Source: a virus. Taken from it: 28,445 nt of DNA. The DNA is taken from positions 1 through 28,445 of the IMG/VR virus record IMGVR_UViG_3300025809_001412; one strand, 5' to 3'. The notes under the pieces were generated by a model. The model made no database searches, had not been told where the DNA came from, and was given only the letters and a program-made list of their open reading frames with translations. Position 1 is the first letter of the stretch; every line of letters starts with the position of its first letter. Of the stretch, positions 1 to 28,445 are shown piece by piece. Both the position numbers and the translations under genes were made by a program.

Positions 1-140
1 CCACGACCACTTCACCGCCATTATTACCCTGTTGTAACTGTTTTACGCCTTGCTCTCCACCTATTCTTCTAACAGTAGCCCGATCCAATACAGCTTCACC
101 CCTGAGGACTCTCGCGCCCATTTCATCATTGGCCATTCCT
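1..140. repeat. Terminal direct repeat, left copy
   Basis: Bases 15-140 are identical to 28320-28445 at the other end of the window. Bases 3-13 also match; position 14 (a versus t) and positions 1-2 (cc versus tt) differ. The repeat lies inside the tape measure gene, whose reading frame continues across the joint. The simplest reading is that the contig closes into a circle of about 28,305 bp; a true biological terminal repeat cannot be excluded from sequence alone. Confidence 0.95.
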
Positions 141-1855
141 CCCATGTGAAAGCTTGGTGGTTGTTGTGAGCTAATTGTGGCCATTTGTGCCGCCCCGGTA
201 GCTCCAATCAAAGAAGCCAAGACCACTCCGCCCGGTCCTGGATAAGTGGCCAAAGCATTAACAATTCCCTTGGCTGTATTCATCGCCGTTTCAGCTAATG
301 CAGCACCTTGGCGGAGCGCGAAAACCTTGGCCGCCGCTTTTCCTTCATCTTTTGCATTACTTTCCACAAGATCAGCAATTCCACCTAACATATCAGAATA
401 AGCTAAGAATGTTTGATGGGCCACATCTAAAGATTTCTTCTTTTCCTTGTCAAGCTGATCTATTCTTGTCTCGTGAATTGCCTGGTTTCTTTCCGCCTCT
501 ATATTATCAATTGCTTCTTGTACTCCAGCTTGTTCTTCTGCCTTTTCGGCTAGCTCTTGGAGCCGTTCAATTTCCTTATCATATTTTAGATTAATTTGAT
601 CTATTTCGGAGCCGGAAATCTTTATCAATTCATCAGATAATTGTTCTCTTGCGGCCAAAATAGCATTTTCAGATTCGGCTTGTTTTCTTCTGAATTCTTC
701 TATATCACCTAATATTTGAGCTTCTCTTTCTGCTAACAAAACAGCTCTTTCCAAAGCTTCATTTCTATCTTTTTCGGCCTCGGCTAATCTCTCGGCTTCT
801 TCTGCCTGTTCAAATTCAAAATCAGCCAATTGGCCAGCCATTTCCACCGATGCTTCTTGCATCTTATTAAGGCCACCCAAATTCTTTTCCATTTCCGCTA
901 ATTGATTTTTAGCCTGTTCATACATTTGGAATAAGGCTTGGGCTTCTTTTGTTCCCTTTTGGGTAATATCTAAATTGTTACTCGCGGAGCTTGTTTGTAA
1001 TTGTAGCGTTCTCAATTGCTCTTTCTGTTCATCGGAAATCACCATTTGAGATGATCCAAGCTTTAAGGCTGAATTACCTAAGCGATTTACTAAATCTAAT
1101 TCTCTTTTCTTTTCTTGGATTAGCGTTTCTTGTGCCTGAATATTATCTTCTATCCCTTCAAAAGCTGCCCGTTGTGCCTGTTTAATTGCGTATTCATATT
1201 CACCAATTGCCCCGGTTACAAAATCGATTCTTTCTTCTAATTCTCTATAAGTAGAAGCGGCTTCTAACAGGTTATTTTCTTGGTCTTTCTGGGTATTAAT
1301 CAAAAGCTTTTGAGCTTCCCTGTATTCAAGAGTTAATTGTTTTACTCTCTCTAGTTCTTTTTTATGAGACTGATATCCTAGTGTAAGCGCTCCGATTGCA
1401 ATAGCAGCGGCGACCACATAAGGATTTAGATTCTTGAAGGACATTGTCAATCCTTCGGCTACTGCAAAAGTATCGGCCAGACCATCAGCAGCTTCCGCCA
1501 ATTGTGGATTCACTTCTCTAAGAGCTAAACCAACGGAAGAAAAACCGCGGTCGATATCTCCACTTGCATCTGCCACGCCCTCCATTTTATGCTCAGCTCT
1601 AGCGGCCGATTGTGCCATTAGATCAAATTCTTTGGCTCCTCTTGTGGCTGATCTGGAAGCGGCTTGGGCTGATTTCTTGTTTTGTTCAGAAGATTTCTTA
1701 GCAGCTTTTTCGGCTTGTTTGAGCTGTCTGTCAAGAGCGGCCACCATCTTCTTGGCTTCTTGATCTGTGATATTTGGGATTGATTTCAATTTAGCTTTTA
1801 AATCGGAAATATTGGCCTTGTATGAAATTTCAATGCTTTTCTTTTCGGTCGCCAT
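1..1855 (-). CDS. Tail tape measure protein (N-terminal 618 codons; rest at 28223-28445)
   Basis: This is the tape measure protein, which sets tail length and is packed inside the tail tube. It starts at ATG 1855 behind AGGGTG, two bases after the stop of the preceding gene. The frame runs off the left edge and continues through the repeated end to the stop at 28223, giving 645 residues in the closed molecule. The protein is long, helical and rich in Glu, Lys, Ala and Gln, with coiled-coil stretches over most of residues 10-480. A hydrophobic segment lies near residues 144-162 and an Ala/Gly-rich tract near 520-560. The C-terminal part with SFHMGGM followed by ARVLRGEAVLDR is typical of tape measures. 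Using the usual 0.15 nm per residue rule, a tail of roughly 95-100 nm is inferred. Its place after the G/GT chaperone pair fits the standard siphovirus order. Confidence 0.88.
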   Translation of the reverse strand, partial: MATEKKSIEISYKANISDLKAKLKSIPNITDQEAKKMVAALDRQLKQAEKAAKKSSEQNKKSAQAASRSATRGAKEFDLMAQSAARAEHKMEGVADASGDIDRGFSSVGLALREVNPQLAEAADGLADTFAVAEGLTMSFKNLNPYVVAAAIAIGALTLGYQSHKKELERVKQLTLEYREAQKLLINTQKDQENNLLEAASTYRELEERIDFVTGAIGEYEYAIKQAQRAAFEGIEDNIQAQETLIQEKKRELDLVNRLGNSALKLGSSQMVISDEQKEQLRTLQLQTSSASNNLDITQKGTKEAQALFQMYEQAKNQLAEMEKNLGGLNKMQEASVEMAGQLADFEFEQAEEAERLAEAEKDRNEALERAVLLAEREAQILGDIEEFRRKQAESENAILAAREQLSDELIKISGSEIDQINLKYDKEIERLQELAEKAEEQAGVQEAIDNIEAERNQAIHETRIDQLDKEKKKSLDVAHQTFLAYSDMLGGIADLVESNAKDEGKAAAKVFALRQGAALAETAMNTAKGIVNALATYPGPGGVVLASLIGATGAAQMATISSQQPPSFHMGGMANDEMGARVLRGEAVLDRATVRRIGGEQGVKQLQQGNNGGEVVV

Positions 1856-1857
1856 AA

Positions 1858-2331
1858 TTACACCCTTTTCATTAGATCATTCGCTAATGCTTTTACAATT
1901 TTATTGGAAGATTTATTTAACGGCTTAACCAATAATTCAGTAGCTGCCCTTCGACCTTGTGGTAATATGATCTCTTTTCCATCTTTATTTTTAGAATCTT
2001 CTCCAAATTTTATCGCCCAAGAGTAGGGAGCGTCATTCCTAAGAAAGACCTCAATTTGCCCATTGGCTGTAACCCTGATCCCCCTTCTAAATTTTTGATA
2101 TGACTTCTTAGAAGTCCTTCGGAAAAATACGATATTCCCTTCATTATCTTTCCGGATCATAGGCTTTCTTTTTGGCCAATCTTTTCGAGCTTCCTTTTCA
2201 ATTATAGATAATTGTTCATCCATAATTTTTTCAGCTCCGGGCGCTACGGTTTTCAGAAAATCCAAGAATACTTCTTCCATATCTTCCGAGATTCCCACGG
2301 TTGAATTTCCTGATTTGTAGTTTTTTGCCAT
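1858..2331 (-). CDS. Putative minor tail or tail-completion protein
   Basis: 157 residues, starting at ATG 2331, three bases after the stop of the G/GT frame and two bases ahead of the tape measure start. It is a soluble, basic protein: a helical N-terminal half (residues 15-60), a beta-rich middle with VFFRRTS and QIEVFLRNDAPYSWAIKFGED, and a helical C-terminus. The middle resembles the strand pattern of HK97 gp10-like tail completion proteins, which often contain an aromatic-Ala near a Phe-Gly pair. That family usually sits before the tail tube, however, not after the chaperones. I therefore give only a structural or assembly role, inferred mostly from its place between chaperone and tape measure. 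Confidence 0.5.
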   Translation of the reverse strand: MAKNYKSGNSTVGISEDMEEVFLDFLKTVAPGAEKIMDEQLSIIEKEARKDWPKRKPMIRKDNEGNIVFFRRTSKKSYQKFRRGIRVTANGQIEVFLRNDAPYSWAIKFGEDSKNKDGKEIILPQGRRAATELLVKPLNKSSNKIVKALANDLMKRV

Positions 2332-2333
2332 TT

Positions 2334-2896
2334 TTATTTTCCGATTTCTTTGGAGATCATTTCTTCCATTCTAGCCCTTTTCAAGGCCGATCGCCTATCT
2401 TTTATTTGTTCCGGGCTTGAATGTGCCAAACGATAATCCGCTAGAATCTTAACCTGGTTCTCTTGGCTTAAACTATAAAACCATTCGGGATCTTGATTCC
2501 AGTCCTTAGAAATGCGAATCGCTAAAAGATCAAGTGATCCTTTAGCACTTAGGAAAAATTTGCGGTTTGCTCCACATCATCTTCCGTTGGAATTGCTTTC
2601 ATCATTTCGACTAGAACAAGAGATCCCATTTCATAGACATCCGATAACAGAACACCACTTCCCAAAAGCCTATCCATTATCTTGTGACCAAACAATATAG
2701 GATCACCACTAGCTATTTTATAAGCCGGCAAGATTTTCGCGTGATCTACTCCCACGGCTATCGCTGCAGCACAAAGGCGGCCAAGCTGGGCCCGGTTTGG
2801 TTCGCTTCCCCAGATAGATACGAAATCCACACAAGTAGCCAAAGATTTCGGCATGTGGATTTCGTGTTCTCCTAACTTTTTTAAATTCAGCTTCAT
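2334..2896 (-). CDS. Tail assembly chaperone GT fusion made by -1 frameshift
   Basis: The downstream frame 2555-2334 has no start codon of its own but is open for 73 codons and ends at TAA three bases before the next gene. Slipping back one base on A AAT TTT (2561-2555) joins residue 114 of the upstream G protein to this frame and yields a 187-residue product. The added part begins FLSAKGSLDLLAIRISKDW and ends in a charged helix (KDRRSALKRARMEEMISKE). This is the architecture of lambda G/GT: G binds the tape measure, and the T extension recruits tail tube subunits. The location between tail tube and tape measure is exactly as expected. The fusion is inferred; the signal itself is visible in the sequence. 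Confidence 0.85.
2521..2561 (-). promoter_or_regulatory. Programmed -1 ribosomal frameshift signal
   Basis: On the minus strand the heptamer A AAT TTT (2561-2555) sits in the G frame as GCA AAT TTT and fits X XXY YYZ. Eight bases later (2554-2547, containing the zero-frame stop) a hairpin begins. GCTAAAGGAT (2546-2537) pairs with ATCTTTTAGC (2530-2521) with one G-U pair, and a further C-G pair closes a tetraloop. Slippery site, 8-base spacer and 11-bp stem match the standard layout of -1 frameshift signals. Confidence 0.85.
2549..2896 (-). CDS. Tail assembly chaperone G
   Basis: 115 residues, start ATG 2896 behind AAGAGGTACAAA. It is the zero-frame product of the G/GT pair and would be the more abundant form, coating the tape measure during tail assembly. 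The sequence is mostly helical, with MPKSLATCVDFVSIWGS near the start and an Ala-rich stretch (RLCAAAIAVGV). No catalytic motif is seen. The identification rests on gene order (tail tube, this gene, tape measure), on size and on the frameshift signal near its stop. Such small chaperones vary widely in sequence, so similarity alone would not identify it. Confidence 0.82.
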   Translation of the reverse strand: MKLNLKKLGEHEIHMPKSLATCVDFVSIWGSEPNRAQLGRLCAAAIAVGVDHAKILPAYKIASGDPILFGHKIMDRLLGSGVLLSDVYEMGSLVLVEMMKAIPTEDDVEQTANFS

Positions 2897-2923
2897 TTTG
2901 TACCTCTTTAAAAGCTGTTAATA

Positions 2924-3433
2924 TTAAACTGGCCCAGTAACGACAGAACCACCGTAACAAGTGAAATTCAATGTGAAAGCACTTGGATCACCTTCCGCAA
3001 AATCCAAAGAACAAACACATTTTGATAATGTAACAGTATGATCCGCATCATCGCCAAAATCAGTTCCTTCCGCGGTGTATCTAAAATCAATACAGTAATG
3101 TTCTACATAAGGCACCCCGGTTACACCAGTAGAAATATTAGCACTATAATTCCCGGATTTATTGATAAAATCTCTAACCGATCCGGCTTCCGCTCCATCA
3201 GTAAATTGGCGGAAATGGAAAGAAAATGATCCAGTAATAGCTTGCTGATCTTGTTTTCGAATTGCGGAGAAATTACCACGATCCATTACGACAAGCTCAC
3301 TAAATTCATTTGGTTCTGAAAAAGAGAAGTTTCCATCTTCATAAGCTACTTCCAGAATCACTGGGGAACCAGTTCCATCGATTAGCTCTATTTTACCATC
3401 TCTTTTTGTTTTCGGTACGACTGAATAAGCCAT
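2924..3433 (-). CDS. Major tail tube protein
   Basis: 169 residues, start ATG 3433 with an AGGAG site. The protein is almost entirely beta-strand and turn, rich in Ser, Thr, Gly and Asp, with no membrane segment. Its strand pattern (KIELIDGTGSPVILEVAYEDGN, then GSFSFHFRQFTDG, then FTLNFTCYGGSV near the end) suits the beta-sandwich fold shared by siphovirus tail tube proteins. It is directly upstream of the G/GT chaperones, which is the normal place for the tube gene. A head decoration protein would also be beta-rich, but the context favours the tube. Confidence 0.75.
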   Translation of the reverse strand: MAYSVVPKTKRDGKIELIDGTGSPVILEVAYEDGNFSFSEPNEFSELVVMDRGNFSAIRKQDQQAITGSFSFHFRQFTDGAEAGSVRDFINKSGNYSANISTGVTGVPYVEHYCIDFRYTAEGTDFGDDADHTVTLSKCVCSLDFAEGDPSAFTLNFTCYGGSVVTGPV

Positions 3434-3452
3434 GTTAATCTCCTGTTATATT

Positions 3453-3884
3453 TTATTGTATTGTGTGTAATGCGATAAATTCTAGTGTGATTATAACATA
3501 TTCTTGGCTCTCTGTGACATCACGAGTTGAACCTTCATATCTTATAGTAAATTCGTTATTAGCGGAATAAGCTTCTAAGACCTTTTGGATCACTTCTTGT
3601 TCGGTATCCATTGAAAGATCGTAGTCAGTTGGATATATATCTAGCGGTCTGAGCCGATACGAAAAGATCACTTGAACCGGAGTGGAAACATATACCCCCA
3701 CGGATCTTCTTTGTCTTTCTTCCATCGCGGTTGAAGATGCTAATTTGACCCCAAAAGCTAAATTGGCCACGGTGTTTTCCGTTCTACCAAAGAAGTCCGG
3801 GCTATGCTTTGTTTGTTGAAAGCCAGGAAGGGAACCAACCTTGGAAGCTATTTCTGATCTAACTTGGGAGAATTTTACAGCCAT
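3453..3884 (-). CDS. Putative tail terminator or neck protein
   Basis: 143 residues; the start ATG 3884 overlaps the previous stop by one base (TAATG), implying coupled translation. The alternation of helices and strands is typical of tail terminator proteins that cap the tube and join the head: an N-terminal helix, then VGVYVSTPVQVIFSYRLRP, a DLSMDTEQEVIQKVLEAY helix, and a final strand EYVIITLEFIAL. Position just before the tail tube gene supports this. No residue-level signature is available, so the name is an inference from order and size; it may instead be another neck component. Confidence 0.6.
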   Translation of the reverse strand: MAVKFSQVRSEIASKVGSLPGFQQTKHSPDFFGRTENTVANLAFGVKLASSTAMEERQRRSVGVYVSTPVQVIFSYRLRPLDIYPTDYDLSMDTEQEVIQKVLEAYSANNEFTIRYEGSTRDVTESQEYVIITLEFIALHTIQ

Positions 3885-4645
3885 TATCTTCTTCTGCCTC
3901 GTGAGCTGCCAGGATTACAAAGATAAATTACAGGCTGTTTGGCTACTCTTTGATTTGGAGATTCAGAAGTTCCGGAATGATCAAAATCATAAATGAAATT
4001 TATTTGTTTCCACGCGTGATGATATTGTCTGAAATGTTCCCCGGCGAGATCCAAATAACGCCCGTTGGATTGGCCTAAGCTCGAATGGAAATCTCGGAAT
4101 ATATAATACAAAGTTAGATTCTGATGTGCTTCTCGGAATGATTCCGCGCTCATAACAAGATATTCCAGGCCACCACCTTCTTGTCTTAACTTCTGGATCA
4201 TTGTGTACCAAGCTTCATCTATATATGTTTGGTAGGAAGTTAGATTGGATGGTCTTATATCTGCCAGCTGAGAATAAGTGGAAGTTAGATCACCATCGGA
4301 TATCACTGGATATAATCTTCTCTTAACCAGGGCCGCGTTTCTTCTAAATATAAAGGGTGACCCTTCAAGCGTTACGGTCCATTCCTGGACATATCCTTCC
4401 CCTAAATTCAAGCTATCAGATAGAAGGGAAGCGGAATGTGTGTATTGTGGAATATTCCCCGGATAAGTAGCCGTGGCATTATCCACAGTTTTGGACCCAT
4501 CCGGAGCAATTAAAGTATACTTGACCCCAGTAGGAGAAACCAAAGCGCCATCCCGATATATCGGAAGTAGGGAAGTTTGTGATTTTCCTCTTTCCAATAA
4601 TTCTGGGACTTTTATTTGTGGAGCGTATGGAGTCGAAGAATTCAT
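3884..4645 (-). CDS. Putative head-tail connector component
   Basis: 253 residues. Its ATG at 4645 overlaps the preceding stop as ATGA. The first half is beta-rich, with VKYTLIAPDGSKT and VQEWTVTLEGSPFIFRRNAAL resembling an immunoglobulin-like sandwich. The second half is helical and aromatic (YQTYIDEAWYTMIQKLRQEG, AHQNLTLYYIFRDF) and contains LAGEHFRQYHHAWKQ. The C-terminus is short and basic (SSRGRRR). I do not recognise the family. Lying between capsid and tail genes in an overlapping set, it is most likely a neck or adaptor protein, possibly with its Ig-like part exposed on the virion. Confidence 0.5.
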   Translation of the reverse strand: MNSSTPYAPQIKVPELLERGKSQTSLLPIYRDGALVSPTGVKYTLIAPDGSKTVDNATATYPGNIPQYTHSASLLSDSLNLGEGYVQEWTVTLEGSPFIFRRNAALVKRRLYPVISDGDLTSTYSQLADIRPSNLTSYQTYIDEAWYTMIQKLRQEGGGLEYLVMSAESFREAHQNLTLYYIFRDFHSSLGQSNGRYLDLAGEHFRQYHHAWKQINFIYDFDHSGTSESPNQRVAKQPVIYLCNPGSSRGRRR

Positions 4646-5307
4646 TTTAATATCCTATGATATATTTCCATTCCCTGAGATTCATAATCAGTCATAAACT
4701 TTTTCATATCGTTTAGAATTTGATAGTGTTCGTTTAATTTGATCTTTACTTCTGGGATGTGCTGTGATCCAGATAATCTGTTTATTGTTTTTTGGTGGCT
4801 AAATGTTTGAAGTTCCCAAAAGTGAGGCTCTGGACTGGGAAGAATGTTATTTATGAGCAAATTACACGACCACCGCCAGAAAGATTCTTTATCCATTTTT
4901 TTAATAATTTGACCACCTACCACGCGAATTTCCAGCCATTTCGGAACGTGATATTTTCCGCCTCTTACTGGATAGATATGCATATAGTCATATTGTTGTG
5001 GAGAAAGATAGATCCAGCCCTTTTGTTGAAGTCTTCCGATTCTTGATCCAGCTTCACCAATTTCACCGCTAATTTGATGCACTCCATTAACACCAGGAAC
5101 AATTCTTTCCATTCTGATATTAGGAACAAACAATCCAATTCTTTCCATTTCGGGGTCTTTCTTCTTGGATTCTTTTGGAACATTGAAATAATGAAAGGAC
5201 CAGTTTGTAGGATGAAATTTATAATAAAAAGGGTGATTCGGTCTGGTTGGAAGTGTTTGGGGAGCATCCGGTTTAGACATAGCCCAAGGTTGTGGTTTAA
5301 TATTCAT
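4642..5307 (-). CDS. Unrecognised virion-region protein next to the capsid gene
   Basis: 221 residues, start ATG 5307 behind AGAGGTACAC, a variant of a ribosome site reused elsewhere in this genome. The N-terminus is Pro-rich (KPDAPQTLPTRPNHPFYYKFHPTNW). The middle contains GGKYHVPKWLEIRVVGG, a small beta segment, followed by helices with several Trp (FWRWSCNLLINN). No known motif is visible. The gene directly follows the major capsid gene and overlaps the next gene by four bases, so a head-completion or connector role is plausible. That role is inferred only from position. Confidence 0.5.
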   Translation of the reverse strand: MNIKPQPWAMSKPDAPQTLPTRPNHPFYYKFHPTNWSFHYFNVPKESKKKDPEMERIGLFVPNIRMERIVPGVNGVHQISGEIGEAGSRIGRLQQKGWIYLSPQQYDYMHIYPVRGGKYHVPKWLEIRVVGGQIIKKMDKESFWRWSCNLLINNILPSPEPHFWELQTFSHQKTINRLSGSQHIPEVKIKLNEHYQILNDMKKFMTDYESQGMEIYHRILK

Positions 5308-5337
5308 TGTGTACCTCTACTAATATTTGATATAAAT

Positions 5338-5362
5338 GAGGAAGAATAAACCATCCTTCCCC
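5338..5362 (-). terminator. Weak hairpin after the capsid gene
   Basis: On the minus strand GGGGAAG (5362-5356) pairs with CTTCCTC (5344-5338) with one G-U pair and an 11-base loop. It lies 26 bases past the major capsid stop. The following ATTTATAT is only a poor U-tract, so this may attenuate rather than end transcription. Confidence 0.3.
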
Positions 5363-5387
5363 ATATACTTTTTTTTGAACTTTAGAT

Positions 5388-6320
5388 TTAAACCAAAGTA
5401 GCAATTTCAACACCGCGATCATCATCAATGATAGCCAAACCAAGATAGGCATGTCCAACAATGCGAGTCAATGCTTTTGTTGCATCGCGATCCATTTCGA
5501 TTACGACTTCGCCCATTTCCATTGTTTCAGCAGCTCCCGGAAGACCGGCTGGTGTTCCAGTAGCGAAACCAATAGCACCAGGTCCCCACATAGCAGCCGC
5601 ATAATTAGAGCCGTTATCTGGAACATAGGAAGAAGTATAAATCTCAACGCCCATGAACGCGCCTTTATAGTGTGATCCCTTAGCAGAAATCGCTTCATAA
5701 GAAGGAGCTACGAATTGGAGAATACCAGTTGTCTCCGAGCGGATAGAATCTTGAAGCTCAGCAAATTGAGCCGGAGCCAAAACACAAACGTAAGGACCAG
5801 GAGCGCCTTTTCCACTATCAGCAGCTTCAAGGGTCTGTATAGCATCAAGGAAAACCGAAACCGACATAGCAGCAGCAGAACCAACCTGAGGAGTAAAACC
5901 ACCAAGTAAAGCACCTGTCAAATTAGCGAAACGTGCTTCATAAGAACGAGCGATTGATTCAGCGATACGGAAAGGATCAATATCACCGCCACCCATTCCA
6001 GTCATACTGGCCATATCCGTAATTGAATACGCGAGAGCTTGTCTTTTTACTACAACATCAACATGACCATCAGTTAAAGCCTTATCTGAAACAGCATCGG
6101 CCTCGGTTCCTGAAGAAAATTCAGACCAACCATCTTCACCATCAAGAAACGCTTTTCTAACGCGAATTGTATCGGAACCCATTCCATTTATAGAGCCAAC
6201 GAAGTCCATATAAGGAGTGTTTCGGAGGTTAGTAGAATCAGTCAAAAGAAGTTTAATTTCTTGTGAAATCATTTGAGCTAGTCGAAGATCACCGACCAGA
6301 CTTGTATTGGTAATAGTCAT
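5388..6320 (-). CDS. Major capsid protein
   Basis: 310 residues, start ATG 6320 behind AGGTG. The composition is typical of an HK97-fold capsid protein: Ala-, Gly- and Ser-rich, acidic and without cysteine clusters. Features include an N-terminal helix (DLRLAQMISQEIKLLLTD), an extended E-loop-like region around residues 45-85 (VRKAFLDGEDGWSEF) and a spine helix around residues 115-135 (DPFRIAESIARSYEARFAN). A central domain (PYVCVLAPAQFAELQDSI, MGVEIYTSSYVP) ends with EMDRDATKALTRIVGHAYLGL. It follows scaffold and decoration genes and precedes neck genes. A terminator and a candidate promoter lie immediately upstream, so it may be transcribed more strongly than its neighbours. Confidence 0.88.
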   Translation of the reverse strand: MTITNTSLVGDLRLAQMISQEIKLLLTDSTNLRNTPYMDFVGSINGMGSDTIRVRKAFLDGEDGWSEFSSGTEADAVSDKALTDGHVDVVVKRQALAYSITDMASMTGMGGGDIDPFRIAESIARSYEARFANLTGALLGGFTPQVGSAAAMSVSVFLDAIQTLEAADSGKGAPGPYVCVLAPAQFAELQDSIRSETTGILQFVAPSYEAISAKGSHYKGAFMGVEIYTSSYVPDNGSNYAAAMWGPGAIGFATGTPAGLPGAAETMEMGEVVIEMDRDATKALTRIVGHAYLGLAIIDDDRGVEIATLV

Positions 6321-6414
6321 TTTTACACCTATTTTTTATATTAAATTTTAAGTTGGTTATTTTCTCTTTTGGTGTCCTGTTTTTTACGGGAACGACCCGA
6401 CCAAATTCAATTAC

Positions 6415-6443
6415 AGAATATATCAAAAATTATCATTTTGCAA
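6415..6443 (-). promoter_or_regulatory. Candidate promoter for the capsid gene
   Basis: Minus-strand TTGCAA (6443-6438) and TATTCT (6420-6415) are separated by exactly 17 bases and lie just downstream of a terminator and about 95 bases upstream of the capsid start. Both boxes fit a sigma-70 promoter in four of six positions, so the call is moderate. Confidence 0.45.
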
Positions 6444-6444
6444 C

Positions 6445-6475
6445 AAAAAAACCCTTGGCTCAAAAGAACCAAGGG
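6445..6475 (-). terminator. Rho-independent terminator after the head-fibre gene
   Basis: On the minus strand CCCTTGG (6475-6469) pairs perfectly with CCAAGGG (6458-6452) around a 10-base loop, followed by seven T (6451-6445). It lies 39 bases past the stop of the upstream fibre gene and separates that unit from the capsid gene. Confidence 0.85.
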
Positions 6476-6513
6476 AAATCCGAGAGGTACACCCCGAAAC
6501 TTTTTTTGAGAGA

Positions 6514-7881
6514 TTACATAGAAACTAAGATCTTTAGTCCTGTTTTATTTGTTCCTGCTTTAATTTTACAGTTGTTTCCATCTGTTAATTGAACATCCAA
6601 TTGAACCAAATTGTCATTAGAGTCATAAGCTGACACATGAACAAATTTCTTTCCTAATTGATGATTCAATGTAAGGAAAGTATTAGCTGTTAAGCTGATA
6701 GCGTTAAATTCTGTTCTAAGATCATTAAGATCAACCGAAAGATTACCGTTTGCATCGTTGTAATTCAAAATGTTTTCTGCAATAGCAGAATCAATCTGAA
6801 CAGCAGCACGAGCACGAGCATCAGTGTAATAAAGGTTAGTTCCTTCCGCTACATCATCAGTATCAGCAGCCAAAGAGATAACACCAGAAGCATAAGCAAG
6901 GCCGGACCCTGAAATGCTGATAGCACTTTGAGCACGAGCTTCTGTGAAGTAAAGGTTAGTCCCTTCTGTCACATCGCCAGTATTTCCAGTGAAAGAGTAA
7001 TCGCCACCGCTAAAAGTTAAACCACTTCCAGCTGAGAACTGATTAAAAACACCAGACAAAGGAACAGACAAATTACCTGTTGCTTGATCTACTGATAACA
7101 ATTGAATTTCTGGACCAACAACCGAAGCAGCTTGAACAGATCCACGCGCGCGAGCTTGAGTGAAATAAAGGTTAGTTCCTTCTGCCACATCATCAGTATC
7201 AGCATTTAAAGAGATAACTCCGGCAGCATAAGCCAAGCCAGAACCTGAGATGCTAATAGCACCTTGGGCACGAGCATCTGTGAAATAAAGGTTACTTGCA
7301 CCTTCGCCGACTCCATCAGTATCCGCATTGAAAGAAAATACACCGTTAGAAGCATCATAAGCCAAGCCAGAACCAGCAGAAAAGAATCCTTTGATATCTG
7401 TTGAATCCGCTTGAATTGCTCCGGTAGAAGAATTGTAAATAATTCCGGTTCCGCCTGAGAAATACGATCGAACTTCTGATCCCGAAACATCCGAGCCTTG
7501 AATTTCTGTAAAATCTGCAGTTGTTCCAGCGCTTCCACCATTATGGATGAAAGTTTCAGTACGATCTGAGCTTGTATTTGTGAGGATTAACATGTCCCCT
7601 TCTTGAAGCTCATTTCCAGCTGAATAATTATTAGTTACCCAATCAGCCAAAGAAGTTTCAACGGCATCAACGCTAACATCAGTTACAGCCAAAGACTTAA
7701 TTTTAAGTTGCTTTTCGCCATTAACGATTAGAGTTTCAGCAAGGACAGAAGAATCGCTATGGATTCCCATAATTGCATTTGCTTCGAGCCAAGATTTTCG
7801 GACCGCGTGATTATCTGCCGAGGGATCATTTTCGAGCTGAACGCTACCTTCAAAAATTACATTAGGATTAAAAAAATTCAT
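6514..7881 (-). CDS. Repetitive head-fibre or decoration protein
   Basis: 455 residues, start ATG 7881 behind GGAG. Residues 130-360 are built of Gly/Ser/Ala-rich repeats. NLYFTDAR-type motifs occur at about 197-203, 237-244, 309-316 and 349-356 (the last NLYYTDAR), each paired with SGSGLAYASGVISL-like segments. Such repeats are well known in phage fibre and appendage proteins. The C-terminal 55 residues (FLTLNHQLGKKFVHVSAYD onward) form a separate beta domain that resembles the 70-residue gene at 7938. The gene sits between scaffold and capsid rather than in the tail region. I therefore infer a capsid-attached fibre, although a tail or baseplate fibre is possible. A strong terminator follows it. 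Confidence 0.65.
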   Translation of the reverse strand: MNFFNPNVIFEGSVQLENDPSADNHAVRKSWLEANAIMGIHSDSSVLAETLIVNGEKQLKIKSLAVTDVSVDAVETSLADWVTNNYSAGNELQEGDMLILTNTSSDRTETFIHNGGSAGTTADFTEIQGSDVSGSEVRSYFSGGTGIIYNSSTGAIQADSTDIKGFFSAGSGLAYDASNGVFSFNADTDGVGEGASNLYFTDARAQGAISISGSGLAYAAGVISLNADTDDVAEGTNLYFTQARARGSVQAASVVGPEIQLLSVDQATGNLSVPLSGVFNQFSAGSGLTFSGGDYSFTGNTGDVTEGTNLYFTEARAQSAISISGSGLAYASGVISLAADTDDVAEGTNLYYTDARARAAVQIDSAIAENILNYNDANGNLSVDLNDLRTEFNAISLTANTFLTLNHQLGKKFVHVSAYDSNDNLVQLDVQLTDGNNCKIKAGTNKTGLKILVSM

Positions 7882-7937
7882 TGTTCTCTATCTCCGATTG
7901 GATTCAAATATATAAGGGGTTTTTCCCTAGAGGTATC

Positions 7938-8150
7938 TTATCTCAGAAAGATACTTCCTGATATTGAATTTTGGAAACTTACAACCAATTCATTTTCTGA
8001 ATTGTGAGTAACATCACAATAAGCCATCTGATTATTGACAACGCAATAGACAATTGGCCTATAACCTAAATTATGAGTTATCGTTAGGTTGTTCGTGTTT
8101 GAAAAATTAATGATTTGAGGTCGGGAAATTGGATTATATATTTTAGCCAT
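7938..8150 (-). CDS. Small beta protein, likely virion decoration
   Basis: 70 residues; its start overlaps the preceding stop by one base (TAATG at 8150). The core is NNLTITHNLGYRPIVYCVV followed by CDVTHNSENELVVSF and ending SGSIFLR. This HNLGY-R-P pattern recurs in small domains of phage structural proteins, often at the ends of fibres, and the C-terminus of the 455-residue neighbour carries a related LNHQLGKKFVHV. I infer a compact beta fold used as a virion surface or attachment module. No enzyme motif is present. Confidence 0.6.
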   Translation of the reverse strand: MAKIYNPISRPQIINFSNTNNLTITHNLGYRPIVYCVVNNQMAYCDVTHNSENELVVSFQNSISGSIFLR

Positions 8151-8455
8151 TATCCCTCCTCAAATATAATATTTATATCGGCCGATCCTGAGTTTTCCGT
8201 GCATATGTATACGGATTGAGTTCGGTTATATCCTTTAGCCAATTTGAATTCAATTGTTCCCCCTGAATTCACTTCTATTCGATGTGCACTAGGCGCGCCG
8301 GCATCTTCACCCTCAAAAGAGACAAAGATTTTATGATCTGGACTCTGAATAGTCATATATCCGGCATTACTGGGGAACATCACTTGGGTATTTGTTGTAT
8401 TTGCTGAAAAAGTCCTGTTTATTGGGAAGCTGTTCAGCGATCTATAATCTAACAT
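8150..8455 (-). CDS. Small beta-rich protein, possible capsid decoration
   Basis: 101 residues, start ATG 8455 with GGGTG upstream, 15 bases after the scaffold stop. The sequence is beta-strand throughout (HKIFVSFEGEDAGAPSAHR, IEVNSGGTIEFKLAKGYN, QSVYICTENSG, INIIFEEG) without helices or membrane segments, like a jelly-roll or Ig-like decoration protein. It is translationally coupled to the 70-residue gene. Position after the scaffold and ahead of the capsid gene suggests a head-stabilising or decoration role. I do not recognise a specific family. Confidence 0.55.
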   Translation of the reverse strand: MLDYRSLNSFPINRTFSANTTNTQVMFPSNAGYMTIQSPDHKIFVSFEGEDAGAPSAHRIEVNSGGTIEFKLAKGYNRTQSVYICTENSGSADINIIFEEG

Positions 8456-8470
8456 AACATTTCACCCAAT

Positions 8471-9094
8471 TTATCTTTGTTTCCAAGCTGACCGAATAGA
8501 ATCGCGGTTTGCTTTATAGAACTCGAAATCTTCCGCGCCTCTTTTGAGCATATCAGTAGATTTTACCGGGGCCGATTGTGCTCCTCTATTGGTTTTCGGT
8601 GGAAGCATTATTGGCTGTTCTTCTTGGATGGTTTGGGATTCTTCTTGTGGAGCTTGAGAAGTTTGTGGAGCTTGAGAAGAATTAATCAGATGGGGAGCTA
8701 GGGCGCGTGGAGCTTTGGAAGGATCTTTCTTGATTTCACCTAACCAATCATACAAGCTCGGAGCTTCTTCTAATCCCTTGGTGGCCTTTTGATAACTCCA
8801 TTCAACCATTTCTCTAAGGTCTTCATCCGGGAATCCCATTTCAGCAATTGCCAAGTGTCGTTCATATTTTGATTCGGATCTCGTTAGTTCTTCCCCTAGG
8901 TTTTTTATCTGAGAATTCAATGTTTCCAGTGTTTCCAGTTTTCCAGCTTGGGTGTCTAATTGATCTTGTAATGTTTTAGCAGCTTCTTCCGCTTCAATTG
9001 CTCTTGATGATAATTTCTGAATTCTGTCTTTTAATGCAGATTCCATTTCTGATTTTAGAACGTATGTAAAGCCCTCATGCTCTATTGTTTTCAT
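8471..9094 (-). CDS. Capsid scaffolding protein
   Basis: 207 residues from ATG 9094 behind AAGAGGTACAAA. An in-frame ATG 45 bases upstream lies inside the previous gene and lacks such a site. Residues 16-80 are a clear coiled coil rich in Glu, Lys, Gln and Leu (KTLQDQLDTQAGKLETLETL). They are followed by AEMGFPDEDLREMVEWSYQ, a Gln/Pro/Ala-rich linker around 150-175 and a basic C-terminus (SIRSAWKQR). That is the usual make-up of siphovirus scaffolding proteins, whose basic tail binds capsid subunits. It lies between portal and capsid genes. No protease is evident nearby, so the scaffold probably leaves the procapsid without a dedicated phage protease. Confidence 0.75.
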   Translation of the reverse strand: MKTIEHEGFTYVLKSEMESALKDRIQKLSSRAIEAEEAAKTLQDQLDTQAGKLETLETLNSQIKNLGEELTRSESKYERHLAIAEMGFPDEDLREMVEWSYQKATKGLEEAPSLYDWLGEIKKDPSKAPRALAPHLINSSQAPQTSQAPQEESQTIQEEQPIMLPPKTNRGAQSAPVKSTDMLKRGAEDFEFYKANRDSIRSAWKQR

Positions 9095-9374
9095 TTTGTA
9101 CCTCTTTGAGTTGTTGTAAATAAATATAAAAGTTTTCAATTGCCAAAGCTGCGGAATCCCACTTCATTTCCAAGGCGATATCCAGGAACAATGGAAGATG
9201 ATCTAATGGAAGCCAATGATCTTCCAGTCCTTCACCAAGAAGATCTTGGGTAGAAGAATATTCACAATCCTTGTGAGCGGCGCGAATTGTTTCGGAGAGA
9301 GATTCCACTCCATTCGATAACCATTCTAATATTGACCTTTCATCTAAAGGTTGTCCACAATGTGAGCATATCAT
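9075..9374 (-). CDS. Small CxxC protein between portal and scaffold
   Basis: 99 residues; ATG 9374 overlaps the portal stop as ATGA, and its 3' end overlaps the scaffold start by 20 bases. The N-terminus MICSHCGQPLDE has a Cys-x-x-Cys pair, with one more Cys near residue 37 (AHKDCEY). This may bind zinc, although a fourth ligand is not obvious. The rest is acidic and helical, with hydrophobic-acidic stretches (HWLPLDHLPLFLDIALEMKW). I do not recognise it. Similar small genes appear between portal and scaffold in other phages, but no function can be given. Confidence 0.55.
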   Translation of the reverse strand: MICSHCGQPLDERSILEWLSNGVESLSETIRAAHKDCEYSSTQDLLGEGLEDHWLPLDHLPLFLDIALEMKWDSAALAIENFYIYLQQLKEVQNENNRA

Positions 9375-10834
9375 AAAAATTCGGCCCGTTCCATTTTGAT
9401 CTGTCTTAGATATTCACGGGCTTCCCGTTCATCCATGTCATCATACATCATCATAATAGCAGTAACAGGGGAAATTAATCCAGCCTGCATTTTCTGGATG
9501 ATATCTTCTCTTTGGGATCTCATTTCATCCGGGGTTAATGGCATCGAATGATAAGACACGCGATATCCATCTTCTGGAAGATTGGTTCCCAAAAAACGAT
9601 TGGATAACATAGCAGTTTTTGCCAATAGTTCTTCATCACCCATTCTAAAGACCGGAGCGAATTTCTTTTGAGCTTGTCTTTGGCCAGCCCTAGACACCGA
9701 CAAAGCATATCCGGACCGCGCTTCTCCACTTGATGATCTTGATATATCACTTGGAGAAAGACCGGCGGCCAATCCCACGCGGACCTCATATTTTGATATA
9801 CTTTCAAGAAGCGCATGGGGATCAGTTGGAACCGCGAACGACCCGACAAGCGGCTGGCCCTGTGCATCCGGATCTTGCGTAAAGACCAGGATGGAAGAAG
9901 GATCCGTGGCAATACTAGAACGGCGCGCTATTTGATTCTGATCTAGTTGATTCAGTCCAGCAACCGAAAGGCCGGCTACATACTTCTGAGCCCAGCAGGC
10001 ATCGCGAACCAAATGTACCCACATACTATACAAAACGGCCGATGTGAGTGAGCCATAAACCATTTGAGAACCGTTTAATGTATCCCAAAGATATCCAGTT
10101 TTTTCCGCGTGATATAGCGTGATAGGAAGGAATGGTTTTCCGGTTTTATCTCTATAAGGATAATCTTCTCCAATATGGGCAGGGTGACCCATATAAATTT
10201 CCGAAACATCTTTTCCGAGTCTTCCATCCTGATTGATTTCATACATTCCGAATGTTGGTTGATTCATATTACGAATATCAAGAATATCCGCCACCCAAAC
10301 CAAATTCCCATCCTGATTCTTTCTTAGCCTGTATTCCTTGTAATATACTGGAATATCTGGCTGATCTGGATGTGATTCACAATACACCATATCCGGAGTC
10401 ACAATTCTATACTGTATCCCAGGAGCTTGAACAGAATCAGATTCAGTGTGTGGATTTACATCAATTCGAATTATGGTTTCTCTAAGACCTAGTACAAGTT
10501 GTTGCGCGCGTTGCATTAGCTGCCAAAGGCCGGCCTTGGTGACTAGTCCTTCTCTTGATACCAAGGCTTCAATATTCCCATTAAGATTAGTTACACTTGG
10601 ATTCTCGTGATATAAAACTGATAATTGTCTTGTGATTTGCTCAAAAGGATTACTAGAAAGATCAGCCGGTCCCCAAGCATCCCTTCTATCGGCTGGAAGG
10701 TGTCTTGCTAATTCATCTTCCAGGTCTTCTTCCCAAGCTCCAAGAATCATTCTTCTTCTTAATGAAGTGTGTTCCCATCTAGCTTGTTCTTCTGTACTAT
10801 TTGCTATTGGCTTGATCGGTTTATTCATCATCAT
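9371..10834 (-). CDS. Portal protein
   Basis: 487 residues, start ATG 10834, one base after the large terminase stop; the first three codons are all ATG, so the exact start is uncertain. Portal proteins form the dodecameric ring through which DNA enters the head and to which terminase docks. Evidence: size, position directly after the large terminase, and the alternating helix/strand wing-and-stem pattern. Segments include NPFEQITRQLSVLYHENPSV, YRIVTPDMVYCESHPDQPD and LFVYSMWVHLVRDACWAQ-like helices. A late helical stretch (LSPSDISRSSSGEARSGYALSVSRAGQRQ) resembles the region of portals that contacts DNA and the tunnel loop. The C-terminus has a helical crown with SPVTAIMMMYDDMDEREAREYL. I cannot assign a portal subfamily. 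Confidence 0.8.
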   Translation of the reverse strand: MMMNKPIKPIANSTEEQARWEHTSLRRRMILGAWEEDLEDELARHLPADRRDAWGPADLSSNPFEQITRQLSVLYHENPSVTNLNGNIEALVSREGLVTKAGLWQLMQRAQQLVLGLRETIIRIDVNPHTESDSVQAPGIQYRIVTPDMVYCESHPDQPDIPVYYKEYRLRKNQDGNLVWVADILDIRNMNQPTFGMYEINQDGRLGKDVSEIYMGHPAHIGEDYPYRDKTGKPFLPITLYHAEKTGYLWDTLNGSQMVYGSLTSAVLYSMWVHLVRDACWAQKYVAGLSVAGLNQLDQNQIARRSSIATDPSSILVFTQDPDAQGQPLVGSFAVPTDPHALLESISKYEVRVGLAAGLSPSDISRSSSGEARSGYALSVSRAGQRQAQKKFAPVFRMGDEELLAKTAMLSNRFLGTNLPEDGYRVSYHSMPLTPDEMRSQREDIIQKMQAGLISPVTAIMMMYDDMDEREAREYLRQIKMERAEFL

Positions 10835-10835
10835 A

Positions 10836-12257
10836 TCAATATAACCTAATTTTTGATTGTGGAATGTTTGGTTTATAGGATTCTAGGGTTGGAACGACCG
10901 TATAACGCAAGGCATCAACCGCGTGGCCCCATTCATCCTTTGACCTAGCCGATTGATTCTTCTTCATAGTCCATCGTTGGAGCGACAAGATTAACCGGTT
11001 ACATTGGGGATGAATAAAAAATTGTTTGCGTGCCATCACGCTATGAATCATAGCACTTCCGTAATATACACTATATCGAGGCTTTTTGATAGTACGTATT
11101 CGGAAAGGAAGCTGGGGAACCCTTAACACCGATTCAAAAGATCGCATCAAGAGAGAATTCGACATTTTACCCGATCCATTTCGACCGGTTCCAAAATGCA
11201 CATTATCCCCGGTCCATCTGCACTGGTTTGGCTCTATTTGGTTTTTTCGGAGCATTTCCAAAATTGCGCGCGCGTGACTTTCGGGCGGAGCTGCCCCGGA
11301 TATATATTCATCCAGGATATAAACCCAAGGATTATCCGGAGTGGCCATATTTATCGCGGCCAAAATTGCCACCTGTGCATTGGGTTGGGATCCGTGATCG
11401 ATTCCAATAGCGAATTGATAATTAGCCTGGGGAGCTGGATCAGAAGAAATCATTTCTTCCGTAAAACAATCAAAGATTCTTCCTTCCGGGATTCCCACGG
11501 TCCAATCTCCGTTTAATCTTGCGGCCCTGTCAATCGGAAGATAGGCGCGGGAAATATCATCAATTTGATCTTGGGATATTATAGGCTTGCAAAATTTTGG
11601 TGTCGTGTCTTCAACGCTTAGCGGGGCTCTTGTACAAGAAACAATTCCTTCCTCTACTAGCTTTTGGAGGTATGAAACATCCTGACCGACCGGAGTCATT
11701 GTAATTCCGATAGTTCCAGTTTTCCCGCCAGCTCCACCGCGTAAAACTCGACTAGAAAGCTCCCCCCAAACTTCTTGGGACACAGGTTCATCGATGGCGA
11801 CATAAGATAATGTAGCGGAGGCTAATCCAAGCCCTTGATTCGCTGTCTTGATATGAATCATCGAACCATTAGAAAACCTGACAACGGGATGAATCCCCCG
11901 GAAGCCCCTTCCTGGAACAAATTCACAATTTGGATGTAAAGAATTTTTTGGGCACATTTCATAAAGTTTTTGTTGAATTGTTATACTTTGTTGATGTGAA
12001 TGGGTAATAAGGAAGGCTTGAATTGGTGGCGGATCCACCTGTAAATAAGGGTGATTCCCCAAACAGCGAAATAAAAGCTCTGCAGTTGCAGCGTAAGTCT
12101 TTCCAACTTGATTCCCTCCTAATAATAATTTTATCTTTGACTTATCTTTTAACCACTTTTCTTGGGGTGGCGTTGGGCAAAAATACGTTAACGGATTTAA
12201 TTTTGTTCGATCCTGTAACCTTCTCATATTCTTAGTAGCGTTTCTAATCGCGTTCAT
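10836..12257 (-). CDS. terL: Terminase large subunit
   Basis: 473 residues. This is the motor and nuclease that packages DNA. The ATPase has Walker A GGNQVGKT (47-54) and Walker B LSYVAIDEP (150-158, D156 and E157). The nuclease domain has IGIDHGS (D287), WTGD (D351) and HAVDALRY (D448), the three acidic positions of the RNase H-like fold. Length is normal. The start ATG 12257 overlaps the HTH gene by 14 bases, with only weak ribosome site similarity, suggesting coupled translation; a start at Met11 is an alternative. It sits before the portal as usual but is separated from the small subunit by three intervening reading frames, which is less common. Confidence 0.95.
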   Translation of the reverse strand: MNAIRNATKNMRRLQDRTKLNPLTYFCPTPPQEKWLKDKSKIKLLLGGNQVGKTYAATAELLFRCLGNHPYLQVDPPPIQAFLITHSHQQSITIQQKLYEMCPKNSLHPNCEFVPGRGFRGIHPVVRFSNGSMIHIKTANQGLGLASATLSYVAIDEPVSQEVWGELSSRVLRGGAGGKTGTIGITMTPVGQDVSYLQKLVEEGIVSCTRAPLSVEDTTPKFCKPIISQDQIDDISRAYLPIDRAARLNGDWTVGIPEGRIFDCFTEEMISSDPAPQANYQFAIGIDHGSQPNAQVAILAAINMATPDNPWVYILDEYISGAAPPESHARAILEMLRKNQIEPNQCRWTGDNVHFGTGRNGSGKMSNSLLMRSFESVLRVPQLPFRIRTIKKPRYSVYYGSAMIHSVMARKQFFIHPQCNRLILSLQRWTMKKNQSARSKDEWGHAVDALRYTVVPTLESYKPNIPQSKIRLY

Positions 12258-12486
12258 CCAATTCTATTCCCATTGATGCAGCAGCTTGAATTATAACTTC
12301 TAATAATGGAATTCCTTTGGCCTGAGATATCACGCGGCAGACCTTCAAGAAATATTCTGTCTTTGGATTGGTCCCCTTTCTCCATTTTGATATCACGCTC
12401 GCGCTTGCTCCAACCTGGATAGTAAGCCAATGGATTGATTTTCCCATTCCATTCATTTCCTTCCGGCAAAATTCTCCAAAATTCAT
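12244..12486 (-). CDS. XRE-like helix-turn-helix protein
   Basis: 80 residues, start ATG 12486 with GGGG nine bases upstream. Residues 5-55 match a Cro/XRE DNA-binding domain: WLTIQVGASASVISKWRKG (20-38) carries the turn and recognition helix, followed by TEYFLKVCRVISQAKG. It would bind an operator, target unknown. It overlaps the start of the large terminase gene by 14 bases, and most of it lies on top of another frame (12254-12547). A regulatory gene inside the packaging cassette is unusual; it may sense or control late expression. The HTH assignment is firm, the role is not. Confidence 0.75.
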   Translation of the reverse strand: MNFGEFCRKEMNGMGKSIHWLTIQVGASASVISKWRKGTNPKTEYFLKVCRVISQAKGIPLLEVIIQAAASMGIELDERD

Positions 12487-12547
12487 TCTTTAGCCCCATA
12501 TCTGCACAATCACAAGGATCACAATTACATATCTCGCAGAAGTTCAT
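12254..12547 (-). CDS. Cysteine-rich small protein frame overlapping the HTH gene
   Basis: 97 residues if read to its stop. ATG 12547 overlaps the previous stop as ATGA, with GGGAAG upstream, so initiation is credible. The first 20 residues contain five cysteines (MNFCEICNCDPCDCADMG), like the short zinc-knuckle tags found on many small proteins. From about residue 22 onward it overlaps the HTH gene in another frame, and that part looks like an arbitrary translation. Either only the N-terminal portion matters, or a stop or frame change has been lost here. I consider initiation likely but a functional full-length product doubtful. Confidence 0.35.
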   Translation of the reverse strand: MNFCEICNCDPCDCADMGLKNEFWRILPEGNEWNGKINPLAYYPGWSKRERDIKMEKGDQSKDRIFLEGLPRDISGQRNSIIRSYNSSCCINGNRIG

Positions 12548-12969
12548 TTTCGCTTCCCTATGTAGCTTATACACACTTCAGTTTCTAGGCCCAATTTAGC
12601 ACAATCTTTTAGGACTGAAAGAGAATTCGAAACATTCGATATTTCTTCACATTCCGATTGTGCAGCTCCATCACCTTCCCTTGTTTGCAATCGACAAAAC
12701 ATTTCCCGACAAAGAAGATCATTACTCGATAAAAGATACTCTTTTGAACAAGCTACATTCAGGAGATCCGGAGCTGTTAGATTCTTTTGAATATCAATTT
12801 TTCCTTGGTTGATATCGGACTGAATAGAAGAAAGAGCTAGAAGGGTTTCGGATTGGTTTTCCTGGACTTTTTCCCAGTTCTTTGATTTGCCTTCAATCCA
12901 GATATAGATCCCGGTGGTCCCTAGTGTCCCGCCTAGTAATCCGATAGCGATCGCTTGTATTACTGTCAT
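12544..12969 (-). CDS. Membrane-anchored cysteine-rich protein, spanin-like topology
   Basis: 141 residues; ATG 12969 overlaps the small terminase stop as ATGA, with AGGGAG upstream. Residues 4-25 (IQAIAIGLLGGTLGTTGIYIWI) form one membrane segment without a cleavable signal. The rest is a soluble helical region with six cysteines between residues 74 and 133. An N-terminal anchor plus a helical, probably periplasmic domain is the layout of inner-membrane spanins, which disrupt the outer membrane at lysis; cysteines could form disulfides. No outer-membrane lipoprotein partner was found overlapping it, and it is far from the amidase and holin. The spanin idea is therefore only a possibility. Confidence 0.5.
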   Translation of the reverse strand: MTVIQAIAIGLLGGTLGTTGIYIWIEGKSKNWEKVQENQSETLLALSSIQSDINQGKIDIQKNLTAPDLLNVACSKEYLLSSNDLLCREMFCRLQTREGDGAAQSECEEISNVSNSLSVLKDCAKLGLETEVCISYIGKRK

Positions 12970-13622
12970 TTCTTCTCCCTTATAGATATCACGTTCTGAA
13001 ATCCTATAATCGTTTCCTCTAGTCGTTGTCTAAGAATTGGAGGAAGGGAGACAATTGCCCCGGTGATCTCCGCCAATAATTGTTCATCGCTAAATCCATC
13101 CATTTCATCTCCGATTCCTTCTTCCGCTTCTATCAATCTGATCTGAGATACCACGGCTAATAATTGTCTTTGGAGCGCCGCGTAAGCTTGCCACGATTCA
13201 GATTCTTTTGCTTTGTCGGATGATTCTTTTATATCTTTGGCTGTTTGTCTTAATAATGAAAGAAGGTCTTTTGGCATTTCCACCTTATCTTCTTGGGGCC
13301 TGGAAGATTTCATTCCATCCCTAGAATATCCATGTCTTCTTTCCAAGATCCAAGCTGCAGCTTTCCAATCCTTCTTAGATGCTTCTTGGATTGTTCCAAG
13401 ATTGGACATGGCCCCCTCAATTTCTGCACTTTTTATATTGTCAAGAAAGGTAAAATACGCGCGGTCTTTTCCTTCTTCTCCTTTTTTGATCCAGTTCCAC
13501 AAAGTTTGGCGGGAAATCCCTGCATAATCCGCGGACATCTCATAAGAACATCCAGCTCCAATTGCTTGGATGATTCTTTCTTTTCTAGCTTTTGTGAATT
13601 TGCTTCTTCTTCCTATTGTCAT
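12966..13622 (-). CDS. terS: Terminase small subunit
   Basis: 218 residues, start ATG 13622 with AAGGA seven bases upstream. The N-terminal residues 8-48 form a homeodomain-like helix-turn-helix (KERIIQAIGAGCSYEMSADY then ISRQTLWNWIKKGE), the DNA-recognition part that finds the packaging site. The segment YFTFLDNIKSAEIEGAMSNLG and KDWKAAAWILERRHGYSRD match small terminases of the HTH type. The C-terminal half is a long helical oligomerisation region. The distance to the large subunit (three reading frames in between) is atypical, but the family features are convincing. Confidence 0.82.
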   Translation of the reverse strand: MTIGRRSKFTKARKERIIQAIGAGCSYEMSADYAGISRQTLWNWIKKGEEGKDRAYFTFLDNIKSAEIEGAMSNLGTIQEASKKDWKAAAWILERRHGYSRDGMKSSRPQEDKVEMPKDLLSLLRQTAKDIKESSDKAKESESWQAYAALQRQLLAVVSQIRLIEAEEGIGDEMDGFSDEQLLAEITGAIVSLPPILRQRLEETIIGFQNVISIREKK

Positions 13623-13632
13623 TTAGCGTTCC

Positions 13633-14580
13633 TTAGAATAATCTTAATTGTTTTTGGTGTTCTTCTAGTCTATTTTTGGCAGTGTTGAAATACTCTTGAT
13701 TCTTCTCTATCCCAATAAAATTTCTATTTGTATTTGAACAAGCTACGCCAGTAGAACCCGAGCCCATTGTAAAATCAAGAATAAGATCATTAGGATTTGA
13801 ATACGTTTGAATTAGATCTTCTAATAACAATACAGGTTTTTGAGTAGGATGTAGCCCTTGATAATCTTTGCTATATTTCAAAATGTTTGATTTGTACTTT
13901 TGATTTGGTTTAAGATTAAATGTGGAGTTAAATGTGGAGTTAAATTTAGAGTTAATTTTTTTAAGTATATTAAAATCTTTAAATCCTTTCATTTTGTCAA
14001 TTCTGAATATATCAATAAATTCTAAATATGTTTCTTCTGTGCATAGACCAAACTGTGATGAGCTCAAATAAAAACAATGCTCCGCTTTTCTGTGGCCTAA
14101 TTTTTTGGCTATTTGTGAATTTGTTTTCCCTATGAAAGAAAAGATTTTAGAAAAATAATCTCTAAGAGGATGTAAGTTTTTTAAATCATATTTTTTATAA
14201 AACACCAATATATCTTCATAAAATGAAACCGGAGCTTTTTTTGCAATTAATGAATTTGCAAAATGATCTTTCTGCCATATCATTCGATAACAAAAATTTA
14301 TATTTTCAAATGAGGATTGAATCAATTGGCTAGTGTAAGGTTCTTGAGAAAATAAAATCATTTTTCCGTTCATCCTTAAAAGCTGATTTGCAATCTTAAA
14401 AATTTGCTCTGGATTTATAGCAATATCCCAAGATGTATTTTTCCAGCCATCTTTTTTCCAGCCATCTAAGGCAAGATTAGATATAACTCCATAGGGAGGA
14501 TCACAAAGAATCAGATCAACCGATCCTTGTTTTATGTTCTTGTATTCTTCCAGACAATCACCATTTAATAATTGGATCAT
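13633..14580 (-). CDS. DNA methyltransferase, DPPY type, with C-terminal clamp motif
   Basis: 315 residues, start ATG 14580 immediately after the previous stop, with AGGAG upstream. It is a beta-class amino-methyltransferase: catalytic DPPY at 27-30, HPTQKP at 244-249, and the SAM-binding motif DFTMGSGSTG at 269-278 near the C-terminus. The long central region (about 95-235) would hold the target-recognition domain. It includes SQIAKKLGHRKAEHCFY and a 4-residue repeat FNST FNST at 214-221 encoded by a 12-bp tandem repeat. The protein ends QLRLF, the bacterial beta-clamp-binding pentapeptide. It probably marks phage DNA against host nucleases. It is a paralogue of the enzyme at 14924-15550. 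The recognition site cannot be read from sequence. Confidence 0.9.
   Translation of the reverse strand: MIQLLNGDCLEEYKNIKQGSVDLILCDPPYGVISNLALDGWKKDGWKNTSWDIAINPEQIFKIANQLLRMNGKMILFSQEPYTSQLIQSSFENINFCYRMIWQKDHFANSLIAKKAPVSFYEDILVFYKKYDLKNLHPLRDYFSKIFSFIGKTNSQIAKKLGHRKAEHCFYLSSSQFGLCTEETYLEFIDIFRIDKMKGFKDFNILKKINSKFNSTFNSTFNLKPNQKYKSNILKYSKDYQGLHPTQKPVLLLEDLIQTYSNPNDLILDFTMGSGSTGVACSNTNRNFIGIEKNQEYFNTAKNRLEEHQKQLRLF
13916..13951. repeat. 12-bp tandem repeat inside the methyltransferase gene
   Basis: The unit ttaaatgtggag occurs twice perfectly (13916-13927, 13928-13939) and a third time with two changes (13940-13951). It encodes repeated Phe-Asn-Ser-Thr in the target-recognition part of the enzyme. 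Changes in copy number would keep the reading frame. Confidence 0.9.
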
Positions 14581-14814
14581 TTAGCGCTCCTTGATTTCAA
14601 TGGAGATTCCAGAATAACATAATAGCCCAAGAGAAAGAAGATATCGAATCTCTATTTCCATATTGATCCAGTTCTTAGAGTGGGTTGGATTGGTTTCAAA
14701 AAATATATTTTTCCAGTCTAAAATTAATTCTTCAGATTCTTTGAAGCTGATAAAAATAATTTGGGAATCTCTAGAGAGATTGTGAATTCGTTTTTTTAAA
14801 TCTTCATATTTCAT
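14581..14814 (-). CDS. Small protein of unknown function before the methyltransferase
   Basis: 77 residues from ATG 14814, chosen because AAGAGGTACAAA directly precedes it; the upstream in-frame ATG at 14856 has no ribosome site. The protein is mixed, with a basic N-terminal helix (MKYEDLKKRIHNLSRDS), a hydrophobic strand (QIIFISF) and IEIRYLLSLGLLCYSGISIEIKER at the end. No motif is recognised. Its stop abuts the methyltransferase start, so the two are co-translated. It could assist or regulate that enzyme, but this is only context. Confidence 0.5.
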   Translation of the reverse strand: MKYEDLKKRIHNLSRDSQIIFISFKESEELILDWKNIFFETNPTHSKNWINMEIEIRYLLSLGLLCYSGISIEIKER

Positions 14815-14923
14815 TTTGTACCTCTTGTTTTTTCTCAAAAAAATAACCAATATCAAAAAAAAGTCGCGGTGAGAGCAGTGCGGGGTCTTTTTTTTCTACG
14901 CACACGGCCTAATAGATTGATCA

Positions 14924-15550
14924 TTAAAACATCCTTAATTGTTTCTGGTGTTGCTCTAATCTCTTGCAAGCTGCTTGATAATAGTCCTTATCTAATTCAT
15001 ACCCTGTCAAGTCATAGCCTAGGTTGTGGGCTGCTATCGCTATCGATCCCGATCCTAGATGCGTGTCTAGTATTCGATCTCCCTTCTTTGCGTACTTTTC
15101 CAATAGCCAAGTATAGAGAGTAACGGGCTTTTGTGTTGGGTGGATCTTGTCTGTATGGTTGTGTTTGTGTATGGAAAAATCAAAGACTTTGGCCGGCATC
15201 TTCAAGCCTTTTGATACATAAGCGAGTTCTGCGGATGCAAAGTTATCTACTGTTTGATGTTTATTCCACACACAAAAATACTCACTAGGTGGAAGCGTAA
15301 AGTTATTAGAACCCCAAACGATTTGGTTTTTTGATACTCTAAACAGCTCATTAAAGTATTCTGGACTAGGCTTTTTATCCCAAACTAAACCATCTTGTTG
15401 CATCATTGTGGAACACTTAAATCTTGTTCCTCCTGCCGGCTTCTTAAATCTTTCTATCCCATAAGGTGGATCAACAATTGCCAGCTCAAAAGCATCATCA
15501 TCCATCAATCTCATAGCATCAAGACAATCAGCATTATGTAATTCAATCAT
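14924..15550 (-). CDS. DNA methyltransferase, DPPY type, short form with C-terminal clamp motif
   Basis: 208 residues from ATG 15550 (GGAA five bases before it); an in-frame TTG at 15565 is a weaker start. Motifs are DPPY at 27-30, HPTQKP at 137-142 and LDTHLGSGS at 161-169, the beta-class order. It is close to the minimal size for such an enzyme; the target domain (about 35-130) is small and includes FVWNKHQTVDN-like sequence (YFCVWNKHQTVDNFASAE). The last residues HQKQLRMF are nearly identical to the C-terminus of the larger enzyme at 13633, and QLRMF fits the beta-clamp motif. Likely N6-adenine or N4-cytosine methylation for protection of phage DNA. Confidence 0.9.
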   Translation of the reverse strand: MIELHNADCLDAMRLMDDDAFELAIVDPPYGIERFKKPAGGTRFKCSTMMQQDGLVWDKKPSPEYFNELFRVSKNQIVWGSNNFTLPPSEYFCVWNKHQTVDNFASAELAYVSKGLKMPAKVFDFSIHKHNHTDKIHPTQKPVTLYTWLLEKYAKKGDRILDTHLGSGSIAIAAHNLGYDLTGYELDKDYYQAACKRLEQHQKQLRMF

Positions 15551-15584
15551 TCTTATTCCATTCAAAATTTAATATTATTAGATA

Positions 15585-15608
15585 GAAGTGGGACCCACAT
15601 CCCACTTC
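15585..15608 (-). other. Perfect 9-bp hairpin in the methyltransferase leader
   Basis: GAAGTGGGA (15585-15593) and TCCCACTTC (15600-15608) are perfect inverted repeats around CCCACA. It lies 35 bases upstream of the methyltransferase start. No T-run follows on either strand, so it is more likely a mRNA stability element or a protein-binding site than a terminator. Confidence 0.6.
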
Positions 15609-15676
15609 ATTCCCTACTTTACTTTATTTTAAGAACATTCCCCCGGTTGATCTCTTAGGAGCCAAGGATAAGATTT

Positions 15677-15907
15677 TTATTTCTTGATCGGTTCTTGATC
15701 GGTTCTTTTCCTGCGATCCCGGAAGTAATTTCTTCTCCGTTTTTCGCGGTCTTTTTTTGCCTGATCTTGTGTCCTAGGGATGGATAGTTCTCCCTCTTTG
15801 AACATACGAAAAGCGATGGCAGTGGCCTGTCTTTGTGGATATCCTTCTCTCATGAGCCGGACTATTTTCCTAGAGATAGCGTGATCTTCAATCGGTGTTC
15901 GTGCCAT
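15677..15907 (-). CDS. Small basic phage protein with a GYPQxQAxAIA motif
   Basis: 76 residues from ATG 15907; a GTG nine bases upstream is in frame but has no better ribosome site. The first part carries RLMREGYPQRQATAIAFRMFKEG, a helix pair of a type that recurs in small phage proteins of unknown role. The second half is strongly basic (KKDREKRRRNYFRDRRKR), suggesting nucleic acid binding. The gene lies just downstream of a good minus-strand promoter and a terminator-like leader hairpin, so its expression may be attenuated. Its divergent neighbour is the 117-residue plus-strand gene. Confidence 0.55.
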   Translation of the reverse strand: MARTPIEDHAISRKIVRLMREGYPQRQATAIAFRMFKEGELSIPRTQDQAKKDREKRRRNYFRDRRKRTDQEPIKK

Positions 15908-15917
15908 AGTTTCCACA

Positions 15918-15963
15918 TAAAAAGAAAAGGGGAACCGAAATTCCCCTAAAGGCTAAGCCTTTT
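15918..15963 (-). terminator. Leader hairpins with terminator, possible attenuator
   Basis: On the minus strand AGGGGAA (15947-15941) pairs with TTCCCCT (15934-15928) around a 6-base loop and is followed by TTTCTTTTT, a good intrinsic terminator. Just upstream, AAAGGC (15962-15957) pairs with GCCTTT (15953-15948). Both lie between a predicted promoter (15974-16002) and the gene at 15907. GAAAAGG at the leader's 5' end could instead pair with CCTTTTC of the terminator, the layout of an antiterminator. It could also simply stop readthrough from the exonuclease gene. Confidence 0.6.
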
Positions 15964-15973
15964 CCCTAATAAT

Positions 15974-16002
15974 AGTATATCGTGATATAATTATTATATC
16001 AA
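15974..16002 (-). promoter_or_regulatory. Sigma-70-like promoter, minus strand
   Basis: TTGATA (16002-15997), exactly 17 bases, then TATACT (15979-15974). Each box differs from consensus by little (TTGACA, TATAAT). Transcription would start near 15967 and enter the leader hairpins and the gene at 15907, then the methyltransferase and terminase genes. Confidence 0.65.
15984..16000. promoter_or_regulatory. 17-bp palindrome overlapping divergent promoters
   Basis: GATATAAT-T-ATTATATC is a perfect inverted repeat around one base. It sits in the spacer and -35 box of the minus-strand promoter and contains TATAAT (15986-15991), usable as a plus-strand -10 for the gene at 16017, though no good plus-strand -35 is visible. 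A second inverted repeat, TATATC-gt-GATATA (15976-15989), overlaps it. Together they look like an operator. Confidence 0.5.
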
Positions 16003-16016
16003 GAGGAGAATATAAA

Positions 16017-16370
16017 ATGGCGAAGATAAGAGTACCAAGACAAATTCAGTTACTAGCCAAGAGAGCTGTCGAATATAATAATTCAAGACCTCTAGCCCAA
16101 AGAGCATCCTACAAGGAAGAATCTGGGAAGAAAGTTCCTGGAACTGGAATGAGGACCGCAAGAAGATTAATAAGCGGTGGAGTTGATAGAAAACAGCTTG
16201 AATTAATGCGAGCTTGGTTTGCTAGACACGGAGAATCACCCAAGGAAGCCAAGGCAAGGAAGGACAAGACTTCAAAGGCCGCTATCGCTTGGGCCTTATG
16301 GGGAGGAACACCGGGAGAACGTTGGGTGAAAAGAACGCTCAAAGACATAGAAAAGAAAGACCAAGAATAA
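16017..16370 (+). CDS. Basic protein with an AWALWGG motif, unknown function
   Basis: 117 residues on the plus strand, start ATG 16017 with a strong AGGAG site. It is rich in Arg and Lys. The segment TARRLISGGVDRKQLELMRAWFARH, followed by SKAAIAWALWGGTPGERWV, resembles a module I recall from larger phage and prophage proteins. There, an ARxLxxG helix, an M-x-x-FFxRH helix and an AWxLWGGxxGxxW motif occur together. Here it stands alone. Its function is not established; the basic charge suggests nucleic acid or capsid contact. It is transcribed opposite to almost all other genes and converges on the exonuclease gene, with a shared hairpin at their junction. Confidence 0.65.
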   Translation: MAKIRVPRQIQLLAKRAVEYNNSRPLAQRASYKEESGKKVPGTGMRTARRLISGGVDRKQLELMRAWFARHGESPKEAKARKDKTSKAAIAWALWGGTPGERWVKRTLKDIEKKDQE

Positions 16371-16382
16371 ATCTCGGTCTTT
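16356..16382. terminator. Hairpin between convergent genes
   Basis: AAAGACC (16356-16362) and GGTCTTT (16376-16382) form a 7-bp perfect stem with a 13-base loop that includes the plus gene's stop codon. On the minus strand it is followed by CTTTTC, so it can end the exonuclease transcript; on the plus strand the T-run is short. Confidence 0.5.
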
Positions 16383-16419
16383 ACCACCATCAACAGGGTA
16401 TATGGAGAAAACAAATACC

Positions 16420-16935
16420 TTAATTCTCCAATAACAGATCCCAAAGTCTTTGGCAATCTCTTGTATCTTTTAGCGCGCTATGAGATCCTTCTTTATCCCA
16501 TCCAAGAAAATCCCTAACCGAATCCAAAGATAGATACTTAAGGCCACTTGGTCTTAGATGTTCATATACCAGGACCATACAATCCAGACAGCGGATTCGC
16601 CAGCTCGGAGATATTCCATATTCCTTCATAGCAGCTTGAATGAAGCGCCAATCAAAATAAGGATTATAGCCCACAATCATTCCATATTGTAATCTGGAAG
16701 CTATCTCCTTGATCGCTTCTTCCATCGTGATCGCTTCGAGCCAATCTTTCTCATTGTATCCATTAACTTCTAATGCTTTTGGATGTGCTTGGTTGATTCT
16801 TTGGGGCTTGATCTTAGTGTGGAAGACTTCTTCATTCCCGTTTGAGTATCTTGTTATTATAGCTATCTCAATTATTTCGTGGCCCTGACTAGGATCCAAG
16901 CCGGTTGTTTCAGTATCTAAGAATATTAATGGCAT
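16420..16935 (-). CDS. DnaQ-like 3'-5' exonuclease
   Basis: 171 residues, start ATG 16935 with AGGAG. It is a DEDDh exonuclease: Exo I is FLDTETTG (D7, E9), Exo II is YNPYFDWRF (D95), and Exo III is HSALKDTRD (H152, D157). Length matches a stand-alone catalytic domain of the DNA polymerase III epsilon type. It degrades or proofreads 3' ends of DNA, with two metal ions. No phage polymerase is present. It may proofread in trans for the host polymerase, trim recombination intermediates or remove host DNA; the sequence does not decide. It lies just downstream of the putative origin. Confidence 0.88.
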   Translation of the reverse strand: MPLIFLDTETTGLDPSQGHEIIEIAIITRYSNGNEEVFHTKIKPQRINQAHPKALEVNGYNEKDWLEAITMEEAIKEIASRLQYGMIVGYNPYFDWRFIQAAMKEYGISPSWRIRCLDCMVLVYEHLRPSGLKYLSLDSVRDFLGWDKEGSHSALKDTRDCQRLWDLLLEN

Positions 16936-17000
16936 AAGAATCTCCTTTGAGGAAATAATAGCCTATTATTTTGAATAAACGTGGTCATTTCTTGGTTTTA

Positions 17001-17320
17001 TGACAGATAATGACAGATCATCTGTCATTTTTGGCCTCGTGTTTTCCGTTGTTGTAGAACCCTCATGACAGATAATGACAGATAAAACAGGCTATCTGTC
17101 ATAGCACTTTGCCCCCTGTCTATCGTTGTTATAGAAGAATATATATATATATATACTAAAATAAAAATATAATTAAAAATAATTATTTATATAATTATAT
17201 ATATAGAGAATCGAATTTTATCTGTCATCTGTCATAAAAACGCGAAAAGCCCCCAAGGTTGGAGGCTATAACAATGACAGATAACCTGGGCTATCTGTCA
17301 TTATCTGTCACTATCTGTCA
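17001..17320. other. Putative iteron-type replication origin
   Basis: This is the bulk of the only gene-free stretch longer than 300 bases (16936-17320). TGACAGAT occurs at 17001, 17011, 17066, 17076 and 17275. Its complement ATCTGTCA occurs at 17020, 17094, 17220, 17227, 17293, 17303 and 17313, for twelve copies in all. Tandem copies are 10 bp apart, one helical turn, so a protein could bind them on one DNA face. Two similar blocks each end in CGTTGTTRTAGAA (17047-17059 and 17124-17136). They are followed by an almost pure A/T tract (17139-17210), a likely unwinding element. Iterons flanking an AT-rich region next to a helicase gene are the hallmark of plasmid and phage origins. An operator cluster is the main alternative. 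Confidence 0.75.
17241..17267 (-). terminator. Terminator after the VirE-like gene
   Basis: On the minus strand AGCCTCCAA (17267-17259) pairs with TTGGGGGCT (17256-17248), apart from one mismatch, around a 2-base loop (in practice the innermost pairs open). It is followed by TTTT and then CGCG. It lies 54 bases past the helicase stop, embedded among the iterons, and would shield the origin from early transcription. Confidence 0.6.
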
Positions 17321-18622
17321 TTAGGTAATTCGGGTCCAAAATCTTCCGGTCCCTGTCCGTTTCAATTGGAATCCTCCATCACGACATATTTGCGATATTC
17401 TTCTCGAATTACCTGTGTGTCGTTGGGATACTGGAAGATCAATCCATTCCATAATGTCATTGGTGGAAGCACCCACTGAACCCAGTTCTATCTTGCGATC
17501 TATACACTCAGCAACACCACAAGCCCAAGGATCATCCACTAGATAGCTTTCTTGGTATCTCCTTAGCATTTCCTCCTCGTGTGGCAATAAATGCCATTCT
17601 TTCCCTGATTTATAAGCGGAAACAGCTTCGGCCCATAACTGATCGCGATGCTTCACAATCCAATTCAAATTCACCTTTGAAGTAATCTTGAAGATCCAGA
17701 ATCTTCTTTCCCATCCATCATCCAAGATTTGATAATCGTTCGTACTCCCAAAGAAGCATATCCGGCGATCCTTATAAACAATATCCCTATCATATACAAT
17801 CCGATAGCGATCTTTCTCAGTAGTCAAGAATGATTTAATCTTGTTTGCGTGCTTCCCTTGAAAATCTGCAAGCTCCGCAATTTCTTGAAGCCATACGCCA
17901 GTCTGGTGAATGTGTTCCAAAGCTGACTTATCGCCTATCTTTAAACTTGTTCTATCAAACCATTCTACTCTTGGAGAAAGAAGCTTGATACACATAGATT
18001 TCCCCACGCCCTTATCTCCAATATAAATAGGCATACTGTGCATTTCACAGCCTGGTTCATAGATGCGCGCCACCGGACCAATAAAAGACTTTAAAGACAT
18101 AGCCTGGATAAGTTCTTCCGTTACTGAATTGGTTTCCGCCTTTAATATATCAGTAGCATATCTTTGCAACCGGGCCACACCATCCCATTCAAGAGATTCT
18201 AAATAATCTTTGATAGGGTGAATTTGATTCTGGAATCCCACGCGAAACAAAGAACTCCTTAGCATCGTATCATTTACTTCTAGTCGATATCTGTCTTCCA
18301 GGTCCAAAGCTATATCTTCCCATCCGGCTTTATCAATGATCACTTTATCTTTCAAAAGGGTGGTGGCGTGATCGTGATATTGAACATTAGAGTAATCTGG
18401 ATCCAGCTCAAAGATGATCGCCAGGTTCTTTCTGTTTGGGCGTGGTCTTACTGTGTTTTTTAGCGTTCTTTGATCTTCCTTGTAAATAGCTCTTGGCTTG
18501 TCTAGCATTTCCCAAACTTGTCTATCGGCTCCAATAGGTTTGGAATCTTCTCTTAATGTTACAACGTGGCCAAGTTCGCTTCCCAGCTGTGCCATAAGTT
18601 CAATTTTTTCTTGATTGGTCAT
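17321..18622 (-). CDS. VirE/D5-like superfamily 3 helicase
   Basis: 433 residues; ATG 18622 overlaps the methyltransferase stop as ATGA, with GGGGTGAAG upstream. The ATPase core has Walker A GDKGVGKS (202-209), a Walker B-like VWLQEIAEL (243-251) and FFGSTNDYQILDDGWERRFW (290-309). The last holds the polar sensor residue N295 and arginine fingers R306/R307. The upstream segment NQIHPIKDYLESLEWDG (132-148) is the characteristic lead-in of the VirE (virulence-associated E) family. These proteins act as replicative helicases in phages, satellites and plasmids, usually paired with a primase, which is present here at 19506. The C-terminus resembles a winged-helix origin-binding domain. Direct adjacency to the iteron region supports initiation at that site. 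Confidence 0.88.
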   Translation of the reverse strand: MTNQEKIELMAQLGSELGHVVTLREDSKPIGADRQVWEMLDKPRAIYKEDQRTLKNTVRPRPNRKNLAIIFELDPDYSNVQYHDHATTLLKDKVIIDKAGWEDIALDLEDRYRLEVNDTMLRSSLFRVGFQNQIHPIKDYLESLEWDGVARLQRYATDILKAETNSVTEELIQAMSLKSFIGPVARIYEPGCEMHSMPIYIGDKGVGKSMCIKLLSPRVEWFDRTSLKIGDKSALEHIHQTGVWLQEIAELADFQGKHANKIKSFLTTEKDRYRIVYDRDIVYKDRRICFFGSTNDYQILDDGWERRFWIFKITSKVNLNWIVKHRDQLWAEAVSAYKSGKEWHLLPHEEEMLRRYQESYLVDDPWACGVAECIDRKIELGSVGASTNDIMEWIDLPVSQRHTGNSRRISQICRDGGFQLKRTGTGRFWTRIT

Positions 18623-19236
18623 TCTTCACCCCTATAACTTTCCGCTGGAATCCATCGCGTAACAGTATCGCCTTGATATCCTTTCTTCCAGACATACCAA
18701 GCATAATCCAAAGCATTAGAGCCACCATCATCTTCATTGTTTTTCCAAATTTTTATCCTGGATGAATGAATGTAAATATATTTTGGAGGAAGATTCTGAA
18801 ACAAAAAATATCTTTTCTTTGATGCTAGAAACTGAACCTTGAAAAGCATTATCACCCATTTTCCTGGGGATACTATATCCAAGGAACGTTTGACAAATTC
18901 GATATCCATATTCCCTTTGTAAGGTGGATTGGTAATAATATCACCACGCCATTCTAAGCGGTCCTTATTCTCCAAGAAGTCATGCACATTACCAAAGTCA
19001 CGATCTATTTTATCGGTCGCTAGAACAATGTGCCCCCGTTTCATTAGCAGCTTGGCCAAGTTTCCTTCTCCGCATGCTGGCTCCCATATCATCCGATCTA
19101 GTTCTTCTTGATCTCTATCCTGGAAAGCCCAAAGAAAATCCTTAAAGGCTTGGGGATCAGTAGCATAATAATCATTATTCTGTCTTTCTTCCTGTGTATG
19201 ATTGGAGCTTCCAACAATCTTCATAGTCGGATTCAT
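18619..19236 (-). CDS. DNA adenine methyltransferase-like protein (NPPY)
   Basis: 205 residues; ATG 19236 overlaps the HTH stop as ATGA, with GGTGGG upstream. The SAM-binding motif is EPACGEGNLAKLL (52-64), with an acidic residue at the end of the next strand (ATDKID). The catalytic motif is TNPPYKG (102-108), typical of N6-adenine methyltransferases with the gamma/alpha motif order. It is compact and lacks an obvious separate target-recognition domain, like many phage orphan enzymes. Unlike the other two methyltransferases here it has no C-terminal clamp motif. Placed between primase and helicase genes, it probably methylates phage DNA during replication. Confidence 0.85.
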   Translation of the reverse strand: MNPTMKIVGSSNHTQEERQNNDYYATDPQAFKDFLWAFQDRDQEELDRMIWEPACGEGNLAKLLMKRGHIVLATDKIDRDFGNVHDFLENKDRLEWRGDIITNPPYKGNMDIEFVKRSLDIVSPGKWVIMLFKVQFLASKKRYFLFQNLPPKYIYIHSSRIKIWKNNEDDGGSNALDYAWYVWKKGYQGDTVTRWIPAESYRGEE

Positions 19237-19466
19237 CTTCCCACCTTCTTCAATTCAGTTTCTTCTTGGATGTGCTTGGCGTGAATGGTCCATTCTTTGC
19301 CATCTATTCTGGATAAGGCTTGGGCCAAGGTTCTAATCGTTTTCAACATCGGCCGGTGTTTTCTCTTGAATAATCTATTGATATGAGAAGGATCTATCCC
19401 GGCAATATTTGAATATTCGATATATGAAACAAAATAGTTTCTAAGTATTTCTTTAATGTAATTCAT
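19233..19466 (-). CDS. Small Cro/XRE-like DNA-binding protein
   Basis: 77 residues, start ATG 19466 with GGAG eight bases upstream. Residues 11-55 fit a lambda-repressor-like fold: YFVSYIEYSNIAGIDPSHIN contains the turn (IAGIDPSHI) and RLFKRKHRP is the recognition helix end and following loop, then LKTIRTLAQALSRIDG. It probably binds an operator in this phage, perhaps at the iterons or at the control regions near 15.98 or 21.8 kb. Its four-base overlap with the methyltransferase indicates co-translation within the early operon. Confidence 0.75.
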   Translation of the reverse strand: MNYIKEILRNYFVSYIEYSNIAGIDPSHINRLFKRKHRPMLKTIRTLAQALSRIDGKEWTIHAKHIQEETELKKVGR

Positions 19467-19505
19467 TTGTTTTTCTCCATTTTTTGATGTAATAAATCGG
19501 TTTTC

Positions 19506-20375
19506 CTATAATAAATCTTTTAACGTTCCCCACCACTGGCAAGAGTTTTTATGGTTGCATTGTGGATATTTCATCGCGTTGGGCATCCCTAGATCGATCG
19601 AAAAGAAGACAGAAGTATCCTGGCATTGTGGACACTGGATGTATCTGGCTGTGTTCCCAATGATTGTCCCCCCTGATCTTTCTGCTATCGAAGTTCTGAA
19701 TCGTGTATCAAGCTGTAATGATTCAATGGTCACCGGTGCTTTGTGTTTAAATTTGCCCTTGGATGGATTTTTGGTTCTTTGGGCCTTGGGTGCTTCCTTG
19801 GGGATTGATTCCCAATCAAGAGTCAAGAGATCCCCAGACAAAGAAGAAGCCGTGGAAAAATAGTTCTTGGGCTGTTGTGGAGATTGTTTGGTGTGTCCTT
19901 CATCCAATGGAAGGGCATATCGGAAATATATTCTCGCCCGGTCCTTCAATGCTTTCATATCTGGCTCGCCCCTCCCAACAATATCAGCCCAGAAATTAAC
20001 AGCCCACTTGGCCGCCCGATCCCATTCACCAGCTGGAACCGCTTTGGCCAAAGGAAGGATGATTCTGTATTTGTGAAAATGTGGTTTGTGGCTGAATGAA
20101 GTATGAGCCAGGACAATCCACTTGGAGAACAACCGCCAAGTAGAAAAGGGTGTCAATCCATCATCAATATCATAGACCAAGAATCCGATTTCCCTCGCAT
20201 TAGCGGAAGAACGTGTCCCATCGAAAACGGTAGGACTCCACAAAGGAATTTCCTTCTTAGCTGCTACCTCATACGGAAGACAAGGATGTAATAATCCTTT
20301 AGATATTGTTTGTAGGTTTCCTGTGTATTTTATTGGTTTATTGTCTTTAATGTTAGGGAAAAGGCTAATATTCAT
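19506..20375 (-). CDS. Archaeo-eukaryotic-type primase with C-terminal zinc finger
   Basis: 289 residues from ATG 20375, chosen for its GGAGGAATG site; upstream in-frame ATGs lie inside the resolvase gene. The catalytic region has FLVYDIDDG (65-73), giving the metal-binding D69/D71 pair. It is followed by HTSFSHKPHFHKYRIILPL (91-109), which closely resembles the T-x-SH-x-P-x-x-R-x-R-x-x-LPL pattern of AEP-superfamily primases of plasmids and phages. Residues 248-279 (CPQC, then PQCNHKNSC) form a zinc-finger-like tail. It would make primers and may bind template at the origin together with the VirE-like helicase. Whether it also polymerises DNA cannot be told. Confidence 0.78.
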   Translation of the reverse strand: MNISLFPNIKDNKPIKYTGNLQTISKGLLHPCLPYEVAAKKEIPLWSPTVFDGTRSSANAREIGFLVYDIDDGLTPFSTWRLFSKWIVLAHTSFSHKPHFHKYRIILPLAKAVPAGEWDRAAKWAVNFWADIVGRGEPDMKALKDRARIYFRYALPLDEGHTKQSPQQPKNYFSTASSLSGDLLTLDWESIPKEAPKAQRTKNPSKGKFKHKAPVTIESLQLDTRFRTSIAERSGGTIIGNTARYIQCPQCQDTSVFFSIDLGMPNAMKYPQCNHKNSCQWWGTLKDLL

Positions 20376-20376
20376 G

Positions 20377-20793
20377 TCATTCCTCCGGAGTATATAATTG
20401 AAAAACTGTGTGAGGTTCCTCATGTTTGCCAGAATAATAATCCTCAGCTTGGATGGAAACCACTTGGGAATCATCGTTCCAGATACCCCATTTTGTAAAA
20501 ATATCTAGAACCATCTTGATCATATTGTCGATATCTGGCTTGGTAGTTTTCCAAATTCTAGAATCTGAATGTTTCTTTCCTTCCAATCTCTTTGGGCGTT
20601 TTCCAACAAAGACAATTTGAATCCGAATTGGGCCATCTAACTTGAAAGGACTTTCCCCTAATGCTGCCAAGTGAAGCTTTTGATAATTGCGATCCTTTGG
20701 AGCTGTATAAACCCTTCCCGTTCTAGTTCCTCTTGGCCGGCCCAAGCTTCTTGGCTGTCCTAAAAGGATTCCTTGGTGTTCAAGTTTCCACAT
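20377..20793 (-). CDS. rusA: RusA-type Holliday junction resolvase
   Basis: 138 residues; ATG 20793 shares one base with the preceding stop (TAATG). The RusA signature KPDIDNMIKMVLD is at 85-97, followed by GIWNDDSQV (103-111). D87, D89 and D108 match the three catalytic aspartates, with a conserved Lys at 93. The family cuts four-way junctions as a dimer with Mg2+, resolving recombination or replication branches before packaging. Length is close to the E. coli enzyme. It is co-translated with the upstream regulator and the downstream primase (one-base gap). Confidence 0.93.
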   Translation of the reverse strand: MWKLEHQGILLGQPRSLGRPRGTRTGRVYTAPKDRNYQKLHLAALGESPFKLDGPIRIQIVFVGKRPKRLEGKKHSDSRIWKTTKPDIDNMIKMVLDIFTKWGIWNDDSQVVSIQAEDYYSGKHEEPHTVFQLYTPEE

Positions 20794-21221
20794 TATCTTT
20801 CACCTTCAATAAGATTCATATATTGCATTAATTTTTTTGGAGCTTCTTCTTGCCCTAGCATTTTACAAATTCGCCATAGAAAATGAGCCGCTGGATATTG
20901 TGTTCCAGCCAACCAAGCTGTGATGCTTCTAGGGTGGCACTTTATAAACTCGGATATCTCTCTTTGAGATAATCCACTCTCTCTAAGATCCCTTTTTAGA
21001 AGTGAAGCGAAATTAATCGGATCTTCCTTGGTGTTTTTTACCAGGTTGTATTTAAGATTGATCCAATTTCTAGCATCCTCTAATTTACCGAAATATTTCG
21101 ATACTATATCCCCATTTTTTGAAGAAAAGGATAAAATAGCCCGATATGTAATATTCCCATAGGTTTCCACGGTTTGAATTGTGCCAATTTCATATCCTAA
21201 ATTCTTGATAGAATAAATCAT
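20793..21221 (-). CDS. Regulator with C-terminal helix-turn-helix
   Basis: 142 residues; ATG 21221 overlaps the previous stop as ATGA, with AGAGGTG upstream. Residues 1-60 form a small alpha/beta domain (TYRAILSFSSKNGDIVSKYFG). Residues 72-123 are an XRE-type HTH: LLKRDLRESGLSQREISEFI, then CHPRSITAWLAGTQYP, then LWRICKMLG. The location near the start of the early operon suggests an early repressor or transcription switch. The N-terminal domain resembles no repressor domain I know, and no peptidase-type LexA/CI residues are visible. Confidence 0.7.
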   Translation of the reverse strand: MIYSIKNLGYEIGTIQTVETYGNITYRAILSFSSKNGDIVSKYFGKLEDARNWINLKYNLVKNTKEDPINFASLLKRDLRESGLSQREISEFIKCHPRSITAWLAGTQYPAAHFLWRICKMLGQEEAPKKLMQYMNLIEGER

Positions 21222-21376
21222 TTGAGCACCTCTTTAAGAGCTTCTTCCCAAGCATCAAGAAAGTCCGGGTTGCTTGGCTTCCATATTTTCACTATCTCTC
21301 TAGTTTTCGCTTTTCCGTGCTTTTTGAGTGATCTTCTTAGCGATCTAATTGCTAGTAATTTAAACGTTTTAATCAT
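21218..21376 (-). CDS. Small basic protein, early operon
   Basis: 52 residues from ATG 21376 with AAGGAG seven bases upstream; it overlaps both neighbours by four bases. The N-terminal half is very basic and helical (LLAIRSLRRSLKKHGKAKTR), the C-terminal half acidic (DFLDAWEEALKEVLK). It may be a small nucleic-acid-binding or host-takeover protein. No family is recognised. Confidence 0.55.
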   Translation of the reverse strand: MIKTFKLLAIRSLRRSLKKHGKAKTREIVKIWKPSNPDFLDAWEEALKEVLK

Positions 21377-21513
21377 TGTCTTTCTCCTTGGGTTGTGGTT
21401 TTTTGGCACTCCTGAGTATTCTCATACACAGGATACTCATTAATTTTTTCGATGACTTTAAGCGCAAGTAAAGCGATTACTCCGCAAATGAATGTATTTG
21501 TATAGAATTTCAT
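21373..21513 (-). CDS. 46-residue single-span membrane protein
   Basis: Starts at ATG 21513 and ends at TGA 21373, overlapping the next start as ATGA. The sequence begins MKFYTNTFICGVIALLALKV, with a membrane segment at about 6-21, then a polar tail ending TTTQGERQ. It is too short to stand out as a gene but is supported by the coupling to the next gene, whose ribosome site lies within its last codons. The region before its start is A-rich without a strong Shine-Dalgarno. Function unknown; small early membrane proteins often modify the host envelope or block superinfection. Confidence 0.5.
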   Translation of the reverse strand: MKFYTNTFICGVIALLALKVIEKINEYPVYENTQECQKTTTQGERQ

Positions 21514-21557
21514 TTTGTTTTCTCTGTTTGTTAGTTGTTAATAGTGTGTACCCACAA

Positions 21558-21575
21558 AGCCCCAATTAAGGGGCT
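21558..21575. terminator. GC-rich hairpin between small early genes
   Basis: AGCCCC (21558-21563) pairs with GGGGCT (21570-21575) around AATTAA. On the minus strand only TTTG follows; on the plus strand aggttttt follows. It may partly terminate transcription from the first early gene or stabilise the mRNA. Confidence 0.4.
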
Positions 21576-21593
21576 AGGTTTTTAAGGTTTGAA

Positions 21594-21761
21594 TTAAATG
21601 TTTAGTTCTTTGAAAATCTTTTGACAATCTTCAAACTTAATTCCATAAAATTCTCTAACGTTACGCGCTGTTATCCATATTCTGATCAAGTCATTTGATT
21701 TGTTAAATCTTCTAAACTTCTTAATTTGACTATTAAACATTTCTATGTTTTTTGTAATCAT
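21594..21761 (-). CDS. First small protein of the early operon
   Basis: 55 residues from ATG 21761, preferred because AAGGA lies eight bases upstream; an in-frame ATG at 21809 falls within the inverted repeat of the control region. The sequence is basic and helical (NSQIKKFRRFNKSNDLIRIW) with ITARNVREFYGIKFEDCQKI near the end. No known motif. Being first in the operon, it may be an early host-interaction or regulatory protein. Confidence 0.5.
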   Translation of the reverse strand: MITKNIEMFNSQIKKFRRFNKSNDLIRIWITARNVREFYGIKFEDCQKIFKELNI

Positions 21762-21790
21762 GTCGTTTGTCCTTGTTTGATTGTTGTTGT

Positions 21791-21824
21791 GTATATATAT
21801 ACTTATCATAGGATATATATATAC
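21791..21824. promoter_or_regulatory. AT inverted repeat upstream of the early operon
   Basis: GTATATATATA (21791-21801) and TATATATATAC (21814-21824) are perfect 11-bp inverted repeats 12 bases apart. They lie between the divergent genes at 21761 and 21909. On the minus strand TTGTAA lies 17 bases upstream of TATATC within this region, a weak promoter candidate. The arms could be operator half-sites for one of the HTH proteins. Confidence 0.45.
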
Positions 21825-21879
21825 GCAAATAAAATTACAAAGTTTTTAATATAAATAAACCGATTCATTACAAAAATCG

Positions 21880-21888
21880 TGCTATAAT
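21880..21888 (+). promoter_or_regulatory. Extended -10 promoter for the plus-strand gene
   Basis: TGCTATAAT is a perfect extended -10 (TG-N-TATAAT) with no clear -35 box. It is 20 bases upstream of the ATG at 21909, so the leader would be about 14 bases. Confidence 0.55.
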
Positions 21889-21908
21889 ACCCTAAAAACG
21901 GGAATATA

Positions 21909-22421
21909 ATGCACAAACAAAAAAGAATATCACGCGGTGAAAAAAACTTTCAAAAATATATAATCCCAAGCTTGAAAGAAGAATTTCCCGGAGTTTGGCA
22001 GAGTACCAATAGAACGCTAGTCGATATGAAATATGGAATAGATTTCTATTATACCCACGGACAAGAAACTCTCTCAATAGCAGCTCGTGTCTGGAACTGT
22101 CATCCCAAGCCACATTTTTCCGCTAGATGGAAGAAGAATCAGGACCCAAAACAACCCTTGGAAGTTGCTTCTCGATTGAAAGGATTAAAGAATGGATTAC
22201 CTATGAGTAATTTAACGATAGAAGGGTTTATTTGGGATCGGTGGATCTATGTGGCTTGGATTGATTCAAAGCTTCTTTGGGAGGCCGTGGAAGTTAATTT
22301 GGAGAACTTGAATCATTTCCCTGTAAAGAATCAAGAAGGAGGACACACGCTCTTTAAGCAAGTTCCTTTTGATCTATTCAGCCCCGAATCAATAAAGAAG
22401 AAGGTCCAGGCTATAATTTAG
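21909..22421 (+). CDS. Lone plus-strand protein, possible nuclease-like fold
   Basis: 170 residues, start ATG 21909 with GGGA upstream. The N-terminus is basic (MHKQKRISRGEKNFQKYIIP). The segment DMKYGIDFYYTHGQETLSIAARVW (40-63) has a strand-Asp-strand-Arg arrangement that faintly resembles PD-(D/E)XK nucleases, with Asp in GIDF and SIAAR where ExK is usual. If so, key residues are altered. The rest is Trp-rich alpha/beta (GFIWDRWIYVAWIDSKLLWE). It has its own promoter, runs opposite to its neighbours and overlaps the holin-like gene tail to tail by 11 bases. This suggests a separately controlled accessory or early gene. The nuclease idea is weak. Confidence 0.6.
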   Translation: MHKQKRISRGEKNFQKYIIPSLKEEFPGVWQSTNRTLVDMKYGIDFYYTHGQETLSIAARVWNCHPKPHFSARWKKNQDPKQPLEVASRLKGLKNGLPMSNLTIEGFIWDRWIYVAWIDSKLLWEAVEVNLENLNHFPVKNQEGGHTLFKQVPFDLFSPESIKKKVQAII

Positions 22422-22689
22422 ATTTTATTTGGATCACATCTTCTTTTATGGACTTCACTTCTTTTCCCACATCTTTGATTTCAATCGTTACATCAAATAT
22501 AGATTTCTTGTATATTTCGCGGTCGAAGGAATGTTCCTGGATAACTTTATCAAATTGATCCAAGTGTCTATTTACCCAAGTTGGAAGATGCTGTCCAATC
22601 CATCTCCCCACAATAAACAACGCCATAAGAGATAGGACCAGCGCGCCAACGGGTCCGGTGAGAAGTTGAATCCATACCTGGTCATTCAT
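22411..22689 (-). CDS. Holin-like membrane protein with coiled coil
   Basis: 92 residues from ATG 22689, which overlaps the amidase stop as ATGA; an in-frame TTG at 22701 is an alternative. Residues 8-32 (QLLTGPVGALVLSLMALFIV plus GRWIG) form one membrane span. Residues 60-92 are a charged coiled coil (IKDVGKEVKSIKEDVIQIKS). One span plus a charged cytoplasmic tail next to an endolysin gene fits class III-like holins or the haemolysin XhlA-like group, which work with an amidase to release it at lysis. Membrane topology is clear; the holin role is inferred from context. Confidence 0.65.
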   Translation of the reverse strand: MNDQVWIQLLTGPVGALVLSLMALFIVGRWIGQHLPTWVNRHLDQFDKVIQEHSFDREIYKKSIFDVTIEIKDVGKEVKSIKEDVIQIKSKL

Positions 22690-23270
22690 CGCATTATCCA
22701 ATTTTTAACGCCCTGAGATATCCCAAGAGCTATTTGTTTCATCCCATTATCCGTTAATAGCTCTTGATGTGTGTCCATAAATATCGGTTCACAGCAAATA
22801 GCCACGGGTCTTCCGACCCCTTTAATCGTATAATAGGCGTTTTTTGTCCAGTCAGTACCCTGACAAGAAATCGGCTTTACTCTTTTCAACAATTGAATGT
22901 TCTTCTGCAACTCTAAAGAAATTTCTTCCGCTAGTTGTTTTCCATTTACTGAACTATGATGATAGAAGAAACTACCATAATCACCGCCGCCGGCGTTCAA
23001 GTGTAAAGCTAGATAGATACTATCCAAAGAGCCTATCGCGTAATTATTGACTCTTTTGTGGCGTTCAGCGTATGATCCATCTGATATGGGGATCACATTA
23101 TAACCCAGCTCTAAAAGTAAAATTTCAAGCTCTAAAGATAATTTGCCTGTCCAAATTGCTTCTTTTTCAGCCCAAGATATTAAACCATCGCCATTTATAT
23201 CTTGGCCAGCGCCTCTATCTGAAACTCTCTTGGGTTTTCCGGCGTGTTGTCTATCTAAGAATATTAACAT
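22686..23270 (-). CDS. N-acetylmuramoyl-L-alanine amidase (Amidase_3) endolysin with EF-hand loop
   Basis: 194 residues, start ATG 23270 behind AGGG. It is a zinc amidase that cuts the bond between MurNAc and the stem peptide. H9 (FLDRQHAGK), a Glu at 35 or 37, and H90 (LALHLNAGG) are the zinc ligands. E161 (CCEPIFMD) is the catalytic Glu. There is no signal peptide, membrane anchor or wall-binding domain, so it needs a holin and suits a Gram-negative-type wall. Residues 24-35 (DINGDGLISWAE) match the 12-residue EF-hand consensus, with D24, N26, D28, S32 and E35 as calcium ligands. It lies inside the loop after the first zinc ligand. The adjacent holin-like gene is co-translated. Confidence 0.9.
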   Translation of the reverse strand: MLIFLDRQHAGKPKRVSDRGAGQDINGDGLISWAEKEAIWTGKLSLELEILLLELGYNVIPISDGSYAERHKRVNNYAIGSLDSIYLALHLNAGGGDYGSFFYHHSSVNGKQLAEEISLELQKNIQLLKRVKPISCQGTDWTKNAYYTIKGVGRPVAICCEPIFMDTHQELLTDNGMKQIALGISQGVKNWIMR

Positions 23271-23319
23271 ATCCCTATTCTATCACTGTTTGTTCTATTC
23301 GGTAATTACCAAACGGAAA

Positions 23320-25029
23320 CTATAAGCCCCTTGGGTTTATTATCGGATTTTCTTCAATGTGGAGAACGAATCTCCATCTGTTATCATCCCAGCTTTTTCC
23401 AATGATTTGGCATTTATGATTCTCCAAACCGATATCACTAGACAAGGAAATAATATCCCCGATCCCTAGATAAGAATATCTTGGAGTAGCCGAAACCTCA
23501 ATAGCCTTGGCCCCTAGCCCCCTTACTCTTATTTTATCTCTTGCAATCCTAAAAGCTGTTTTTAGATCCCAAACAAAAGGCAGCTCCAAAACTTCTTCCC
23601 GAAGACCAAACCGCTGGAACGATAGCCTAGCCACTGGATCATTGACAATTAACGCCTGTTCTTCTGTGATTCTAGGATCTACAATAATAGAAGACTGATA
23701 AGAATCATAGGCCAAAGAATAACAAAATTTAATTGTTAGATGATTTAGAATTGGCTGATCTAGCGGTTGGATCCCTGTAATGATTTCAAATTGCCCGTTT
23801 TCTGTAATTGTGTATTGGGTTTCTGGTGTTTGGCTATAAAAATACAAGTTTAAATTAGGCGTGATCCCACCGGCCGAATTGACCACCTCGATGGGAAGAT
23901 AAGAGATAATATTATTTTTTAGCCAGTCCCAAGCTGTAACCTCATAGTCATCCATATATCCTGAGAATTCATAGCGATTCAAAATAGGAAGCAGACCAAC
24001 CCAGGCATCATAATCATATTCGAGTTGGAGCTTGTCCAGAACGTATAAGCAAATATCGCCCCCTTTTGTAAGCGCGCCTGATAAGAAATCTTGGAAGAAC
24101 CCCCCATCTTCTTCACCCCAAGAAGCATAATACTCATTCCACAATTCCACAAGATTTCCATCGGCATCAATCGCTAATTGCTGGAAATTATCATATTCTA
24201 AAACCACCGGACCCGCGCCCGTAAATCTTAAATTTATATAGGAATAGATATTCCCTTCATCATCTATATCTTGTAGAATTGGATTTCTAAACGACCCTCC
24301 TTTTGGATCGTAAATTCTTCCGATTGAGGCTTTTATATCGTGATTAGCAATTAAAAATCTTATATTTTCCTCATATGGTCCTAACGTTCTCCTAAAATAG
24401 ACTCTATAGGCCGGCGTGCTTGGATACTTATTAACAAATTCGATGCTCTTGCTTGATCCAGCTTGAATTATAATACCAGGCTTTCCCAATATAAAAGGAG
24501 CATACTTGCCATAGACTCCATCAGTAACGGGAGTCGGAAATCGATTCCTTGTTATTTCATTGTTCCCTTCTAGCAATTTCACATTTTGAACACTAAGATC
24601 ATTCTGAATTGAAAATGATATCCATCCTTTGGGCTTGGTTGGATCTCCATATATCGGATCAGTAACCTTTCCAGAAAACAATTCGATTCTTTCCTGGATT
24701 GTATAGGATGTTTTTTCCTCCAAAATTGGAACACAGAAAAGTCTAACTTGTGAAAAGGCCAGTGATCTTCCTCCAAGCCATTCTTGCACCCAATCCAAAT
24801 TAAAAAATACAAGCTCCAAAGAAATTGAGTCCGATTCAATTTCTGATCCTACAAAAGAAGTGGATTGTGAAATATCTGGATCATCCAAGCCACCACTATA
24901 TCTAACAGTTGATAATTCGGATAAGTCCTGTAAATCAATTGGAATCGTTGAAAACCTGTAATTCATCCCTAGATAGTCAATATCTAACAAGAAGCACATT
25001 TCCATCCCGATAAAATCATCCTGGAACAT
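23320..25029 (-). CDS. Putative tail hub or baseplate protein
   Basis: 569 residues; ATG 25029 shares one base with the preceding stop. The sequence is dominated by beta strands with alternating hydrophobics. It begins with a domain containing SISLELVFFNLDWVQEWLGG and IELFSGKVTDPIYGDPTKP, where FSGxVxxP is reminiscent of tail-hub proteins that bind the end of the tape measure. Later segments (FRIARDKIRVRGLGAKAIEV, YLGIGDIISLSSDIGL) resemble the C-terminal barrel of gp27/gpL-like hubs. Position after the large tail protein and before the lysis genes fits the tail tip. The exact component cannot be named without structure prediction. Confidence 0.55.
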   Translation of the reverse strand: MFQDDFIGMEMCFLLDIDYLGMNYRFSTIPIDLQDLSELSTVRYSGGLDDPDISQSTSFVGSEIESDSISLELVFFNLDWVQEWLGGRSLAFSQVRLFCVPILEEKTSYTIQERIELFSGKVTDPIYGDPTKPKGWISFSIQNDLSVQNVKLLEGNNEITRNRFPTPVTDGVYGKYAPFILGKPGIIIQAGSSKSIEFVNKYPSTPAYRVYFRRTLGPYEENIRFLIANHDIKASIGRIYDPKGGSFRNPILQDIDDEGNIYSYINLRFTGAGPVVLEYDNFQQLAIDADGNLVELWNEYYASWGEEDGGFFQDFLSGALTKGGDICLYVLDKLQLEYDYDAWVGLLPILNRYEFSGYMDDYEVTAWDWLKNNIISYLPIEVVNSAGGITPNLNLYFYSQTPETQYTITENGQFEIITGIQPLDQPILNHLTIKFCYSLAYDSYQSSIIVDPRITEEQALIVNDPVARLSFQRFGLREEVLELPFVWDLKTAFRIARDKIRVRGLGAKAIEVSATPRYSYLGIGDIISLSSDIGLENHKCQIIGKSWDDNRWRFVLHIEENPIINPRGL

Positions 25030-28000
25030 TATTCTATCTCCACAAGAGTGATAGTGGCGATTCTGAACATTTCATTTTCTTCTTCTTCACCTAGGACCGA
25101 TTCAATTGTTAATGCTCCCGTTGGTCTGATTAGCGCGTGTTCGTGATAACGATTGAAGACTTGATTATTAATTCCCTTGGTAATGGAAGGAAGGTAAACC
25201 GCTGGATATTGATTTCCAAGTTGATCCCATATCCCCATCATTTGATAAGGACTATCGCCATAATTCGCTACTGGTTGGGATCCGACTGTGCTAGATAGCT
25301 GCCAATAGTCCGGCGTTCTACTCATAATATTTCGAGTGTCTACTGGCTCAGTCCAGGCTACTTGGAATGTTCTGGAACCATCGGATAATCTCCTGGAATG
25401 AAACGTATTATCTAAGGTGGTCATTTCTTGAGTATTTGGTTCATAAGAGATTGATCTTCCTCTTTGATATTGTGGAGCCATAAAAGCAACGTGTCCCCAG
25501 ATCATAGTCCCAATCTGGAAATATCCTTCAAGAGTATCCTGGATAGGAATCTTAATCGCGAACGCTTCTTCCCCAAGCTTGATATTCTGCAACAATTCAG
25601 TAGTAATGGTAATAGAATCAGGTATTAATTTAAAATCTCCGGAAGTTGGGAGGGTCGTAACATCCACAAGAGAGCTATCAATCATTATCACGGCTCGTTT
25701 ATGTGTTGAATTATTACCCCAAACACCCTCCGAATTTGTTTTCAATTTCACAATCTTGGCATTATCACCCGTTCCCAGTTGGGCGCGCCATCCCTTACAC
25801 TCTCCATAATGGAGATAGAATGAGTTACCCAATGCGTTAGGCTGTATTGTGGAACCCTTGCGCTCAAAAGTACCCGTTAGGCCATCGGAAACATTGACAG
25901 AAAGATGATCAGTCCAAGCCATAGTCCCAACATCCCAAAATTGAAGAATAAAGCTTTCAAAATTGATATTTGATAAGTGAAGCCCCCCCACATCATTAAG
26001 GGCCAAGCTTGGTTCATTGGCTCCAATTGTAGCATCCATTAAAACGCCAATTGTCTGATTAGCAGTATCATTTTTAGAGCGCCAAACGATTCTTGGGCTG
26101 GATGCTACTTGATGGAAGACATTTTCAATAGGAAAATCATATCTTGGGTCTATTTGATATTGATCTCCTTCTCTAGCCGGTGATTCTTTGGCTGTAAGAT
26201 TTAAGCCCTGGTCAATATAGACATATCTGGAAAACGGTGGATATGTAGCGGAACGAAGGGAAGAATCATCTATTACGCCCTTTGCACCTCCTAGCCCTAG
26301 ATGAAATTCAGTCCATCTCGAATCGGATGTGGAAGAAGCAATATTCCCCCATTCTAAAGAATTCCCGGCTCCGGTTCCCTGAGCTCCCAAAGTAACAGAA
26401 ATCTTGTTCCACTTCTTAGCTTGTTTTTCATCCCAAGTTCTCCAAAACACTTCACATTTTTCTTGACTTGTTGATACCATAAATTCAATAAAATTAGTCA
26501 TTGAAATGGCTTGTGTGTGAAGGGTTGTAGCGTGATCTCTAACTACGAATCCGGTTGTACTGAATCTAATTCTCATTGTCCAGGCTGTTACCCCAGTATC
26601 GGCATTTTTAACAACGGCTATTTGATCGGAAGAAGATGACCCGCCCGCATCCACTTTTAATTTAAATCTTATAGTCTGGCTCGGATTAGTCAAAGCTCCA
26701 CCGGCTAGCGTGAAATATCTAGTGTTTGAGCTTGTTTGAAGCCTTAATCCTGTTGATGTTAAGCTTTTTGCTCCGGCTCCGGTTGTAGTCCATAGGGTGG
26801 AATCTTGAGGCTCAAAGTGAGAAAGCCAAGAAGTAACATAATAAAAATATTGATAGAAATCCGGCTGATTAACCAAAGCTGGATAAGTCACAGAAGAATA
26901 GCCCCCTAGATATATTCCAAGGATGCTGTTATTGGTTTGGCCTAAAAGAATTGCATATCCTTCCCAAAGACAAGATTTTAACCTGTCAATGGAAGAAGAA
27001 GACTCCGCCCGATAAATTTTTCCGCTTGTGGTCCCTGGATTATCCCCGGCTATATATTCCCAATTCTGCCCAAGATCACTGGAAACAAAACCAATAATAT
27101 TATTATCCGTTAATTTTGCAGCTACATAAATTCTTCCATCCTGGAACCAAGAAGTCATAGAACCATCTTCTAAGATAGTTCCACCTTGCGCATTGGTTCC
27201 AGAGCTGCAGAAATTTAATAGTCCGTTAGAAATCTGAACTGATTTTTCAGTTTCAAAATCTCCACCAAAGAAAATGGAAACATCCGGAACGATCATATTT
27301 TTTAATTCTTGTGTCCCTGATATATAAGTGACCGAGTATTGACCATCATCTAAAGCAATTGCGGAAAGCTCATGATAATCTTGAAAACCGCCGGCTCGAA
27401 TAGATTGGAAGGTTGTTCCTTGATCTCTTGACACAAAAGAAACGAAATCATTTCCACCCCCGACTCCCTGGCCAATCAATTCGATAACCAAGACCACGTT
27501 ATTATTAACGGTGATTAGATTGGTTTTTCCTAGCTCCTTTCCGTAAGTTGGACCAGTTATTCCAATAAAGATTCGATAAGGACCCACCAAGGCTCTTGAT
27601 GATATCTTGGTCCAGTTCTCAGCTTGATCATAAGACCGCCACACAACCATATTAATATAATCTTCTTCTGTATAATCAAAATAAGCGACCAATATAGACC
27701 CATCCGAAAGCTGAACGATCATTGGCCTGGCTTCGGTATCGGTTGTAATATTGCTAGAGAAAAACACCTTTTTTTCTACGATAGGCCCGTTTCTTTCTTG
27801 TTTAAATAATTTGATTGCATGTAATCCTGTAATGGAAATAAATTCCGTTACAATATACAAATTCCCTAGATTATCCCCTATACCATCGGAATTGCGATAT
27901 CCAGCGTTCAAAGAATAAGCTAAATATTTGGAGTCAGTAATAACATTAGAATGATTCTTCCCTATGTCTATATTATCAGATCCCGACCAAACAAAACCAG

Positions 28001-28223
28001 CGGACCCCGGGATCCCTCCGGTTTGGGTTTCAATGTTGATAATATCTTCTTGGGACCCTGCACAAGATAACACTAGCCCCGTGTTTATTTGTTTGGGTTC
28101 TGGGATTCCAGCCCTGGGATTAGCCTGGCTAAAAGAACTCTCTCCAATCCATATATTATCTTTTGTGATCTGAGCTTTGGGAATCAAAATTCCTCTAAGA
28201 TTATTTGGTGTAATATCAGCCAT
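25029..28223 (-). CDS. Large tail protein with Asp-box beta-propeller region
   Basis: 1064 residues, the largest gene; ATG 28223 shares one base with the tape measure stop. Residues 95-400 contain three Asp-box (BNR) motifs: SYDQAENW (197-204), SRDQGTTF (265-272) and SSDLGQNW (381-388), pattern S-x-D-x-G-x-x-W, indicating a sialidase-like propeller. It is followed by a beta-sandwich resembling a LamG/concanavalin fold around residues 490-620 (QTIRFKLKVDAGG, CEVFWRTWD). The C-terminus contains GYFQIGTMIWGHVAFMAPQY. I infer a tail-tip or receptor-binding protein that recognises host surface glycans. Catalytic sialidase residues such as an FRIP motif and Arg triad are not evident, so binding is more likely than cleavage. 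Confidence 0.65.
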   Translation of the reverse strand: MADITPNNLRGILIPKAQITKDNIWIGESSFSQANPRAGIPEPKQINTGLVLSCAGSQEDIINIETQTGGIPGSAGFVWSGSDNIDIGKNHSNVITDSKYLAYSLNAGYRNSDGIGDNLGNLYIVTEFISITGLHAIKLFKQERNGPIVEKKVFFSSNITTDTEARPMIVQLSDGSILVAYFDYTEEDYINMVVWRSYDQAENWTKISSRALVGPYRIFIGITGPTYGKELGKTNLITVNNNVVLVIELIGQGVGGGNDFVSFVSRDQGTTFQSIRAGGFQDYHELSAIALDDGQYSVTYISGTQELKNMIVPDVSIFFGGDFETEKSVQISNGLLNFCSSGTNAQGGTILEDGSMTSWFQDGRIYVAAKLTDNNIIGFVSSDLGQNWEYIAGDNPGTTSGKIYRAESSSSIDRLKSCLWEGYAILLGQTNNSILGIYLGGYSSVTYPALVNQPDFYQYFYYVTSWLSHFEPQDSTLWTTTGAGAKSLTSTGLRLQTSSNTRYFTLAGGALTNPSQTIRFKLKVDAGGSSSSDQIAVVKNADTGVTAWTMRIRFSTTGFVVRDHATTLHTQAISMTNFIEFMVSTSQEKCEVFWRTWDEKQAKKWNKISVTLGAQGTGAGNSLEWGNIASSTSDSRWTEFHLGLGGAKGVIDDSSLRSATYPPFSRYVYIDQGLNLTAKESPAREGDQYQIDPRYDFPIENVFHQVASSPRIVWRSKNDTANQTIGVLMDATIGANEPSLALNDVGGLHLSNINFESFILQFWDVGTMAWTDHLSVNVSDGLTGTFERKGSTIQPNALGNSFYLHYGECKGWRAQLGTGDNAKIVKLKTNSEGVWGNNSTHKRAVIMIDSSLVDVTTLPTSGDFKLIPDSITITTELLQNIKLGEEAFAIKIPIQDTLEGYFQIGTMIWGHVAFMAPQYQRGRSISYEPNTQEMTTLDNTFHSRRLSDGSRTFQVAWTEPVDTRNIMSRTPDYWQLSSTVGSQPVANYGDSPYQMMGIWDQLGNQYPAVYLPSITKGINNQVFNRYHEHALIRPTGALTIESVLGEEEENEMFRIATITLVEIE

Positions 28224-28445
28224 TACATTCCCCTCATTCCGGTTTTTCTTGGAGTCTTAAATCCGATTTCTCTTGCGAACCGCCCAAAGTGTTTAAACGG
28301 TTGGATTACGACCACTTCTCCGCCATTATTACCCTGTTGTAACTGTTTTACGCCTTGCTCTCCACCTATTCTTCTAACAGTAGCCCGATCCAATACAGCT
28401 TCACCCCTGAGGACTCTCGCGCCCATTTCATCATTGGCCATTCCT
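28223..28445 (-). CDS. Tail tape measure protein, C-terminal part (continues from 1-1855)
   Basis: This is the last 74 codons, including stop, of the tape measure gene that begins at 1855 and crosses the contig joint. An ATG at 28441 is an internal Met in GGMANDEMGARVLRGEAVLD, not a start. The end is basic (FAREIGFKTPRKTGMRGM). The stop TAA shares one base with the start of the large tail protein, so both are translationally coupled. Confidence 0.85.
   Translation of the reverse strand, partial: GMANDEMGARVLRGEAVLDRATVRRIGGEQGVKQLQQGNNGGEVVVIQPFKHFGRFAREIGFKTPRKTGMRGM
28306..28445. repeat. Terminal direct repeat, right copy
   Basis: Copy of bases 1-140; identical from 28320 to 28445. The differing positions 28319 and 28307 are synonymous third-codon positions in the tape measure gene (GGA/GGT and GTA/GTG), which suggests real strain variation at the contig end rather than error. 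Confidence 0.95.

Follow-up and report, generated by a model that had tools for sequence, protein, structure and literature searches.

A probable lambda-type G/GT -1 ribosomal frameshift in a family of uncultured phages

Introduction

Why should a short structural gene of a phage end beside an open stretch of the -1 frame that seems to have no start of its own and runs right up to the next gene? The question is raised by the IMG/VR record IMGVR_UViG_3300025809_001412, whose 28,445 bases were analysed in full (hereafter, the window) and which has its structural genes on the minus strand. The record belongs to a bacterial virus known from environmental DNA alone. Its ends overlap by about 140 bases (1-140 versus 28306-28445, 137 identical) and the tape measure gene spans the cut; from this overlap, the record is probably one complete genome, circular or circularly permuted.

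G/GT-type frameshifting is a well-known trick of long-tailed phages, and the initial annotation had proposed that a signal of this kind joins two tail chaperones here. On the evidence of sequence comparison, we consider that the locus carries a lambda-type G/GT -1 programmed ribosomal frameshift, a known kind of event in a new family, with a probability of about 0.9. The signal, its conservation, the switch of frame and the gene order are direct observations.

The locus and its neighbourhood

The putative signal and the two coding parts that it would join are composed of the following elements:

2552..2896, minus strand: G, 115 codons (115 aa), the upstream product, a predicted tail assembly chaperone, with a AGAGGTAC-type Shine-Dalgarno sequence upstream
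2555..2561, minus strand: slippery heptamer A AAT TTT, which the G frame reads as X XXY YYZ (GCA AAT TTT TCC TAA)
2549..2551, minus strand: zero-frame stop TAA, 3 nt past the heptamer
2521..2546, minus strand: hairpin of 11 bp with an ACUU tetraloop, presumed frameshift stimulator
2334..2555, minus strand: -1 frame extension, T-like, which starts with the last T of the heptamer and comprises 73 codons, then TAA (2336-2334)

The -1 frame is indeed open for the 73 codons first claimed, up to the next ATG, at 2331, which is the start of a 157-aa gene and not of the tape measure. The size given for the fusion of G and its extension, 187 aa, was likewise confirmed, and the false gap that an ordinary annotation would leave, put at about 200 bases, amounts to 217 nt (2548-2332). 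The claim that the downstream frame has no start codon stands in effect, none being found in its first 42 codons in the window, though not to the letter: the first ATG, GTG or TTG is a TTG at 2429, 42 codons past the slip site and in the middle of a conserved domain, and two ATGs stand near the C-terminus. This conserved domain, which the extension constitutes, has a mean column identity of 64% among the relatives described below, with W19, P23, W25, Y27 and other residues invariant. For all members of this family of uncultured phages the annotation would be corrected accordingly, as otherwise the fusion would be missed and a gap left in its place.

Around these elements, the window contains:

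2924..3433, minus strand: predicted major tail tube, 169 aa, directly upstream of G, named by position
1858..2331, minus strand: gene of 157 aa, lying after GT and before the tape measure, present in 97/97 loci with G and tape measure
1..1855, minus strand: tape measure, so named for its position, its size and a coiled-coil-like sequence

The tape measure runs past the low end of the window, its last part being repeated at 28441-28223, and the complete tape measure ORFs among the relatives comprise 638-704 codons. The names of the tail tube and the tape measure rest on position and size rather than on profile; of the structural proteins scanned, only two had significant matches, namely the large terminase subunit, in both Pfam and PHROGs, and the major head protein, in PHROGs. 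The order tail tube (where present), G, -1 part, 157-aa gene and tape measure is found in all 97 loci that contain both G and a tape measure, and three more head-tail genes usually accompany the G loci, also in constant order. The place between GT and the tape measure, occupied in all relatives by the 157-aa gene (no match in a Pfam search), is an unusual site for an extra gene.

Relatives and the switch of reading frame

Relatives were gathered from IMG/VR and from one bacterial metagenome-assembled genome (MAG) with G, the major head protein and the G alignment as bait; the heptamer was never used for this purpose. Profile searches recovered 117 loci with G and 111 with the -1 part, the latter reducing to 64 distinct G-to-extension sequences. 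When G (from the window and from the relatives L033 and L052) and the major head protein were compared with 50,697 phage records, no match was obtained, nor was there a DNA match, and the family has no isolated phage representative in the collection searched. The only cellular match is one Rhodospirillaceae MAG contig, a weak indication of the host.

The second part lies in the -1 frame in 64 of the 64 distinct relatives. Furthermore, in 33 representatives less than 90% alike, substitutions are concentrated at third codon positions, those of the G frame ahead of the heptamer and those of the -1 frame beyond it; the frame under protein-level selection thus switches by -1 at the heptamer. As the records are metagenome assemblies, one could think of a sequencing or assembly error, or of a decayed gene, splitting what was a single ORF. 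The relatives refute this idea, and we give it a negligible probability: the identical -1 split occurs at the same codons in all 64 distinct sequences, which come from many metagenomes, and the protein sequence of each part is under constraint.

It could also be imagined that two separate proteins are made, the -1 part being translated from an internal start of its own or by ribosomes that re-initiate once G has ended, and in fact one clade (e.g., L025, L029 and L038) has an ATG 42 nt past the heptamer start. However, this ATG is absent from the window and from many relatives, no clear Shine-Dalgarno sequence precedes it at a conserved place, and a start at this point would remove the conserved beginning of the domain. 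No start codon common to the whole family was found for the extension among the relatives, and the GTG that follows the TAA in the window belongs to the G frame, not to the -1 frame. Since separate initiation would moreover leave the invariant heptamer codons unexplained, we regard it as extremely unlikely.

The slippery heptamer

Motifs of the form XXXYYYZ are frequent, 204 of them occurring on the coding strand of the window; as the motif alone is so common, conservation is the test that lifts this particular heptamer above chance. Relatives that keep the frame but lose the heptamer had been named at the outset as grounds for rejecting the signal. The search for them gave the opposite picture: A AAT TTT, exact and in phase, is present in 63 of the 64 distinct relatives, all of which keep the -1 arrangement. 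The sole exception, L074 (region 4263-4400), reads GCG GAT TTT TCC TAA, i.e., it has the heptamer G GAT TTT. A run of eight G lies shortly downstream in this relative, because of which its sequence may be less certain.

The strongest evidence is the choice of codons. Across the 63 sequences no synonymous alternative is used in the three codons of the heptamer: Asn is AAT in 63/63, Phe is TTT in 63/63, and Ala, where present, is GCA in 61/61, the remaining two having Thr ACA. At other near-invariant residues of G the commonest codon is used in only 26-83% of the sequences, with one exception (Lys AAA, 97%), and genewide use amounts to 72% for AAT, 68% for TTT and 35% for GCA. Codons fixed beyond what the protein demands can be explained by a function at the nucleotide level.

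Some transcriptional slippage sites are A/T runs, and AAATTTTT is a homopolymer pair, which makes it conceivable that RNA polymerase, slipping on the A3T5 run, and not the ribosome, changes the frame. But the runs are short, many relatives having only AAATTTTA, with four T, the site invariably falls into the codons of G as X XXY YYZ, and structure follows it, all of which fits ribosomal slippage; the polymerase is, in our estimation, a most improbable agent. Taken together, the frozen codons, the frame switch and the lack of a shared start make independent initiation, re-initiation, assembly error and transcriptional slippage poor rivals of the ribosomal frameshift.

The zero-frame stop follows the heptamer at 0, 3, 18 or 21 nt in these 63 relatives (7, 10, 25 or 28 counted from heptamer start to stop), the distance of 3 nt being shared by the window and 21 other distinct relatives.

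The downstream structure

In the window, the heptamer is separated by a spacer of 8 nt, TCCTAAGT (2554-2547), from a hairpin with the stem GCUAAAGGAUC/GAUCUUUUAGC, of 11 bp including one G-U, to which a twelfth U-G pair could be added. Its minimum free energy is -14.8 kcal/mol versus -6.8 +/- 2.2 for dinucleotide shuffles (z -3.6), and 0 of 200 shuffles were as stable. The window thus has a stable structure 8 nt past the heptamer, within the 5-9 nt looked for in a -1 frameshift with a 3' stimulatory structure, and the signal first described at the end of G, made up of heptamer, 8-base spacer and 11-bp tetraloop hairpin, proved right in its coordinates and phase.

The proposal that the stem is conserved fared less uniformly. 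What holds throughout the family is an enrichment: in sliding windows over the 33 representatives, predicted structure is strongest from 0 to +80 nt past the heptamer (mean z of about -1.5, about -16 kcal/mol), as against about -4 to -14 kcal/mol elsewhere, and the signal drops to about -7 kcal/mol and weaker from +60 on. The 11-bp hairpin of the window, in turn, is clearly kept only in its nearest relative, L003, where all 11 pairs persist despite four changed bases, one pair having changed on both sides (A-U to G-C) and two on one side only. It is lost in L004, which is 76% identical across the fusion and has the heptamer without a good stem; the stems are weak too in L047, L059, L075 and L112, and other clades have different ones, such as the two-part stem of the L049/L052 group. 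Downstream structure is a real tendency of the family and not one conserved hairpin, and its conservation falls short of that of the heptamer. The stem may even be, in part, a by-product of coding for the conserved LDLLA residues.

Some 60 natural variants, with the heptamer fixed and both stop position and stem varying, constitute good material for studying what sets the ratio of G to GT.

Identity of the products

That G and GT are tail assembly chaperones is predicted from the position of the genes, the sizes of the products and the conserved frameshift. Searches of PHROGs gave no match for the G or the -1 part of the window, and fold searches (Foldseek, VIA-align) of PDB and viral model libraries gave nothing decisive; for a named chaperone family, the profile and fold searches yielded only matches that were under threshold or unrelated. 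The best Foldseek match for G is an uncharacterised protein of an uncultured marine virus (E 0.054, TM 0.74). The designed TIM barrels that appeared as PDB sequence matches are spurious. Weak matches to the Pfam family Phage_Gp15 (PF06854) were obtained for 4 of 22 extensions (E 0.01-0.02, under the curated cut-off), the extension of L027 aligning to the C-terminal part of the profile (112-165 of 170); membership of this family was rejected, with 15 bits versus a cut-off of 23.

These results leave room for a frameshift that is real but whose products are not tail chaperones, as for neither G nor GT did sequence or fold searches give a significant match to a known chaperone, and the 157-aa gene stands between GT and the tape measure. 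Nevertheless, we find this reading very unlikely. The pair is placed between tail tube and tape measure and its products have 115 and 187 aa; the AlphaFold model of G is helical (mean pLDDT 85.6) and that of the -1 part is confident and helical too; and the extension is weakly similar to Phage_Gp15. In addition, known chaperone pairs likewise share little sequence (PMC5009743). The chaperone assignment made at first sight is thus upheld by gene position, sizes and conserved frameshift, but not by any significant profile or fold match.

Proposed mechanism and known systems

We infer that slippage occurs, at a rate that leaves most ribosomes in the zero frame, and that the two products act as chaperones. 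The majority of ribosomes would terminate at the TAA, releasing the 115-aa G chaperone. A minority would be held up by the hairpin while tRNA-Asn occupies AAT and tRNA-Phe occupies TTT; both tRNAs would then slip one base back, from AAT to AAA and from TTT to TTT, and the ribosome would continue in the -1 frame, the product being the GT fusion of 187 aa. By analogy with lambda, the tape measure protein would be coated by many copies of G and few of GT, the latter recruiting the tail tube protein through its T-like tail.

The lambda heptamer is G GGA AAG, whereas the phage described here has A AAT TTT and a strong hairpin. Common to both are a short gene flanked by those for the tail tube and the tape measure, a -1 slip (here predicted) at an X XXY YYZ heptamer near the end of this gene, and a -1 frame extension without its own start. 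They differ, besides the heptamer, in the one extra gene, of 157 aa, which here precedes the tape measure, and in the lack of detectable sequence similarity of the present G/GT to profiled chaperones. The gpG/gpGT mechanism of lambda tail assembly (Levin 1993; Xu, Hendrix and Duda 2004, 2013, 2014) is reviewed in PMC5009743.

The position of the stop codon suggests another likeness. In RNA2 of pea enation mosaic virus the shift takes place at G_GAU_UUU_UGG_UAG, and there the change of the stop to a sense codon strongly affects it (PMC5009743). Its heptamer is that of the relative L074, and its stop 3 nt past the heptamer has a counterpart in the window and 21 other distinct relatives; being a plant RNA virus, with another gene at the site, it provides an analogy only. 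A further paper in which AAATTTT occurs (PMC10299305) deals with a Wolbachia hydrolase and is not relevant here.

It is tempting, though on balance unlikely, that the shift ratio is set chiefly by the frozen heptamer and, in one branch, also by the stop 3 nt past it, the downstream structure being free to change shape or vanish. If true, bacteria would offer a parallel to pea enation mosaic virus, with its stop-dependent shift.

Other features of the genome

A scan of the window for Rfam families and tRNAs found none. Two N6/N4 DNA methyltransferase genes (PF01555; 13633-14580 and 14924-15565, minus strand) lie near each other and adjoin the terminase genes. A probable endolysin is encoded at 22686-23270 (minus strand) as an N-acetylmuramoyl-L-alanine amidase (PF01520), after which comes a small gene of 96 aa (22411-22701). 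Finally, a 455-aa repeat-containing, fibre-like protein is encoded at 6514-7881 (minus strand), just upstream of the major head gene, which is an odd location.
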